This document shows, piece after piece, positions 1-64,000 of a stretch of 64,000 nucleotides of DNA; positions within the stretch are counted from its first letter, which is position 1; the number at the start of each line of letters is the position of its first letter. Origin of the DNA: Roseiflexus sp. RS-1 (GTDB lineage Bacteria; Chloroflexota; Chloroflexia; Chloroflexales; Roseiflexaceae); assembly GCF_000016665.1 (NCBI RefSeq), contig NC_009523.1, forward strand, positions 4,277,501-4,341,500, read 5' to 3'. Position numbers and translations under genes: made by a program. The notes below the pieces were generated by a model. That model saw only the letters and a list, made by a program, of their open reading frames with translations, made no database searches and was not told where the DNA came from.

Positions 1-528
1 ATTGCGCATCATCGACTGGTCGGCATTGTGTCGGAGCGCGATCTGCTGTACGCCTCGCCTTCGCCGGTCACTTCATTGAGCGTGTGGGAAATGAACTACC
101 TGTTGAGTAAACTGACGGTCGATGAGGTGATGACACGCCAGGTGGTGACCGTGACCGAAGACACGCCGATCGAGGAAGCGGCGCGCATTATGGCGGATAA
201 GCGCATTGGCGGTTTGCCGGTGATGCGTGGGCACGAGGTCGTCGGCATTATTACCGAAACCGACCTCTTCAAAATCTTGCTGGAATTGATGAGCGTGCGC
301 GAGCATGGCGTGCGGGTGACGGCGTTGCTCGATGATCGCCCTGGTATGCTTGCACGATTGAGCACGGCGATCTTCGAAGCCAGCGGGAACTTTATCTCGT
401 TCGGTCAGTTCGACAAAGAAGACGGCGCGCGGTTGATCACCTTCAAGGTCAGCGGGTTGAGCCTCGACCGGGTGCGGGAAGTCATCGCGCCGGTTGTCAA
501 AAGCGTCTTTGACATTCGCGAGGTGTGA
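1..528 (+). CDS. CBS-domain pair plus ACT domain protein (5' end outside window)
   Basis: The reading frame is open from base 1, so the gene begins upstream of the window; the GTG at 28 is internal to the first CBS repeat (HRLVGIVSERDLL precedes and spans it). A second CBS repeat follows (VDEVMTRQVVTVTED through GGLPVMRGHEVVGIIT), then an ACT domain near the C-terminus (VRVTALLDDRPGMLARLS). CBS pairs bind adenosine nucleotides and ACT domains bind amino acids or similar small ligands, so this is likely a soluble ligand-sensing regulator of the AcuB-like type. The actual target is not visible. It ends two bases before the end of the convergent SCP2-like gene. Confidence 0.85.
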   Translation: MAHHRLVGIVSERDLLYASPSPVTSLSVWEMNYLLSKLTVDEVMTRQVVTVTEDTPIEEAARIMADKRIGGLPVMRGHEVVGIITETDLFKILLELMSVREHGVRVTALLDDRPGMLARLSTAIFEASGNFISFGQFDKEDGARLITFKVSGLSLDRVREVIAPVVKSVFDIREV

Positions 529-529
529 T

Positions 530-877
530 TCACGCTTTTCCGGTCGCCGAAAAGAGCGATTTCAAGCGGATCAACAGCCAGACGTTGCCTTCAACCCGAT
601 AACGCCCTGTCAGGTACGCCAGTGTGCCGTCCAGTTCGCCGTGGGCAATCGCAAGCCATACCTCTGAACGGGCATGAATGCTGACGTCTGGTTTGTCGAA
701 GACGCCTTCGTGGAAGAAACATTCACCCCCGGCGATGCGCAGGTAGTAATCTCCCGGTTCGGCGCCGGTGATACGGAACTGAATGACCGCGCGCAATCCA
801 GCAGCGGCATGCGCGTTGAACGCCAGCGGCATGCCGCGGATGGCATCACGACAGGTCAGACCTGGCGGCGGTTCCAT
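530..877 (-). CDS. SCP2 sterol-binding-domain-like protein
   Basis: A 115-residue single-domain protein. The pattern of a beta strand with AVIQFRITG, then DYYLRIAGGECFFHEG, then DVSIHARSEVWLAIAHGE and a Gly-rich end (LTGRYRVEGN) matches the SCP2 lipid-carrier fold, whose members bind acyl chains or other hydrophobic ligands in a tunnel. The ATG at 877 has a good ribosome site (AAGGAGA, five bases away). The start overlaps the 3' end of the next upstream gene by 22 bases, so the two are probably translationally coupled. No partner enzyme is seen, so the ligand is unknown. Confidence 0.65.
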   Translation of the reverse strand: MEPPPGLTCRDAIRGMPLAFNAHAAAGLRAVIQFRITGAEPGDYYLRIAGGECFFHEGVFDKPDVSIHARSEVWLAIAHGELDGTLAYLTGRYRVEGNVWLLIRLKSLFSATGKA

Positions 878-1506
878 ACGTTCTCCTTAGAGGCGGTCTC
901 TTCCTCAGCCGACCGGCATTCCGGCGAAGGTACATCTGGCAGGTGCGCAGACGTCCGCGCTTCGCGCACTGCACGGGCGCATGCAGTGCACCAGAGAGCA
1001 TAGTTGTGCGCCGACCAGCGTCTGCCGCCGTATCGCGGATGGACGAGCGCGTGAACTTCGAGCGGCACGCCAGCGATACCGCACCGCTCGCACCTGCCAC
1101 GCGCCCGACGACGGATGCGCCAGTCGTAGTGCGGCAGGTGCAGATCGAGCGCCAGATGCACCGTCAACCCGACGGCAACCGGGCGCAAAGGAGACCAGAG
1201 GAGCGCCGCGAGCCATACCAGCGGCAATGTGATCTGCGGTTCATGCGCCACCGAGCGGAGCGATCCATAACGGGGGCGGGTATCGCCGCGCCGGGGCGGG
1301 TGGTGACGCCAGCGGTCGTAGCGCAATGCGCCGACCGGGTTCCAGTCGCCGCTGCGGAGCGCGTAGAGCAGAAAATGATCGGTGTCGAGCGCCACGCCGC
1401 TCAGGATTGTGAGCGCAGCGCGCCATGGCGCACGTGGGTAGAGCGCCAGTCCGACTGCCGCTGCTGCCAGCAGATGGGAACGAAACCGCATACCGCTTAC
1501 GCCCAT
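856..1506 (-). CDS. membrane protein with C-terminal Cys-rich HNH-like segment
   Basis: A 216-residue protein that I do not recognise as a named family. The N-terminal half has hydrophobic stretches (HLLAAAAVGLALYP, LTILSGVALDTDHFLLYAL, PLVWLAALLW, VAVGLTVHLALDLHLPHYD) with His and Asp residues inside the membrane region, like metal-dependent hydrolase membrane proteins. After residue ~135 comes CERCG, then LEVHALVHPRYGG and CTACARAV, a CxxC...CxxC arrangement with His residues between, resembling an HNH-type zinc ribbon. The 5' end overlaps the FmdB gene by 10 bases. ATG at 1506 is used; ATG at 1491 is an equally possible start. Confidence 0.5.
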   Translation of the reverse strand: MGVSGMRFRSHLLAAAAVGLALYPRAPWRAALTILSGVALDTDHFLLYALRSGDWNPVGALRYDRWRHHPPRRGDTRPRYGSLRSVAHEPQITLPLVWLAALLWSPLRPVAVGLTVHLALDLHLPHYDWRIRRRARGRCERCGIAGVPLEVHALVHPRYGGRRWSAHNYALWCTACARAVREARTSAHLPDVPSPECRSAEEETASKENVWNRRQV

Positions 1507-1925
1507 CCGAGATCGTCGGCGGGTTTGGGTTTTGCAGACGTAGAAGCGTCAGTTTCCGTCTCATCGCCCTCACCATCTTCGCCTTCCTGTTTGCCAGCAC
1601 CGCGCCGCAACTCCTCTTCCAGCATCTCGTCCACCATCTCGTCCCAATCGTCGCCCGCTTCTTCGCCGAGTTCCTTCCCCAGTTTCTTCGCCCAGCGCGC
1701 GATGGAGCGCGGATCGTTCTCATCAAGACCGGCGAGCATTGAGGGATCGGCAAGCGCCTCGATGCGCGACTCCTCCGATTTGAGCACTGCCACCCGCGAG
1801 ATTGCGCGCCGCACATCGGTCGAACCGCAACGCGGGCACGCCAGCCCCTCCGGATCGCGGAACCCATAGACCAGTTTCTGGAAGCGCCCGTTGCACTGCG
1901 GGCAGAGATATTCGTAGATTGGCAT
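1497..1925 (-). CDS. FmdB-family zinc-ribbon regulatory protein
   Basis: The N-terminus MPIYEYLCPQCNGRF followed by LACPRCGSTDVRR is the classic FmdB/CxxC_CxxC_SSSS zinc ribbon: two CxxC knuckles about 24 residues apart. The rest of the 142 residues is acidic and low-complexity (GEDGEGDETETDAS) with a predicted helix (ARWAKKLGKELGEEAGDDWDEM), longer than the usual 70-110 residues. The function of the family is poorly known; it was named for a putative regulator of formamidase genes. The ribosome site lies in the end of the upstream Uma2 gene, and the ATG is two bases from that stop codon. Confidence 0.8.
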   Translation of the reverse strand: MPIYEYLCPQCNGRFQKLVYGFRDPEGLACPRCGSTDVRRAISRVAVLKSEESRIEALADPSMLAGLDENDPRSIARWAKKLGKELGEEAGDDWDEMVDEMLEEELRRGAGKQEGEDGEGDETETDASTSAKPKPADDLGWA

Positions 1926-1927
1926 GG

Positions 1928-2677
1928 CTACGCTTCCTCCGATGACGATGATTCTAATGCCGCCTGCGCACCGGCAAGCCGCGCGAGTTCCGCGCGCAAA
2001 CGCGCAACCTCCGCCTCCAGTTGCGCCGCGCGCGCCTCCGCTGCTCGTCGCGCCGCCTCCTCTGCCAGACGCGCCGCCTCTGCTGCACGGCGCGCCTGCG
2101 CTTCCTCGTCGGACGTCGGCAGGCGCTCGCCGGTCTGCGGATGGTACAACCGCAGCATCCCGTCCTCCTGCCGCAACTCCAGGTTCAACACCTCGCTCCG
2201 CAGCGGGTCGGTCGCTATCGGTTCATACACCCCCCGCACCAGGCGATACCCCTGCAACGGCGGCTCAAGATACTCCCCGTGCGGGTCGAAGATGAAATAC
2301 TCCCGCACCCCCAGCGCCGCATAGATCGCTGGCTTCCGCTCGCGGTCGTCTTTGCGCGTCTTCTTCGACGTGATCTCGATCACCACGTCCGGCGCGCGCC
2401 CCCCCTCGCGCCACGTCTGAAAGATGCGCCGCCGCCGCTGCTCCACCCCCAACACCACAAACACGTCCGGCGCTACTGCCGCGCGCGGATTGCCTTCCTC
2501 ATAGTAGATGAACAGGTTCCCCGCCACATACGCCTGCGTCGAACGCAGAAACCACTTCAGCGCAAAGATCAGGTCGGTTATCAGGTCGCGGTGCAGGTCG
2601 GTTTCGCCCATCGGCTTGCCGTCGCTCTCCGGGTAGTGGACGCGCCGGGCGCGCGCGGGTCGTTCCAGCGTCGTCAT
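1928..2677 (-). CDS. Uma2-family (DUF820) restriction-endonuclease-fold protein, copy 1
   Basis: A 249-residue member of the Uma2/DUF820 family, which has a PD-(D/E)XK nuclease fold and is strongly expanded in cyanobacteria and Chloroflexota. Visible core: VAPDVFVVLGVE (the Asp of the active site), then PDVVIEITSKKTRKDD (the E-x-T-S-K motif) and YAALGVREYFIFDP. The C-terminal ~60 residues are an Ala/Glu/Arg-rich coiled coil. The ATG at 2677 is chosen because AAGGAGGGTGC sits just before it; a GTG further upstream would put the ribosome site inside the protein. This copy has about 14 more coiled-coil residues than copy 2. Confidence 0.85.
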   Translation of the reverse strand: MTTLERPARARRVHYPESDGKPMGETDLHRDLITDLIFALKWFLRSTQAYVAGNLFIYYEEGNPRAAVAPDVFVVLGVEQRRRRIFQTWREGGRAPDVVIEITSKKTRKDDRERKPAIYAALGVREYFIFDPHGEYLEPPLQGYRLVRGVYEPIATDPLRSEVLNLELRQEDGMLRLYHPQTGERLPTSDEEAQARRAAEAARLAEEAARRAAEARAAQLEAEVARLRAELARLAGAQAALESSSSEEA

Positions 2678-2722
2678 AACTGCACCCTCCTTCACGTCGG
2701 TTTCAGGGCGCGGGTCACGCGG

Positions 2723-3430
2723 CTACGCTTCCTCCGATGACGATGATTCTAATGCCGCCTGCGCACCGGCAAGCCGCGCGAGTTCGGCGCGCAGGCGCGC
2801 CACTTCCGCCTCCAGTTGCGCTGCGCGCGCCTCCGCAGCACGTCGCGCCTGCGCTTCCTCGTCGGACGTCGGCAGGCGCTCGCCGGTCTGCGGATGGTAC
2901 AACCGCAGCATCCCGTCCTCCTGCCGCAACTCCAGGTTCAACACCTCGCTCCGCAGCGGGTCGGTCGCTATCGGTTCATACACCCCCTGCACCAGGCGAT
3001 ACCCCTGCAACGGCGGCTCAAGATACTCCCCGTGCGGGTCGAAGATGAAATACTCCCGCACCCCCAGCGCCGCATAGATCGCTGGCTTCCGCTCGCGGTC
3101 GTCTTTGCGCGTCTTCTTCGACGTGATCTCGATCACCACGTCCGGCGCGCGCCCCCCCTCGCGCCACGTCTGAAAGATGCGCCGCCGCCGCTGCTCCACC
3201 CCCAACACCACAAACACGTCCGGCGCTACTGCCGCGCGCGGATTGCCTTCCTCATAGTAGATGAACAGGTTCCCCGCCACATACGCCTGCGTCGAACGCA
3301 GAAACCACTTCAGCGCAAAGATCAGGTCGGTCATCAGGTCGCGGTGCAGGTCGGTTTCGCCCATCGGCTTGCCGTCGCTCTCCGGGTAGTGGACGCGCCG
3401 GGCGCGCGCGGGTCGTTCTAGCGTCGTCAT
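2723..3430 (-). CDS. Uma2-family (DUF820) restriction-endonuclease-fold protein, copy 2
   Basis: A 235-residue protein nearly identical to copy 1. The only protein differences I see are isoleucine to methionine near residue 34, arginine to glutamine in the GYRLV(R/Q)GVYE segment, and a shorter coiled coil (one AARLAEEAARRAAE block missing). The same nuclease residues are present. The ribosome site AAGGAGGGTGC overlaps the stop codon of nnr, so the gene is likely cotranscribed with it. The role of Uma2 proteins is not established; a nuclease activity is inferred from the fold only. Confidence 0.85.
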   Translation of the reverse strand: MTTLERPARARRVHYPESDGKPMGETDLHRDLMTDLIFALKWFLRSTQAYVAGNLFIYYEEGNPRAAVAPDVFVVLGVEQRRRRIFQTWREGGRAPDVVIEITSKKTRKDDRERKPAIYAALGVREYFIFDPHGEYLEPPLQGYRLVQGVYEPIATDPLRSEVLNLELRQEDGMLRLYHPQTGERLPTSDEEAQARRAAEARAAQLEAEVARLRAELARLAGAQAALESSSSEEA

Positions 3431-3444
3431 AACTGCACCCTCCT

Positions 3445-5115
3445 TCATGGCTGTTTTAGTGCGCGGATCGCCAGCGGTAGACGCGGGAGCAGATCACCCG
3501 CAAGTGCGCCCATATCGCCGAGTTCGTCGCGCACCAGGCGACCGGCTGCGCTGTGGAGATAGACGCCAAGTGTCGCTGCATCGAACGGCGCCAGCCCCTG
3601 CGCCAGCAACCCGGCGATGGCGCCCGCCAGCACGTCGCCGGTTCCGGCGGTTGCCAGCGCCGGGTTTCCTCCATCGTTGACGCGCACTCGACCCTCCGGA
3701 TCGGCAATGACCGTCGTGGCGCCTTTGAGCACGACTACCTGCTGCCAGTGCATCGCCGCTTCCTTCGCCACATCGACCGGATGACCGGTCAATTCCTCGA
3801 CGCCAAGCAGACGCCGCATCTCGCCTGGATGCGGCGTCAACACGCACCTGCCGCGCGGCAGACGGTTCCAGATCGTGCCAGACGCGGCATCGGTCGCTTC
3901 AGGGTGATGGATCAGGTCTGCCAGAATATTCAACCCATCGGCGTCGATCACAGTAAACGGCAATTCTGGTCGCTGCTTGACCACCGGTTTTTCGCTGCCA
4001 GCTGCGGCGATCCGAAACCCGATCTGTCCACGATGACGCGGTGATTGCAATCCCAGCAACCGCTCAAGAAACGCACGTGTCGCCTTCTCGCGCCCCAAAC
4101 CAGGACCGACAAGCAGCGCCTGATACCCTTCGAGGATGGAGAGCACCTCGTCGGCAGCGGCATCGCCGACCACCCCCGGTTCGGCTTCGGGAAGGATGTG
4201 CAACGTGATTTCGGGGAGGCGCCCTGGACTGTACACCTGACTCCGCCCAACCGCAAGCGTCACCAGACCGGCGCCGACACGCGCCGCTCCGGCGGTCGCA
4301 AGCGTCGCTGCACCGGGGTAGTTTATCGATCCGGCAACGACCAGCACCTTGCCGAACGTACCCTTGTGCGAGTCGGGCGGACGGGGTGGAAGGAGCGAGC
4401 GCGCCAGTTCTATATCGATCATGTCGGTCATCACACTCTCCAGATCGGCGGGCGAAAGCCCGATATCGACGCTGCGCAGCACGCCAGCGTATGCGCGCGC
4501 CGGGTAGAACAACAACCCACGCTTGACAGGACCGGTCGAAACGGTCAGGTCGGCGCGCACTGCATTGCCGAGCACGGCGCCGCTATCGGCGTGAACACCG
4601 GTAGGCACATCGATCGCCAGAACGTATGGTTTCGTCCGGCGCGCATCGGTTGCCCTCGCCGCATTCAGCGTGGCGATAATCATCGCCAGTTCGCCTTCCA
4701 CCGGGCGATTGGCGCCATACCCCAGCAACGCATCGATCACCAGATCCACCCTGGCAAGCGATGCCCGCAGCGCAGCACCCTGCGGATCATCGGCGGCAGC
4801 CAGTTCGGTGATAGCGCGTTCGCGACACAACCGCCAGTTGATGTCCTCGACAGTCTCACGTCGTCGCCAGACGAACAGCGTTACCTGCATGCCAGCATCG
4901 TGCAGCAGACGCGCTGCCACCAACCCATCCCCGCCGTTGTTGCCCGGACCGACCAGCACCAGCGCGCGACGACCCACAGGATCGCCGGAGACTTCGAGGG
5001 CGACACGCGCCACACCGGCGCCAGCCTGTTCCATCAATCCTGACCATGTAGCGCCACGGGCGACCGCCGCTTCTTCGATGGCGCGCATTTGTTCAGCAGT
5101 GACGATCTTGCTCAT
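3445..5115 (-). CDS. nnr: bifunctional NAD(P)H-hydrate epimerase / ADP-dependent NAD(P)H-hydrate dehydratase
   Basis: A 556-residue YjeF-type repair enzyme. The N-terminal epimerase domain (residues ~1-225) starts MSKIVTAEQMRAIEE and carries VLVGPGNNGGDGLVAARLL and VIDALLGYG. The C-terminal ribokinase-like dehydratase domain (from ~235) carries HKGTFGKVLVVAGS, LLVGPGLG, LTPHPGEMRRLLG and NPALATAGTGDVLAGAIAGLLAQG with the catalytic Asp in GTGD. Together they convert the damaged nicotinamide hydrates NADHX and NADPHX back to NAD(P)H in the cytoplasm. Length and domain order match the bacterial fused family. The stop codon overlaps the ribosome site of the downstream Uma2 gene. Confidence 0.95.
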   Translation of the reverse strand: MSKIVTAEQMRAIEEAAVARGATWSGLMEQAGAGVARVALEVSGDPVGRRALVLVGPGNNGGDGLVAARLLHDAGMQVTLFVWRRRETVEDINWRLCRERAITELAAADDPQGAALRASLARVDLVIDALLGYGANRPVEGELAMIIATLNAARATDARRTKPYVLAIDVPTGVHADSGAVLGNAVRADLTVSTGPVKRGLLFYPARAYAGVLRSVDIGLSPADLESVMTDMIDIELARSLLPPRPPDSHKGTFGKVLVVAGSINYPGAATLATAGAARVGAGLVTLAVGRSQVYSPGRLPEITLHILPEAEPGVVGDAAADEVLSILEGYQALLVGPGLGREKATRAFLERLLGLQSPRHRGQIGFRIAAAGSEKPVVKQRPELPFTVIDADGLNILADLIHHPEATDAASGTIWNRLPRGRCVLTPHPGEMRRLLGVEELTGHPVDVAKEAAMHWQQVVVLKGATTVIADPEGRVRVNDGGNPALATAGTGDVLAGAIAGLLAQGLAPFDAATLGVYLHSAAGRLVRDELGDMGALAGDLLPRLPLAIRALKQP

Positions 5116-5189
5116 CGTTGTGGAACAACACCGGTGCGCCTCTCAAGGGCAGAGTTCTTGGGAGAAATGGTGATTCTCTGTATTCCCAT

Positions 5190-5240
5190 GCGCCTTTGCC
5201 CCTCATCCCCCCAACCCCCTTCAAGGGGAGAAGGGGGAGT
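5190..5240. repeat. C/G-run hairpin repeat between nnr and efp
   Basis: The segment contains CCCCTCATCCCCCC, then CCCCCTT at 5215-5221 pairing with AAGGGGG at 5231-5237. It is a small imperfect hairpin of a type scattered widely in cyanobacterial and Chloroflexota intergenic regions. It lies downstream of efp and upstream of nnr on the minus strand and may serve as a transcription end; no U-run follows. Confidence 0.4.
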
Positions 5241-5339
5241 TTGGGCGTTCTGATGCCTGAAACGGGAGATGGTACGCAGAGGCTTTCCAAAAATCTACTC
5301 CTGTGAGCACGGGCGCACCCGATCGAGCGCGACCCGTCC

Positions 5340-5903
5340 CTACTTGATGCGTTCGATATACTCGCCAGTGCGGGTGTCGACCCGCACATAATCGCCCTGA
5401 TTGACGAATGCCGGCACCGAAATAACCGCGCCGGTTTCGAGCGTCACCTGCTTGTTCACATTGGTCGCCGTATCGCCACGCACCGCAACGCTGGCCTCCG
5501 TGACCTGCAAGGTCACAAACAATGGCGGTTCGACCCCCAGAATCTTATTGTCATCGTAGAACAGGATATCCGCCATTTCGTTCTCTTTGAGAAACTTCGC
5601 TGGCTCGCCGATCATTTCTTCCGGCACCTCGATCTGCTCGAATGTTTCGGTGTCCATAAAATGATAGACGTCGCCGTCGCGGTAGAGGAACTGCATCGGG
5701 CGCTTCTCGACACGCACGATCTCGATTTCGGAACCGGCGCGTACCCGCTCTTCAATCGTTTTGCCGGTCTCCAGGTTCTTCAGTTTCATGATCACCATCG
5801 CGCGCCAGTTGCCAGGGGCATGGTGGTAGAACTCAACAACGCGGTGCAACTGACCATTGTAGCGGATGATCATATTGGTGCGCAAATCTGATGTTGTTGC
5901 CAT
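5340..5903 (-). CDS. efp: translation elongation factor P (Asn at the loop tip)
   Basis: A 187-residue EF-P, which binds ribosomes stalled at polyproline and promotes peptide bond formation. The three beta-barrel domains are complete, from DLRTNMIIRYNGQLHRVVEF to the C-terminal signature GDYVRVDTRTGEYIERIK. The tip of domain I reads HHAPGNWRAM, so the position that is the modified lysine in Escherichia coli (PGKG) or the rhamnosylated arginine of the EarP group is asparagine here, and no EpmA or EarP gene is in the window. A long open frame continues upstream, but the ATG at 5903 matches the family start and has GGAG ten bases before it. Confidence 0.93.
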   Translation of the reverse strand: MATTSDLRTNMIIRYNGQLHRVVEFYHHAPGNWRAMVIMKLKNLETGKTIEERVRAGSEIEIVRVEKRPMQFLYRDGDVYHFMDTETFEQIEVPEEMIGEPAKFLKENEMADILFYDDNKILGVEPPLFVTLQVTEASVAVRGDTATNVNKQVTLETGAVISVPAFVNQGDYVRVDTRTGEYIERIK

Positions 5904-5924
5904 ACTGCCTGATCTCCACAGAAA

Positions 5925-5948
5925 GCGCCGCTCGCCTCTGAGCGGCGC
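5925..5948 (-). promoter_or_regulatory. 5' leader stem-loop of efp
   Basis: GCGCCGCTC (5925-5933) pairs perfectly with GAGCGGCGC (5940-5948) around a six-base loop. It lies at the probable 5' end of the efp transcript, about 20 bases before the start codon, and could stabilise the mRNA or tune translation. Confidence 0.5.
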
Positions 5949-5951
5949 CAC

Positions 5952-5980
5952 ATTAAGGGCTGATACACGATATATGTCAA
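5952..5980 (-). promoter_or_regulatory. promoter candidate for efp
   Basis: On the minus strand TTGACA (5975-5980) is followed after 17 bases by CTTAAT (5952-5957). The -35 is a perfect match to the sigma-70 consensus and the -10 matches at four of six positions. Predicted transcription start near 5945. Confidence 0.5.
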
Positions 5981-6322
5981 TTATATCAGAAAGTTGCGCA
6001 TCTGACGAGATCGGGAACAGCGAGCGTCGCCGCGCCCCAGACGCGTGGTTCGGGCAACATATTCGGACTGGTTCACATGGCGCTGCCCGGTATGGAGGAC
6101 AGCGCATAAGGAGCAGTCCAGGCAGGCAGCACACACAATCATGGCGGGTTGGCGCAGGCGCTATCTTCGCCTGCCCTTGGTGCGACCGCCAGTGCCGCAG
6201 CATTTCTTGCTTGCGCACCCGCGAATTTTTGTGTATGTTGATCATATCTGGTCGACAACCGTATCTGTGCTTCTGGCTGCGTTCTGCAACCAGGGCGCAG
6301 ATCGGGGTGAAAGTGAAGCGCA
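5981..6322. other. divergent intergenic region efp / lipoate ligase genes
   Basis: About 340 bases between divergent genes. I see no gene with a plausible product on either strand. An AT-richer stretch near 6220-6260 (GAATTTTTGTGTATGTTGATC) is the likeliest place for the rightward promoter, but no consensus pair stands out. Confidence 0.4.
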
Positions 6323-6607
6323 ATGCATGGCGAATACAAAATCCCTGGCGGAAAACTGATTGTCGTCGATCTTGATGTTATCGACGGCGCGCTGCGCGAT
6401 GTGGTGTTGAGCGGCGACTTTTTTCTCGAACCGGCGGAAGCGTTGGAGTGGATGGCTGCGGCGCTTGAAGGTCTCCCGGCGAATACGCCGGTCGAAACCA
6501 TTGCCACACGGGTACGCACGGCAGCGGCGCATGCCGAATTGATCGGCATTACGCCGGAAGGCGTCGCTGAAGCGGTGCGCCGCGCCATTCAGGAAGGAAC
6601 ACCATGA
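6323..6607 (+). CDS. lipoate-protein ligase accessory subunit (LplB-like C-terminal domain)
   Basis: A 94-residue stand-alone version of the lipoate-protein ligase C-terminal domain. It starts MHGEYKIPGGKLIVVDLDV, the typical K-x-PGGK-hydrophobic signature, followed by FFLEPAEALEWMAAAL and ends in a short helical segment. In bipartite archaeal ligases such as that of Thermoplasma the small LplB-type subunit is needed with LplA to adenylate lipoate. It overlaps the LplA-type gene by four bases (ATGA), so the two are translationally coupled and almost certainly act together. Confidence 0.75.
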   Translation: MHGEYKIPGGKLIVVDLDVIDGALRDVVLSGDFFLEPAEALEWMAAALEGLPANTPVETIATRVRTAAAHAELIGITPEGVAEAVRRAIQEGTP

Positions 6608-7389
6608 GCATTCCATCATCATCGCCCTGGCGCGCATATGACTGGCAGTTGATCCAGAGCGCGCCGATCCATCCGGTCATGCACATGGCGCTCGACGAGG
6701 CGTTGTTGGAGGAAGTGGCTGCCGGGCGGCGCAAGCCGACGCTGCGTATCTGGGAATGGGCGGCAAGCGCCGTGGTCATCGGGCGTTTCCAGTCACTGCG
6801 CAACGAGGTCGATCTCGAAAGCGCACGACGCTACCAGGTGCAGGTTGTCCGCCGCATCACCGGCGGCGGAGCGATGTTCATCGAACCGGGCAATACGATC
6901 ACCTATTCGATCTACGCCCCGGTCGAACTGGTGGCAGGTATGAGCATGGTCGACTCATACGCCTTCTGCGATCGGTGGGTGCTCGACGCGCTGGCATCAC
7001 TCGGCGTGGAGGCGTGGTACCAGCCGATCAACGACATCACCTCGGCAGCTGGCAAGATCGGCGGGGCGGCGCAAACGCGGCGCAATGGCGCGGTGCTGCA
7101 CCACGTGACGATGGCATACGATATCGACAGCGCCAGGATGCTGGAGATCCTGCGGATCGGGCGTGAGAAACTCAGCGACAAGGGGATCGCCAGCGCCGCC
7201 AAACGGGTCGATCCGCTCCGCCGCCAGACCGGATTGCCGCGCGAGGCGATCATCGCGCGGATGATCGAGACCTTCCGCGCTCAGCATGGGCTGACCGAAT
7301 CGGCGATCACACCAGACGAATGGGAAGCGGCAGAACGACTGGTCGAAACAAAATTCGGCACAGAGGCGTGGTTGCGTGCCATACCATGA
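6604..7389 (+). CDS. lplA: lipoate-protein ligase A family catalytic subunit
   Basis: A 261-residue BPL/LPL-fold protein. Visible motifs: MHMALDEALLEEV, LRIWEWAASAVVIGRFQS, the lipoyl-AMP binding stretch VVRRITGGGAMFIEPGNTITYS, and INDITSAAGKIGGAAQTRRNG with the conserved catalytic lysine. It lacks the C-terminal domain found in Escherichia coli LplA; that domain is the preceding overlapping gene. It attaches lipoate to E2 subunits and glycine cleavage H protein. An octanoyltransferase (LipM-like) activity is an alternative because the families share the fold, but the adjacent LplB-type gene favours ligase. Confidence 0.82.
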   Translation: MSIPSSSPWRAYDWQLIQSAPIHPVMHMALDEALLEEVAAGRRKPTLRIWEWAASAVVIGRFQSLRNEVDLESARRYQVQVVRRITGGGAMFIEPGNTITYSIYAPVELVAGMSMVDSYAFCDRWVLDALASLGVEAWYQPINDITSAAGKIGGAAQTRRNGAVLHHVTMAYDIDSARMLEILRIGREKLSDKGIASAAKRVDPLRRQTGLPREAIIARMIETFRAQHGLTESAITPDEWEAAERLVETKFGTEAWLRAIP

Positions 7390-7413
7390 TGTGGAGCAGC
7401 AACGTTGCAGGAG

Positions 7414-7439
7414 AGGAGAACCGCAGCAGCGGTTCTCCT
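7414..7439. terminator. bidirectional terminator-like hairpin
   Basis: AGGAGAACCGC (7414-7424) and GCGGTTCTCCT (7429-7439) form a perfect 11-base-pair stem with a four-base loop AGCA. It sits exactly between the convergent lplA and glycosyltransferase genes, so it can end transcription from both sides. No long U-run follows. Confidence 0.7.
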
Positions 7440-7441
7440 GT

Positions 7442-8434
7442 TCATTCATCAAAACCGAGCGCATCAGCGACGATGTACAACGGGCGTTGCTTCACCTCAT
7501 CGTAAATGCGTCCCAGATATTCGCCAAGGATGCCGAGAAACACCAGTTGGACGCCACCCATGAACAGCACTGCCACCAGCGTTGTCGCCTGACCGAGCAG
7601 TTCATTGCCGAGCAACCGCAGAATGATCACCGCAATAATGCCGAGCAAGCCAAGCGCAGCAACGCCAAACCCGACATAGGTTGCCAGTTGCAACGGCAGG
7701 TACGAAAATGCAGTGATCCCATCCATTGCAAATTTCAGCATCTTGCGCAGAGGGTACTTGGTGACACCCGCTTTCCGCGCATCGCGCTTGTAGGTCACAC
7801 CCGTCTGCTTGAAACCGACCCATACCGACAAGCCGCGCATAAAGCGGTGATGCTCGCGCATCGACTTGAGCGCATCGACAACCTTGCGATCCATCAGGCG
7901 GAAGTCGCCCGTATCGGCAGGAATATCGACGCTGGTAATTTTGCGGATGAGACGGTAGAAGAGCGAGGCGGTTGCGAGTTTGAACGCTGTTTCGCCTTCG
8001 CGTTCGGAGCGCACGCCATAGATGAGCTGGTACCCTTCGCGCCAGCGAGCGATCATGTCCACGATAACTTCGGGCGGATCTTGCAGGTCCGAGTCGATCA
8101 CCGCAACCGCTCTGCCGCGCGCGTAGTCAGTGCCGGCGGTAATAGCTATCTGGTGACCGAAGTTGCGTGAAAAGTTGATCACTTTGACGCGCGGATCGCG
8201 CTCGTGGAGTTCCAGCATAATCTGGAGCGACCGGTCACGTGAACCGTCGTTGACCAGAATGATCTCGAATGGCTCACCCAGTGGCTCGATGGCAGCCACG
8301 ACGCGACGGTAGAACTCTGGCAACAGCGCCTCTTCGTTGTACACCGGCGCCACAATCGAGAAGGTCGGACGCTCCGCATCGATGATCCGCTGTTCGCGCG
8401 GACGCGTCTGCGTCACAGGTTCAACGACTGTCAT
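7442..8434 (-). CDS. family 2 glycosyltransferase (GtrB/ArnC/DPM1-like), membrane anchored
   Basis: A 330-residue polyprenyl-phosphate glycosyltransferase. The GT-A domain shows [53 protein letters not shown], the metal-binding [13 protein letters not shown] and [13 protein letters not shown]. Two transmembrane helices follow ([19 protein letters not shown] and [20 protein letters not shown]) ending in [19 protein letters not shown], the usual C-terminus. It transfers a sugar from a nucleotide donor to undecaprenyl phosphate at the inner face of the membrane. ATG at 8434 is preferred because of AGGAGAA nine bases upstream; an upstream start at 8479 is possible. Confidence 0.9.
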
Positions 8435-8577
8435 ACGTGGAAGTTCTCCTGAACGGGTGCTCCATACGCTTGTGCCCATCGTCGCGCCTCCACTATTGTA
8501 GCATATGCCTGTGGCGATTGTGGCATACTGGTGTGACGTGAGGATGAGACATGATGATGGTCAGGATGTGACGTTCG

Positions 8578-11475
8578 TCATCCCGCCGGGGTCAATTCTT
8601 CCCAGTTCGGTCCTGTTTCGATCTCGACGCGCAACGGCACAGCGAACGGCGGTTCCATCCCGTGCAACACGCCTTCCATCCGCTCGCGCACCAGCGCCAC
8701 CACATCGTCCACCTCCGCTTCCGGCGCTTCGAAGATCAGTTCGTCGTGAACCTGAAGCAGCATCCGGGTGCGCATCTGTCGACGCTGGAGTTCAGCATCG
8801 ACCGCGATCATTGCCAGTTTCATAATGTCCGCAGCCGTGGACTGGATCGGGTGGTTGATCGCTTCACGTTCGGCTGCCTGGCGGCGTGGACCGGATACGC
8901 GCAGGTCGAACATGGGGCGGCGACGACCGAAGAGTGACTGCACATACCCTTCGCTCCGCCCGATGTCGAGGGTGCGGTCGATATAGTCGCGGATACGCGG
9001 GAACTGATCGAACAGACTATCGATCAGACCACGCGCCTGTTCGCGCGAGATACCCAACCGCTGCGCCAGCCCAAACGGGCTGATGCCATAGATGACGCCA
9101 AAAACCACAGTTTTTGCGATCCGTCGCTGATTCTTGTCCACCGCACTGAAGCCGACGCCAAACAGCCGGGCGGCAGTTGCCGCGTGGATGTCCCGCCCCT
9201 CGATAAAGGTCTGGATCAGGTTCGGATCGCCGGTCATATGCGCCAGCACACGCAACTCGATCTGCGAATAGTCGGCGGCGATCAGCAGGTGACCCGGCGC
9301 AGCGATGAAACCGCGCCGCACCTCGCGCCCCTCTTCGGTGCGCGTGGGAATATTTTGCAGGTTGGGCGAGTTGCTGCTCAACCGACCGGTCGCGGCGCCA
9401 AGCTGGTTGTAATCGGTATGAACCCTGCCGGTCTCCGGGTTAACCAGCGCCGGCAGTTCATCGACGTAGGTCGATTTGAGTTTGCTCAGGCGACGGTGAC
9501 GCAGGATCAACTCGATGATGCCGGTGGTGTCGCTGGCTTGCAGTTCTTCGAGCGCCTGCGCGGTCAGCGAGTAGCGCCCCGTTCGGGTGCGATCAAGACC
9601 GGTAGTTGGCAGGTTGATCTTGGGACCGAACAACACCTCGCTCAGCTGATCACCGGAGTTGATGTTGAATGTCTGCCCGGCAATTGCGTAGATTTGCTGC
9701 TCAATCTGTTCGAGTTCCCGCCCCATGCGCTCACCAAGAGCGCGCATATACGGAACATCAAGCAGAATGCCTGCCTGTTCCATGCGCACCAGCACCGGAA
9801 CAAGCGGCATCTCCAGGCGGTAGAACACATCTGCGACACTGCCGGCTGCGCGCAGTTTCGCTTCAAGCGCTGGCTTCAGGCGCAGCGTCATATCGGCGTC
9901 GGCAGCGGCATACGGCGTGGCGCGCGCAATCGGCACATCGGCGAAGGTCACCTGGTTTTTGCCCTTCCCGATCAACGCTTCAATCGATTCGAGCGGAGCG
10001 GCGAGGTTCAGTTCATAGAACGCCAGGTCTTTCAGGTTGCGCCGTTTGTCGAGCAGCGCCGCTGCCAGCATCGTGTCGAACGCCACACCGGCAACCGGGA
10101 TGCCAGCGCGTTCCAGCACCTCGATGTCGAACTTCGCATTGTGCGCTATTCTGGAGCGCGCCGGATCGGCGAAAAACGGACGCAGCGCAGCAATGACTCG
10201 CTCACGCGGCAGTTGCGCCTCGCCGGTGGTATGCCCCAGCGGAACATACCATCCACTGCCGGGGATCGTCGCCAGGGCGATGCCCACCAGATCGTCGCGC
10301 AGGGGATTGGTGCCGCGCGTCTCGGTATCGAATGCAAATAGCGACGCATGCTTGAGTTCTGTGACAATTGCTTCCAGATCAGCATCGTTGCACGCGGCGC
10401 GATACTCACCAGGCGCATCGTGCGCTGGCGGCTCAACCACCGGCGCAACAGGCGTCGGCATATCGTTGAACAGGGTCAGCTGCTGCGGTCCGTCATCCGG
10501 TCCAGGTGTTGCAGGGGCAAACATATCGACCTGAAGCGGCGCAGGCGGCTCGACCGGCGGCAGCGCCTGCGGCGCTGCGATGGTCTGCGACGGGGGGAGG
10601 CGCCTGACCAGTGACGCACCGAATTCAAGTTCCTGGAAGACAGCAATCACCCGACTGCGATCATAGTCGGCAAGAGTTGCGGCAGGAAGGTCGAGCGTCA
10701 CCGGCGCATCACGTACAATTGTCGCCAGTTTCTTGCTGAACAACGCCGCGTCACGCTGACCTTCCAGGTGCTTCTGGTAGCGTTTCGGCGCTTCGTCCAG
10801 ATGATCGTACAGGTTCTCAATTGAGCCAAACTGATTGAGCAACGCAATTGCGCCCGCTTCCCCGATCCCTTTGACGCCGGGGATATTATCGGACGGATCG
10901 CCCTTCAACCCACGCAGATCGGCGAGTTGATCGGGGCGCAACCCTTTGTAACGCGCGCACACATCGGCGACCCCATAGCGCGTTGTGTTTTTGGAACCGC
11001 GCACATAGGGATTATTGAGCAGCACTGTCACATGCTCATCGACCAGTTGAAGCGTATCGGTATCGCCGGTCAGGATCAGCACATCAACGCCGCGCTCCGT
11101 CGCCTGACGCGCCAGCGTGCCGATCACGTCGTCGGCTTCATACCCATCGGCGGTATAGATCGGGATGTCGAACGCCGCCAGCACTTGCTTAATGCGCTCG
11201 AGTTGCTGCTCGAACTCGGCAGGAGTTTCAGCGCGGTTCGCCTTGTATTCGGCGTACAGGTCGTCGCGGAAGGTCTTCCCGACATCGAATGCCACTGCTG
11301 CATAGTCGGGATGATACTCCTCGATGGCATTGAGCATCGCCGACGTAAAACCGAAGACCGCATACGTCGGCTCGCCGGTCGAAGAGCGTAAACCAGCCTC
11401 CGCCAGGGCGTGGAACGCGCGGTACGCCAGCGCATGGCCATCGATCAGCAGCAGCAGCGGACGGTTGTTGGACAC
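8578..11475 (-). CDS. polA: DNA polymerase I
   Basis: A 965-residue family A polymerase with all three domains. The 5' nuclease domain covers residues ~1-295 (LLLIDGHALAYRAFHAL, YEADDVIGTLA, LKGDPSDNIPGVKGIG). A proline-rich linker follows. The 3'-5' exonuclease retains its metal-binding residues (LFAFDTETRGTNPL near residue 380, RIAHNAKFDIEVL). The polymerase domain has ADYSQIELRVLAHM, KTVVFGVIYGISPFG and LQVHDELIFEAPE. It fills gaps in repair and removes Okazaki primers. The first codon is GTG. A duplicated and broken copy of its first ~100 bases lies at 12071-12193. Confidence 0.97.
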   Translation of the reverse strand: MSNNRPLLLLIDGHALAYRAFHALAEAGLRSSTGEPTYAVFGFTSAMLNAIEEYHPDYAAVAFDVGKTFRDDLYAEYKANRAETPAEFEQQLERIKQVLAAFDIPIYTADGYEADDVIGTLARQATERGVDVLILTGDTDTLQLVDEHVTVLLNNPYVRGSKNTTRYGVADVCARYKGLRPDQLADLRGLKGDPSDNIPGVKGIGEAGAIALLNQFGSIENLYDHLDEAPKRYQKHLEGQRDAALFSKKLATIVRDAPVTLDLPAATLADYDRSRVIAVFQELEFGASLVRRLPPSQTIAAPQALPPVEPPAPLQVDMFAPATPGPDDGPQQLTLFNDMPTPVAPVVEPPAHDAPGEYRAACNDADLEAIVTELKHASLFAFDTETRGTNPLRDDLVGIALATIPGSGWYVPLGHTTGEAQLPRERVIAALRPFFADPARSRIAHNAKFDIEVLERAGIPVAGVAFDTMLAAALLDKRRNLKDLAFYELNLAAPLESIEALIGKGKNQVTFADVPIARATPYAAADADMTLRLKPALEAKLRAAGSVADVFYRLEMPLVPVLVRMEQAGILLDVPYMRALGERMGRELEQIEQQIYAIAGQTFNINSGDQLSEVLFGPKINLPTTGLDRTRTGRYSLTAQALEELQASDTTGIIELILRHRRLSKLKSTYVDELPALVNPETGRVHTDYNQLGAATGRLSSNSPNLQNIPTRTEEGREVRRGFIAAPGHLLIAADYSQIELRVLAHMTGDPNLIQTFIEGRDIHAATAARLFGVGFSAVDKNQRRIAKTVVFGVIYGISPFGLAQRLGISREQARGLIDSLFDQFPRIRDYIDRTLDIGRSEGYVQSLFGRRRPMFDLRVSGPRRQAAEREAINHPIQSTAADIMKLAMIAVDAELQRRQMRTRMLLQVHDELIFEAPEAEVDDVVALVRERMEGVLHGMEPPFAVPLRVEIETGPNWEELTPAG

Positions 11476-11524
11476 GAGACGCTCTCTTTACTGTTCAGGG
11501 TGAATAAATAATGTCTGTACGCGC

Positions 11525-11794
11525 TCACCGTCTTCGATAAATCTCTCGACGATGACCAATCGCGTGGATCACGATGATCTTTTCATCCCAGAGCACCTCA
11601 TAAATAACGCGGTAATCACCTATGCGGAGTTTGTAGAGTCCCGCAAGGTCACCGGTTAGTGCCTCAAGACGGATCGCATCCAGGTTCGTAGCCAGCCAGT
11701 TGATGCGCTGAACGACACGATGTCCCAATGACCTGTCTAATCGCTCCAGCTCTTGAGATGCGATTCCCAAGATGCGAATGTGGTACTCTGCCAT
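11525..11794 (-). CDS. RelE/ParE-superfamily toxin
   Basis: An 89-residue RelE-type toxin. It shows the N-terminal MAEYHIRILGIASQELERLD, then LTGDLAGLYKLRIGDYRVIYEV with the conserved Arg-x-Gly-x-Tyr-Arg-Val-Ile-Tyr pattern, and a C-terminal VIHAIGHRREIYRRR with basic residues typical of the mRNA-cleaving group. Such toxins cut mRNA in the ribosome. The ATG at 11794 overlaps the last base of the preceding antitoxin-type gene. The predicted length matches the family and I see no damage. Confidence 0.85.
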   Translation of the reverse strand: MAEYHIRILGIASQELERLDRSLGHRVVQRINWLATNLDAIRLEALTGDLAGLYKLRIGDYRVIYEVLWDEKIIVIHAIGHRREIYRRR

Positions 11795-12009
11795 TACTCC
11801 AACCCAAGACGCCGGACTACATCCTCAAACTGCTCACCGCGTTCGCCGCCAGCCACTGCCTGCTTCTGGCGTAAGAGCCGATCGCGAACTGCCTTTCGAA
11901 CAGGTAGACCCTCATCGGGATCTCCGAGCAACTCCAGTAACTTTTGTTCAACTGTTGTTTCGATCATTTCCCGCAGTTCGTCTTTTGTCATCTGAGCTAC
12001 CGTCGTCAT
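11794..12009 (-). CDS. antitoxin partner of the RelE-type toxin
   Basis: A 71-residue protein starting MTTVAQMTKDELREMIETTVE and ending FEDVVRRLGLE. It is charged and helical, as expected of an antitoxin that is disordered until bound. The position directly upstream of, and overlapping, the RelE-type toxin gives the assignment. The start at 12009 has a strong ribosome site (GGAGGAG). An open frame continues upstream to 12390, but that part has no conserved features and includes the polA-like debris. Confidence 0.7.
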   Translation of the reverse strand: MTTVAQMTKDELREMIETTVEQKLLELLGDPDEGLPVRKAVRDRLLRQKQAVAGGERGEQFEDVVRRLGLE

Positions 12010-12070
12010 AATCTCCTCCATAAACCTGCGACCTGAGCAGTCTGCCAACGGCGTTGCCGAAAGCGGCGGC

Positions 12071-12193
12071 GGCAGGAGTTTCAGCGCGGTTCGCCTTCCT
12101 CCGCCAGGGCGTGGAACGCGCGGTACGCCAGCGCATTGCCATCGATCAGCAGCAGCGGACGCTTGTTGGACACGAGATGCCCTCTTTACCGTT
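12071..12193 (-). pseudogene. broken duplicate of the polA 5' end
   Basis: Bases 12098-12193 match 11397-11495, the polA start codon region and first ~25 codons, with a few changes (one AGC triplet fewer, GG to TG near the start). Bases 12071-12097 match 11218-11244, so about 150 bases of polA are missing between the two blocks. The relE-type module lies between this scar and the intact polA. No complete reading frame remains. Confidence 0.85.
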
Positions 12194-12479
12194 GTGTGGA
12201 TGAGTAACACAGGTATTCTAACCCATTCTGCGGCGAGATACAACTCTGCCCGCTTCCGATCTCTTTCCAGAAGAACTGCCGGAACAACCCGACCTGAACG
12301 CCGATCGGGGGAAGATTGCCAGGTAAGACGGGCGGAGAACCTCTTCCAAATGTCGTACATCGTGCGGCGGACGCACCCGGCAAGGATCATCCTGCAATTC
12401 CGTCGTTCGGGGCTGTTGCAATCGGTCAGAGCGCGCTACTGTATTTCTGACGATGCAACCAGGCGAGGAGAGCACTCCC
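12194..12479. other. intergenic, nothing recognised
   Basis: About 290 bases between the polA scar and the rightward membrane-protein group. Short open frames on both strands have no conserved features. The ribosome site for the next gene (GCGAGGAGAG) is at its right end. Confidence 0.4.
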
Positions 12480-12917
12480 ATGATAGCGCAACACAAGCAA
12501 CCCTTTCCCTGGGGCGCGGTAATCTGGTCGAGCGTCTTAATGATCATCATTCCGTTGGGCGCTGCGATTGCCATCAGCGTCGGATATGGAGTCGTCGTCG
12601 GGTTTCAGACGCGTGGCGATCCGGAGGCAATCAATGCCGCCGTGATGAGTCTCTCCGGCGCAGTCTGGTATCAGGCGCTGCCGAAGATACTTCTGGCGGC
12701 AGTGGCATTCTGGCGTGGCATGCGCCTGGCGCATAGCAGCGCATCCGCCACGCTGCCGGTCGTGAGTGCAGCGATCCTGGCGCTGATCGGACTGATTGGA
12801 ACGGCACTATTGCTCTTCAACGCGCCTCTCAGCGGCGAACAGACAATCTCATTCGTGGTCGATGGAGTTATTATGCTGGCGTGCGGACTGGCAGGGATTC
12901 GGATCGCGCGGCGCTAA
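12480..12917 (+). CDS. small membrane protein, unknown function
   Basis: About 145 residues with four hydrophobic helices: VIWSSVLMIIIPLGAAIAISV, KILLAAVAFWRGM, VVSAAILALIGLIGTALLLF and FVVDGVIMLACGLAGI. I do not recognise a family. ATG at 12480 follows GAGGAG, so it is preferred to the ATG at 12453. It is 49 bases upstream of the FtsX-type permease and may share its transcript. Confidence 0.5.
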   Translation: MIAQHKQPFPWGAVIWSSVLMIIIPLGAAIAISVGYGVVVGFQTRGDPEAINAAVMSLSGAVWYQALPKILLAAVAFWRGMRLAHSSASATLPVVSAAILALIGLIGTALLLFNAPLSGEQTISFVVDGVIMLACGLAGIRIARR

Positions 12918-12966
12918 CGATGTGGCTACCGGCGGGCATGGCAGCACAGATGAAATGAGGAAGGCC

Positions 12967-15432
12967 ATGATCGGATCGCGCTGGCGAAAGATCTTCCGCG
13001 ACCTGTGGCGCTACAAGGTGCGCACCATCATTGTTGTGATCTCGATCGCTGCCGGGGTGAGCGGCGTCGGAACTGTCGCGCACATGTACACACTTATGTC
13101 GCACGACCTCGAACAGAGTTATGCTGCGGTGCTCCCGGCAAGCGCAACGTTGTATACCGACGATTCCTTCGATGATGAGATGGTGCGCGCAGTACGCCGG
13201 CTCCCCGCAGTCGCCGATGCCGAGGGGCGTCGCAGCATACTGCTGCGTTTCCGCACAAGGTCTGACCGCCCGTGGCAGGTGATCGAACTCTTCGTCCTGC
13301 CCGATGATGGTGAAACACGCATCAGCAAGGTGCGCCCTGAAGAGGTGTTCGAACCCGATCCGAAATCCTGGCCCCCAGGCGACTGGCCCCCGCCACGCCG
13401 CACCATCGTCCTCGAACGCACCTCGCTCCTGGTCGGTTACCTGGGGTTGAGTCAGGCGCGCCTGGGTGACGAGATCACCGTCGAGACCGCCGATGGACGC
13501 CTGCGCCAGGTGCGCCTGTCGGGGCTGGCATACGATTTTGCCCGGATGCTGGCGACCTTTACCGGACGCGCGTATGGCTATGTTGATCGTGAGACGCTGG
13601 AGTGGCTTGGCGGTGCGCCCGGTTACAATCAACTCTATCTCCTCGCCGACAACCGCACTGATGCCGCCTCGGTCCGACAGGTTGCCGACCAGGTCCGCTC
13701 CCATATGGAACGCGCTGGCGTGCGGGTTGCGCGTGTCGATGTAGCACGACCGGGAGAACTGCCGCTTCAGAACTATTTCCAGGCGATCACCGTCGTGCTC
13801 GGATCACTGGGCGTCCTGGCATTGTTTCTCAGCGTATTGCTCGTGACCAATACGATTGCCGCACTGCTGATCCAGCAAACCCGCCAGATTGGTGTTATGA
13901 AAGCGATTGGCGCACGTCCCAGGCAGATCGTCGTCATCTACGCCATGTATGCGCTGGTTTTTGGTGTGCTGGCGTTGCCACTGGCGCTACCGGCATCGCG
14001 CGCCGTAACGAAGGCATTCGTCGATTTCCTCGCCTACTTCCTCAATTTCAAGACGGGAACCTTCACGACACCTGCCGCTGTTATCGGTCTGCAGATTGGA
14101 ATGGCGCTGCTGACGCCGGTGCTGGCGGCGCTGGCGCCGGTGATCCACGCAGCACGGTTGACCGTCCGTGAGGCGATTGCCGGGTGGAGCGCGGAACGAC
14201 GTCGCAGGGGAGACCGTGCTTCATCAAACGAGAGCAAGCCATCTGCGCCACCTGGAGCTTCCCGCTTCATGGCGCTTCTCCCCTCACCGATTATCCTTGC
14301 ACTGCGCAATTCACTCCGACGACGTGCACGGCTTGCGCTCACGATCACAACCCTCATGCTGGCGACGGCGATTGTCATTTCGGTGCTGAGTGTGCGGCGC
14401 TCACTCTTCGAGACCCTTGAAGTCATCCTGGCAGCATCACAGCACGACATTCAGGTGACGCTCGTTCGTCCTCATCGGGTTGCACAGGTCGAACGCATTG
14501 CGCAACAGACGCCCGGCGTCGCAGCGGTAGAGAGTTGGGGCAGCGATCTGGCATATCGTTTACGCCCTGATGGCAGTGAAGGACCGGCAATCATTATTGC
14601 AGCGCCGCCAGCCGATAGCCTGCTGTTTACACCAGAAGTTGTCGAAGGGCGCTGGTTGATCCCCGGCGAGGATCACGCCCTGATCATCAACCTCGACGTA
14701 CTGCGCTTTGAACCAGATCTGCGCGTCGGACAAAACGTGGCGCTGAAAATCGGCAACCGCACCACAGAGTGGCAGATCGTCGGCGTCGTGCGCAGTCTGC
14801 CCGGCATTCCAATCATGTACACCGGTCAACCATATCTGGCGCAGATCACCAGCACAGTCGGTCAGACACGCGAGATCCGGGTGGTTACCGTCGCTTCCGA
14901 TCCAGCCACGCAGCAATGCGTTGCAACGACACTGCGCGACGCGCTGGAACAGGCAGGAGTCAGCGTTGCAGTTGCACAAACACGCACTGAAGAACGCGAA
15001 CAGGCGGCAACCCTGGTCAATATCATCATTTCGTTCCTGCTCACCATGGCAATCCTGCTGGCAACCGTCGGCGGATTGGGACTTGCAGGCACGTTGAGCC
15101 TGAACATTATCGAACGCACCCGTGAGATCGGAGTTATGCGCGCAATTGGGGCATCGAATACGGCGCTGCACCGTATCGTCATCAGCGAGGGGGTGGCGAT
15201 CAGTGTGGCAAGCGCTATGATCGGCACGCTGCTTGCTATGCCGCTCGGTTGCCTGCTCAGCAATGCGGTAGGGCTGGCATTTCTGAACATACCGTTGAAT
15301 TATCACTTTGCCCTCGATAGCGCCGCGCTCTGGATGGTCGCGTCGGTCGCGATTGGAATGGTCGCAAGCCTCTTGCCGGCGCACGCAGCGAGCGGCTTGA
15401 CGGTGCGCGATGCGCTGGCATATGATGGATGA
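12967..15432 (+). CDS. ABC transporter permease, two FtsX/MacB domains
   Basis: An 821-residue permease. An N-terminal helix (VRTIIVVISIAAGVSGVG) is followed by an extracytoplasmic domain to ~residue 270, then three helices with TRQIGVMKAIGARPRQIVVIY. A second copy begins near residue 440 (LALRNSLRRRARLALTITTL), again with a large outer domain and the helices TREIGVMRAIGASNTALHRIV. This is the FtsX duplication seen in LolCDE/MacB-like and bacitracin-type exporters that move lipids, lipoproteins or peptides or act mechanically. No ATPase gene is adjacent, so the partner must be elsewhere. ATG at 12967 follows GAGGAAGG. A two-component system lies immediately downstream. Confidence 0.85.
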   Translation: MIGSRWRKIFRDLWRYKVRTIIVVISIAAGVSGVGTVAHMYTLMSHDLEQSYAAVLPASATLYTDDSFDDEMVRAVRRLPAVADAEGRRSILLRFRTRSDRPWQVIELFVLPDDGETRISKVRPEEVFEPDPKSWPPGDWPPPRRTIVLERTSLLVGYLGLSQARLGDEITVETADGRLRQVRLSGLAYDFARMLATFTGRAYGYVDRETLEWLGGAPGYNQLYLLADNRTDAASVRQVADQVRSHMERAGVRVARVDVARPGELPLQNYFQAITVVLGSLGVLALFLSVLLVTNTIAALLIQQTRQIGVMKAIGARPRQIVVIYAMYALVFGVLALPLALPASRAVTKAFVDFLAYFLNFKTGTFTTPAAVIGLQIGMALLTPVLAALAPVIHAARLTVREAIAGWSAERRRRGDRASSNESKPSAPPGASRFMALLPSPIILALRNSLRRRARLALTITTLMLATAIVISVLSVRRSLFETLEVILAASQHDIQVTLVRPHRVAQVERIAQQTPGVAAVESWGSDLAYRLRPDGSEGPAIIIAAPPADSLLFTPEVVEGRWLIPGEDHALIINLDVLRFEPDLRVGQNVALKIGNRTTEWQIVGVVRSLPGIPIMYTGQPYLAQITSTVGQTREIRVVTVASDPATQQCVATTLRDALEQAGVSVAVAQTRTEEREQAATLVNIIISFLLTMAILLATVGGLGLAGTLSLNIIERTREIGVMRAIGASNTALHRIVISEGVAISVASAMIGTLLAMPLGCLLSNAVGLAFLNIPLNYHFALDSAALWMVASVAIGMVASLLPAHAASGLTVRDALAYDG

Positions 15433-15460
15433 TGAATGACAGGTGAACCATACAAACGCA

Positions 15461-16783
15461 ATGTCTCTGCATACTTCCAACGAAACGCACCGGTCTGGCA
15501 TCCGCAGCATGGTCACCCGCGTCACGCGTGCATGGCGGCAGGAGATCCTCCCCGGACGTGTGACGATCATCGCCCTGGTGATGATCGTGGGCGCCCTGAT
15601 CGCCGCCGTGACCGCACAACCGGAAACGCTGTTGTGGCGACGCGGCATCGTCGTTGGAGCGTTGAGCCTGCTGCTGGCGCTGAACCTGATCCCGCCGTTC
15701 ACCAATACCCGTTCGCGCCCGGAGTCGCTGTGGCGCGTGGCGCTCTATCTGACCGTCGCCAGTCCGCTCTATCTCGTTGCGTTCGGGATGAGCAGCGGAC
15801 CTGCCAGTTCCGTGATTGTGATGCTCCTTTTCCTGCTGGTCGGACAGGCGACATGGGCGCTGCCGCTGGCAGCGGCGCTCATCTATGCCGTTGCCATGAT
15901 GATCGGTGTAAGCGCCATTATTGCATTCCAGGTGAGCCTGGAGGCGGCGCTGCAAATCGCTGCGAGTCTTGGGTTTGGCATTGTGTTTGTTATGATGTTC
16001 ATTCAACTCTCGCAGCGGTACGAACAGCAGACGGAGCATGCCGAGGCGCAACGCGCGCGCGCGGAGGAACTGCTCGCGCAGTTGCAGGCGAGTCACGCTG
16101 AACTGCGCGCCGCGCGCGAACGCGAACTGAAGATGGCGGCAATCGAAGAACGGGTGCGCCTGGCGCGCGATATTCACGACGGACTCGGTCACTATCTCAC
16201 GATTCTGAATGTGCAGTTGCAGGCGGCGGCGCGGCTGTTGCAACGCGACCCGCAGCGCGCGGCGGCTGTCATCGCCACCTGCCGCGAAGTGGCGCAGACG
16301 GCGCTCGAAGAGGTGCGCCGCAGTGTCGCTGCGATGCAACCATCGCCTCTCGACGGTCAATCGCTCGATGCGGCGATTGAACATCTCATCAACGAGTTCA
16401 GAACCTCGACTGCGCTCGATATCCACTTCGAACAGTCGGGTGATCTGCCAGTGTTGCCGCAGACGCTGGCAATGACCCTGTATCGCGCGGTGCAGGAAGG
16501 GCTGACCAATGCGCGCAAACACAGCAACGCCACACGGATCGTCGTCAACCTGACCTGCCTGCCGGAAACGGTGCATCTGGCGATCCGCGACAATGGTCAA
16601 CCGGTAAATGGCGTCGGACAGAGCGGCGGCTTCGGGTTGACCGGGTTGCGCGAACGGATCGAGCGGCTGGGTGGTTCACTGCACGCCGGTCCGCATCCCG
16701 ACGGCGGTTTTCTCCTCGACATCGTCGCACCCGCAGATGCCAGAAATGAGGTGGGGTATGATCCGGGTGTTACTGGTCGATGA
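15461..16783 (+). CDS. sensor histidine kinase, NarL/LiaS class (HisKA_3)
   Basis: About 440 residues. Six or so hydrophobic helices occupy the first ~190 residues (VTIIALVMIVGALIAAVTA, GIVVGALSLLLALNLI, VIVMLLFLLVGQATWALPLA and others). A short coiled coil (EQQTEHAEAQRARAEELLAQ) leads to the phosphoacceptor helix LARDIHDGLGHYLTILNVQL with His near residue 240, and an HATPase domain (GLTNARKHSNATRIVV, then GGFGLTGLRERIERLGG). The membrane part has no obvious sensor loop, as in the intramembrane-sensing kinases that watch antimicrobial peptide exporters. The gene ends 26 bases inside the regulator gene. The start could also be GTG 15443 or ATG 15509. Confidence 0.88.
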   Translation: MSLHTSNETHRSGIRSMVTRVTRAWRQEILPGRVTIIALVMIVGALIAAVTAQPETLLWRRGIVVGALSLLLALNLIPPFTNTRSRPESLWRVALYLTVASPLYLVAFGMSSGPASSVIVMLLFLLVGQATWALPLAAALIYAVAMMIGVSAIIAFQVSLEAALQIAASLGFGIVFVMMFIQLSQRYEQQTEHAEAQRARAEELLAQLQASHAELRAARERELKMAAIEERVRLARDIHDGLGHYLTILNVQLQAAARLLQRDPQRAAAVIATCREVAQTALEEVRRSVAAMQPSPLDGQSLDAAIEHLINEFRTSTALDIHFEQSGDLPVLPQTLAMTLYRAVQEGLTNARKHSNATRIVVNLTCLPETVHLAIRDNGQPVNGVGQSGGFGLTGLRERIERLGGSLHAGPHPDGGFLLDIVAPADARNEVGYDPGVTGR

Positions 16784-17429
16784 TCAGACCCTGATCCGTC
16801 AGGGGATCGCCATGCTGCTGGAACTCGAACCAGACCTGGAAGTCGTCGGCGCGGTCGGCGACGGACGCGCCGCGATTGAGGCGGTCGAGCGCCTGCGTCC
16901 CGATGTGGTGCTGATGGATGTGCGCATGCCGGAAATGGACGGAGTGACGGCGACACGCGAGTTGCACCGCCGTTTCCCTGACGTCGGCGTGATCATTCTG
17001 ACGACCTTCGATGACGACGAGTATATTTTCGAGGGGTTGAAGGCAGGGGCGCGCGGGTATCTGCTGAAAGACATCAGCAGCGAAGAAATGGCGGAAGCGG
17101 TGCGAACGGTTGCGCGCGGCGAAGCGCTGATCCAGCCGAGTATCGCGCGCAAAGTCGTGGCTGAGTTCTCACGCCTGGCAGCCGGTTCGCCGCCGGCGCC
17201 GGAGCGAAGCCCACTGAAGCTGCCCGCTGCCCTGACCGAACGTGAACTGGACGTGCTCAAAGCGCTTGCCCGCGGCATGTCGAACAAAGAGATCGCCGCT
17301 GCACTGGTGATCACCGAGGGGACGGTCAAGACGCATATCTCGAACATCCTGGCAAAACTCGATGTGCGCGACCGAACACAGGCAGTGTTGAAGGCGCAGC
17401 AATTGCGGTTGTTGGAGAGTGAGAACTGA
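16758..17429 (+). CDS. response regulator, NarL/LuxR-HTH family
   Basis: A 223-residue regulator. The receiver domain starts MIRVLLVDDQTLIRQGIAML, has the phosphoacceptor Asp in VVLMDVRMPEMDG near residue 54 and the Lys in YLLKDISSEEMAEAV. The C-terminal HTH carries LTERELDVLKALARGMSNKE and TEGTVKTHISNILAKLDV. It overlaps the histidine kinase gene, so the pair is one operon, and the FtsX-type permease just upstream is the natural target. The last two sense codons and stop (GAG AAC TGA) belong to the heptanucleotide repeat that follows. Confidence 0.92.
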   Translation: MIRVLLVDDQTLIRQGIAMLLELEPDLEVVGAVGDGRAAIEAVERLRPDVVLMDVRMPEMDGVTATRELHRRFPDVGVIILTTFDDDEYIFEGLKAGARGYLLKDISSEEMAEAVRTVARGEALIQPSIARKVVAEFSRLAAGSPPAPERSPLKLPAALTERELDVLKALARGMSNKEIAAALVITEGTVKTHISNILAKLDVRDRTQAVLKAQQLRLLESEN

Positions 17430-17539
17430 GAACCAGGAACCGAGAACCAGGAACCGAGAACCAGGAACTGAGAACCAGGAACTGAGAACCAGGAACTGAG
17501 AACCGAGAACTGAGAACCAGGAACTGAGAACCGGGAACC
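17421..17539. repeat. heptanucleotide tandem repeat, 17 units
   Basis: Exactly 119 bases made of 17 heptamers that alternate between GAGAACY and AGGAACY. The first unit supplies the stop codon of the response regulator. The same repeat type occurs at 42859-42921 (9 units) and, on the other strand, at 60485-60554 (10 units). Short tandem heptamers of this sort resemble the STRR repeats of cyanobacteria. Confidence 0.95.
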
Positions 17540-17778
17540 GGGTAGCCTGACGTGCAATATCGACGATAGTGCGCATGCCATTGAATACTGGCGGTGTCAA
17601 CCAGAAGAATCGCACCCGCACCATACCGTGCAACGTGCGCTGCCGGACCCGCAACACCTGCCCTGGCGCAATCCCACGCACGATGATAGTGTATACTATG
17701 CGTGACGAGCCTATAGCCGTATGCTTGAAGGAGATGCGGATGGCGCACTTGCCGACAGTACTCGCGTACGCAATGCGT
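17540..17778. other. intergenic, nothing recognised
   Basis: About 240 bases between the heptamer array and the left end of the insertion sequence. Open frames here on the minus strand only extend the repeat translation and show no family features. Confidence 0.4.
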
Positions 17779-17854
17779 CTCAGAGGGCGATCAGAAAACC
17801 GGATTTGTGGTATCATGATAGTGACCATGCCGTTCTGATAAGGAGCAATCTGGT

Positions 17855-18680
17855 ATGCCACGACGTGCACTTCGATCCTATCCAACGAATTATGCGACCG
17901 ATCTGACCGATGAGCAATGGGCTGCTATCGCGCCACTCGTCGCCACCCCGTCGCCCAACGGCGGCCGCCCGACCGAAATCGATCGCCGCGCGATTGTCAA
18001 CGCCCTGCTGTACAAACATCGCACGGGCTGCCAATGGCGCATGCGTCCAAAAGATGTTCCGCCAATGAGCTCTGTTCGGTACTATTTCGACAAATGGAAT
18101 CGTGATGGAACATTCATCAAAATCAATGATACCTTGCGCAAACTGGCGCGACAAGCGTTGAATCGCGACCCGGAGCCGTCCATCAGCGTCCTGGACTCCC
18201 AATCCGTCAAAACGACCGAAGCAGGCGGAGAACGCGGCTACGATGGGGGAAAAAAAGGTCAACGGGCGCAAACGGCAATGCTGGGTTGATACAAATGGGT
18301 TCTTGCTGCGCGTGCTCGTCCATCCGGCAGACATTTCTGATACCGAAGGCGCGGAGTGGCTTTTGGCCGCGCATCATCAATCGTTTCCTCGGATGCAAGA
18401 AATTCGGGTGGATGAAGGCTACAAACAAGGGTTAAATGAATGGATGCAACAGAACACGACGATACGCCTGAATGTCATCGAAAAACCGCCTGGACAAAAG
18501 GGATGTGCGGTCATCCCGAAGCGATGGGTGGTAGAACGCTCGATTGCGTGGGCGGGACGCAATCGGTTGTTGCGGCGAATAATTATTCGCCGCAACAACC
18601 GCAACCCAGAATCAAGCGAAGCCTTTCTTTATCTCGGTTCTATTGCAATGCTCCTGAATAGGCTTTATCCGAGGTGTTAG
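17855..18680 (+). pseudogene. IS5-type DDE transposase split by a frameshift
   Basis: The first frame (17855-18289) begins MPRRALRSYPTNYATDLTDEQ, has LLYKHRTGCQWRMRP and the first catalytic Asp in SISVLDSQSVKTTE. At a run of seven A bases (18250-18256) the frame must shift to join 18243-18680, which supplies the second Asp (EIRVDEGYKQG) and the Glu (KRWVVERSIAW). Removing one A restores GYDGGKKVNGRKRQCWVDT in one frame. This may be programmed slippage on the A run or a simple inactivating insertion. After the Glu, the usual Lys-Asp-Tyr-Glu segment is replaced by the coding of a 38-bp palindrome (RLLRRIIIRRNNR), which argues for loss of function. Confidence 0.8.
18564..18601. repeat. perfect 38-bp palindrome inside the transposase gene
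   Basis: CGGTTGTTGCGGCGAATAA at 18564-18582 is the exact reverse complement of 18583-18601. It lies where related transposases encode a conserved Tyr-Glu region and changes that part of the protein. Confidence 0.95.
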
Positions 18681-18729
18681 TTTGTGATCACGCTCTCAGC
18701 CAGATTAAGCGTATTCAGGCGATAGCTGC

Positions 18730-18872
18730 ATGAATTTCCTCGTTGATGCCCATCTTCCACTCAAATGATGACCTCATTTTTATTTACTCGATCCATCGCT
18801 GACATTGAACAAGCATTAGAGACAAACGAGTATATCGAAATAAGTCGAACTGAGCTGATAATCCATATGTAG
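18730..18872 (+). pseudogene. remnant of a DUF5615 (PIN-like) toxin with the middle deleted
   Basis: ATG at 18730 opens MNFLVDAHLPLK, the usual N-terminus of DUF5615 proteins with an active-site Asp, and then hits a stop. The next bases read NDDLI and, after a small shift, LFTRSIADIEQALETNEYIE and ISRTELIIHM, the usual C-terminus of the same family. The ~60-70 residues that normally lie between (including the rest of the acidic active site) are gone. The region is AT-richer than its surroundings. No antitoxin partner is seen nearby; the IS lies just upstream. Confidence 0.6.
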
Positions 18873-18936
18873 AAAGATACGCCTGCAGGTTGCGAAGACG
18901 GGGTCTGCGGAGTCATAGTTAACCTGCTCACATGTC

Positions 18937-19983
18937 ATGGGGCAAAGTATGAAATCACCACTTAACTTCGGCGATACCTTCCAGCGTCTCAAGATTGCTA
19001 TCAGTATTTTGTTTCAATCCCAAAGCGAGAAAGCAGATATGAGTGATGTCTATTTTTGTTATCGACTTATTCTGGGCCGAATGCCGGATGCCGAAGGATG
19101 GCATAATTGGTCACGTCAGGTCGCTTCCGGGATGACCAGACATCAGCTTCTCAGGATGTTCTTAGGTTCACCAGAGTATCAAAGTAAAAATAGACTAGCA
19201 GCCATAGAGCGAGTGGAAACTGAAAGGTTTGTGTTGTTCGTTGATATGAATGATGGCGCCTATGCAGAGTCAATCTCCCAAAGTAAAGTTTACGAACCAC
19301 ACATTACAGACCTTCTCCAAAGCTTACTAAAGCCTGAGCATGTATTCTTAGATATTGGATGCAACGTTGGCTGGTTTTCTTTGATCGCGGCTTCGATTCT
19401 AAAAAAAGGCAAAGTGATTGGAGTTGAGCCCAATCAAAACAATCTTCAACTCCTTTACCGAAGCATGATCGAGAACCAGTTTGATAACATGGTCATCTAC
19501 CCATATGCAGCGACTGACAGGTCAAGGATACTTCAAATGAGCGGATATGGCCCTTACGCATATGTCCATTCCATCTTCAAGGATGCTGGTTTTACATATG
19601 TACAAGGCATTGCGATCGATGAATTAGTGCGTGATGAGAGCAGACTGGACGTTATCAAAATGGATATTGAAGGCCATGAACCTGTAGCGCTTCAGGGTAT
19701 GAGACGAACGATCGCCAGATATAGGCCGATTATCGTCTCTGAGTTTCATCCCAAAGCTATAAGGGAGTATTCCAGGCAGGAACCTCAAGACTACCTGGAA
19801 GCACTTGTTAGCATGGGGTATAGCCTTTCGGTGGTGGAACCGACCGGCAAGGTAATCGACTTTATCGATCCATCTGAGATTATGACCCATTGGCGCAATC
19901 TAAACCTGCAGTTTGACAGCAGAGATGCTATGCATCTCGATATACTTGCCAGGCCATCAAACCCTACTGAGCATTCGCTGTAA
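18937..19983 (+). CDS. FkbM-family methyltransferase with N-terminal DUF4214-like segment
   Basis: A 348-residue protein. Residues ~35-90 (CYRLILGRMPDAEGWHNWSR, LLRMFLGSPEY) resemble the DUF4214/phycobilisome-linker-like repeat often joined to glycan enzymes. The FkbM domain follows: HVFLDIGCNVGWFSLIAAS (S-adenosylmethionine binding), VIGVEPNQNNLQLLYRSM, LDVIKMDIEGHEPVALQGM and RPIIVSEFHP. Members O-methylate sugars of surface glycans or glycosylated natural products. The gene is clearly more AT-rich than the genome and sits in the accessory island, which suggests transfer. The start at 18949 is an alternative. It ends 22 bases before an attC-like site. Confidence 0.8.
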   Translation: MGQSMKSPLNFGDTFQRLKIAISILFQSQSEKADMSDVYFCYRLILGRMPDAEGWHNWSRQVASGMTRHQLLRMFLGSPEYQSKNRLAAIERVETERFVLFVDMNDGAYAESISQSKVYEPHITDLLQSLLKPEHVFLDIGCNVGWFSLIAASILKKGKVIGVEPNQNNLQLLYRSMIENQFDNMVIYPYAATDRSRILQMSGYGPYAYVHSIFKDAGFTYVQGIAIDELVRDESRLDVIKMDIEGHEPVALQGMRRTIARYRPIIVSEFHPKAIREYSRQEPQDYLEALVSMGYSLSVVEPTGKVIDFIDPSEIMTHWRNLNLQFDSRDAMHLDILARPSNPTEHSL

Positions 19984-20005
19984 GCGAGAGATGGCAAGCC
20001 CCGCC

Positions 20006-20068
20006 GCCCAGCATCGCGTGCATCTGACTCGCCTGGGCTGTCGCAGCATGTGAAGCATAGCGTTGGGC
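20006..20068 (+). other. attC-like site 1 (degenerate)
   Basis: GCCCAGC at 20006-20012 and the consensus integron core GTTGGGC at 20062-20068 bracket an imperfect inverted repeat (TGCATCTGAC on the left, the complement of AGTGAAGCA-like bases on the right). The left core differs from the consensus RYYYAAC at one base. The spacing of 63 bases is normal for attC. Taken alone this is weak; it gains weight from site 2. Confidence 0.45.
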
Positions 20069-20092
20069 GGCTGTATCCAAACAGGACGAGGA

Positions 20093-20645
20093 ATGCCTTG
20101 TTATCCTACGAGACGGCCGGAACAGGACACCCGCTCCTGCTGATACACGGCGCCCTTGTCAGCAGGAGAATGTGGCGTGATTCAGATCGCCGAATTCAGC
20201 AAGACCTATCAGGTAGTTGCCCCCGATCTCCCAGCGCACGGCGACTCACCCGAAGCCATCGGACCGTACACTACAGCGTGTCTTGCCAACGCGATCATTG
20301 ACCTGCTTGATTTCTTGAAGGTCGAACGAACCCATGTGTGCGGGCACTCCCTTGGCGGGATGGTTGCACAGCAATTGGCCGCTTCTCGCCCCGAGCGAGT
20401 AGCCAGACTTGTCCTGGCAGAGACGGCTTTCAGCACCCAGAGCTCGCGTGGGAACGTGTACAAACCTGGATGGCGATCTCGTTTATGAAGGTGATCCCAC
20501 AACGTATGCTTGTGGCCCTGTCAGCAAGGCAATATGCGAGAATACATCCTGGCGTCGCTCTATTCATCAAGCATGGAGATGGGGCGCTACGACCGCGAGA
20601 CTGCAATCCGAGTCATGAGGGCGGCGCTTGACTTTGACGGCATAG
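20093..20645 (+). pseudogene. alpha/beta hydrolase, decayed by several frameshifts
   Basis: Fragments in alternating frames reconstruct an alpha/beta hydrolase: LLSYETAGTGHPLLLIHGAL in one frame, QIAEFSKTYQVVAPDLPAHG and THVCGHSLGGMVAQQLAASR (nucleophile elbow GHSLGG) in the next, then AWERVQTWMAISFMKVIPQR, then MREYILASLYSSSMEMGRYD. At least three frameshifts (near 20180, 20440 and 20520) separate them. The gene lies between two attC-like sites on the same strand, as a cassette gene would. It is no longer able to make the enzyme. Confidence 0.85.
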
Positions 20646-20649
20646 GTTT

Positions 20650-20714
20650 GCCCAACCACTCGCTCCAGCCGACGTCCGCCTTTGGTAGCGCGGCTCAGCC
20701 GCAGATCGTTGGGC
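20650..20714 (+). other. attC-like integron recombination site 2
   Basis: The 65-base segment begins GCCCAAC (20650-20656, matching RYYYAAC) and ends GTTGGGC (20708-20714, matching GTTRRRY). Inside, CCAGCCGACG and GCGCGGCTCAG form the paired L boxes with one extra base on the left arm, in the same arrangement as the attC sites of resistance cassettes (AAGCCGACG ... GCGCGGCTTAA). The orientation agrees with the upstream hydrolase remnant. A further GCCCAAC half-site is at 20780-20786. Confidence 0.65.
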
Positions 20715-20881
20715 AGCACCATCATCGCTCGTCTCCATTTGATGTCCAGTTCCTGACCACGGTCAACCCTCGTCCCGCAGCCCAACGCTTATTCACTTCC
20801 TCTGCCGCAGAAGTGGTACAATGAATGTCGTGACACTGGGCCAATCTCCCGCCCGATGATGCGCTGGAACGTTGCGGGCAT

Positions 20882-21115
20882 ATGCGCTTTACTATTCTCA
20901 GCGACATCACTGAGGTCGAGACGATTGCGCTCAATCGTGGCATTCGCGAGGTCGCGCGTTTGCGGAAACAGTATGGACGTGGACGGTGGCGGAAGCGCAA
21001 AGGGGTCGCCACAGTGCTGCTTGCCGATGGAACAACGCGCACGGCTGAACTCCACTGGTACGAAGCTGCTGGAATTGGACCGAAGGAGTACAAGATTGAG
21101 CGATTCCTGGACTAG
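20882..21115 (+). CDS. small conserved protein, unknown function
   Basis: A 77-residue basic protein starting MRFTILSDITEVETIA with REVARLRKQYGRGRWRKRKG, VATVLLADGTTRTAELHWYE and ending IGPKEYKIERFLD. I know similar small proteins from cyanobacteria and Chloroflexota, usually without a function, but cannot name the family. The pattern of two or three strands with a basic N-terminal helix could bind nucleic acid. The next gene starts three bases after its stop, so they form a pair. Confidence 0.55.
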   Translation: MRFTILSDITEVETIALNRGIREVARLRKQYGRGRWRKRKGVATVLLADGTTRTAELHWYEAAGIGPKEYKIERFLD

Positions 21116-21118
21116 CCT

Positions 21119-21355
21119 ATGATACCGCTAACTGCAACTGAGCCGCGCTTTGCGATCTGCATCGCGAATACGGACTATCCCGCCGCCTTGGAAGTGCGGA
21201 AAATCTATCAAGTCCTGCCGGATGCCGATGCTGCCCAGCATCAGTATCTCCGGATTATTGATGAATCGGGCGAGGATTACCTGTACCCAGCGGCCTATTT
21301 TGTGCTGGTTGATTTACCAAAAGAGGTCCGGGAAGCGCTCCTCAAAGTGGCATAA
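21119..21355 (+). CDS. small conserved protein, partner of the preceding gene
   Basis: A 78-residue acidic protein: PRFAICIANTDYPAALEVRK, IYQVLPDADAAQHQYLRIID, ESGEDYLYPAAYFVLVDLP. It is of the same kind of short protein that often follows a partner like the one upstream. The acid/base pairing and tight spacing resemble toxin-antitoxin pairs, but no toxin fold is recognisable, so this is only a possibility. The stop codon directly abuts a MITE-like element. Confidence 0.55.
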   Translation: MIPLTATEPRFAICIANTDYPAALEVRKIYQVLPDADAAQHQYLRIIDESGEDYLYPAAYFVLVDLPKEVREALLKVA

Positions 21356-21433
21356 GAGCCTATCCGAAGAACCCGGCGGCACGCACGGCGATCACGCCAC
21401 AGGCGAAAAGGTTCCAGTTGTTCGGATAGGCGC
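21356..21433. mobile_element. MITE-like element, copy 1
   Basis: 78 bases with terminal inverted repeats GAGCCTATCCGAA and TTCGGATAGGCGC, of the kind found at the ends of many IS5/IS4-type elements. It has no coding capacity and starts at the base after a stop codon. It is nearly identical to copy 2 at 21616. Confidence 0.75.
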
Positions 21434-21615
21434 TTAGCACACCAGGTCGCATGACGGTTTCGCGTGGCGGAACGACGAACCTTGTGCGACAGGGTGGTTC
21501 CGCTCGCCGCCTGGCGACTGAAGTCGCGGCTGGCAGGCGGGAAGCCCGCCTGCGCGGGCGTGAGGGAGCGCATCCCGCTCGCCCGTAGACAAGCCCGTCG
21601 GACTTCCACGTCTTA
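21434..21615. repeat. hairpin-rich spacer between the two MITE copies
   Basis: About 180 bases with several REP-type palindromes, including GGCGGGAAGCCCGCC and GCGACTGAAGTCGC. No gene is seen. Confidence 0.5.
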
Positions 21616-21694
21616 GAGCCTATCCGAAGAATCCGGCGGCGCGCACGGCGATCACGCCGTAGGCGAAAAGGTTCCAGTTGTTCCGATAGGCTCT
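21616..21694. mobile_element. MITE-like element, copy 2
   Basis: Same orientation as copy 1 and about 90% identical, with ends GAGCCTATCCGAA and TTCCGATAGGCTC. It seems to interrupt a minus-strand gene start (21744). Confidence 0.75.
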
Positions 21695-21744
21695 AATCTC
21701 AACATCAGGTTGACCAGCAAGAACACAACGAACGAGCGTTTCAT
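21695..21744 (-). pseudogene. signal-peptide stub cut by MITE copy 2
   Basis: From ATG 21744, with AGGAGA upstream, the frame reads MKRSFVVFLLVNLML, a plausible signal peptide, and then enters the MITE and loses any further features. It looks like the remaining 5' end of a secreted-protein gene. Confidence 0.35.
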
Positions 21745-21861
21745 CGTTCGCATTCTCCTATGGCAATCAAGCTGATCAACGATTGGGGTGTCTATCGACG
21801 AGATAGTCCCTCGATCTGCGGCGATGCGACGCCGCAACCCGGACAGATCTCCAGCACCCGC

Positions 21862-22578
21862 TTACCTTCCTGCAAATACGTACCTCAAATAGCGCCAGGT
21901 CTCGCCCACCACGGCATTGGGGTCATCAGCGCGTGAAGCATCGCCAGCCGGTGATCCATACGCAGTCAATCCTTCGTCGCGCGCGACCTTGAGGGCGGTG
22001 AGCATCGCTGGAGGATCGACGACGATGACAACCGATGAGATCCCTTGCGCACGCGCCATATTCGCCGCAGCGCGCAAGCCCTCGACCAGCGACGCGCTCT
22101 CTTCTTCGATGAGCAACACCTGCGGCGGCGCCCCTTGATCGATCAGATACTGGCGCGCACGCGGCGCGACCGTGACGCCGGTCAGAATAATGCGACTGAC
22201 CATCCCACGACGGTAGAGATTGGCGGCATGATCACACTGCGCTTTTTGTTCAGATGTGAGCGCGCCGTCAACCGCCTCGCCTGGCACGACCGCAGCGCCA
22301 GCCGGGCGCGCTTCATCACGTCCGCTCTGCACGACAACCATTGCTGCCGTCAGCCCCAGCAGCAGGAGAGCGCTCGTCAGCACTGTCGCAATCCCGCGAC
22401 CGAGAGCGATGAGCGCACGGGTCACCGTCTTCAAACGTGGATGCCGGTTCACTGGATGCCTCGTTTGCCCGGTTTTCATAAGGCGATCGCCGGCGTCAGG
22501 AGCTCCTGTCAGAACGGTTGAGGTGCGGGTGTCTTCGTCGAGTCGCACACCCATCCGCTGCACATTGACAGCCGTCAT
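21862..22578 (-). CDS. DUF218/YdcF-like membrane-anchored protein
   Basis: A 238-residue protein. A single N-terminal helix (ATVLTSALLLLGLTAAMVVV) anchors a DUF218 domain outside the cytoplasm: AAVVPGEAVDGALTSEQKAQ, ANLYRRGMVSRIILTGVTV, the conserved VLLIEEESASLVEGLRAAA and VVIVVDPPAMLTALKVARDE. Members such as SanA and ElyC act in envelope maintenance; the biochemical role is not established. ATG at 22578 follows GGAGTGAAG. It is divergent from the PIG-L gene. Confidence 0.75.
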   Translation of the reverse strand: MTAVNVQRMGVRLDEDTRTSTVLTGAPDAGDRLMKTGQTRHPVNRHPRLKTVTRALIALGRGIATVLTSALLLLGLTAAMVVVQSGRDEARPAGAAVVPGEAVDGALTSEQKAQCDHAANLYRRGMVSRIILTGVTVAPRARQYLIDQGAPPQVLLIEEESASLVEGLRAAANMARAQGISSVVIVVDPPAMLTALKVARDEGLTAYGSPAGDASRADDPNAVVGETWRYLRYVFAGR

Positions 22579-22590
22579 CTTCACTCCAGG

Positions 22591-22603
22591 CGATTGGTAT
22601 AAT
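22591..22603 (+). promoter_or_regulatory. extended -10 promoter candidate for the PIG-L gene
   Basis: TTGGTATAAT contains TGnTATAAT, a perfect extended -10, 40 bases upstream of the PIG-L start. No good -35 is needed or seen. Confidence 0.5.
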
Positions 22604-22642
22604 ATACGGCAATTCGACACCTGTTGCTGAAGAGAACCCACC

Positions 22643-23326
22643 ATGACCGACGAACCAAAACGCGCGCTTGTGATCGGCGCCCATCCCGACGACAATGAGT
22701 TCGGCGCTGGCGGAACCATCGCCAAACTTGCCGATCAGGGATGGGACATCACCTTCATCATTGCCACCAACGGCAACAAGGGCAGCCATGACCCATCCAT
22801 GTCGTCGTTTCGCCTGTCCGAAATTCGTGAACAGGAGCAACGAGCCGCCGCCGAAGTGCTCGGAGTGCGCCGTGTCATCTTTCTGCGCAACAATGACGGC
22901 GAACTTGAACCCTCGCCTGCGCTGCGTGCGGAATTTGCGCTCTACATCCGCCATTTCAAACCGCACGCCATCTTTACCCACGATCCATGGAAGCATTATA
23001 TGCTCCACCCCGACCATCGCGCCGTCGGTTTCGCCGTGATCGAGGCGGTGGTCAGCGCGCGCGACCATCTGTTTCTGCCGGGGTTAGGTCAGATTGGAAT
23101 CGGGGTCTGGCGACCGGAGGCGCTCTATCTGTGGGGAGCGGAACAGCCGGATCACTTCGAAGATGTCTCAGATTATGTAGACCTGAAGATTGCGGCGCTG
23201 CGTGAGCATCACACGCAACTGGACGAGGTGCAGGGTTGGGAAGAGCGGGTGCGCCAGCGGATGGCGGAGGCTGGCAAAGATCACGGTTTTGCCGCTGCCG
23301 AAGCGTTCAAGAAACTGCCGGTGTAA
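22643..23326 (+). CDS. PIG-L family deacetylase (LmbE-like)
   Basis: A 227-residue zinc hydrolase. The metal site is LVIGAHPDDNEFGAGGTIAK plus HPDHRAVGFAVIEA, and TNGNKGSHDP and EVLGVRRVIFLRNNDGEL are also typical. The family removes N-acetyl groups from glucosamine-linked substrates (GlcNAc-PI, mycothiol and bacillithiol precursors). Which substrate applies is not visible from the neighbours. Length is normal. Confidence 0.9.
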   Translation: MTDEPKRALVIGAHPDDNEFGAGGTIAKLADQGWDITFIIATNGNKGSHDPSMSSFRLSEIREQEQRAAAEVLGVRRVIFLRNNDGELEPSPALRAEFALYIRHFKPHAIFTHDPWKHYMLHPDHRAVGFAVIEAVVSARDHLFLPGLGQIGIGVWRPEALYLWGAEQPDHFEDVSDYVDLKIAALREHHTQLDEVQGWEERVRQRMAEAGKDHGFAAAEAFKKLPV

Positions 23327-23374
23327 GCTGAATAGGGGCATGTGGAACTGTTCACCCATGGGATAACACACGCG

Positions 23375-23437
23375 CCTGGGAGCGAGGGCGTCCCGCCCTC
23401 GTCGCGCCTACGAGGGCAAGATGCCCTCGCTCCCAGG
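23375..23437. repeat. double-hairpin repeat between convergent genes
   Basis: CCTGGGAGCGAGGGC (23375-23389) and GCCCTCGCTCCCAGG (23423-23437) form a perfect 15-bp stem, with GCCCTCGT/ACGAGGGC nested inside. Similar words (GAGGGCACGATGCCCTCGCTCC) occur near 37490. It is between the convergent PIG-L and acetyltransferase genes and can act as a bidirectional terminator. Confidence 0.7.
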
Positions 23438-23461
23438 AGAAATGTGAACACGTATGTCTCG

Positions 23462-24661
23462 CTAGAATGCGTCGGATCCGGCGATCCAGGCATGCCCCGT
23501 CGGAAAGAGCGCATCGAGTGTTGGCAGGATCGCAGCAGGGATGGAGACCCCCGGTTGATGGGCGATCCAGTGGGCGGGTCGAAAACCGAACAGCAGTTGC
23601 ACGAATCCCTGCGGCGTCAGCACAACCGTCAGTCGCTCCGGTGCGCCTGATCCCTGCCCCACTGCCAGCATCAGCGCCGCATCGCCGATCTGAAGCCGAA
23701 ATGCTTCACCTCCAACCACCCGCCATCGCTCCTCAAACAATGGCGCAAGAGCGGCAAACAGGGTCGGCAGGTGCGCCGGAAGCGCCATCCACCCCTCGTC
23801 TGGATGACGATAGGTGCGACTGGTGAGGTTCAGACGGTCGGCAAGGGCGTAGAACGTGGGCGAGTCAGGGGGCAGGGACCAGTCGATATCCGTTGCATCC
23901 GCCACGGCGCTGGCGTGATACTGGAGCAGGGCAAGCGCCGCGTTCCAGTCATCGGCGGCTGCTTCGACAGCATGGTGTCTGGGTGCATACAACGGCAGCA
24001 ACAGATACCCGCGCACCTGACCGGTTTCATCACAGGCAAGCAGCGGCGGATGGTCTGCCAGACGCCATGCGAGATCGTGTCGTTGCCAGGCAAGGCTGCG
24101 CACAAAACTCCCACTGTACCCGGCGTAGTGGCGCTCGTACAACTCCAACAGAACCGGTGCATCGTCCAGCGTTGCCGGGCGCACCTGATACGGACTGCGG
24201 GACCAAGCCGCAAGACTCGCCCGACTGACTGTATGGCGAGTGGTGTCAAAAACATCAACATACCCGAATCGACTATAGAAGCCAGCAATGCCATCAAGCA
24301 GAATCAACCCAAGATGTCGCTCATGTGCGCGCATCGTGACATCGTGCATCAACGCTGTGGCAATCCCGTGACCGCGCCAGTCGGGATGAACAACCAGACT
24401 GGCGAAACAACCGGTCGGAACCACGACCGATCCAAGACGCATCATCCGTTCGTACAGAATATAGCCGCCGATCAGCGTCGTTCCAACCAACGCACAACGC
24501 ACCTGTCCGGGTACATAACCAGGCGTTCCCTCGACACGCTGCCGCCAGCGTGATGCGGCAACCGGGGGATATGAGTCTGGTGCGAATGTTTGCGCCGCAA
24601 GCAGGAAAAAAGCGTCCAGTTCGTCGGACGTTGCTGCGGAGCGAATAGTGATGTCGGTCAT
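23462..24661 (-). CDS. Eis-like GNAT acetyltransferase
   Basis: About 399 residues. The N-terminal GNAT domain carries TGCFASLVVHPDWRGHGIAT with the acetyl-CoA loop and GIAGFYSRFGYVDVFDTTRH. The middle region (YQVRPATLDDAPVLLELYER) resembles the second GNAT-like domain and the end (FRLQIGDAALMLAVGQGSGA, LTVVLTPQGFVQLLFGF) the SCP2-like domain of Eis proteins. Eis enzymes acetylate amines on antibiotics and other substrates as hexamers. The frame is open far upstream, but the family start is at MTDITIRSA (24661) or nine bases earlier. Confidence 0.78.
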   Translation of the reverse strand: MTDITIRSAATSDELDAFFLLAAQTFAPDSYPPVAASRWRQRVEGTPGYVPGQVRCALVGTTLIGGYILYERMMRLGSVVVPTGCFASLVVHPDWRGHGIATALMHDVTMRAHERHLGLILLDGIAGFYSRFGYVDVFDTTRHTVSRASLAAWSRSPYQVRPATLDDAPVLLELYERHYAGYSGSFVRSLAWQRHDLAWRLADHPPLLACDETGQVRGYLLLPLYAPRHHAVEAAADDWNAALALLQYHASAVADATDIDWSLPPDSPTFYALADRLNLTSRTYRHPDEGWMALPAHLPTLFAALAPLFEERWRVVGGEAFRLQIGDAALMLAVGQGSGAPERLTVVLTPQGFVQLLFGFRPAHWIAHQPGVSIPAAILPTLDALFPTGHAWIAGSDAF

Positions 24662-24772
24662 CTGGCGCATCATCGGGAATATGATACCATCTTGCTGCAT
24701 CAAACTGAAGGGTTGCCATACCGTTGCGACGTGTGCGACGATCCCCCTGGGCAAGGGCATGCTGGCGAAATC

Positions 24773-27307
24773 ATGAACCGTGCATTGATGACCATCGAAC
24801 AATGGTTTGCGCGTCGGGGGTGGGAACCATTTCCCTTCCAGCGTGAGGTCTGGCAGGCGTATCTGGCAGGCGAAAGTGGCCTGATCCACGCCACCACCGG
24901 CGCAGGCAAAACATACGCTGCCTGGATGGGTCCGATCGCAGAGTGGCTGGCATCCACACCGTCTGACCGCGCCGCGCCGTCGCTGCAGGTTCTGTGGATC
25001 ACGCCGCTGCGCGCGCTGGCTGCCGATACGGTCGAGGCGCTCCGTGCGCCGCTCGATGACCTCGGCGTTCCCTGGCAGGTCGAAGCGCGCACCGGCGACA
25101 CCCCCGCCGCCACGCGCGCCCGTCAGCGTCGGCGCCTGCCGACTGCGCTGGTGACAACTCCCGAAAGTCTCTCGCTGCTGCTCACCCAACCCGAGTGGCG
25201 CGATCTGTTCGCCGACCTGCGGATGATCGTCGTTGATGAATGGCACGAACTCCTCTCGACCAAACGCGGCGTTCAGGTCGAACTGGCGCTGGCGCGACTC
25301 CGTGGATTGCGTCCTTCCGTGCGCATCTGGGGACTTTCGGCGACAATGGGCAACCTGGACCAGGCGCTGGATGCGCTTCTTCCTGCGGCGACCGAACAAC
25401 CGTCGCGCGGCAGGATCGTGCGCGGTCTGATCCCCAAGCCGATTGTGATCGAGACCTTGCTGCCTGAGACTATCGAACGCTTCCCGTGGGCGGGACACCT
25501 GGGCTTGCAATTGCTGCCGCAGGTCGTGGCGAAGATTGAGCAGAGCGCGACAACGCTGGTCTTTACCAACACGCGCGCACAGGCGGAGATCTGGTACCAG
25601 GCATTGCTGGATGCGCGCCCGGATTGGGCTGGTACGCTGGCGCTCCACCACGGCTCTCTGGACCGCGAGGTGCGTGAGTGGGTCGAAGCGGCGCTGCGCG
25701 CCCGGCGCCTGCGCTGTGTGGTATGCACCTCTACGCTCGATCTCGGCGTCGATTTCTCACCCGTCGATCAGGTCATTCAGATTGGCAGTCCCAAGGGAAT
25801 TGCACGTCTGATGCAACGCGCCGGGCGGAGCGGTCATCGACCTGGCGCTGTCAGCATCGTCACGTTCGCTCCCGCCAGTGCGCTGGAACTGATCGAAATC
25901 GCAGCAGCGCGCGATGCCATCGCACACGATTGGATCGAAACTCGCCATCCACTCGAAGCGCCGCTCGATGTGCTCGTGCAACACCTGGTGACCTGTGCGT
26001 TGGGCGGTGGTTTTGTCGGCAGTGAACTGCTTGCCGAAGTGCGCACTACCCGCGCCTTCCGCAACCTGAGCGACGCCGAATGGCAGTGGGCGCTCGATTT
26101 TGTGGTGCAGGGCGGCGCATCACTGCGCGCCTATCCAGAATTTCATCGTGTCATCGAACGCGATGGGCGCTATGTTGTCACCAATGACGCCGTCGCGCGA
26201 CGGCATCGGGTCAGCATTGGCACAATCGTGAGCGATTCGGCGCTCAAGGTGCAGTATGTTCGGGGTGGAACGCTCGGCGTGGTCGAAGAGTCATTTGCAG
26301 CTCGCTTGAAGCCGGGAGACATCTTTTTCTTCGGCGGCAAGGCGCTGGAGTTCGTGCAGTTGCGCGATATGACCGTATTCGTGCGCAAGACGGAACGGCG
26401 TGATGGGGTCACGCCGCGCTGGATGGGGGGACGTATGCCGCTCTCGACGGAACTGTCTCACGCGATCCGTGCGCGGATCGAAGCGGCGCGCAGCGGCGTC
26501 TTTCGTGATGCCGAGATGGAGGCGGTGCGACCGCTGCTGGACGTGCAGGCGCAGTGGTCGCTGCTTCCAGCCGCCGACGAACTGCTGATCGAGCGGACGC
26601 AGACCCGCGAGGGGCATCATCTCTTTGTCTACCCGTTCGAGGGGCGCCTGGTGCATGAAGGCATGGCTGCGCTGATCGCATATCGTCTCAGTCGCCTGCG
26701 TCCCATCACGTTCACCCTGGCGATGAACGATTACGGCTTCGAGTTGCTCGCGCCGGAACCGGCGCCGCTGTCAGAAGCGCCTGGTATCATGCTCGACACC
26801 ACCCACAGCGCACGGCGATGGGAGATAAGCGGTGCGCACATGCCACTCTTCGGCATCGATCATCTGGCGGACGACATCATCGCCAGCATGAACGCAACCG
26901 AAATGGCAAAGCGCCAGTTCCGCGAGATTGCGAGGATTGCCGGACTGGTGTACGAAGGATACCCCGGCGAGAAGAGCGCACGGCAAATTCAGGCATCAAG
27001 CAGCCTGATGTATGATGTGTTCGCGCAGTATGATCCAGAGAACCGACTGCTGGAACAGGCGCGACGCGAAGTGCTGGAACGCCAGTTAGAGCACAGTCGC
27101 CTGGCGATGGCGCTGAGGCGCATTGCTGCAGGACGGATCATCGTCGTCGATGTTCCCCGTCCGACGCCGTTCGCATTTCCGCTGCTCGTCGACCGGTTGC
27201 GGGAAAGTCTCAGTTCTGAAAAACTGGCGGATCGGGTGCGCAAGATGCAACTGGCGCTGGAACGCGAGGCGGGGATGGTTCCAGGAAAGGATCGGCAGAC
27301 CACCTGA
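24773..27307 (+). CDS. Lhr-type DEXH helicase (ligase-associated family)
   Basis: An 844-residue superfamily 2 helicase. Motifs in order: FPFQREVWQAYLAGESGLIH, Walker A TTGAGKTYAAW, LWITPLRALAADT, TTPESLSLLL, DEXH box VVDEWHELLSTKRG, LSATMGN, VFTNTRAQAEIWYQALL, CTSTLDLGVDFSPVDQVIQ and motif VI RLMQRAGRSGHRPG. The C-terminal part carries the winged-helix and Lhr-core region. The opening matches the family often encoded with an ATP-dependent DNA ligase and a metallo-beta-lactamase exonuclease, but those partners are absent here. Likely role is DNA repair by 3'-5' unwinding. Confidence 0.88.
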   Translation: MNRALMTIEQWFARRGWEPFPFQREVWQAYLAGESGLIHATTGAGKTYAAWMGPIAEWLASTPSDRAAPSLQVLWITPLRALAADTVEALRAPLDDLGVPWQVEARTGDTPAATRARQRRRLPTALVTTPESLSLLLTQPEWRDLFADLRMIVVDEWHELLSTKRGVQVELALARLRGLRPSVRIWGLSATMGNLDQALDALLPAATEQPSRGRIVRGLIPKPIVIETLLPETIERFPWAGHLGLQLLPQVVAKIEQSATTLVFTNTRAQAEIWYQALLDARPDWAGTLALHHGSLDREVREWVEAALRARRLRCVVCTSTLDLGVDFSPVDQVIQIGSPKGIARLMQRAGRSGHRPGAVSIVTFAPASALELIEIAAARDAIAHDWIETRHPLEAPLDVLVQHLVTCALGGGFVGSELLAEVRTTRAFRNLSDAEWQWALDFVVQGGASLRAYPEFHRVIERDGRYVVTNDAVARRHRVSIGTIVSDSALKVQYVRGGTLGVVEESFAARLKPGDIFFFGGKALEFVQLRDMTVFVRKTERRDGVTPRWMGGRMPLSTELSHAIRARIEAARSGVFRDAEMEAVRPLLDVQAQWSLLPAADELLIERTQTREGHHLFVYPFEGRLVHEGMAALIAYRLSRLRPITFTLAMNDYGFELLAPEPAPLSEAPGIMLDTTHSARRWEISGAHMPLFGIDHLADDIIASMNATEMAKRQFREIARIAGLVYEGYPGEKSARQIQASSSLMYDVFAQYDPENRLLEQARREVLERQLEHSRLAMALRRIAAGRIIVVDVPRPTPFAFPLLVDRLRESLSSEKLADRVRKMQLALEREAGMVPGKDRQTT

Positions 27308-27322
27308 CCATCCGATAGTCGC

Positions 27323-27374
27323 ACAGGCGTCAGGGCTTGCAGCGCCTGCGCGGCGACGAAGGTGTGACGCCTGT
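27323..27374. terminator. inverted repeat after the helicase gene
   Basis: ACAGGCGTCA (27323-27332) and TGACGCCTGT (27365-27374) form a perfect 10-bp stem with a 32-base interior that can also fold. It lies between the convergent helicase and small membrane gene. Confidence 0.45.
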
Positions 27375-27456
27375 ATTTCCAGGGACGGTCAGCAGAGCGG
27401 ATCATCCAGCGCCCGGCGCACGTGAAAACTGAATCGATCCACCTGCGCCAGCGATC

Positions 27457-27738
27457 CTACGTTGATCGCTGCACCATCACCTGGAACGCAAAGATGCCAA
27501 AGATAATCAGGGGGGTCAGGCGGCGCAACCAGCGGAGCGCAATGTCATTCTGCACGATCTCATCGGCTGCGGGAAAATACTGCGCCAGATGCAGGCATCC
27601 CAGTACCAGCACAACGGTTGTCAACCAGAAACTACCGGTGAGCATGAAGGCGAAACACAGCAACGCTGCGAGACCGATGATTGAGAGGTAAACAGGGGCT
27701 TCGTTCGTTTCACTGCTCTGCGGGTCGTGAGGTTCCAT
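27457..27738 (-). CDS. small membrane protein, unknown function
   Basis: A 93-residue protein with three hydrophobic stretches: YLSIIGLAALLCFAFML, FWLTTVVLVLGCLHLAQYF and LTPLIIFGIFAFQVMV. I do not recognise a family. ATG at 27738 has AGGTGAT five bases before it, which fits better than the GTG at 27747. Confidence 0.5.
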   Translation of the reverse strand: MEPHDPQSSETNEAPVYLSIIGLAALLCFAFMLTGSFWLTTVVLVLGCLHLAQYFPAADEIVQNDIALRWLRRLTPLIIFGIFAFQVMVQRST

Positions 27739-27941
27739 GACGATCACCTGTTTCCTGTGTCGGGAGCGCGAGGAATATCGCTCCAGCCCGTTAACGAGAA
27801 GACGGCGCGATTGCCGTCGTTTATGTTCTCTTGTTCACAGGTATAATAGCATGCAGAAGATACAGTCGCCATGATCAAGGTGGTAACAACTTGATTGCTG
27901 GACTGCAATCAACCTTGCTTTGATGTTTTTCAGGACATGCT

Positions 27942-29246
27942 ATGCGCTGGACAACCATCTTTCGCCTGGGGCTGATCAATGTTGCGGTCGCACTGACTGC
28001 GGTTCCCATCGAAAGCACACTGAACCGGATTATGATCAGTGAACTGCGCCTGCCAGCATCGCTGGTGGCATTGCTGATCGCACTCCCGTATGCTTTCTCG
28101 CCCATCCAGATTTGGATCGGCTCATTCTCTGATCGACATCCATTGCTTGGACTCCGCCGCACGCCGTACACCATCATCGGGCTGCTTCTGTGCGCTGGCG
28201 GGTCGGCGCTGTCGCCAACTGCGGCATTTGCCATGGCGGAAAACTTCTGGTTGGGGCTGCCGCTCGGCATCCTGGCATTCGGTGCGTGGGGCATGGGGTT
28301 CAACTTTGCGACGGTCTCGTACCTGGCGCTGGCGACGGAACTCTCAGGCGAAGAATATCGTGCGCGCACCGTTGGCGTGATGTGGTTCATGCTGATTGTC
28401 GGGGTCATTATTGCAGGCGTCAGCCTCTCGCGCATGCTGCGCGACTATACGCCGGATGCGCTGTTTACGGCGTTTTACGTTGTGTGTGGCGTGGCGCTGC
28501 TGATCGGCATCGCTGCCCTGTGGCGACTGGAGGAGCGCGACAGAGCGCCGCGCACCCCCGAGCGACGCAGTTTTGCCCAGATGATCGCAACTGTCGCCGG
28601 AACGCCGCAGGCGCGCCTGTTCTTCGTCTATCTGGTGCTGCTGCTGATTGCCATTCTGGGGCAGGACGTGCTGCTCGAACCATTCGCTGCCGACGTATTC
28701 GGCGCACCGGTTGAGGTAACGACGCGCTACACGTCGATCTGGGGCATGGCATTGCTGATCGGATTGCTGGTCACAAGTCCAATAGCGCGGCGGCGAGGGA
28801 AACCATTCGCAGCCGCCATCGGCGGGTCGCTGGTGGCGCTTGGACTGGCATTGATTGCTGCCAGCGGCTTTCTGAACATACCGGCAATCTTCATTCCCAG
28901 CCTGATCATGTTTGGGTTTGGCAGCGGCGTTTCGACGGCTGCCAACCTGTCACTGATGCTCGACATGACGATCCCCGGTCAGATTGGCGCATTCGTGGGA
29001 GCATGGGGAGTCGCCAACTCAATGGCGCGGTTGCTGGGTACGGTGCTGAGCGGCGTCACCCGTGACGCATTGACCAACCTGCTCGACAGTCGCATGCTCG
29101 GATACGTGGTGGTCTTCTCGTTGCAGGCGGTCGCCATGGTCATATCACTGATGCTGCTGCCGCGGATCAGCGCAGCACGTTTCCGCCAGGAAGCGGCGCC
29201 GTCAGCGCGCGAACTCGTGGCGCTCGCGGGAGAAGCGCAGGGGTAG
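27942..29246 (+). CDS. pucC: PucC/LhaA-like carrier (BCD family, MFS fold)
   Basis: A 434-residue 12-helix protein of the PucC/bacteriochlorophyll delivery family. It begins FRLGLINVAVALTAVPIESTLN with the family hallmark RIMISELRLPASLVALLIAL, and has IGSFSDRHPLLGLRRTPYTI and FGFGSGVSTAANLSLMLDM. PucC and LhaA are needed to assemble light-harvesting complexes with bacteriochlorophyll in purple bacteria; a similar role is expected in a phototrophic Chloroflexota with a membrane light-harvesting complex. No other photosynthesis gene is next to it. This gene is one of the main clues to the organism. Confidence 0.82.
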   Translation: MRWTTIFRLGLINVAVALTAVPIESTLNRIMISELRLPASLVALLIALPYAFSPIQIWIGSFSDRHPLLGLRRTPYTIIGLLLCAGGSALSPTAAFAMAENFWLGLPLGILAFGAWGMGFNFATVSYLALATELSGEEYRARTVGVMWFMLIVGVIIAGVSLSRMLRDYTPDALFTAFYVVCGVALLIGIAALWRLEERDRAPRTPERRSFAQMIATVAGTPQARLFFVYLVLLLIAILGQDVLLEPFAADVFGAPVEVTTRYTSIWGMALLIGLLVTSPIARRRGKPFAAAIGGSLVALGLALIAASGFLNIPAIFIPSLIMFGFGSGVSTAANLSLMLDMTIPGQIGAFVGAWGVANSMARLLGTVLSGVTRDALTNLLDSRMLGYVVVFSLQAVAMVISLMLLPRISAARFRQEAAPSARELVALAGEAQG

Positions 29247-29256
29247 TGGAGTGGTT

Positions 29257-29340
29257 GAACGTTGCAGGGTGAACGTTGCAGGGCGCCCATTTGAAGTTGG
29301 GCGGCGAACGTTTGACTGTTGCCCGTTGCCCATTTGAAGG
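29257..29340. repeat. short direct repeats GTGAACGTTGCAGGG / TTGCCCATTTGAAG
   Basis: The spacer after the PucC-like gene holds two copies of GAACGTTGCAGGG and two near-copies of CCCATTTGAAG. Related GCAACGTT words recur at 29700-29840. Confidence 0.5.
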
Positions 29341-29355
29341 CGAAAGACAACTGTC

Positions 29356-29697
29356 ATGAACACTCCTACCCCCACCAACCGGCTGGCAATTGTCAGTTTT
29401 GTGAGCGGATTTCTGTCCCTTCTTAGCATGGCCGGGATGTTTGGGTTGCTCCGCTTCGGATTGACTGCACATGATCTGATCATAACGCTGATTGACCGGG
29501 TGATTATACCGCTGCGCAATTTCTGTATGATTGCAGCAGTGGTGACAGGCATCCTTGCGCTCAGGGAGATCAGGCGGAAAGAGGGCGCTGAGAAGGGAAA
29601 ACTGCTGGCGTGGTCGGGCATCGCGCTCGGCACTGTCTGGATCGTGTTGATGATACTGGTTGGTCTGGCGTTTCTTTGGGGAATGCTCCAACAATGA
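29356..29697 (+). CDS. DUF4190-like small membrane protein
   Basis: A 113-residue protein with NRLAIVSFVSGFLSLLSMAG, NFCMIAAVVTGILALREIRR and KGKLLAWSGIALGTVWIVLM. The GILAL-x-E-I-R-R turn followed by GKGLAW-x-GI-x-LG is the DUF4190 pattern. The function is unknown. It stands alone between repeat-rich spacers. Confidence 0.65.
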   Translation: MNTPTPTNRLAIVSFVSGFLSLLSMAGMFGLLRFGLTAHDLIITLIDRVIIPLRNFCMIAAVVTGILALREIRRKEGAEKGKLLAWSGIALGTVWIVLMILVGLAFLWGMLQQ

Positions 29698-29909
29698 ACG
29701 CCTGTGAGAAGATGTTGCGCTGCGGTGTGGCGACGGTGCAGTGCAACGTCTTTACCGTTCGGCGTGGCGACGTTGCATTGCATCGTCTCTACCAGAACAT
29801 TCGCACCCTGCAACGTTCAACGCTCAACATCCCGTCCGTTTGACACCTGCCCGATCCCTTGCGATAATCGTCGGCAGGTTTCGCCTTCATCAGCCACAGG
29901 TTCTCTGCA

Positions 29910-30881
29910 ATGACACACGCATCACACTCCCTGCCGCTCCGCCCGCTCGGTCAAACTGGTTTCCAGGTAACGCCGATCTGCATCGGGTGCGCACCACTCG
30001 GAAATATGCCCGAAACCTTTGCCTACAGTGTTGCCGAAGATCAGGCGATTGCAACCCTGACCGAAGCGTTCCGCAGTCCGATCAATTTCCTGGACACCGC
30101 TGCGGCATACGGCGATGGTGAAAGCGAACGCCGGATCGGGGTCGTATTGCGCAACCTGGGTGGTCTTCCGCCTGGATTCGTGCTGGCGACCAAAGCCGAC
30201 CGCGATCTGACGACTGGCGATTTCAGCGGCGACCAGATCCGGCGCTCGGTCGAGCGCAGCCTGGCATTACTGGGACTCGACCGCCTGCAATTCGTGTACA
30301 TCCACGACCCGGAGCACACGACGTTCGAGAATGTGATGGGGAAAGGCGGTCCACTTGAGGTCTTGCAGCGTTTCCAGGCAGAAGGGGTGATCGAACACAT
30401 CGGCATTTCCGGTGGTCCGATTCCTATGCTCATCCGTTACGTCGAAACCGGTGCATTTATGGCGGTTGAGACGCACAATCGCTACACGTTGCTGAACCGG
30501 TCGGCGGAACCACTGCTCGATGTTGCATCCAGGCGCGGAGTGGCCGTGGTCAATGCAGCGCCGTATGGCAGCGGCATCCTGGCGAAGGGACCGGACGCCT
30601 ATGCGCGCTATGCGTACCAGGATGCGCCGCCGGCGCTGGTTGAACGAACGCGCGCCCTGGCAGCGATCTGCCAGGAGTACGGCGTGCCGTTGGCGGCTGC
30701 CGCGCTCCAGTTCTCACTGCGCGATCCACGCATTACATCAACCGTTGTGGGCGTCAGCAAGCCGGAGCGAATTGCAGCTACCCTGGAACTGGCGCGCATC
30801 CCCATCCCCGACGAACTCTGGCAGCGCCTCGATGCAGTGGGGTTCGATACGAACGACCCGGAAGAGCATCGGTTCACGTAA
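29910..30881 (+). CDS. aldo/keto reductase (L-fucose/D-threo-aldose dehydrogenase-like)
   Basis: A 323-residue TIM-barrel oxidoreductase. It shows RPLGQTGFQVTPICIGCAPLG, INFLDTAAAYGDGESERRIG (catalytic Asp and Tyr), VLATKADRD (Lys), LDRLQFVYIHDPEH (His) and the NADPH site near SGILAKG and STVVGVSKPERI. The family includes galactose, arabinose and fucose dehydrogenases. The substrate is not indicated by neighbours. Confidence 0.85.
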   Translation: MTHASHSLPLRPLGQTGFQVTPICIGCAPLGNMPETFAYSVAEDQAIATLTEAFRSPINFLDTAAAYGDGESERRIGVVLRNLGGLPPGFVLATKADRDLTTGDFSGDQIRRSVERSLALLGLDRLQFVYIHDPEHTTFENVMGKGGPLEVLQRFQAEGVIEHIGISGGPIPMLIRYVETGAFMAVETHNRYTLLNRSAEPLLDVASRRGVAVVNAAPYGSGILAKGPDAYARYAYQDAPPALVERTRALAAICQEYGVPLAAAALQFSLRDPRITSTVVGVSKPERIAATLELARIPIPDELWQRLDAVGFDTNDPEEHRFT

Positions 30882-30888
30882 GTAAGCA

Positions 30889-30990
30889 GGGGCGCAGCGC
30901 CGCAGCGCCCGGTGGCATCGTAGGGGCGCAGCGCCGCAGCGCCCGGTGGCATCGTAAAGGCGCAGCGCCGCAGCGCCCGGACTGGCATCG
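30889..30990. repeat. three tandem copies of a 34-bp GC-rich unit
   Basis: GGGGCGCAGCGCCGCAGCGC plus CCGGTGGCATCGTA is repeated twice and then a third time with small changes. Each unit contains the self-complementary GGCGCAGCGCC-type core. It separates the reductase from the MFS gene. Confidence 0.9.
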
Positions 30991-31036
30991 GGGCCATGGC
31001 GCGGGCAAGAGGCGCGAGACAGGCAACGTAGAGACA

Positions 31037-32344
31037 TTGAATGCACCAGGTATCCATCGCTGGCGCGCGCTAGAAACTGGCGCGCGTCGCTATCTCCTGC
31101 ACCTGGCGATCCTCACGCTCAGCCTGTCGGTGGTGGTGCTGTACTACAACCTGGCAGTTGTGGCGCTGGGGTATTCGCGCGGTTTTCTTGGCATTTTGCA
31201 GACGGTGACGCAGGGTGTGGCAGCGCTGTTGAGCCTGCCGCTCTGGTTAAGCGTGCAGCGCCTGGGGTTGCGCCGCGCGCTTGCGGCATCGGTAGTGCTG
31301 TACGCTGTTGGGCTGCTGCTGTTCGCCGCGCTGCCGCAGGCAGCGTCGCTGATCGTATCTGCCGCATTCATGGGAATGGCTGCGGTGCTGGCGCAGGTGA
31401 CGGCAGCGCCCCTCATGATGCGCCTCAGCAATGATGCAACCCGCGATTATCTGTTCAGCGCCAGCGCTGCGATCGCTATCGGCTTGAATGGCATTGGCAA
31501 CCTCGGCGCCGGGTTCCTTGCCGATGCAGTCGCGTATCTGCTCAATGTTCCGCCCGACAGCGGCGTGACCTATCGCGCGGTATTTGCCATTGCCGGGATC
31601 GGCGCACTGGCATCGCTCCCGCCGTTGTTGCTGCTTCGTGAACCAGAGCATCCATTGGCGTCACCGTCGTCGGAAAGCGTCGCCGCTCCGACGGAAACAG
31701 ATGCGCACTCCAGCAGCGCACCTCCCTGGCTGGCTCGTGCCCGACCATGGTTCAGGCGTCTACCCACGCCGCTGCAGGCACTGATGCGCAAACCGGCGCT
31801 GGTGGTCAAACTTTTGCTGCCGCCCTTCCTGATCTCATGGGGGGCAGCGCTGCTCATTCCCTATCTCAACCTCTACTTCCGCGAGCAGTTTGGTCTTGAC
31901 AACCGCGCGCTCGGTGCGCTTTTCGCCGGGTTCGATGTGGCGACCGGACTGGCGGCATTGACCGGTCCGGCACTGGCGGCGCGCCTGGGGAAGATCCATA
32001 CCGTGGTCGTGACCCGCGCTGTTGGGATTCCGCTCCTGCTTCTGTTGGGCGCCGCCTCCGACCTGTGGCTGGCAATCATCGCCGCACTGGCGCGCGTCGT
32101 TGCCTTCAATATGGCAGCGCCGCTCTACGATGCCTATGCGATGGAACAAACCGAAGAGCGCGCGCGACCGTTCATGATTGGACTGCTGGGGGCGGCATAT
32201 AGCGCCGGGTTTCTCATTGCACCCCTGATCAGCACGTTCGTTCAGGAACGGTACGGTTTCAGACCGCTGTTCGTTGCGACAGCGGCGCTGTACGCACTTT
32301 CGGTTCTGGTGACGTGGCGATTCTTCGACCATCGTGTTTCTTGA
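31037..32344 (+). CDS. major facilitator superfamily transporter
   Basis: A 435-residue protein with 12 hydrophobic segments and a long central cytoplasmic loop (~residues 205-250, Ser/Ala/Pro-rich). Start of helix 1: LLHLAILTLSLSVVVLYYNL. Features such as WLSVQRLGLRRALAASVVLY between helices 2 and 3 fit the MFS. Substrate unknown. The first codon is TTG at 31037, with no good ribosome site, so the true start is uncertain by a few codons. Confidence 0.75.
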   Translation: MNAPGIHRWRALETGARRYLLHLAILTLSLSVVVLYYNLAVVALGYSRGFLGILQTVTQGVAALLSLPLWLSVQRLGLRRALAASVVLYAVGLLLFAALPQAASLIVSAAFMGMAAVLAQVTAAPLMMRLSNDATRDYLFSASAAIAIGLNGIGNLGAGFLADAVAYLLNVPPDSGVTYRAVFAIAGIGALASLPPLLLLREPEHPLASPSSESVAAPTETDAHSSSAPPWLARARPWFRRLPTPLQALMRKPALVVKLLLPPFLISWGAALLIPYLNLYFREQFGLDNRALGALFAGFDVATGLAALTGPALAARLGKIHTVVVTRAVGIPLLLLLGAASDLWLAIIAALARVVAFNMAAPLYDAYAMEQTEERARPFMIGLLGAAYSAGFLIAPLISTFVQERYGFRPLFVATAALYALSVLVTWRFFDHRVS

Positions 32345-32711
32345 TGAGCATCTGTTGCTGAGCTGGAATTTTCCTGTGGAGTGTATGGAGATGTGCGCAG
32401 CATACGCCTGACTGCTGTGCGCTCTTGGTCAGGGAAGACACCCAACGCCGCTGCATGCCCGCGCACGAAGTCGCCTTCCGGGTAGGGCGCAGACTTGACT
32501 GGCGATCGCAGACGTATTGAACCAGGTACATGCCGGATGCGCGGGTATCCCGTCCGTATGCATGCGATCCCGCAGTCAACCGTTCTGCACTTCGCCGGAG
32601 AGGAGAAGGTCGTCTGCGCACGCTGGCGCGACTTCGAGCTGCTGCACCAGAAGCAGATGGTGCTACAATAAGACATGGTAAAGTACGGCTATATCATTCT
32701 GTGGTGAAGCG
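32345..32711. other. intergenic, nothing firm
   Basis: About 370 bases. A short frame near 32560-32670 (AGEEKVVCARWRDFELLHQK) looks protein-like and may be a gene remnant, but I cannot assign it. Confidence 0.3.
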
Positions 32712-33035
32712 ATGCAAGATGTGTTAGCGCAAGTCAGGGCAATCATCACCGGGGAAGTGGAGCAGGAAGGGTATCGAGTGCTTCGCATCCTGCTCTTCGG
32801 TAGCCGGGCCCGCGGCGACGCCCGCCCCGACAGCGACTGGGACTTCTTTGTCATCACCGACCGGGAACCCTCTCGGCAAGAAAAGGCAGAGATTGCATCG
32901 AGGCTCAGCTGCCGATTTGCAGAACTTGGCTTTTACGCGGATGTTCTCTTCCAGTCAGAGGCGCTCGTTCAGGCCCGTAAAGGCAATACCGGTTTTCTCA
33001 CCTACTATGTGCTGAAAGAAGGAGTGCCAGTATGA
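32712..33035 (+). CDS. MNT-type nucleotidyltransferase antitoxin (locus 1)
   Basis: A 107-residue minimal nucleotidyltransferase. The catalytic motif ILLFGSRARGDARPDSDWDFF has GS, ten residues and D-x-D. In characterised pairs the MntA-type enzyme inactivates its HEPN partner by adding AMP units to a tyrosine. The stop overlaps the HEPN start codon (ATGA), so the two are translationally coupled. The protein appears intact. Confidence 0.85.
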   Translation: MQDVLAQVRAIITGEVEQEGYRVLRILLFGSRARGDARPDSDWDFFVITDREPSRQEKAEIASRLSCRFAELGFYADVLFQSEALVQARKGNTGFLTYYVLKEGVPV

Positions 33036-33436
33036 ACGAAGAGGCGGTCATTCTCTGAATACGCAGGGCTGAAAGCGATCTCAAAATCGGCAGGGACGAG
33101 TTGGTGACTGAGGATCCCGCCACAGATGCCATTTGTTTCCATATGCAGCAGTGCGCTGAAAAATACCTGAAGGCGTTTCTCATCTTTCACGGAAAAGAAA
33201 TCCCACGAACCCACGATATCGCGTTCTTAATCAGTCTCTGTGTCCAGATAGATCCCGAGTTCCGGCAGCTCATTGAATGGAGCGCTCCGTACCTGACCTC
33301 CTATGCAGTCGAAGTTCGCTACGATACAGTTGTCTTCCCCAGCGTGGAAGAAACGCAGCGTGCTGTGAATCTGGCGGAGCGGATAAGGGATTTCATCCGC
33401 AAAAAACTACAGCAAGGGGGTTATATCCTGCCATGA
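33032..33436 (+). pseudogene. HEPN-domain protein with in-frame stop at codon 9 (locus 1)
   Basis: From ATG 33032 the frame reads MNEEAVIL, then TGA at 33056, then IRRAESDLKIGRDEL and the HEPN core CFHMQQCAEKYLKAFLIFHG, IPRTHDIAFLISLC through to a normal end. Related proteins have Trp at the position of the stop, so a single TGG to TGA change explains it. A GTG at 33101 could restart a shortened product. Either the toxin is dead or a truncated HEPN is made. Confidence 0.8.
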
Positions 33437-33500
33437 GAATCCGTCTCCGGCGCATGCCTGGTAGAAGGTATACCTCCTTCCGGCATCGTGGGCGGACTTT

Positions 33501-33667
33501 GACCTGACCTCTGTTTCCTGCAAGAAAATCCTTTGGGATTACCAGCAACAGGCTCTCAAGAACGCTGTCAGGCGCATTGGAAATACTACGAAGATTTCGA
33601 CGACCACCAGTCGCAAGAAACAGACGACATCAACCGCCAGCGTAAGCAGCGCCTGCGGCAGTGGTAG
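33501..33667 (+). pseudogene. decayed gene fragment (possibly helicase/restriction subunit)
   Basis: Two frames read as one protein piece: CKKILWDYQQQALKNAV, then after a shift HWKYYEDFDDHQSQETDDIN and RQRKQRLRQW to a stop. The W-x-Y-Q-Q-x-A motif near the start resembles the N-terminus of DEAD/DEAH restriction helicases. The assignment is tentative; that it is a broken coding sequence is more certain. Confidence 0.35.
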
Positions 33668-33670
33668 CTG

Positions 33671-33786
33671 ATGGAGATTGAGAAATAAATCCGCTATCCC
33701 GCACTAGCCGTGGGGCTAAAGCCCTCGGACAGGCAAGGCAAAGCCCGCCTGCGCGGGCTATACCGGATTATTTCTTCAAAGACCAT
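33671..33786. repeat. 116-bp REP-like element, copy A (full length)
   Basis: Begins ATGGAGATTGAGAAATAAAT and ends TTCTTCAAAGACCAT. The centre is a hairpin region with GCTGAAGCCCTCGG-like and AAGCCCGCCTGCGCGGGCT words, and the outer TCCGCTAT / ATA(G/C)CGGAT words pair with each other. Other copies: 37289, 49966, 54045-54396 and 58899. Confidence 0.85.
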
Positions 33787-33885
33787 AAGCACCCCATCCG
33801 GGCAGGCAGTTCAGATCTCGCCATACTCGAACATCCCTGGACGCATCCGGGAACGTAGTTCATTGACAGGACGCTCTGCGCCGGA

Positions 33886-33914
33886 TTGACTCGGGCGCAG
33901 GGCAGTGCTATACT
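33886..33914 (+). promoter_or_regulatory. uvrA promoter
   Basis: TTGACT (33886-33891), 17 bases, TATACT (33909-33914), with an extended TGC before the -10. Predicted start near 33921, about 98 bases before the uvrA ATG. I see no clear LexA-type box. Confidence 0.7.
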
Positions 33915-34018
33915 GTCGCACGTCTGTTCATATCACCTGTCAGCGTATCATCTTCCTGAGCAGAATTTGCGCCGATTCGGTCGGATACGCTGCGTGTCTT
34001 GCGAAAGGTCGCCGGAGT

Positions 34019-37000
34019 ATGGCAAAAGACGCCATCGTTATCAAGGGTGCGCGTGAGCACAATCTGAAGGGCATCGACCTCGAAATCCCACGCGACAAAC
34101 TGGTTGTGCTGACCGGCGTCTCAGGTTCGGGAAAGTCGTCGCTGGCGTTCGATACGCTGTATGCCGAAGGACAGCGCCGGTACGTCGAGTCGCTCTCGGC
34201 ATACGCCCGTCAGTTTCTCGGGCAGATGGAGAAGCCGAAAGTCGATTACATCGGCGGTCTCTCGCCGGCGATTGCCATCGAGCAGAAGAGCGCGTCGAAG
34301 AATCCGCGCTCGACCGTCGGCACCGTCACCGAGATCTACGACTATCTGCGCCTGCTGTACGCTCGCGTTGGAACGCAGCACTGCCACATGTGCGGGCGAC
34401 CGGTCAGTTCGCAAAGCGCCGAGCAGATCGTCAACCGCGTGCTGACGTTGCCGGCTGGCACACGCTTCATGGTGCTGGCGCCGCTCGTGTCGCAACGCAA
34501 AGGCGAGTACAAGGACGTGTTCGCCGAAGCGCGCGCCGAGGGATTCGCGCGGGTGCGCGTCGATGGCGAAATACGCGACCTGGCAAGCGAAATCAAACTC
34601 AACAAGAAGGTCAAGCATACTATCGAGATTGTGGTTGATCGTTTGACCATACTGGCACGCGAAGGTGCAACCGATCAGTCGCATGTTCCGAGCGCCCCGA
34701 TCGGAAAAGCGCAGGCAGGGGCGCAGAGCGATTGGGATGCATTCGTCTCTCGCCTGACCGATAGTGTCGAACAGGCGCTGCGTGTTGGCGAGGGGCAACT
34801 GGTTATCAGCATCCAGAATCCATCCGGTGGCACAGAAGAATGGTTGATGAGCGAAGCCAACACCTGCGTCCACTGTGGCATTTCGTTTCCTGAACTGTCG
34901 CCGCAGATGTTTTCGTTCAACAGTCCGCAGGGCGCCTGCCCCGAATGCACCGGTCTCGGCGTTCGGATGGAGGTGGACCCGCTGCTGCTCGTGCCCAACC
35001 CATCATTGACCCTGCACGAGGGTGCGGTGACCTACTGGGGCGAACTGCGCAAGAAACGCGATTCGTGGGGGTACCGGGCGTTGCTGGCAATTGCGCATCA
35101 CTACGGCTTCGATCTCGATACGCCATGGGAACAACTCAGCGAGCAGGCACGCCACGTCATTATCTATGGCAGCGGAAAGGAACGAATTCGCTTTCGCTGG
35201 GGCGACGAAACCAGTGATAGTCGTGGTGAGTTCATGCGTCCCTGGGAGGGACTGGCAAGTGAAATTCGTCGCCGCTATCAACAGACCGGCAGTGATTACA
35301 CCCGCGAGTATTACCAGAGTTTTATGAGCGAACAACCCTGCCCGGCATGCGACGGTGCGCGTCTGCGCCCCGAAAGCCTGGCGGTCAGGGTCGGCGGGTG
35401 GTCGCTGCGCGATGTGACGCGCCTGACGATTACCGGTGCGATGGCATGGGTGCACGCCCTGAGCGGCATGCCGGTAGACCCGTCGCATCTGGCGGCATTG
35501 AACGGGCATGTCGCAGGCAATGGCGCCATACCCCACCTCAGTGTGACACCACTGAGCGACTACCAGATGGCGATTGTCAGCGATGTGCTCAAGGAGATCC
35601 GCGAGCGCCTGGGGTTCCTGCTCAATGTCGGTCTGCATTACCTCACCCTCGAACGCCCCGCGCCAACCCTCTCCGGCGGCGAGGCGCAGCGTATTCGCCT
35701 GGCATCACAGATCGGCTCCGGTCTCGTCGGCGTCACCTATATCCTCGATGAACCGAGCATCGGGCTGCACCAGCGCGACAATCGCAAACTGCTCGATACG
35801 CTGCTGAAACTGCGCGATCTGGGCAATACCGTCGTCGTCGTCGAGCACGACCTGGAAACCATGCAGGCGGCTGACTGGATCATCGACTTCGGTCCTGGGG
35901 CAGGCGTCAAGGGGGGCGAGGTGGTCGCAGCCGGTCCTCCTGACCTGATCGCCGCAAACCCTGGCTCCCTGACCGGCGCATACCTGTCCGGGCGATTGGA
36001 CATTCCGATCCCGCAGCAGCGCCGCACTGCGCGGGTGCGCCCGGTTGCCGATACGGCGCAGGACGCGCCGCGCCGTCGTCGCCGGACTGATCACGCAACC
36101 GACCAGGCGGATGGTCCGTGGCTCGAACTCGAAGGCGCAACCATGAATAATCTGCGCGACGTGACCGTTCGTTTTCCGCTCGGCGTCTTCATCTGCGTGA
36201 CCGGCGTCTCCGGGTCGGGAAAATCATCGCTGATCACCGAAACGCTCTACCCTGCGCTGGCAAACCGCCTGAACCGCGCGCAGTTGAAGCCGGGACCGTT
36301 CCGTACATTGCGTGGGCTGGAACATCTCGATAAGGTGATCGATATCGACCAGCAACCGATTGGGCGAACCCCGCGCTCCAACCCGGCAACATACGTCAAA
36401 CTGTTCGACCTGATCCGCGAACTGTTCGCTTCGACCAATGAGGCGAAACTGCGCGGCTACAACGCCGGGCGCTTTTCGTTCAACCTGAAGGGCGGGCGTT
36501 GCGAAGCCTGCGAGGGGAATGGCGAAAAGCGCATCGACATGCAGTTCCTGGCGGATGTCTGGGTGCGCTGCGATGTCTGTAAGGGGAAACGGTACAACCG
36601 TGAAACATTGCAGGTCAGGTACAAGGGCAAGTCCATTGCTGACGTGCTCGACATGGACGTGCAGACGGCGCTGGAGTTCTTCGACAATGTGCCGCGCATC
36701 AGGCGCATCCTGCAAACGCTCCACGACGTCGGTCTGGACTACATCAAACTCGGTCAGTCGGCGACGACCCTTTCCGGCGGCGAGGCGCAGCGGGTGAAAC
36801 TGGCGAAAGAACTGGCGCGCACTGCTACCGGTCGCACCATGTATATTCTGGATGAACCAACGACCGGGCTGCACTTCGCCGATGTACAACGCCTGTTGAC
36901 AGTGCTGCACCGCCTGGTCGATGCAGGCAACACCGTGCTCGTCATCGAGCACAACCTGGACGTTATCAAAACCGCAGACTGGATCATCGACATGGGACCG

Positions 37001-37141
37001 GAAGGCGGCGACGGGGGTGGCAGAGTCGTGGCGACCGGCACACCCGAAGAAGTGGCGCTGATCGAGGAGTCGCACACCGGTCGATTCCTGCGCGAGATCC
37101 TGCACCACCACAACATCGTTGCCAGGGGCGTGCTTGAGTGA
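34019..37141 (+). CDS. uvrA: excinuclease ABC subunit A
   Basis: A 1040-residue UvrA, longer than the usual ~940. It begins [20 protein letters not shown] and has two ABC modules: Walker [21 protein letters not shown] and [18 protein letters not shown], signature [19 protein letters not shown] and [16 protein letters not shown]. Zinc knuckles are at [27 protein letters not shown] and [16 protein letters not shown]. It recognises bulky DNA damage with UvrB. The extra length comes from a loop around residues 220-260 and an Arg-rich linker ([21 protein letters not shown]) around 670-700. ATG 34019 is the family start; the open frame upstream is not coding. Confidence 0.97.
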
Positions 37142-37288
37142 ATATTTTTCCAAGAATTACAGCAGTTCCCAGATACATTGACCCTCATCCAGGTCTGTCG
37201 TGTCGCACGGGACGCTCGTTTCCGCGTGGGGGGGGGCCGCTTCGAGCAAAGTGTTCGATCTCTATAAGAACTCCTCTATGCCGAAATA

Positions 37289-37475
37289 ATGGTCTTTGAA
37301 TACATAATCCGCTCTCGCCCGCGCAGGCGGGCTTTGCCCCGTATAGCCGAGGGCTTCAGCCCGACGGCAAAGGGTGAATACCTGTTTATATTCTTAATCT
37401 CCCACTAGCCCGACGGCACAAGGCGCATACCGGATTAGCCCCACGGCAAGCGGGCGAATGCCGATTTATTCGCGG
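37289..37475. repeat. REP-like element, copy B (inverted, with extra partial units)
   Basis: Starts ATGGTCTTTGAATACATAAT and runs through the AGGCGGGCTTTGCCCC and GAGGGCTTCAGCCCGACGGC words to a degenerate TTCTTAATCTCC end at ~37402; two further partial right halves follow. A run of nine G bases lies upstream at about 37229. Confidence 0.7.
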
Positions 37476-37539
37476 GGCAGCCGAGGGCACGATGCCCTCG
37501 CTCCTGTGATGGGGCGCATCGCGGCATGCGGGCGAAACG

Positions 37540-38075
37540 CCCACGCTTCCAGGCGGTGTGCGGCTCGCGGGCGAGACAGGGGGACGGGAGATCGACCGCC
37601 GAGACGCCTGCGCTCCCAGCCGGGGTGCGGCTCGCGGGCGAGACGCCCGCGCTCCCAGGCAGTGTGCGGCTCGCGGGCGAGACAGGGGTCGGGGAGAGCG
37701 ACCGCCGAGACGCCCGCGCTCCCAGGCAGTGTGCGGCTCGCGGGCGAGACAGGGGTCGGGGAGAGCGACCGGCGAGCCGCCCGCGCCCCCAGGCGGTGCG
37801 CGGCACGCGGGCGAGCCACCCGCGCTCCCAGGCGGTGCGCGGCACGCGGGCGAGACAGGGGGACGGGAGATCGACCGCCGAGACGCCCGCGCCCCCAGGC
37901 GGTGCGCGGCTCGCGGGCGAGACAGGGGGACGGGAGATCGACCGCCGAGACGCCTGCGCTTCCAGCCGGGGTGCGGCACGCGGGCGAGACAGGGGGACGG
38001 GAGATCGACCGCCGAGACGCCTGCGCTTCCAGCCGGGGTGCGGCTCGCGGGCGAGACGCCCGCGCTCCCAGGCGG
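37540..38075. repeat. GC-rich tandem array, about nine units
   Basis: Units start GTGCGGCTCGCGGGCGAGAC or GTGCGCGGCACGCGGGCGAG and are either long (about 65-67 bases, with GGGGGACGGGAGATCGACC or GGGGTCGGGGAGAGCGACC) or short (about 37 bases, ending CCCGCGCTCCCAGGC). All six frames stay open for long distances because of the composition; the resulting Pro/Arg/Ala-rich translations are not proteins. The array lies downstream of uvrA and the TRAP permease, which converge on it. Confidence 0.9.
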
Positions 38076-38177
38076 TGCAGGGACGCGCAGTATTCCAGCG
38101 TACCAGGACCATTCCAGAACGACGCCAGGTTGCCCCGACAGGAATGCGTGCTATCGATCAAGATGTGATATCAGGCG

Positions 38178-40466
38178 TCACCCGACCGACCGTTCGCGCA
38201 GCGTTTCCGCTTCCGTTGCGGCGACAGCGACCGGCTCAGTTTGACGCATCTGACGCACCCGCACCACGTGGATCAGCAACCCGACCAGAAACAGCCCAAA
38301 CCCGACAGCATCCGCACCCAGGTCGGCGTACAGCATCGCCAGACCGCCAATGCCCATAATGATGCGCTCGACAAGGTTCGCCTGACGGATCAACCAGCCG
38401 CCAAACGTGACTGCAAGCGCACCGACCGCCACACAACTGGTCAGAAACGTGACCGTAATTGTCACCCATCCGCCAGCGGCAAACGCCTCATACCAGGCAG
38501 GTTCGAATGCCAGCGCCACCTTGCCCGCATCCTGACCGACCTGCTGCAACAACAGGAGCAGACTCGTGCCATCGATCGTCATCGTAAACATGAACGGCAC
38601 TAGAAAACCCGGCAGACAGTACTTCCATGCCATGAACATCGAGGGCCACGGACGACCGCCGGTAATTGCTGCGGCTGCCATCGGCGCCAGCGCCGTCGGC
38701 GGCGACACATCGGCAAGCACTGCGTAGTAGAAGATGAACATATGCGCAGCAGGCTCCGGCACCCCCACCTGCCGCAACGCCGGCACAATCATCACTGCCG
38801 CCAGAATGTACGATGCCGTGACCGGCACTGCCAGCCCCAGAATCCAGACTGCAACTGCCGCAAAGAAGACCGTTGTCAGGATATAACCGCCGCCCAGGCT
38901 CACAATCATGCCCGAAATCTTCAACCCCAGACCGGTCAATGTCACTGCGGAGACGATGATGCCGGCGCAGGCAGTGGTCGCAGCAATCGACACCACACTC
39001 CGCCCGCCATATTCAAGCGCGCGGAGAATGCGCATATTTTCGTCTTCGCCTGGAATGGCGCGCACCCGCTTATAGAGCGCCATACCCGCCGCAATCACAA
39101 CCGTCAGCATCAACCCCCAGAAGACCGCCACCGATTCATTCATACGCTGCAGCACGCCGATCCTCTCCAGCGCCATCAGCACGACCGCCAGCGCAACGCC
39201 AGCAGCCAGCGCTTTCAGTGACGAGAGGCGCGTCTCAGGGCGAAGGAAGCTGAGACAGAAAGCGATGACAATTGACCAGTAGACCGCCATGAACGGCGTA
39301 TAGCCAAACGCCATCAGGATTGCAACAGCAAACAGCGACGAGAAATGATAGCCAAACTTGCGTGTCAGATCCCAGAGCGGCTCGGTCTTGAACTCCACCG
39401 GTTGCGTCTTCATCCGGCGCGAATCAGCTTCGATCATCAGAACGATCGATAGATAGTAGAGCAGCGTCGGCACAATCGCCATGATCAACACATCGAGATA
39501 CGAAATATCGAGATACTCGGCGATCAGGAACGCTGCCGCACCAAGCGTCGGCGGCGAAAGCGTGGCCCCGATCCCTGATGCCGCCAGCATCCCGGCTGCG
39601 ACGGTTTTGTCGTACCCTGCTTTGCGCAGCATAGGCCACGAAAGCGACCCCAGCGTCACGGTCGTCGCCACACCGCTGCCCGACACAGTGCCCAGCAGGA
39701 ACCCGGCAGCCGCTACGGTTCGCCCCGGACCGGCGCCGCTCTTCGATTTGCCCAGCGCTGCGAACGACCAGTCGATGAAGAACTTCCCTGCGCCGCTGTA
39801 CTCCAGCACTGCGCCATAGATGGTAAACAACACGATAAAGGTAGCGGCGACATCGAGCGGAACGCCAAACACGCCCTGCAACGTCAGATAGTTGGTGCCG
39901 ATCAGACGTTGCAGTGAGATGCCGCGATGGTCGAACGGTTCAGGAAAGACATACCCGAACAAGGCATAGAGGATCGAGAAGATCGCCACCAGCGTCAGCG
40001 CCATCCCAGTTGTGCGCCGGGTGGCTTCCAGCACCAGCAGCAACATAATGGCGCCCATGACCAGTTCGGTCGGGGTGGGTTGCGTCACACGTTGCAATGC
40101 CTCACGAAAATTGAGGCTCAGATAAATCATACTGGCAGCGCCCAGCGCTGCCAGCACGACATCATACCAGGGAACCTTCGCGCGCGCCGCTTTGCGCAAC
40201 GGAAAGTAGAAGAAGGTCAACGCCAGAACGAGCATCAGAAATGTGGCGCGATAGACCTGCGTGGTAATGATCGCCTGCGTCCAGTACAGCGCGTAGATCG
40301 AGAGCGCTGCCGCAACAATTCCGGCAATCCACGCCCATGCGCCGCTCAGTTTACGTGTCGCCGCTTCGTTCTCGAACTCCTCGATAAGTTGCTCGACCTT
40401 CTCCTGGCTGATAACCTCGTTCGTGTCAGGCGTCTCATTGTTCTGAGCGTTGGCGGCAATGCTCAT
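38178..40466 (-). CDS. TRAP transporter fused permease (4TM-12TM, TAXI type)
   Basis: A 762-residue membrane protein with about 18 hydrophobic segments. The fused small and large TRAP permease units are of the TIGR02123 kind: GVFGVPLDVAATFIVLFTIY, AALGKSKSGAGPGRTVAAAG, GTVSGSGVATTVTLGSLSWP, ASGIGATLSPPTLGAAAFLI and YAVLADVSPPTALAPMAAAA. It uses a sodium or proton gradient to import small organic acids delivered by a binding protein. The TAXI binding protein gene lies 170 bases upstream on the same strand with a hairpin between. Length is normal. Confidence 0.92.
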   Translation of the reverse strand: MSIAANAQNNETPDTNEVISQEKVEQLIEEFENEAATRKLSGAWAWIAGIVAAALSIYALYWTQAIITTQVYRATFLMLVLALTFFYFPLRKAARAKVPWYDVVLAALGAASMIYLSLNFREALQRVTQPTPTELVMGAIMLLLVLEATRRTTGMALTLVAIFSILYALFGYVFPEPFDHRGISLQRLIGTNYLTLQGVFGVPLDVAATFIVLFTIYGAVLEYSGAGKFFIDWSFAALGKSKSGAGPGRTVAAAGFLLGTVSGSGVATTVTLGSLSWPMLRKAGYDKTVAAGMLAASGIGATLSPPTLGAAAFLIAEYLDISYLDVLIMAIVPTLLYYLSIVLMIEADSRRMKTQPVEFKTEPLWDLTRKFGYHFSSLFAVAILMAFGYTPFMAVYWSIVIAFCLSFLRPETRLSSLKALAAGVALAVVLMALERIGVLQRMNESVAVFWGLMLTVVIAAGMALYKRVRAIPGEDENMRILRALEYGGRSVVSIAATTACAGIIVSAVTLTGLGLKISGMIVSLGGGYILTTVFFAAVAVWILGLAVPVTASYILAAVMIVPALRQVGVPEPAAHMFIFYYAVLADVSPPTALAPMAAAAITGGRPWPSMFMAWKYCLPGFLVPFMFTMTIDGTSLLLLLQQVGQDAGKVALAFEPAWYEAFAAGGWVTITVTFLTSCVAVGALAVTFGGWLIRQANLVERIIMGIGGLAMLYADLGADAVGFGLFLVGLLIHVVRVRQMRQTEPVAVAATEAETLRERSVG

Positions 40467-40587
40467 GCTGCTCCCCCTTGTGCGCTTGTTCTGTGAGTGA
40501 TACCGGGATTCTCAACCGGTGCATCTATCGGCTAACAGGCTCGCTGAACGGGCAATCGTCATCAATACAGATTTCCGCCTGTGAGAC

Positions 40588-40616
40588 GCGGGGCGACGAT
40601 ACAACCGTCGCCCCGC
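40588..40616 (-). terminator. intercistronic hairpin between TRAP binding protein and permease genes
   Basis: GCGGGGCGACG (40588-40598) and CGTCGCCCCGC (40606-40616) make a perfect 11-bp stem with a seven-base loop. No U-run follows, so it more likely stabilises the upstream message or attenuates read-through to give more binding protein than permease. Confidence 0.6.
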
Positions 40617-40636
40617 ACACCTGCTCCAGCATCACA

Positions 40637-41665
40637 TCACTCTTTCCAGACGCCGCGCTCTTTGTAGAACTCGATTGCTGCCGAATGGAACGGGATCGAC
40701 GAGCCCTCAACCGCCGACTCCAGCGACAGCGTGCGCGCTGCCGGATGGATCTGATGCACTTCCTCCAGGTTGTCGAAGATGGTCGTCAGGATGCCCTTCA
40801 CCTGATCGGCGGGCATATCCTCGCGTACAACGAGCAGGTTTGCCACGCCAATACCGGGCACATCCTGATCGGTTCCTTTGTACGTCCCGCCCGGCAGCAC
40901 AGTTGCCGAATAGATGGGACCATACTTATCGACCATCGGTTTCAATAGAGCGCTTGTATCAATAAACACGACGGACTCGGTCGTTACCAGATCGGTGACT
41001 GCTGCGGTTGGCAGACCGCCAATCCAGAAGAAGGCGTCGATCTTCTTATCCTTCATGGCTGCCACCGAGTCGGCGACGCCGAGGTTCTCGCGGATGACAT
41101 CTTCGGGCTTGAGACCGGCTGCCTCCAGTAGACGAATGGCGGCTGTCTCGGTGCTGCTACCGGCTGAACCGATCGATACGGGGCGCCCCTTCATATCGGC
41201 AATGCTGGTAATGCCCGAGTCGGCGCGCGCGACCACGTGAATGAAACTCTGGTAGAGGACGGCAATCGTCGCTGCTGGAACCGGACCTGTCGCCTGGTAT
41301 GCCGCCAGTCCGTTGATCCCGTCATACGCTGAGTCGGCGGTGGTAAAGCCGATCTGTGCTTCATTGCTCTGAAGCAGTTTCATGTTATCGACTGAGCCGC
41401 CGGTTTCCTGAGCCGTTGCTTCAGTATTGGGCATCTTTTCGGTAAGAATCCGCGCCAGACCGCCGCCGTAGGGGAAGAACACACCGCCAGTACCGCCGGT
41501 GCCAATAATCAGTCGAAGTTTCTCGCCAGTTGGTGCGGGCGTGGGCGCAGGCGCTGCTGTAGGTGCACCTGGCGCTGCTGTGGGCGCTGCGGGCGTCGTC
41601 TGTCCACATGCCGCCAGCGCCAGTGCCATGATCGACCAGAGGATGACCAGCGTTCGTTTGAGCAT
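40637..41665 (-). CDS. TAXI-family TRAP transporter binding lipoprotein
   Basis: A 342-residue lipoprotein: MLKRTLVILWSIMALALAAC is a signal peptide with a lipobox (LAAC), followed by a Pro/Ala/Thr linker. The mature domain shows LRLIIGTGGTGGVFFPYGGG, TGGSVDNMKLLQSNEAQIGF, GRPVSIGSAGSSTETAAIRL and KIDAFFWIGGLPTAAVTDL, all typical of TAXI proteins, which bind glutamate, ketoglutarate or related acids outside the membrane. ATG 41665 follows AAGGAG by seven bases. Confidence 0.92.
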   Translation of the reverse strand: MLKRTLVILWSIMALALAACGQTTPAAPTAAPGAPTAAPAPTPAPTGEKLRLIIGTGGTGGVFFPYGGGLARILTEKMPNTEATAQETGGSVDNMKLLQSNEAQIGFTTADSAYDGINGLAAYQATGPVPAATIAVLYQSFIHVVARADSGITSIADMKGRPVSIGSAGSSTETAAIRLLEAAGLKPEDVIRENLGVADSVAAMKDKKIDAFFWIGGLPTAAVTDLVTTESVVFIDTSALLKPMVDKYGPIYSATVLPGGTYKGTDQDVPGIGVANLLVVREDMPADQVKGILTTIFDNLEEVHQIHPAARTLSLESAVEGSSIPFHSAAIEFYKERGVWKE

Positions 41666-41955
41666 ACACGTACTCCTTTTTCTGCAACCGGATACACAAA
41701 CGTGAACCAACGCCAGCATGGATCAGGCGCCAGATACGCATAAGCCGCCTGTGAGCGCACAACGATCAGTCCCCCTTCCATCGAGGCGCTCAATGATGAG
41801 CGTACCGGCGTAAGAAAGTATCCACTGAAGGTATATTTCAGCCTGGCAGTCCAGGATAACAGTCTATGCTCAACGAGCGCCGAAATGCGCCTCGAAGCAG
41901 GTCACCGCTGGCTCCTTTGAAACAGAAGCTTTGAGACGGAGAGCAGTATGAAAAG

Positions 41956-41984
41956 AGTTTACACACAACCCGGTTATCCGTCAA
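41956..41984 (-). promoter_or_regulatory. promoter candidate for the TRAP operon
   Basis: On the minus strand TTGACG (41979-41984) is followed after 17 bases by TAAACT (41956-41961). This predicts a leader of about 280 bases before the binding-protein ATG, with no gene in it. A CCTTACC/GGTAAGG stem (42017-42036) just upstream probably ends the EI24-type transcript. Confidence 0.45.
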
Positions 41985-42104
41985 GGGTATGTTAACCTAA
42001 TGTATGGTAGCGAGATCCTTACCGTTGTGGGTAAGGAAGGTGTCAACTCTCATCATCGCACTGCACTCCACGGCACTGATTGCAGAAGGAAGCGCCAGCG
42101 CAAT

Positions 42105-42854
42105 TCAGGCGCCGCGATGATCGGCGCTCTGGTCGCAGTAGAAGAGGGTGCCAGCCGTAATGCAGAGCGGGACGGCGAACAGATTGAGGAAAGGAATACT
42201 GACCAGCCCCAGGCAGATCAAGCCAAACCCGGCAGTGGCAGGCAAGCCCCGCCGGATGAATCCCAGTTTCTCGCGAAACCGCAACCGCCGCCGTTCGAGC
42301 GGCGGGTCAAAGAAGTCGAGGCACGAAATGGTTGCACCAAGCGCAATGCCGCCTGCCGTTGCCAGTACCGTCCCAACGACCGGTATCAGGTTCAGGAGCA
42401 GGGTTGGTGCACCGATGAGCAGCGCCAGTATCAACTTCTTGAGCTCGAACAGGATCGCGCGGGCAATATCGCGCGTCACATTGCCCACCGTTGGCGGCGG
42501 AGCATCGAAAGCGACACCGCTGCGGTACTCTTCGAGCCGTTCTGATAGACGGCTGTAGAACGGCGACCCAATGACGACGCCAAAACGCACCAGCAGGTAT
42601 CCGGTTGCGATCAGGAGCGCGACGACCAGCAACGCGCGCAACAGCCAGGCGATCACCGTCACCCATTCGGGCAGACCGGCGATCAATGCGTCGATGCTGC
42701 GAAGTCCGGCAAAGAGCAAACCGGCGTACAGGGTTGCGCCGATCAGCACATTCAGCAGAACCGGAACGATGATGTATTTCCACAGCGCCGGGTGACGGCT
42801 GAGCACACCCAGAGCACGCAGCGGGTACGAAGCGCCGGTGAAAAACGTTGTCAT
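42105..42854 (-). CDS. EI24/CysZ-like membrane protein
   Basis: A 249-residue protein with MTTFFTGASYPLRALGVLSR, PALWKYIIVPVLLNVLIGAT, helices at VTVIAWLLRALLVVALLIAT and ELKKLILALLIGAPTLLLNL, and SCLDFFDPPLERRRLRF. These match the EI24 domain family to which the sulfate permease CysZ belongs. Sulfate transport is possible but no sulfur gene is adjacent. The heptanucleotide repeat begins five bases upstream of its ATG. Confidence 0.8.
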   Translation of the reverse strand: MTTFFTGASYPLRALGVLSRHPALWKYIIVPVLLNVLIGATLYAGLLFAGLRSIDALIAGLPEWVTVIAWLLRALLVVALLIATGYLLVRFGVVIGSPFYSRLSERLEEYRSGVAFDAPPPTVGNVTRDIARAILFELKKLILALLIGAPTLLLNLIPVVGTVLATAGGIALGATISCLDFFDPPLERRRLRFREKLGFIRRGLPATAGFGLICLGLVSIPFLNLFAVPLCITAGTLFYCDQSADHRGA

Positions 42855-42858
42855 TGCT

Positions 42859-42921
42859 GAGAACTAAGAACTGAGAACCGAGAACTGAGAACTGAGAACC
42901 GAGAACTGAGAACCGAGAACA
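42859..42921. repeat. heptanucleotide tandem repeat, 9 units
   Basis: Nine units of GAGAACY (one AAGAACT, last GAGAACA) lie directly upstream of the EI24-type gene, in its leader. Confidence 0.95.
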
Positions 42922-43004
42922 AAAGTAGAGACGCCGGGAAGAGAGACTGCTATTCCCGGCGCTCTCGGCGTCTGGCAGACAAATGCCGAACCGTTTGGGC
43001 AGTG

Positions 43005-43364
43005 TTACTCTTGCCTGATAATCAGGCTTTCGTCGCGGTTCTTTTCTCCCTCTTCGAGCAGCATGATCGGAATGCCATCCTCGATCGGGTAGCGATACCC
43101 GTTGCGACGATTGACCAGCCACTCCTTTCCTTCACTGTCTTTCATCAACTCGACCGGTCCCTTATCGCCCGGATCGGCGAGAATCGCCAGCAATTCCGGG
43201 CTGATGCTGCGCGGCTCGCTGCTTGATGATGACGATGGCTGTGATTGCGGACTGGATCCCAGATCGAACACGCTGTCTTCACGATACTGGCGAACGGCGC
43301 GGTAGATAATCACTCCCAACGCGATCAGTGCCGCTACGCCAAGGAGACGAAGGACAAGTTTCAT
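43005..43364 (-). CDS. membrane-anchored Trm112-like protein
   Basis: A 119-residue protein. One N-terminal helix (LVLRLLGVAALIALGVIIYR) and a Ser-rich linker lead to a C-terminal Trm112p-like segment: ISPELLAILADPGDKGPVEL through GKEWLVNRRNGYRYPIEDGI with PIMLLEEGE. The usual zinc-binding cysteines are missing, as in many bacterial Trm112-like proteins. These act as small activators of methyltransferases in eukaryotes and archaea; the bacterial role is unclear. ATG 43364 follows GAGGAGG. Confidence 0.65.
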   Translation of the reverse strand: MKLVLRLLGVAALIALGVIIYRAVRQYREDSVFDLGSSPQSQPSSSSSSEPRSISPELLAILADPGDKGPVELMKDSEGKEWLVNRRNGYRYPIEDGIPIMLLEEGEKNRDESLIIRQE

Positions 43365-43444
43365 GGTGATAACCTCCTCAGTTCCAGATGCCTGGTTCCT
43401 GACACCAAGAACACCCGGCTTCCAATGTTCAGAACCACGTTCCA

Positions 43445-44827
43445 TTATACCGGGTCTTCGACCTTTTCCAACAGCGGTGCGTGCTCATCGCGCCAGAGAT
43501 GTGGGCGCCTGCCTGCCTCCTGCCACACCAGCAAGCGCCATTCAGGCGGCGCTCCCTTCGCCGGGTATGTTATTTCGAGATAAGGGAAGCGCTGCTGCTG
43601 ACGCCGTGACGTAGCAACATCGACAATCACATCAGTCCAGGCGCCGGTGTTGATATACGTCTGACGCTCATTCAACGGTACAATCTGCGCCAGGTGCGTA
43701 TGCCCGCAGATAAAGAGGCTGACTGATCGACGGCGTGGATCGTGCGCGACACGTGCCATGCCGCGGATCGAGGCGTCCCGAAATGCGCGAACAGACTGAC
43801 GCATCTGTTGTTCGGCGGCGCGCTGAAACGCTGCTTCGGAAAAGACGCCGGATTGCTGACGAACGCCTGCCGCACGCGCCAGAAGTGTCGCTGCCAGCGT
43901 CACCTGATGGTATGCTGGTTTCCACGACAGACCCGGTGAAACGCGCCCGTTGTCACCATGATCGACAACATATGTGGTGTTGCGGATCAGAACGTTGATC
44001 AGCAATACCAATCCGCGCGTGACCAGGCGACGTGTGGCATGGTTGCGCAATGTCGGCAGCGAGAGAGCATACCAGAAAATTGCTGACAGCGGCTTGATAT
44101 TGTCGATCAGGGTGGCAATATCAACCGGTTCATCCTCCAGCAGGTTGATCGCCTCGCGGATCAGGCGCGTGCCAAACACAACCTCGAACGGCTCACAAAT
44201 GCCGTCGAAGTGGACAAATCGATTCCATCGGTCGAACTGATTGCCGTGCACCAGGAAGATACCGTCACCCTCGTAGCGCACGCCAAACCTCAGGCGCGGA
44301 TCATCGGGCGCCAGTCCGAGCGCCTGACGCAGCACCTGTTTGGCGCTGGCGTAGTGTAACTCGAAATCGTGGTTGCCGATAAGCACGGTCACCTGATTGT
44401 CGCGCCGCGCAAGAAAAGTGCGCAGTGCAGCGACTGGCGCCGCATGCGCCCGCAGGATCGTTTCGAGACGACGCGCCGCTGCCCGTGACGACCATTCGAG
44501 ACCGGGGACATCCGGCAGACAGACCTGCAAGAACTCGAAAGTGTCGCCTGCCAGGATCAACTCGGTTGGTTCCGGATCGGCGGCGTAATGATGCAGCAAC
44601 GCCGCAAGTTCGGCATCGGCGGTGAAATCATCGAGGCGGTCGCCCGCGCCGAGGTGCAGATCGCTCAGCACCAGTCGGCGCATCCCGACCTGGATGTCGT
44701 TCACTTCGATTGGCGGCGTCGTTTCTGTGGTTGGGTGCAGACGCACCGGGTGCAGGCGCCGCCGTAGAACCGGTAAAAGAATCATGCTGGCAAGCGCCAG
44801 CGGCAGCAGGCGAAGGGTTTGCACCAT
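43445..44827 (-). CDS. calcineurin-like metallophosphoesterase
   Basis: A 460-residue protein. After an N-terminal hydrophobic helix (LLPLALASMILLPVL) the catalytic motifs appear in order: LVLSDLHLGAGDRLDDF (D-x-H), LILAGDTFEFLQ (GD), VTVLIGNHDFELHYA (GNHD), IFLVHGNQFDRWNRF and SLFICGHTHLAQIV (GHTH). It is a two-metal phosphoesterase, similar to UDP-2,3-diacylglucosamine hydrolase-like enzymes, but the substrate is unknown. The start at 44827 lies six bases from the stop of trpF, so the genes are in one operon. Confidence 0.82.
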   Translation of the reverse strand: MVQTLRLLPLALASMILLPVLRRRLHPVRLHPTTETTPPIEVNDIQVGMRRLVLSDLHLGAGDRLDDFTADAELAALLHHYAADPEPTELILAGDTFEFLQVCLPDVPGLEWSSRAAARRLETILRAHAAPVAALRTFLARRDNQVTVLIGNHDFELHYASAKQVLRQALGLAPDDPRLRFGVRYEGDGIFLVHGNQFDRWNRFVHFDGICEPFEVVFGTRLIREAINLLEDEPVDIATLIDNIKPLSAIFWYALSLPTLRNHATRRLVTRGLVLLINVLIRNTTYVVDHGDNGRVSPGLSWKPAYHQVTLAATLLARAAGVRQQSGVFSEAAFQRAAEQQMRQSVRAFRDASIRGMARVAHDPRRRSVSLFICGHTHLAQIVPLNERQTYINTGAWTDVIVDVATSRRQQQRFPYLEITYPAKGAPPEWRLLVWQEAGRRPHLWRDEHAPLLEKVEDPV

Positions 44828-44832
44828 AGCGT

Positions 44833-45474
44833 TTATTGGGCAGCGGCGCGCGCGGCTGCGACGAATGCACGTATCTTCTGATGGTCTTTCACGCCATTGC
44901 TCTCGACACCACTGCTGACATCGACTCCCCACGGACGAACGTACCGGATAGCTTCGGCAACATTCGCAGGCGTCAGACCACCAGCCAGTAACAGCGGTCG
45001 CCGCCGCGCCAGGTCTGCGGCGCGATCCCAATCGGCAACCACGCCAGCGCCGCCGTAACTGCCAGGCACATGCGCATCGACCAGCAAGCGCACATGCGCC
45101 TGGTCTTCACTCAACCAGTCGCGCTCGTGCGCGGAGTTGTCGAAGCGAATTGCTTTAATAACCAGAAATGGCGCGAGATCTGCGGCGTATGCAACCGGCT
45201 CATCACCGCTCAGTTGAATGCCATCAAGACCACACAACGTTGCGATCTTACGAATGCGCGTCACATCGTCGTTGACGAACACACCGATCAGGGAAACCTG
45301 ACGGCGACGATCATCAGCGGCAGTGCGCACCGCTGCTGCAATCACGGCAGCGTCATCAGGGTTGATCCGACGACGCGACGGCGCGAAGACCAGTCCGATC
45401 ATATCAGCGCCAGCATCGACTGCCGTCAGTGCATGGTCGCGTGTGCGCACACCGCAAATTTTGACGTTGATCAT
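44833..45474 (-). CDS. trpF: phosphoribosylanthranilate isomerase
   Basis: A 213-residue TIM-barrel enzyme that converts phosphoribosylanthranilate to CdRP in tryptophan synthesis. Signature: MINVKICGVRTRDHALTAVD with the catalytic Cys, AGADMIGLVFAPSRRRI, GLDGIQLSGDEPV, LLVDAHVPGSYGGAG with the catalytic Asp and GVDVSSGVESNGVKDHQKI. No other trp gene is adjacent. Confidence 0.95.
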   Translation of the reverse strand: MINVKICGVRTRDHALTAVDAGADMIGLVFAPSRRRINPDDAAVIAAAVRTAADDRRRQVSLIGVFVNDDVTRIRKIATLCGLDGIQLSGDEPVAYAADLAPFLVIKAIRFDNSAHERDWLSEDQAHVRLLVDAHVPGSYGGAGVVADWDRAADLARRRPLLLAGGLTPANVAEAIRYVRPWGVDVSSGVESNGVKDHQKIRAFVAAARAAAQ

Positions 45475-45493
45475 CGCATACCCAAAGCATGAA

Positions 45494-47929
45494 TCATGTC
45501 ACTGATGTGTCTTCGGTCACCTCACGATCCTGTTTCTCGACCGCTTTTCGACGGCGTGGAGCACGCGGTGTTGCATCTGCCGCTTCGGTAGCGGTTTTCC
45601 GCCGCGAACGCCTGGGTGACGACTCCGTTGCAACATCTGCTGCACTCACATCCGTCTGGACATTCGCTGATACCTCGTCGGTTTCCGCCTTCACACGTGG
45701 CGCACGCCGGCGACGCGGTTTGGGTTGTTCCTCGACAGTTGCAACTATCGGAGCGCTTTCACCGGTTTCGGTCTCCTGCGCCGTTACTGCACTCTCTGCT
45801 ATCGTTGTCACCGGCGCTTCAGCACTACCTGTCGCGTGCGCCTCCTCCTCAGCGCCCGTTGCCGCCATTGCCTCTGCTGGCGCTGCCGCGAACCCGGACG
45901 CATCGACCATCGCCTCGCCCGGCACTCCTTCCGACGTGCTGGCATGCTCCTCCTCAGCGCCCGTTGCCGCCATTGCCTCTGCTGGCGCTGCCGCGAACCC
46001 GGACGCATCGACCATCGCCTCGCCCGGCACTCCTTCCGACGTGCTGGCGCGCTCCTCCTCAGCGCCGGTTGCCGCCATCGCCTCTGCTGGCGCTGCCGCG
46101 AACCCGGACGCCTCTCCTTCCGGCACAAAAACGAACCCGGTTTCAACGGCATACGCAACGACCGAGACCTCAGAAAGCGGATCGGTTGCGGCGGCGGCAT
46201 CGGATGGTTGTTCCGTATGTTCAGGCGGTTCCTGGGGCGCGAGGTGATACACGATACGGGCGCCTTTCCCGCTACGGCGGAGCATGCCGCTGTTGATCGC
46301 CTGCTTGATCAGCGACCGCAGTTCCTCGTTGGTGCGGAAGATACCAGCATTGTTGCGCGCCTCACGCAGCAGATCATGGATCTGCGCAAATGTCAGCGGA
46401 CGACCGGCTGCTGCCACCACACTGCGCAGCATCTGCCATTCAGCCTCGGTAAATGGGCGCACTTCCGCACTGCGCGCAACCGTATCGCCAACCGGCGGCT
46501 CGACTGACTCGAACGGCTCTGGCGGTTCGACCGGCGTATCAACGATAATCATCTGATCCGCAAGATCAGGCGCTTCCAACCGCAGGTCGCGTTCTGGCTC
46601 TTCTTCCAGATCGGGCAGTTCATCGAACGTTGGCGACGTATCGGGCGCCAGCATATCGAACGAAGCGAGCGCCTCCTGTCGTTCACGCTCGGCTTCCAGG
46701 CGGTCGAGCAATTCCTCGAAGACCTCATCGGATGACGCATTCTGACCATTCGCCGCTTCGTGCAGCGCTTCGGTGATCAGTTCGTCCTCCACATCCCCGG
46801 TCAACTCGACACTCTGCGACAGGACAGCAGACGTTTCGGCAGCCGAGGGGCGCGTGGCGCTGCCGCGACGACGACGGCGACGGCGACTTGTCGAGACCGG
46901 ACGACCGTCGATGTGCGCATCGACATTGATCGGCGTTTCGGGTGTGCTGACTGGCGGTTCCTCTTTGAGATCCTGCGCGAATTGCGAGAGTTTGTACGGA
47001 TCTTCACCTGGCAGGAACACTTCGACGATTGCGCCGCTGGTGAAGACCTGCACTTTGCCGCGCCGTTCCGCTTCGAGTGCGAAATCTTTGAACTTTGCAA
47101 ACGGTTTGCCGTTCGAGTCGCGGTACTTGCTCTCTTTGAACTCGCCGCCCATCAACTCTTTCATCACCAGTTTGAGCGATCCAAAGGAGCAGACATACCC
47201 ACGTTCGCGTGCGAGATGCACCGCCTGCACCAGCATATCGTAGATATCGGGTTCCTCGCGCGCAGGTTCGGGTGCTGGCGGTTGCGCTGGCGATTGTGCA
47301 CGCTCTGCCGGTTGAGGTTCAGCACGCTGGCGTGGCGCAGGCGCCGGTTCTTCCACCTCAAACATATCGCGCCCCCGCTCCACCGTGCGGATGCGCGGAA
47401 CGTCGGCTTGCAGCGGTTGCGGCTTTTTGCCCAGCAACTGCTCGTAGAAGATGAACTCATCGGCACTCTGCGCCAGATGCCCGGAAGCGGCGCCGCCTAC
47501 GCCGATGATGATGACTTCCTTCCCGTGCTGGCGGATCGCATTCACCAGCGGAATGAAGTCGCGATCACCAGTGGCGAGCACGAATTTGGCGATATTCGGA
47601 TTGGTATACAGTGTCTTCATCGCGTCGATACAGAGGTTCATATCGACGCTGTTCTTAATGGCGCGTCCCGTGCGGCCCAGGTCGCGATCGTAGTAGTACG
47701 TCGGCACATACATCGGCTCGATGCCGTTGGCGTACAACGCGCTGGTGACACGCGGATACCGGTACCAGTCGGCATAGGCGCGCGCGATCACCACCCGGCC
47801 CAGGTCCGCGACGCGATCCATGATAATTTCAAAGTTCGGATTAACGTCGAGCTTGTCGCGAACGCTGACGTAGACATTCTCGAAGTCGATAAACACAGCG
47901 ACATCGAGACGCGGATTGTCGGTAGCCAT
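45494..47929 (-). CDS. NYN-domain nuclease with LOTUS/OST-HTH domain and repeat-rich C-terminal half
   Basis: An 811-residue protein. Residues ~8-160 are a NYN/LabA PIN-like domain with acidic residues in AVFIDFENVYVSVRDKL, SVDMNLCIDAM and LATGDRDFIPLVNAIRQHGK. A LOTUS (OST-HTH) domain follows at about 255-330 (IYDMLVQAVHLARERGYVCS). A second winged-helix-like region sits near 520-590. The last quarter has three 35-residue repeats (ASGFAAAPAEAMAATGAEEE) and a very basic tail. NYN plus LOTUS suggests RNA binding and cleavage, as in MARF1-type proteins. ATG 47929 is the family-like start. Confidence 0.8.
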   Translation of the reverse strand: MATDNPRLDVAVFIDFENVYVSVRDKLDVNPNFEIIMDRVADLGRVVIARAYADWYRYPRVTSALYANGIEPMYVPTYYYDRDLGRTGRAIKNSVDMNLCIDAMKTLYTNPNIAKFVLATGDRDFIPLVNAIRQHGKEVIIIGVGGAASGHLAQSADEFIFYEQLLGKKPQPLQADVPRIRTVERGRDMFEVEEPAPAPRQRAEPQPAERAQSPAQPPAPEPAREEPDIYDMLVQAVHLARERGYVCSFGSLKLVMKELMGGEFKESKYRDSNGKPFAKFKDFALEAERRGKVQVFTSGAIVEVFLPGEDPYKLSQFAQDLKEEPPVSTPETPINVDAHIDGRPVSTSRRRRRRRGSATRPSAAETSAVLSQSVELTGDVEDELITEALHEAANGQNASSDEVFEELLDRLEAERERQEALASFDMLAPDTSPTFDELPDLEEEPERDLRLEAPDLADQMIIVDTPVEPPEPFESVEPPVGDTVARSAEVRPFTEAEWQMLRSVVAAAGRPLTFAQIHDLLREARNNAGIFRTNEELRSLIKQAINSGMLRRSGKGARIVYHLAPQEPPEHTEQPSDAAAATDPLSEVSVVAYAVETGFVFVPEGEASGFAAAPAEAMAATGAEEERASTSEGVPGEAMVDASGFAAAPAEAMAATGAEEEHASTSEGVPGEAMVDASGFAAAPAEAMAATGAEEEAHATGSAEAPVTTIAESAVTAQETETGESAPIVATVEEQPKPRRRRAPRVKAETDEVSANVQTDVSAADVATESSPRRSRRKTATEAADATPRAPRRRKAVEKQDREVTEDTSVT
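45842..46111. repeat. 105-bp tandem repeat inside the NYN gene
   Basis: CTCCTCCTCAGCGCC begins a unit at 45842, 45947 and 46052, an exact 105-base period with very few changes. The unit is a multiple of three, so copy number can vary without breaking the frame. Confidence 0.95.
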
Positions 47930-48461
47930 GGGTCGTTTAATCTTCTCCTGATTCGTGAGGTCGGCAAGCGTCAACTCCGGGAAACAGCCGCAGGCCAGGC
48001 ATCTTCCACAGCAGGGCGCCAAAACGCTTCATAGCATCAGGCGCAGACGCGCGACAACATCAACCAGCGAAGCGCCTGTCTACGGAGCGTCCCGCTTCCG
48101 CTCGCAGCGCCATCGCGCATCATCTGCTGTTGGAGAACCAGAGCCTGCGAACGCACGGCAACGATCTGCGGCATCGATAGTCCGCCAGACTGAGCAGTCG
48201 TCGCTGAACAACTGCTCGTTCCAACCAAAAGAAAGAACTGCCGCAGTCACTTTGAAATCATTGCGTCGCTCGAGGAGCCGATCACTTGTCAACGTGCAAA
48301 CAGATAACCAGATTCGAGACAGGCACAGGCATTGGTTTCCAACACCTGACGCTCCGTTATATTCTAACTATAGCATTGCCGCAACTAAAGCGCAACAGGC
48401 AGCGCCGCGCGATGAGGGCGCATGTGTATGCATGTCGCCTTTGGTGGCAGGTGCGTCGCAA
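47930..48461. other. leader/intergenic region upstream of the NYN gene
   Basis: About 530 bases without a recognisable gene. On the minus strand TTGCGG (48379-48384), 17 bases and TATAAC (48356-48361) form a weak promoter candidate that would give the NYN gene a leader of over 400 bases. That leader includes a GAGCAGT/ACTGCTC hairpin near 48190-48220. A separate small RNA is possible but I match no known family. Confidence 0.3.
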
Positions 48462-49937
48462 TCAACGCGAAGAGACGGCGCGATAGAGCGCAAGCGCGCG
48501 CGCCCGCCGTTCGGCATGGTCCACAACCGGCGCCGGATAGTCCCGCCCGATGATAACGCCGCAACGCTGCTGTTCAGCATACGGCATCGTCCAGGGCGCA
48601 TGAATGTAGCGGTCTGGAACCGCTTCCAGTTCTGGTAGATAACGCCGCACATACGCACCCTTTGGATCGAACGTTTGCCCCTGACTGACAGGGTTGAAGA
48701 TGCGGAAGTAGGGTTGCGCATCGGTGCCGGTTCCCGCGCTCCACTGCCACCCGCCGTTGTTGGCCGCGTGATCGCCATCGACCAGTTGTTGCATGAAATA
48801 GCGTTCGCCCCAGCGCCAGTCGATCAGCAGGTCTTTCGTCAGAAAGGAAGCGACAATCATACGCGCCCGGTTGTGCATCCAGGCTTCCCGGTTCAACTGA
48901 CGCATCGCAGCATCGACAACCGGGTAGCCGGTGCGTCCTTCTTTCCAGGCATCGAACAGCGCGGGATCGTTTTCCCATTCGAGCGCGTCGTACTGCGGTT
49001 TGAACGCGCTGCGCAGCACATGGGGATGATGCCAGAGAATCTGGTAGTAGAAGTCGCGCCAGGCAAGCTCGCCGATCCAGGTTTCGATTGACCTGGTGAG
49101 CGTCGCGGCGCATTCGGCGTCCTGTTCTTCACCCGCCCGGTCGAGGAGGTTCAGCGCGGCGCGCAGGGCAGCGCGCGGCGCGACGCACCCAAATCGCAGA
49201 TAGGGGGATAAGCGCGAGGTCGCCGGTTCAGCCAGCAGGTTGCGTCCATCGGCGTACCCCGCAATTCCATGGGTGGCGCGCGGATCGAGGAACGCCGCCA
49301 GGCGCGCAGCTCCAGTCGTTTCACCGCCAGCGGGGATCCGCTGTATGACTGACACGTCGAGATCAGGATTATCAGGGATGGGAAGATCCGCCACGCCATC
49401 AGGAACCGGTTGCAACACCGGCGGCTCGTATGCGCGCAACACATCGTCGCGGCGCTGTTCCACCAGCGCGCGCCAGCGCCGCCGGTACGGCGTGTAGACC
49501 GTGTATGGTCGTCCGTCATCGGTGCGCACGTCGTCGGGTTCCATAATGACGGCGTCGGCAGCAATGAACGTTGCGACGTTCAGATCGCGCAGCATTGCTT
49601 CGATATGCTGATCGCGCTGGCGCGCAAACGGGGTATAATCGCGGTTCCACGAGACGCCGACGGCGCCGGTCGCACCCACCAGATCGCGCAGCACGTCGGA
49701 TGGTCGTCCACGTCGCACCACCAGGCGACTGCCCCGCGCGCGCAGGCTGGCGTCGAGGTCGCGCAGCGCCGCGATCATGAACGCTACCCGCGCCATGCCG
49801 GTGCGTGGCGCATGCAGGATGGCGTCATCGAGAATGAACAACGGAATGACCCGCCCGCCGCTGCGGGCAGCCGCGCCGGAGAGCGCCGGATTGTCGCGCA
49901 GGCGCAGATCGCGGCGAAACCAGTGAATCCACAGCAT
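48462..49937 (-). CDS. phrB: deoxyribodipyrimidine photolyase (class I CPD type)
   Basis: A 491-residue photolyase. The N-terminal antenna domain starts MLWIHWFRRDLRLRDNPALS. The FAD domain has LSPYLRFGCVAPRAAL, ELAWRDFYYQILWHHP, GYPVVDAAMRQLNREAWMHN, RMIVASFLTKDLLIDWRWGE and GGWQWSAGTGTDAQPYFRIF, with the Trp chain residues. It splits UV cyclobutane dimers using light. A role fits an organism living in sunlit mats. Confidence 0.95.
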   Translation of the reverse strand: MLWIHWFRRDLRLRDNPALSGAAARSGGRVIPLFILDDAILHAPRTGMARVAFMIAALRDLDASLRARGSRLVVRRGRPSDVLRDLVGATGAVGVSWNRDYTPFARQRDQHIEAMLRDLNVATFIAADAVIMEPDDVRTDDGRPYTVYTPYRRRWRALVEQRRDDVLRAYEPPVLQPVPDGVADLPIPDNPDLDVSVIQRIPAGGETTGAARLAAFLDPRATHGIAGYADGRNLLAEPATSRLSPYLRFGCVAPRAALRAALNLLDRAGEEQDAECAATLTRSIETWIGELAWRDFYYQILWHHPHVLRSAFKPQYDALEWENDPALFDAWKEGRTGYPVVDAAMRQLNREAWMHNRARMIVASFLTKDLLIDWRWGERYFMQQLVDGDHAANNGGWQWSAGTGTDAQPYFRIFNPVSQGQTFDPKGAYVRRYLPELEAVPDRYIHAPWTMPYAEQQRCGVIIGRDYPAPVVDHAERRARALALYRAVSSR

Positions 49938-49965
49938 ACACCTACCGTTTGCGCTTCACCCACAT

Positions 49966-50081
49966 ATGGAGATTGAGAATTTATTCCGCTCTACCGCGCT
50001 AGCCGTGGGGCTGAAGCCCTCGGCTAGCCAGGGCGAAGCCCGCCTGCGCGGGCTAGAGCGGATTATTTACTCAAAGACCAT
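49966..50081. repeat. 116-bp REP-like element, copy C (full length)
   Basis: Runs from ATGGAGATTGAGAATTTATT to TTTACTCAAAGACCAT, with GCTAGCCGTGGGGCTGAAGC and GCCCGCCTGCGCGGGC at the centre. It lies just upstream of the photolyase start. Confidence 0.9.
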
Positions 50082-50252
50082 ATCAAGCACAGGCATCGGC
50101 GCTTGCGAACAGTATCCTCACGTAATCATACTGCGGACTTTGAGATTCCTGAAACAGAATGTGCTTGCGGGCAAATGTTTGTTTGTTCCACGTTCCATTA
50201 TCGTAGCGTTTTTGGAGCTCATCAAAGGGCGTAGCGGATCACCAGGGCAACA

Positions 50253-50501
50253 TTACGGTTCCTCCGTCGGAAGCAGTGGTTCGATCTGCTCCAGCAATTG
50301 CGGTACGGCTTCCGTTGCAGTCCGCCACACCAGATCCCAACGAATCGTATCGTAGCCGTGGATGAACCGGTTGCGCATTCCGGCGATCTTTGCCCACGCG
50401 ATTTCCGGGGGTGAGGATCGAAATTCGTTACCCCGGACGAAGGAAACAATCCTACGAGCCGCCTGGGCGATGTCCAGTAAGGTCGCCTCATCGCGCCACA
50501 T
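50253..50501 (-). pseudogene. HepT-like toxin with internal in-frame deletion (locus 2)
   Basis: Only 82 residues instead of about 110. MWRDEATLLDIAQAARRIVS is a normal HepT start and the end (IAWAKIAGMRNRFIHGYDTI, VWRTATEAVPQLLEQIEPLL) is also normal and keeps the Rx4HxY RNase motif (RNRFIHGY). About 30 residues of the helical core between them are missing without a frameshift. It may be a dead toxin or a minimal variant. The start overlaps the MntA gene by 14 bases. Confidence 0.7.
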
Positions 50502-50802
50502 AGATCATCCTTGCACTCTCCAGGATGTGACGACGACGAATCCAGTTCTCGCTGCGCTCGACACACTGTCGCTCAACCAGGTCCGCTGGACGCCCCATGA
50601 TCGCGCTCAGCTCCTGTTCCGCACCTGCCAGGTCCAGCAGGTTCCATCGAGCTTCGGGAGCGAACTCCACCAGCACATCTACATCGCTTTCAGGACCGAA
50701 GTCGTCACGCAGCGCCGAGCCGAAGAGCCACACGCGCTGCACCTTCCATTTGCGGCAGAACGCCTCGATCTTTTCCATTGGCATGGAAATCTGCACCGGC
50801 AC
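50488..50802 (-). CDS. MntA-type nucleotidyltransferase antitoxin (locus 2)
   Basis: About 104 residues with VQRVWLFGSALRDDFGPESD followed by VDVLVEF: the GSx10DxD catalytic motif is complete. The protein would inactivate its HepT partner by AMP transfer to a tyrosine. GTG at 50802 or ATG at 50784 is the start. Intact, unlike the HepT gene that overlaps its end. Confidence 0.82.
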   Translation of the reverse strand: MPVQISMPMEKIEAFCRKWKVQRVWLFGSALRDDFGPESDVDVLVEFAPEARWNLLDLAGAEQELSAIMGRPADLVERQCVERSENWIRRRHILESARMIYVAR

Positions 50803-50804
50803 TG

Positions 50805-51040
50805 CTACCCCTCCACGGGAGAAAACATTCGCGCCTTGAACAGACCATCCAGCGAACGCGCGCCGGGGATGCGCGAATCGCCGTTGACATAGATCTCAGC
50901 GGCGCCTGCGGTCAGGTTGTGGTTGGCGACGAAAGCCGCGTCGCGTTCATAATCTTCTATCCCCCAGCCTGCAATGTCGCGCCAGATCACGACGGCGACG
51001 CGACTATCGCGCAGCATGCCGCGATAGACCAGTAATGGAC
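50805..51040 (-). pseudogene. C-terminal remnant of a DNA methyltransferase
   Basis: The frame reads LVYRGMLRDSRVAVVIWRDI, AGWGIEDYERDAAFVANHNL, then AEIYVNGDSRIPGARSLDGL and FKARMF. This is the usual C-terminal end of adenine-specific methylases of mobile restriction systems (INGDS...PGA-SLD..FK..MF). The rest of the gene is missing. It is adjacent to the damaged HepT locus. Confidence 0.5.
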
Positions 51041-51123
51041 CTCACCCTCAACTCGTTCAAGCAAGGACAGCCAACACCCCATCCGCTGCGATGATCATCC
51101 CCGCCAGCGGAAGCGCGTCCAGG

Positions 51124-52197
51124 TTATGCTTCAGACGAACCTTCGAGCCGTTCACGGCAGGCGGCGATCCCGGCTGCGCTTTCGGGGGAAGGATCGAGGT
51201 CGTGTGAATGCATCAGCGCATCGCGCGCTTCGGCGTAGCGCCCCAGCATGTAGAGCGCCTTGCCGCGGTTGAGCCAGTAGACCGCTTTCACCGTCGAAAC
51301 CGGCGCCGCCAGATCGATGGCGCGCTCGAAACACTGGAGCGCTGCTTCCAGACGCCCCAACTCCATCAGCAGCGAACCCTTGTTGTTCCACATACCGGCG
51401 CTCTCCGGTTCGAGCGCCAGCGCCCGGTCGTAACTGGCGAGCGCCTCATCGAAACGACCGAGATCGGTCAGCGCCATGGCGCGCCAGAGCCAGGCGCTCT
51501 GGTTGGCGTCCCACGCGGCAATCGCCGCCTCGAAACGCTCCAGAGCCTCCTGGGGACGCCCCTGACGCAGCAGGATCTGCCCCTGATCGCAGAGCATGCG
51601 GCTTTCCTGCTCAACGCTTGCGCGCTTATCCACGGCAGCATGCCCGCCTTCGAGCATGTGCGTCACCTGATCGCGCAGACGATCCTCGGTCATCTGCAGC
51701 CGCCGCTCGTCATCAACCCATCCGGCGTCAGCGATCAGGCGCCGCGCCTGTTCGCAGATCAACACGGCGGTTTCGAGCGACTCGTAGTTGCCCAGCATGC
51801 GCGCAACATCGGCAAGCCAGAAGGCAAATGAGACGATAGCGCGATAAGCGACGGAACGTTCGCGACTCGCCAGCTCGCCGGCGCGGGCATAGGCGGCAAC
51901 CGTTTTGGCGGCATAGGTCTGACTGAGCGTATTGCCCTGAACAACCAGGCGCGCACACAGATCACCGATCGCAAAGTAATCATTCGCCTGCGGCGGGCGA
52001 CGCGAGCGCGCAGCGCGCCCCAGAGCGCGCACCTCCGGGTTCGCGTCATTGGCGAACGCATCGAATGTGCCGCTCAGGTCGCGGAACGCGGTCAGCAGTT
52101 GCGCCCACAGACCAATCGGCTCTTCACGAATGCGCTCTGTCAGTGTGCGACCGGTCTGAGGCGGGGGTGGAATGTTGGGATCAAGAGGTGCAGTCAT
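51124..52197 (-). CDS. TPR-repeat protein
   Basis: A 357-residue soluble protein. The last ~150 residues are tetratricopeptide repeats: GQILLRQGRPQEALERFEAA, AMALTDLGRFDEALASYDRA, GSLLMELGRLEAALQCFERA and GKALYMLGRYAEARDALMHS. The N-terminal half is helical with no named domain. Such proteins scaffold protein contacts. No partner is evident. Confidence 0.8.
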   Translation of the reverse strand: MTAPLDPNIPPPPQTGRTLTERIREEPIGLWAQLLTAFRDLSGTFDAFANDANPEVRALGRAARSRRPPQANDYFAIGDLCARLVVQGNTLSQTYAAKTVAAYARAGELASRERSVAYRAIVSFAFWLADVARMLGNYESLETAVLICEQARRLIADAGWVDDERRLQMTEDRLRDQVTHMLEGGHAAVDKRASVEQESRMLCDQGQILLRQGRPQEALERFEAAIAAWDANQSAWLWRAMALTDLGRFDEALASYDRALALEPESAGMWNNKGSLLMELGRLEAALQCFERAIDLAAPVSTVKAVYWLNRGKALYMLGRYAEARDALMHSHDLDPSPESAAGIAACRERLEGSSEA

Positions 52198-52278
52198 ACA
52201 CGCCTCTCTGCGTCACAAAATCATGGGGGAATTGTACACTACTTCTTGCTTCTGGTGAACCTGCCGCGTGACAAATTG

Positions 52279-54027
52279 TTATACGTTGACGTAGCGCAGA
52301 CGCACCTCGATTGGCAAGCCGACGTCGTCACGGAGCACTGCTGCTTCCGCATGATCCAGCCCGGCGAAATGGGCATCGAGCGCAACCCGACCATCACGCA
52401 GCAGAATGACGCGATCCAGCGTTTCGTAGCAAAAATCGAGATCGTGGCTCACGATCAGGACACTCCGCTGCTGCAGCGCAAGATCGGCGATAAGACGCGC
52501 CAGGAGTGCAATGGCGGCATTGTCCAGCCCGGCTGTCGGTTCATCAAGCACCAGCAGCGGCGTGTCCATCGCCAGCACTGCCGCAATCGCAACCAGACGA
52601 CGGCGGGCAGGCGGCAGGTCATACGGATGTTCATCGATGACGTCCCGCAGTTCCAGCGCGTCGACGGCCCTTTCTGTCAGGGCATCGATCCGGTCGGGTG
52701 TAAAACCGAGATTACGCGGTCCGAAACGAACCTCCTCGCGCACCGTGCGGGCAAAGAGTTGATTGCGCACATCCTGAAAGACGATCCCAACATGCCGGGC
52801 GCAACGCGCGACTGTTGTTGTGCGCGTGTCCACGCCGCCAACCAGTGCGCGACCGTGCGATGGACGCAGTAAACCGTTCAGATGGCGCACCAGCGTGCTT
52901 TTGCCCGCGCCATTCCGACCGACCAGCGCAATGCGTTCGCCGCGTTGCAGTGTCAGCGAGACGCCACGCAATGCCTCGACGCCGTTCGGGTAGGTAAAAT
53001 GCACCTCATCGAGCGTGACAATCGGTTCGGCGTCAGGGACGCGGGGCGGCAACGCCAGGTTTCTGGCGCTGTCATTCGTCCGTATCATTGATGCGTGTGT
53101 GGCGCGGTCTGGTTCATTCGTGAGGCGGTTCTCGTCCTCTGCCATACGCAGCCCTTCCGCCAGATCCGCCATCGTGATCGGCAGCGGACGCTCCGACAGC
53201 CAGCGACCTTCAGCACGCGCGCGGTCAGCAATCCGTGTCGGTCGGGGCCACCCGATACCAGTCTCGCACAGACGTGGATCGGTCAACACGTCAGTCGGTG
53301 CGCCGTCGGCGATGATCGTACCCTGATCCAGCGCCACCACCCGGTCAGCCACGTCGGCGACCCATTCGAGGCGATGCTCAGCTACCAGAATCGTGATGCC
53401 CTGCTGAGCCAGCGAACGAAGCACGGCGCTCAATTCCATCATCGCGGGCGGGTCAAGCTGCATCGTTGGTTCATCGAGCGCCAGAACCGGCGGACGCATC
53501 GCCAGTGCAGCGGCAATGACCATGCGCTGCTGTTGACCGCCGGAGAGCGCGTAGGGCGAACGATCGCGCAACTGCTCAATACCAAGCGCACGGAGCGCCC
53601 ATTCCACACGCTCGATCATCTCAGGGCGCGGCACGCCCAGATTTTCCAGACCAAACGCCACCTCATCGTACACGGTGAACCGCGCGCCGGATATCTGGCT
53701 GAAGGCGTTACTGCCGACCAGCGCAACATGGCGCACCAGTTCGGCAATCGGGTGGTCGGCGACCGATACGCCATCGACAATCACATCACCGCTGAGCCGT
53801 CCCCGAAAAAAGTGCGGCACAAACCCGGCACACAGCGCGCAGAGCGTGCTTTTGCCCGCCCCTGCCTTGCCGATAATTGCACAGATCTGACCGGCAGGCA
53901 CAGCCAGTGTGACTGCGCGCAACGCCGGTCTGGAAGCGCCAGCATAGGTAAACGTGGCGTCACGCAGCATGATGATCGAGTTCGTTGCTGAACAATCGGA
54001 CATATGGTTATTGATTACAGAAGGCAT
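52279..54027 (-). CDS. ECF transporter ATPase, two ABC domains fused
   Basis: A 582-residue fused EcfA. Domain 1: Walker A IIGKAGAGKSTLCALCAG, signature YALSGGQQQRMVIAAALAM, Walker B VLALDEPTMQLDP. Domain 2: LVGRNGAGKSTLVRHLNG, Walker B LLVLDEPTAGLD and VLIVSHDLDF. The second signature is degenerate: YDLPPARRRLVAIAAV takes the place of LSGGQ, so one of the two ATP sites is altered. It drives vitamin or metal uptake together with EcfT and the S component upstream. A 400-base repeat array separates it from ecfT. Confidence 0.9.
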   Translation of the reverse strand: MPSVINNHMSDCSATNSIIMLRDATFTYAGASRPALRAVTLAVPAGQICAIIGKAGAGKSTLCALCAGFVPHFFRGRLSGDVIVDGVSVADHPIAELVRHVALVGSNAFSQISGARFTVYDEVAFGLENLGVPRPEMIERVEWALRALGIEQLRDRSPYALSGGQQQRMVIAAALAMRPPVLALDEPTMQLDPPAMMELSAVLRSLAQQGITILVAEHRLEWVADVADRVVALDQGTIIADGAPTDVLTDPRLCETGIGWPRPTRIADRARAEGRWLSERPLPITMADLAEGLRMAEDENRLTNEPDRATHASMIRTNDSARNLALPPRVPDAEPIVTLDEVHFTYPNGVEALRGVSLTLQRGERIALVGRNGAGKSTLVRHLNGLLRPSHGRALVGGVDTRTTTVARCARHVGIVFQDVRNQLFARTVREEVRFGPRNLGFTPDRIDALTERAVDALELRDVIDEHPYDLPPARRRLVAIAAVLAMDTPLLVLDEPTAGLDNAAIALLARLIADLALQQRSVLIVSHDLDFCYETLDRVILLRDGRVALDAHFAGLDHAEAAVLRDDVGLPIEVRLRYVNV

Positions 54028-54044
54028 CGCGCCTGGAACTATTG

Positions 54045-54396
54045 ATGGTCTTAGAATAAATAATCCGCTATAGCCCGCGCAGGCGGGCTTTGCCTCGCCT
54101 AGCCGAGGGCTTATGGTCTTTGAATAAATAATCCGCTACAGCCCGCGCAGGCGGGCTTTGCCTTGCCTAGCCGAGGGCTTATGGTCTTTGAGTAAATAAT
54201 CCGCTATAGCCCGCGCAGGCGGGCTTCGCCTTGCCTAGCCGAGGGCTTCAGCCCGACGGCTAGCGCGGGATAGCGGATTTATTTCTCAATCTTCATCAGC
54301 CCCACGGCTAGCGCGGTATAGCGGAATAAATTCTCAATCTCCATCAACCCCACGGCACGAGGCGCATACCGGACTTACTTATGCCTCAATCTTCAT
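54045..54396. repeat. array of REP-like half units (copy D)
   Basis: Three left halves in direct repeat (each starting ATGGTCTTTGA or ATGGTCTTAGA and ending GCCGAGGGCTT, period about 68 bases) lead into one full element ending TTATTTCTCAATCTTCAT, then two right halves (CCCCACGGC ... CTCAATCTCCAT / CTCAATCTTCAT). The array lies between ecfA and ecfT. This is not a CRISPR because there are no unique spacers. Confidence 0.9.
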
Positions 54397-54449
54397 CGAT
54401 AGTTCACAACGCGCATCGATCGCCATGCGGTCTTCACAAAACACAACGA

Positions 54450-55235
54450 TCATCCTGCTATCGCCGCAACCACACGCCACACCACCAGCGCTGCCAGCAT
54501 CCCCAGCAGCACCATCCGTGCAATGCGTTCCACCGGCGGATCGGGAATATCACGGATCCAGGTCTTGGGTCCGGGAGCATTGAACGCGCGCGACTCGATC
54601 GCCATGGCACGTTCCTCCGCTTCAATCAGGGCGCCGACGATTAAGGGACTGACCAGCGGAACAACCCCGCGGATGCGTTGCAACACGCTGCCTTCGGTTT
54701 CCAGCCCACGCGCCCGCTGCGCTTCAGCCACACCCACGGCGCGCTCGCTGATTGCCGGAATGAGTTGCAGCGCCACCAGCAAGATATACCCAACCGAACG
54801 CGGCATGCCGCTTTGCGTGAGCGCCTGCACCAGCATGCCCGGATGCGTGGTCTGGAATAACAACAACGGCGCCCCGGCGACGATCAGCAGCCGACTGCCG
54901 GTATTGAGCGCGAACTCAAGCCCGGCGCGGCGGAACAGCAGTGGTCCAACCGCAACAGTTGTCGGATCGGGGCTGGGGAAGAACAACCCCTGAACCAGCA
55001 CGAGCGAGATCAGCACCGGCAGCAACGTCTTCAGCAGGATCTCCAGGAACCGCCACCCGACCGCTGACGCGAACGCCAGCGGAAGGAGCGTTCCGATCAG
55101 CAGGGCAATCCCTGTCAGCGGCGCCGGGAGCAGGAACGTTGCGCCAACCAACAGCACCACGCCGGTTCCTTTCGTCAGCGGGTTGCGGCGCTGGAGAAAA
55201 CCGGCACGATCGATGAAAAGACCGGTGCGGTGCAT
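54450..55235 (-). CDS. ecfT: ECF transporter transmembrane component EcfT
   Basis: About 261 residues. Helices include NPLTKGTGVVLLVGATFLLP and ALLIGTLLPLAFASAVGW. The coupling helices carry the EcfT motifs AEAQRARGLETEGS (A-R-G) and AIESRAFNAPGPKTWI (S-R-A-F variant). It links S component and ATPases. ATG 55235 lies 12 bases after the S-component stop. Confidence 0.88.
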   Translation of the reverse strand: MHRTGLFIDRAGFLQRRNPLTKGTGVVLLVGATFLLPAPLTGIALLIGTLLPLAFASAVGWRFLEILLKTLLPVLISLVLVQGLFFPSPDPTTVAVGPLLFRRAGLEFALNTGSRLLIVAGAPLLLFQTTHPGMLVQALTQSGMPRSVGYILLVALQLIPAISERAVGVAEAQRARGLETEGSVLQRIRGVVPLVSPLIVGALIEAEERAMAIESRAFNAPGPKTWIRDIPDPPVERIARMVLLGMLAALVVWRVVAAIAG

Positions 55236-55246
55236 GGGAGCGAAAA

Positions 55247-55843
55247 CTACCGTTGCTGGATATTGCCGAAGCGTGCCAGCAATCGTCTGGGCAACGCGCT
55301 GATGATTGCCCACACGACAAGGTATGTGATGGTTTTGTCAAGCGGATCGGAAACCGCGCCCTGGGCAAATGATGCTCCCAGCACACTTGCCCCAAGGTTC
55401 TGGAACATGGCTACCAGCACATCCGTGCCCCCGCCGGTCACACCGCCAAACACATATGTTGCAATCGGCGCCGAGATCGCCGCCGCCACAATTCCGGTCA
55501 GCACCCCAAAGAGTGCCATTTTCCACCATGACTGCGCAGCGCCATACTGCCCGGCATACCCGGCGATCAGGCCGATTACCGCTGCAACCGCGGCAAATGG
55601 CAACGCGGATGGTGCCAGTGTCAATCCCCAGATGATATTGGCGAGCAAACCGGTGATCGCTCCCGCCAGCGGTCCCAGCAGAACGCCAACCAGCACGGTG
55701 CCGATCGAATCGAGATAGATCGGCAGCTTCAGAATACTCTGCACCAACTGACCCAATGCTACGTTGATCGCAATGGCAATCGGGATCAATGCCAGCGCAG
55801 TGCTGCTCAATCCGCCACGTTGCGATGTTGTTGAGGTGGCCAT
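55247..55843 (-). CDS. ECF transporter S component (substrate unknown)
   Basis: A 198-residue protein with six hydrophobic helices, e.g. ALALIPIAIAINVALGQLVQ, LDSIGTVLVGVLLGPLAGAI and MALFGVLTGIVAAAISAPIA. The GPLAGAITG-type turn is common in S components. The substrate cannot be told from the sequence. The gene is first in the operon S-T-(array)-A. ATG 55843 has GAGGAG just before it. Confidence 0.8.
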   Translation of the reverse strand: MATSTTSQRGGLSSTALALIPIAIAINVALGQLVQSILKLPIYLDSIGTVLVGVLLGPLAGAITGLLANIIWGLTLAPSALPFAAVAAVIGLIAGYAGQYGAAQSWWKMALFGVLTGIVAAAISAPIATYVFGGVTGGGTDVLVAMFQNLGASVLGASFAQGAVSDPLDKTITYLVVWAIISALPRRLLARFGNIQQR

Positions 55844-55910
55844 TGTCTCCTCGCTTTGTTTCAAAGGCGTGCGTCTTTTCCTGCCGTGCCGATCATATGA
55901 TGAGGTGTGT

Positions 55911-55923
55911 TGTCAATTTGACA
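55911..55923 (-). promoter_or_regulatory. palindromic operator candidate, ECF operon
   Basis: TGTCAATTTGACA is a perfect 13-base palindrome (TGTCAA-T-TTGACA) located right at the predicted transcription start, nine bases from the -10. That position suits a repressor that reports on the imported vitamin or metal. I cannot name the regulator. Confidence 0.55.
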
Positions 55924-55931
55924 CTAAAAAC

Positions 55932-55959
55932 AGTATAGCACATCGCTCCCAGGCGTCAA
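55932..55959 (-). promoter_or_regulatory. promoter of the ECF operon
   Basis: On the minus strand TTGACG (55954-55959), 16 bases, TATACT (55932-55937), with TGC extending the -10. The leader to the ATG is about 80 bases. Confidence 0.7.
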
Positions 55960-56088
55960 CTGACCATGAATGCGCAGGTTTCCATGATGGCGCCATCGAC
56001 GAATGTCTCTCGTTAGCGTCTGGCGAACCTGTGCTATGATGGGCGGCATACCATACTGGTTCGATTGCATACCAGCAAGAGGGCAACA

Positions 56089-56742
56089 ATGAAGTCGGCT
56101 CTATTCGTCTGGGGAGGATGGGAAGGTCACGAGCCAAAGCAGTGCGTCGATATATTTGCGCCACTGCTGCGCGCCGAGGGGTACGAGATCACGATCAGCG
56201 ATACGCTCGATTCGTACCTCGACCGCGAACGTATGCACTCCTATAGTCTTATCGTTCAGGTCTACACGATGGCGACGATCACGCGCGAGCAAGAACAAGG
56301 GCTTCTGGAGGCGATCGCAAGCGGGGTCGGGTTCGCCGGATGGCACGGCGGTATGGCTGACGCATTCCGCCAGAGCACCGACTATCAGTTCATGGTCGGC
56401 GGTCAGTGGGTCGCGCATCCCGGTAATATCATCGACTATACGGTGAATATCACCAACCACGATCACCCTATCACCGCCGGATTGAACGACTTTCGCATGC
56501 ACTCCGAGCAGTACTACATGCACGTCGATCCGGGCAACCATGTGCTGGCGACGACAACGTTCAGCGGCGAGTACTGCCCGTGGATCGAAGGCGTGGTCAT
56601 GCCGGTGGTCTGGACGAAAATGTGGGGGAAAGGTCGCGTCTCGTACTGCTCACTCGGCCACGTGGCGCGCGATTTCGACGTACCCGAAGCGCGCGAACTG
56701 GTGCGGCGCGGTATGCTCTGGGCAAGTCGGGTTGAAGGTTGA
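56089..56742 (+). CDS. ThuA-like protein (trehalose utilisation family)
   Basis: A 217-residue protein of the ThuA/glutamine-amidotransferase-like fold: [60 protein letters not shown] and [20 protein letters not shown]. The family acts in sugar catabolism with Gfo/Idh/MocA enzymes; the exact reaction is not settled. It is the first gene of a three-gene group, with a possible extended -10 (TGCTATGAT) at 56032-56040. Confidence 0.85.
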
Positions 56743-56757
56743 ATGCGAGGAATCATC

Positions 56758-57864
56758 ATGATCACTCCTGTCCACGTCGGCATCATCGGCTGCGGGAATA
56801 TCAGCGGCATCTATCTGGAAAACAGCAAAATCTTCGACGCGATCGATGTTGTTGCGGTCGCGGATATCGATCCGGATCGGGCGCGGGATCGCGCGACACA
56901 GTACGGAATCCCGAAAGCGTGCAGCGTTGAGGAATTGCTTGCCGATCCCGACATCGATCTGGTCGTGAACCTGACCACCCCCGACGCCCATGGACCGGTG
57001 GCGCTGGCAGTGCTGAACGCCGGCAAGCACGTCTACAACGAAAAACCGCTCGCCGTCACGCGCGACGAAGCCCGTGCGCTCCTCGATCTCGCCGCACAGA
57101 AAGGCTTGCGTGTCGGGTGCGCTCCTGATACGTTCCTTGGCGGTGGATTGCAGACCTGTCGTAAGTTGATCGACGATGGCTGGATCGGGGAGCCGATCGG
57201 AGCAACCGCGTTCATGATGAGTCATGGTCCCGAAAGCTGGCACCCAAACCCGACCTTTTTCTACCAGCCTGGCGGTGGTCCGATGTTCGATATGGGTCCC
57301 TACTACCTCACCGCCCTGTGCGTGTTGCTTGGTCCGGTGCAGCGCGTGACCGGCTCGGCGCGCATTTCCTTCACCGAACGAACGATCACCAATGAGTACA
57401 ACTATGGCGACAAGATTCAGGTCAACACACCCACACACGTTGCCGGTACGCTCGATTTCGCCTCTGGTGCGATCGCAACGATCATCACCAGTTTCGATGT
57501 CTGGGCGTCGCAATTGCCGCGCATCGAGATCTACGGCTCGCACGGCACACTGAGCGTGCCGGATCCGAACACCTTCGACGGACCGGTGTGGTTGCGTCGG
57601 GCAGGTGCACGTGAATGGTCATCCATCCCGCTGTCGCACGGTTTTACTCGCAACAGTCGCGGTATCGGTGTGGCTGATATGGCAACCGCGATCCGGTTGG
57701 GGCGACCACACCGCGCCTCCGGCGAACTGGCGTACCACGTGCTCGACATTATGCACGCCATTCACGATGCCTCGCGTGAAGGGCGTCATATCACCCTGCG
57801 CAGCACGATGACCCGTCCGGCGCCACTGCCGACCGGTCTTGGTGAACGGAGCGTAGACCCATAG
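56758..57864 (+). CDS. Gfo/Idh/MocA-family oxidoreductase
   Basis: A 368-residue NAD(P)-dependent sugar or cyclitol dehydrogenase. Rossmann start [14 protein letters not shown], then [20 protein letters not shown], the catalytic [20 protein letters not shown] (EKP) and [20 protein letters not shown]. It would oxidise a sugar produced in the same pathway as ThuA. ATG 56758 has GAGGA before it. It lies 15 bases from the ThuA stop and 9 bases from the PfkB gene. Confidence 0.92.
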
Positions 57865-57873
57865 AGGACGCCT

Positions 57874-58854
57874 ATGATCGACGTTGTTTCAATGGGTGAA
57901 CTGCTGGTGGAGTTTGTGGCGACCGTCCCAAATACGCCACTCGCCGACGTGCCGGGTTTCATCAAGGCGCCCGGCGGCGCGCCCGCCAATGTTGCCGTCG
58001 GTCTGCAACGCCTGGGGCTTCGGGCACGCTTCGTCGGCAAGGTCGGCGACGATCCATTCGGCGTTTATCTGCGCGACAGCCTGGCGCGCGAAGGGGTCGA
58101 TACGCGCTTCCTGCTGGTCGACCGCACCGCGCGCACGACTGCCGTCTTTGTTGCAGTATGGGACGATGGACGCAAGGATCTCTGCTTCTACCGCAATCCT
58201 GGCGCCGATATGCTCCTCTCGCCGGATGAGATCGACGCGCGTCTATTCGACGGTGCGCGCTGCTTCCACTTCGGTTCGATCGGGTTCATCGACGAACCAT
58301 GCGCCTCAGCGCAGCGTCGCGCGCTCGACATTGCCCGCGCGCGCGGGTTGATGATCACCTTCGATCCGAACTATCGCCCGACCCTCTGGCGCGACGCCAG
58401 CATTGCGCAAAACGTCATCCAGGACTCATTTCAATATTGCCATCTTGCCAAAATCAGTGAAGAGGAGTGGGAAATCGCAACCGGCACACGCGACCTCGAT
58501 GCCGGCATTGCAGCAGTGCTGGCGCGCGGCGTCGAACTGCTCGTGATCACGCGGGGACCGCGTGGCGCCATTGCGACCAACGGCGACTACCGTATTGAAC
58601 TCGAACCGCCGACCGTGCCGGTTGTGGAAACGACCGGCGCGGGTGACGGATTTATGGCAGCGATGATCACCCGCCTGCTGCCGGAACGTGAACGTCTTGG
58701 ATCATTGACGCGCGTTGACCGCAACATCGTGCGTGAGGCGCTGACATTCGCTAATGCTGTCGGTGCGTTGACCTGCACCAGACCGGGAGCAATCCCCGCA
58801 TTACCGACGCGCGTCGAAGTCGAACAGTTCATGGCGCGTCAGGGGAACCGTTGA
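57874..58854 (+). CDS. PfkB-family sugar kinase (fructokinase-like)
   Basis: A 326-residue ribokinase-fold kinase. Sugar site VVSMGELLVEFVATVPN and GFIKAPGGAPANVAVGLQRL (first PfkB signature), YRNPGADMLLSPDEID, and the second signature ETTGAGDGFMAAMITRLL with the catalytic Asp. Closest in pattern to bacterial fructokinases and 2-keto-3-deoxygluconate kinases. With ThuA and the dehydrogenase it forms a sugar-catabolic operon. Confidence 0.9.
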   Translation: MIDVVSMGELLVEFVATVPNTPLADVPGFIKAPGGAPANVAVGLQRLGLRARFVGKVGDDPFGVYLRDSLAREGVDTRFLLVDRTARTTAVFVAVWDDGRKDLCFYRNPGADMLLSPDEIDARLFDGARCFHFGSIGFIDEPCASAQRRALDIARARGLMITFDPNYRPTLWRDASIAQNVIQDSFQYCHLAKISEEEWEIATGTRDLDAGIAAVLARGVELLVITRGPRGAIATNGDYRIELEPPTVPVVETTGAGDGFMAAMITRLLPERERLGSLTRVDRNIVREALTFANAVGALTCTRPGAIPALPTRVEVEQFMARQGNR

Positions 58855-58898
58855 CGGTTGCCGCCAGGATCGCAGCGGCAGCAGCGTGCGACTGCGTT

Positions 58899-59160
58899 AT
58901 GGTCTTTGAGTACATAATCCGCTCTAGCCCGCGCAGGCGGGCTTCGCCCTGCATAGCCGAGGGCTTATGGTCTTTGAGTACATAATCCGCCACAGCCCGC
59001 GCAGGCGGGCTTCGCATTCCATAGCCGAGGGCTTCAGCCCCACGGCAAGGGCGCATACCAGATTTATTTCTCAATCTCCATCAGCCCCACGGCTAGCGCG
59101 GTATAGCGGAATACATTCTCAATCTCCATTAGCCCGACGGCGCCAGGCGCATACCGGATG
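58899..59160. repeat. REP-like elements, copy E (partial array)
   Basis: One left half (ATGGTCTTTGAGTACATAAT to GAGGGCTT), then a full element starting ATGGTCTTTGAGTACATAAT, then two right halves ending CTCAATCTCCAT and CATACCGGATG. The last right half is interrupted by the element at 59161 and resumes as GCTCAATCTCCATCA at 59332. Confidence 0.85.
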
Positions 59161-59328
59161 ATAGCAGTTCTCACAGAGGTTGAACCTGGTGGACGAGGTT
59201 GAACACTCCCGGAATCGCACGCTCCACGCGGCGACCGAAATGAATTTCGGTCTACACTCCGCCAGCGGCGGGCGCCTTGTGCGACACGACGGATAGGAAT
59301 AATGGTCAATGCATCTGAGAACTGCTAT
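59161..59328. mobile_element. 168-bp MITE-like element nested in a REP unit
   Basis: ATAGCAGTTCTCA (59161-59173) and TGAGAACTGCTAT (59316-59328) are perfect 13-bp terminal inverted repeats. The interior has no gene but includes ACCGAAAT-GA-ATTTCGGT, a strong hairpin. The flanking REP sequence is split by the insertion. Confidence 0.75.
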
Positions 59329-59344
59329 AAATGCTCAATCTCCA

Positions 59345-59986
59345 TCACGCGCTGCTGCCAGCAATGCCCAGCCGCTGTGCATCGGCGCGCAGTCCTTCGA
59401 TAACATGCCCGATAACCTCATCGAGCGGCATACCAAGCGCTTCCGCATTGTGAATAATCTCATCACGGCTCACGGCGCGCGCGAACGCTTTGTCCTTCAT
59501 CTTCTTCCGCACCGCCGTCACATCGACCTCAAACACGCTCTTCGTTGGACGGACGAGCGCAACCGCAACCACAAAACTCGACAGTTCATCAACCGCTGCC
59601 AGCGTCTTCTCCAGCAGCGTTTCGCGCCCAACGCCGCTATAATTCGCGTGCGACAGAATAGCGCGACACACCTCCGGCGACCAGCCCTGCAGACGCAGAT
59701 ACGTGACGCCGACGAACGGATGCATCTGCAACGGCGGCTCGGTGACCTGCCCGGACAGGATGGCTTCAGACGCGGCAGTTGTATGCTCACCGGGCGGGGG
59801 CATCTGCGGATAGCGCTCGAAATCCATATCGTGCAGCAGCCCGATCGCCCCCCACAGATCGGGATCACCGCCGCTCAAATGCGCAAAGTGACGCATCGAC
59901 GCAGCAACGGCATAACAGTGCTTCCGCAGTTGTTCCCCCTGCACCCACTCGTGCAGGATCGCTAATGCGCGATCAGTGTACGTCAC
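59345..59986 (-). CDS. HD-domain phosphohydrolase-like protein
   Basis: A 213-residue protein with the HD pattern: QLRKHCYAVAASMRHFAH (H), GLLHDMDFERYP (HD), GEHTTAASEAIL and AVDELSSFVVAVALV (final D). Members hydrolyse phosphates of nucleotides or cyclic dinucleotides, but this variant (often annotated HDIG/hydrolase) has no assigned substrate. It starts with GTG, overlapping the stop of the deleted HepT gene. Confidence 0.82.
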   Translation of the reverse strand: MTYTDRALAILHEWVQGEQLRKHCYAVAASMRHFAHLSGGDPDLWGAIGLLHDMDFERYPQMPPPGEHTTAASEAILSGQVTEPPLQMHPFVGVTYLRLQGWSPEVCRAILSHANYSGVGRETLLEKTLAAVDELSSFVVAVALVRPTKSVFEVDVTAVRKKMKDKAFARAVSRDEIIHNAEALGMPLDEVIGHVIEGLRADAQRLGIAGSSA

Positions 59987-60138
59987 GAGTCCCTCCGTTC
60001 CGACGAGTTGGCAGGCTCCAGCATATGCACCAGGTGTTCGATCATCTTACGCAATGCAGGTACATCACGTGTCGCCGCCTCCCGGACAATATCCCTGTTA
60101 ATCAAAATATCGCGTAGACGCTCAACAGGACGTCTCAT
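59983..60138 (-). pseudogene. HepT-like toxin with most of the core deleted (locus 3)
   Basis: Only 51 residues remain. MRRPVERLRDIL is a standard HepT N-terminus and INRDIVREAATRDVPALRKM is a standard C-terminus; the ~65 residues between, including the Rx4HxY catalytic motif, are absent without a frameshift. The ATG overlaps the MntA stop (ATGA). It cannot be an active RNase. Confidence 0.75.
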
Positions 60139-60431
60139 AGCGTCACCGCTTCGCTGAGAATCTCCTCGCGCAGACGCGCCTTGAGACCCTGTTCGGTGAC
60201 GACATCGACCCGGCAACCCAGAAGCTGTTCAAGATCATACTGCAAGCCGCCCAGATCGAGGAGCGAGCGTCCCGGCTCCATCTGCACCAGAACGTCAATA
60301 TCACTTTGCTCATCGGCATCGCCGCGCGCCACGGAGCCGAACACGCGCACATTCCGTGCACCGTGCTTTGCCGCAAGCGCCAGAATGTCAGCGCGCTTTT
60401 CTTTGACCAGTTCCGCCAGCGTCGTCGCCAT
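60135..60431 (-). CDS. MntA-type nucleotidyltransferase antitoxin (locus 3)
   Basis: A 98-residue protein. ARNVRVFGSVARGDADEQSD followed by IDVLVQM gives the complete GSx10DxD motif, and CRVDVVTEQGLKARLREEIL is the usual C-terminus. It is intact although its partner is deleted. ATG 60431 is the family-like start; the frame extends to 60467. Confidence 0.88.
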   Translation of the reverse strand: MATTLAELVKEKRADILALAAKHGARNVRVFGSVARGDADEQSDIDVLVQMEPGRSLLDLGGLQYDLEQLLGCRVDVVTEQGLKARLREEILSEAVTL

Positions 60432-60484
60432 TGTCGCTCTCCCGTCATTCTTCACCACACGTATCATTGCTCATACCAATCTTT

Positions 60485-60554
60485 CGTTCTCACTTCTCAC
60501 TTCTCACTTCTCGGTTCCTGGTTCCTGGTTCTCGGTTCTCAGTTCTTAGTTCTC
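60485..60554. repeat. heptanucleotide tandem repeat, 10 units (minus-strand sense)
   Basis: Units are GGTTCTC, AGTTCTC, ACTTCTC and GGTTCCT, the complement of the GAGAACY/AGGAACY set. The last codons and stop of the RlmB-type gene lie inside it. Confidence 0.95.
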
Positions 60555-61297
60555 CCCTGCTCCCGCACCCGCCACGCATGGTACAGCACAATACTCCCGG
60601 CGACGGCGACGTTCAGCGACGCAATCTGCCCGCGCATCGGCAACCGGACGAGAAAATCACAGCGTTCACGTGTCAGACGCGCCAGCCCCGGACCTTCCGC
60701 GCCGAGCACCAGCGCCAGCGGCAGATCAAGATCGACCCGATCATACTCATATGCGCGTTCATCGTCCTCAACCCCCACAACCCACACACCAGCGTGCTGG
60801 ATCTGCTCAATTGTTGCAGCCAGGTTCGTGACGACGGCAACCCGCAAATGTTCAACCGCACCGGACGACGTATTCACCACCGCCGGCGTCACTTCCGCTG
60901 CACGTCTGCCGGGTATCACCACCCCGTGCACGCCGACAACCTCGGCGGTACGCAGTAATGTGCCAACATTCTGCGGATCCTGAATATGATCGAGCAACAG
61001 CAGGAACGCCGGTTCGCCACGTTCCTCTGCAAGCGCCAGGCAGTCGTTGAGATCGACATACGGGTAATCGCTGCACTCCAGCGCCACACCCTGGTGATTC
61101 GCATCACGCAACCGCCGGTCGAGTTCGCGTCGATCGATGCGCTCAACCGGCACACCCACCTCCCCGGCAATTCGGACGATGTCGCCGAGCGTACCGGTTT
61201 CCTGCGCACCGGCTGAAACCAGCAGGCGTTGAAAGGTGCGTCGTCGGGCGCGCAACGCTTCGCGCACCGCATTGCGACCGTAGAGCAGATCGGGCAT
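60539..61297 (-). CDS. rlmB: 23S rRNA 2'-O-methyltransferase, SpoU/TrmH family (RlmB-like)
   Basis: About 252 residues. An N-terminal substrate-binding domain starts MPDLLYGRNAVREALRARRR. The SPOUT knot shows LLLLDHIQDPQNVGTLLRTA, VNTSSGAVEHLRVAVV, LALVLGAEGPGLARLTRERC and PMRGQIASLNVAVAGSIVLY. It methylates the ribose of G2251 in Escherichia coli 23S rRNA; the target here is inferred. The end RTKN and stop are encoded by heptanucleotide repeat sequence. Confidence 0.9.
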   Translation of the reverse strand: MPDLLYGRNAVREALRARRRTFQRLLVSAGAQETGTLGDIVRIAGEVGVPVERIDRRELDRRLRDANHQGVALECSDYPYVDLNDCLALAEERGEPAFLLLLDHIQDPQNVGTLLRTAEVVGVHGVVIPGRRAAEVTPAVVNTSSGAVEHLRVAVVTNLAATIEQIQHAGVWVVGVEDDERAYEYDRVDLDLPLALVLGAEGPGLARLTRERCDFLVRLPMRGQIASLNVAVAGSIVLYHAWRVREQGRTKN

Positions 61298-61314
61298 ATC
61301 GGGAGGCTCCAACG

Positions 61315-62427
61315 CTACAGACCGAGCGCATTCTTAATGCGTCCGAAGAAACCTTCATCGCGCTGGCCACCGATCGGTTCCTTTTCGAGCGAGCGCGCGA
61401 GTTCCTCAAACAACCTGCGCTGATGATCGGTCAGATTTGTGGGGATGACGACGCGCACCACAACGATCTGGTCGCCACGCCCACTGCTGCGCAGGAACGG
61501 CACGCCCTTGCCGCGAATGCGGAAGACGGCGCCGCTCTGCACGCCGGGCGGAATGCGCAGATGCTCCGTGCCGTCGATGGTCGGCACTTCAACCTCGACG
61601 CCCAGCGCCGCCTGCGCCACATTGAGCGGCAATTCGAGGATGATGTCGTTGCCCTCGCGGATAAAGTATGGATGCGGTTGCACGTCGATCACGACATACA
61701 GATTGCCGTATGGTCCGCCGCGTGGACCGGCATCCCCCTCACCGCTGATCCGAATCTGTGATGAGTTATCGACGCCAGGCGGAACGCGCACTGTTATCTT
61801 GCGCGTCTGACGCACCCGTCCTTCGCCACGGCACTCACGACACGGAATTGCGATCACCGTGCCCTCACCACGGCACATATCGCAGGTTGTCACCGTCACC
61901 ATGTTGAAGAGTGGCGCACGCTGGCGAATTTCACCAAGACCGCCGCACTTCGGACAGCGCACCGGTTCGGTACCCGGCTCAGCGCCGCTGCCACGGCATG
62001 CGGGACAGGTCTCCAACCGGCGGAACTCGATCGTCTTTTCAACGCCGAAGACGGCCTCTTCAAATGAGATCGACAACGTATAGCGCAGATCGGCGCCGCG
62101 CTGCGGACCACGCTGCGATCCCCGCATCGTCCCGCCGAAGAAGGTTTCAAAGATCGAACTGAACGGGTCCGCACTGGAGAACGGATCAAACCCCGGCGCC
62201 GCCGTAGGACCGGCGTGACCGAAGCGATCATACATGGACCGTTTCTCCGGGTCGGACAGCACCTCATACGCCTCGTTGATCTCCTTGAATTTCGCCTCCG
62301 CGTCTGGCGCTTTATTGACATCGGGGTGATACTGGCGCGCCAGACGACGGAACGCCTTCTTGATCTCGTCCTGCGAGGCGTTGCGCTGAACGCCCAACAC
62401 TTCATAGTAATCGCGCTTCACTGCCAT
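61315..62427 (-). CDS. dnaJ: chaperone DnaJ
   Basis: A 370-residue Hsp40. J domain: [32 protein letters not shown] (HPD). A Gly/Phe region follows, then four zinc motifs ([32 protein letters not shown]) and the substrate-binding C-terminal domains. It stimulates the ATPase of DnaK and delivers clients. The gene is 38 bases after dnaK, same strand. Confidence 0.96.
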
Positions 62428-62440
62428 ATGCCGCCTCAGC

Positions 62441-62466
62441 AACGCTCAAGGGGTGTCCTGAGCGTT
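62441..62466 (-). promoter_or_regulatory. hairpin at the dnaK-dnaJ junction
   Basis: AACGCTCA (62441-62448) and TGAGCGTT (62459-62466) form an 8-bp stem touching the dnaK stop codon. It may limit read-through so that DnaK is made in excess. Confidence 0.45.
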
Positions 62467-64000
62467 CAATGTGCACGACCCGCTTCCTCATCCTGATCGC
62501 TGCGCGCAGCAGTCATTTGCGCCAGTTGCTGCAACGCAACCGTAAGTTCCGCCGTTCGATTACGTATCTCGTTCCTGTCGTCACCCTCGATCGCCAGGCG
62601 CACCGCTGCAATCCGCTCCTGGATACGGACACGCACCGTCTCATCCGCCGTCTCACCAGCTTCGCGCAGTGCACGCTCGGCATTGTAGACAACGCTATCT
62701 GCGGCATTGCGCGCCGCGATCAGGTCACGACGCTGCCGATCCTCTTCGGCGTACTGATCCGCCTCTGCGATCATCCGCTGAATCTCATCCTCTGAAAGAC
62801 CAGACGAAGCGGTGATCGTAATATGCTGCGCAACTCCGGTTCGTTTATCAGTTGCTGAGACACTTAAGAGACCGTTCGCATCGATATCGAACGTCACCTC
62901 AATCTGTGGTACGCCGCGCGGCGCTGGCGGGATGCCATCGAGCACGAAGCGACCGAGGGATTTATTGGCGCGCGCCTCGGCGCGCTCGCCCTGCAGCACA
63001 TGGATCTCGACGCTGCTCTGATTATCCGAAGCCGTTGAGAAAACCTGGCTCTTGCGAGTTGGAATAGTTGTATTCCGCTCGATCAGCGGCGTCATCACGC
63101 CGCCGAGCGTTTCGATGCCGAGTGTCAGCGGCGTCACATCGAGCAGCACCACGTTTCCGACCTCCCCCGCCAGAACACCCGCCTGAATTGCGGCGCCAAT
63201 CGCCACAACCTCGTCCGGATTCACACCCCGATGCGGCTCCCGGTTGAAGAAACGCCGCACCATCTCCTGCACTGCCGGCATGCGCGTCTGCCCGCCGACC
63301 AGCACCACCGCATCAATGTCGTTTGGGCGCACCCCGGCATCAACAAGCGCCTGACGCATGGGACCGATGGTGCGCTCGATCAGATCACCCGTCAACTGCT
63401 CCAGGCGAGCGCGGGTAAGCGTCAGGTTCAAGTGCCGCGGACCACTGGCGTCGGCGGTGATGAACGGCAGACTGATGTCGGTTTGCAACACCGTCGAGAG
63501 TTCCTGCTTGGCCTTTTCGGCAGCCTCCTTCAGGCGTTGCAGCGCCGTCCGATCGGTACGCAGATCGATACCGGTCTCTTTCTTGAACTCGGTCGCCATC
63601 CAATCCATGATCCGCTGATCGAAATCATCGCCGCCGAGGTGAGTATCGCCATTCGTTGCTCGCACCTCGAAGACGCCGTCACCGAGTTCAAGGATCGAGA
63701 TATCGAACGTCCCGCCGCCGAGATCGTAGACCGCAATCAGATGATTATGCCTGTTCTGATCGAGACCATACGCAAGCGCCGAAGCGGTCGGCTCATTAAT
63801 AATGCGCACCACATCCAGCCCGGCGATCCGACCGGCGTCGCGCGTCGCCTGACGTTGACTATCGTTGAAGTAGGCAGGAACCGTAATAACTGCCTGCGTC
63901 ACCGGTTCGCCGAGGTACGCCTCGGCGTCGGCTTTGAGTTTTTGCAGCACAAACGCCGAGATCTCCTGCGGGCTATAGTCGCGCCCGGCCAGATGCACCC
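62466..64000 (-). CDS. dnaK: molecular chaperone DnaK (5' end outside window)
   Basis: The frame is open at the right edge; about 110 N-terminal residues lie beyond the window. Visible parts: [74 protein letters not shown] and the substrate-binding domain from [20 protein letters not shown], ending in a charged helical lid and GRAH. It is the Hsp70 that works with the adjacent DnaJ. Confidence 0.97.

Follow-up and report, generated by a model that had tools for sequence, protein, structure and literature searches.

EF-P is usually presented as needing a modified lysine or arginine at its tip to work. Asparagine takes this place in a small fraction of the family: in the 2019 survey by Volkwein et al., 2.23% of 1166 EF-Ps carry an asparagine tip, and Pro32 co-occurs with Asn34 in 100% of these cases; the combination of Pro32 with an arginine tip is very rare (2.33%; PMC6544042). 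The same paper suggests a DHS-like link for asparagine- and lysine-tip EF-Ps and reports that E. coli EF-P lost its activity when asparagine was put in place of Lys34 (PMC6544042). Asparagine tips are mentioned again in the discussion of PMC11611912, the source for EfpL, an EF-P paralogue able to act with an unmodified tip. The asparagine-tip class is already in print; the coupling of further loop positions to the tip residue, described here from an EF-P of Roseiflexus sp. RS-1, is the added finding. Lineages whose sole EF-P is unable to carry any known tip modification offer a natural test of the rule that EF-P must be modified, and the coupled positions 31, 34, 35 and 36, together with two lysine forms nested among asparagine-tip relatives, indicate which residues to swap together.

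An asparagine-tip EF-P as the sole EF-P of its genome

We analysed a 64,000-nucleotide stretch of the Roseiflexus sp. RS-1 chromosome, hereafter the window, that contains one efp gene (Table 1). The reading frame runs from an ATG start to a TAG stop and translates into a full-length product, which scores 234.8 bits against the NCBIfam efp model TIGR00038 (cut-off 185.8), passes NF001810 and exceeds the Pfam cut-offs for all three EF-P domains (KOW-like PF08207, OB PF01132 and C-terminal PF09285). EF-Ps are also its best relatives of solved structure, and an AlphaFold2 prediction, modestly confident (mean pLDDT 79.5, pTM 0.55), agrees with solved EF-Ps along its entire length; we used this model for the EF-P fold only and not for tip geometry. 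The loop reads E-F-Y-H-H-A-P-G-N-W-R-A-M-V, with Asn32 aligned to E. coli Lys34. Loop positions 31–36 are given below in E. coli numbering, in which Asn34, Trp35 and Arg36 are Asn32, Trp33 and Arg34 of the window protein. The first-pass annotation had noticed a PGNW tip with asparagine where most EF-Ps have lysine or arginine, and translation, alignment and EF-P profiles all bear this out. PGNWRA is present in all eight EF-Ps read from the window's family (f1), which share 71–97% identity with the window protein and include four from additional genomes of its genus, and the asparagine tip is therefore no sequencing accident.

Table 1 Features of the asparagine-tip EF-P locus and of the DHS-family gene elsewhere in the genome
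Feature	Position	Strand	Basis or remark
efp, EF-P of the asparagine-tip type	5340-5903	minus	translation (187 aa), NCBIfam/Pfam, single copy, fold
PGNWRA, tip of the beta3-beta4 loop	5799-5816	minus	residues 30-35, E. coli 32-37
AAC codon, Asn32 at the E. coli Lys34 position	5808-5810	minus	translation, alignment
Trp-Arg accompanying the Asn tip, E. coli positions 35 and 36	5802-5807	minus	translation, loop comparison
LplB and LplA, small and large lipoate-protein ligase subunits	6323-7389	plus	separate, overlapping genes
DHS-family protein without the catalytic lysine	L135:2993-3973 (genome ~1.4975 Mb)	plus	GGGIAGDFP motif

A second EF-P with a lysine or arginine tip, the case that the first-pass annotation had set against its own reading, is absent from the genome. 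The assembly is a single contig of 5,801,598 bases rated 100% complete, and searches with the Pfam OB domain profile, with the protein and with a mixed alignment of asparagine-, lysine- and arginine-tip EF-Ps each returned exactly one EF-P; we rejected a second copy on this basis. The genome also encodes a ValRS-like protein containing PPPNVTG, the conserved proline run of valyl-tRNA synthetase that is one reason why EF-P is needed.

Asparagine tips recur across Chloroflexota and other phyla

EF-P matches occur in 387 Chloroflexota genomes, of which part had their tips read; every fetched locus was read, and the Chloroflexota loci were chosen with a bias to high scores and with one or few genomes per family. 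Across the 203 EF-P loci read in Chloroflexota and elsewhere, the tip residue is asparagine in 94, arginine in 67, lysine in 39 and glutamine in 3. Among the Chloroflexota read, 49 genomes encode an asparagine-tip EF-P. The tip is found in 8 of 8 f1 genomes with an EF-P match, in 17 of the 18 genomes read in family f2 (18 of 22 with a match; G024, G118, G253 and G260 were left out) and in families f29, f17 and f24/f40. Arginine tips prevail in the other Chloroflexota read, and f3 and f4, families in the window's own order, carry only these. We also searched named genomes with patterns lacking the loop residues; among the best 80 loci kept, 44 tips are asparagine, 35 lysine and 1 arginine, and the asparagine tips come also from Bacteroidota, Chlorobiota, Ignavibacteriota and Hydrogenedentota.

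Of the 49 Chloroflexota genomes with an asparagine-tip EF-P, 35 have no other EF-P and 14 encode an arginine-tip one as well, and a single EF-P is present in 24 of 26 asparagine-tip genomes outside Chloroflexota. Several unusual EF-Ps were met along the way. Divergent paralogues with a glutamine-containing loop (for example HSGTAQQKG and HAGSGQMQG) accompany an arginine- or asparagine-tip EF-P in four genomes (L118 in G208, L119 in G309, L120 in G365 and L251 in G402). Several Chloroflexota combine an arginine tip with Pro32 in loops such as HHKPGRGNA (L071 in G283, L052-L054, L060 and others). Two EF-P fragments on overlapping stretches of one genome (G346:C1:573382-573947) look like a frame-broken third EF-P.

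Loop positions 31, 35 and 36 are coupled to the tip residue

We counted loop residues over the 193 distinct sequences among the 203 loci, which are related sequences and not independent events. All 85 distinct sequences with Asn34 have Pro32 and none has Lys31; position 35 is tryptophan in 61 and leucine in 22 (83 of 85 together), and position 36 is arginine in 82 and lysine in 2 (84 of 85). By contrast, the 105 distinct sequences with Lys34 or Arg34 have Lys31 in 103 cases, Gly35 in 102 and a basic residue at position 36 in only 2. Exceptions at positions 31 or 36, or asparagine tips lacking tryptophan or leucine at 35, come from five loci (L165, L104, L121, L132 and L084), among them PGNTRA in L104 and PGNKPG in L165, an asparagine tip with its basic residue at position 35. 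The asparagine-tip loop stays nearly invariant while the proteins around it drift to 40–60% identity. Asn34 is thus one part of a coupled loop that also comprises Trp/Leu35 and Arg36, and a basic residue is retained two positions on from the tip. One genome of Desertivirga xinjiangensis (G418, the genome of L191) encodes two closely related EF-Ps with the loops HRTPGNLRA and HRTPGKGGA (L241, L250), which makes them a ready-made pair for loop tests.

Known tip modifications and the efp neighbourhood

The best match of the window genome to the EpmA model TIGR00462 scores 227.9 bits against a cut-off of 286.9 and lies in a 495-aa frame that we read as LysRS. EpmA over the cut-off is likewise missing from all 49 asparagine-tip Chloroflexota genomes, in a search that was positive in two control genomes and in G007, and from all 26 other asparagine-tip genomes. 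G007 is the only one of 72 Chloroflexota genomes with EpmA over the cut-off, and its gene lies directly beside a lysine-tip EF-P. A second lysine-tip genome, G030, has a 303-aa frame in the same place beside EF-P that falls just under the cut-off at 273.6 bits. Both belong to f15, where a lysine-tip EF-P adjoins an EpmA-like gene of 318 aa (G007: L117, L142) or 303 aa (G030: L132, L143), and this E. coli-like lysylation pair occurs only in that family among the 72 genomes. G007 also encodes a second, odd EF-P with the loop HVKM-KHTA (L116). In G206, the lysine-tip genome of f2, no EpmA scores over the cut-off. The EarP profile PF10093 matches in 0 of 72 genomes, but the control was likewise without a match in any genome, so that this negative is weak. 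N-glycosylation of the tip was rejected, as an N-x-S/T sequon at the tip is missing from all 94 asparagine-tip EF-Ps.

We also looked in the surroundings of efp for a modification gene linked to it. In 8 of 8 f1 genomes efp adjoins a YjeF-type NAD(P)H-hydrate gene, and lipoate-ligase genes lie beside it in 3 of the 8 f1 flanks, each of just 1.5 kb. In the flanks searched in f2 and f29, efp has none of the window's neighbours close by, and we therefore rejected a linked modification gene among them. The lipoate-ligase genes of the window are transcribed away from efp.

Lysine forms nest within the asparagine-tip clade

To follow the history of the tip we used a careful tree of 95 rows, with the loop columns left out, in place of a quick tree of 98 rows. 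Nine loci with long branches, odd loops or near-duplicates were dropped (L104, L116, L117, L118, L119, L121, L132, L155 and L159) and six were added (L174, L179, L185, L191, L250 and L251), of which L251 is a long branch of unsure placement. One group of 50 rows (support 92/88) takes in all asparagine tips except L162, L186 and L163. Two lysine tips nest within the asparagine clade. One, in G206 of family f2 (HVKPGKGGA), lies inside a 100/99 clade, with weak support (91/45) for the split that puts it next to f2. The other, in the second copy of G418 (HRTPGKGGA), falls among Sphingobacteriaceae in a clade supported at 100/100. Each combines Gly35 with a position 36 that is not basic, such that 34, 35 and 36 differ together; Lys31 is present in the G206 form and absent from the G418 form. 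Altogether the tree holds 5 changes between asparagine and non-asparagine tips, from which 3 independent pairs on supported branches can be drawn; position 36 goes in the same direction in 2.9 of 3 on average, and a sign test on three pairs reaches p 0.25 at best, too few for significance. The loop coupling is in this sense phylogenetically thin.

The tree also bears on how the window's lineage came by its EF-P. The f1 and f2 asparagine-tip EF-Ps cluster with their counterparts from f17 and f29, families outside the window's class (100/99). One f1 genome, G302, has both tip kinds, and its arginine-tip copy groups with the arginine-tip EF-Ps of f3, f4 and f5 (96/82), as would be expected of an old resident copy. 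On the simplest reading, the window's lineage may have gained its asparagine-tip EF-P from elsewhere and lost the arginine-tip copy, and G302 would show the in-between state of this replacement.

How an asparagine-tip EF-P may work

The first-pass annotation took an asparagine tip to imply either an unmodified active factor or an unknown modification. This was a fair dilemma, drawn up without the published class, the loop coupling or the sole-copy status of the protein. As judged from sequence, the window's efp probably encodes the housekeeping EF-P, a member of an asparagine-tip subfamily with a loop that would function unmodified at its tip and with a relocated cation. The subfamily loop has given up Lys31 and Lys34, exchanged Gly35 for a bulky tryptophan or leucine and placed a basic residue at position 36. 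Arg36 could then make the contact made elsewhere by modified Lys34, held in position by Trp35 and by the conserved Pro32-Gly33 turn. The sequence, the single copy, the coupled loop and the lack of EpmA are results of the analysis; the unmodified state of the tip, the activity of the factor and the Arg36 contact are inferred. Relief of polyproline stalling by this protein would fit its single copy and the PPP-containing ValRS-like protein, which lend it indirect support. That asparagine-tip EF-Ps are the sole copy in 35 of 49 Chloroflexota genomes and in 24 of 26 others in our view favours activity without tip modification over an unknown modification of asparagine. The strongest contrary fact is the inactivity of the E. 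coli K34N protein. That swap changed position 34 alone and left 31, 35 and 36 as they were, and the coupling predicts that such a single swap should fail, which accounts for the result without being proof.

A modification of the tip asparagine or of the neighbouring arginine by some enzyme with no established connection to EF-P is unlikely in our estimate, and the DHS-like protein is the candidate for it. The co-occurrence behind this candidate is real: the DHS family (PF01916) is present in 42 of 49 asparagine-tip Chloroflexota genomes (one of them, G228, by a weak match with E 3.7e-7) and in 24 of 26 other asparagine-tip genomes, as against 7 of the 23 Chloroflexota genomes that lack such a tip; the sole genome lacking a DHS-like protein among 18 f2 genomes tested is G206, the lysine-tip member (L039 and L136); and a link of a DHS-like enzyme to such EF-Ps has been suggested in print (PMC6544042). 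It is set back by the absence of a DHS-like protein from 6 of 7 asparagine-tip f29 genomes and by the proteins themselves, which in 27 sequences from 26 genomes carry GGGIAGDFP, GGGVPKNF, GGGSPKNF or a close form, with a kind that does not follow the tip; all three kinds are represented among the four arginine-only genomes read. Asparagine is, moreover, a poor nucleophile for DHS-type chemistry. The window genome's copy has GGGIAGDFP, a form common to this genome, its f2 relatives and Bacteroidota, in which a glycine aligns with the catalytic lysine of human DHS (PMC10981699), and no DHS-like protein with that lysine was met in the genome, the family member present having the motif replaced. 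A Thermus DHS homologue makes a polyamine (PMC10981699), and the best NCBIfam model for the window genome's protein is one for homospermidine biosynthesis, at 107.4 bits against a cut-off of 450. We keep the DHS-like modifier as an outside candidate.

It is distinctly improbable that the asparagine-tip EF-P acts weakly or in a specialised role and leaves polyproline stalls mainly to other factors such as ABCF ATPases or YebC2. The inactive E. coli K34N protein (PMC6544042) would fit, as would the coexistence with an arginine-tip EF-P in 14 of 49 Chloroflexota genomes, the arrangement of a specialised paralogue, and in B. subtilis stalls of this kind are targets of YfmR and YebC2 (PMC11990639, PMC11381351); a factor of this sort is hard to reconcile with genomes in which it is the sole EF-P (35 of 49 and 24 of 26) or with a loop held nearly invariant through drift to 40–60% protein identity. 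That the asparagine is incidental, whether through isolated neutral drift at the tip or through an error of annotation or sequencing, is scarcely credible: its low frequency in surveys (PMC6544042) is all that speaks for it, and 94 asparagine tips among 203 loci, conserved in more than one phylum and linked to residues 31, 35 and 36, contradict it.

Returning to the unmodified loop with a relocated cation, we can extend it beyond the window. With close to even confidence, leaning slightly against, we suggest that the asparagine-tip EF-Ps of Chloroflexota, Bacteroidota and Chlorobiota could be a second, modification-free EF-P solution in which the loop acts as a swappable module: the cation would have moved from 34 to 36, a bulky residue at 35 would replace the rigidity or reach of the modification, and the module would have displaced an arginine-tip EF-P in the window's lineage and gone back to a lysine form at least twice.

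Comparison with known EF-P types

The E. coli paralogue EfpL (YeiP) shares with the window protein the EF-P fold and the action with an unmodified tip that we propose here, but has an extended loop, an unmodified Arg33 tip and a place mostly alongside a lysylated EF-P (PMC11611912). The window EF-P is not an EfpL: two EfpL models, whose cut-offs are 264.05 and 216 bits, give it 104.0 and 112.0 bits, and its loop has no insertion when aligned with the lysine-tip loci. With the E. coli EpmA-modified lysine type it has in common the three domains and the Pro32-Gly33 turn, and it differs in lacking the tip lysine, Lys31 and Gly35 and in belonging to a genome without EpmA over the cut-off. The arginine type has the same fold and is the counterpart in most other Chloroflexota read, but the window protein has its arginine at 36 and not 34 and retains Pro32, which is nearly absent from arginine-type EF-Ps in the survey (PMC6544042). 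With Asn34 and Pro32 it departs from the EarP arginine type, defined by Arg34 and no Pro32. In the passages and sections of the open-licence literature searched, we found no mention of linked changes at 31, 35 and 36. The window EF-P belongs to the asparagine-tip class of PMC6544042, which it resembles in Asn34 and Pro32; to the tip and Pro32 noted in the relevant passages of that survey, our analysis adds the loss of Lys31, Trp/Leu35, Arg36, the single copy and a proposed history of replacement.
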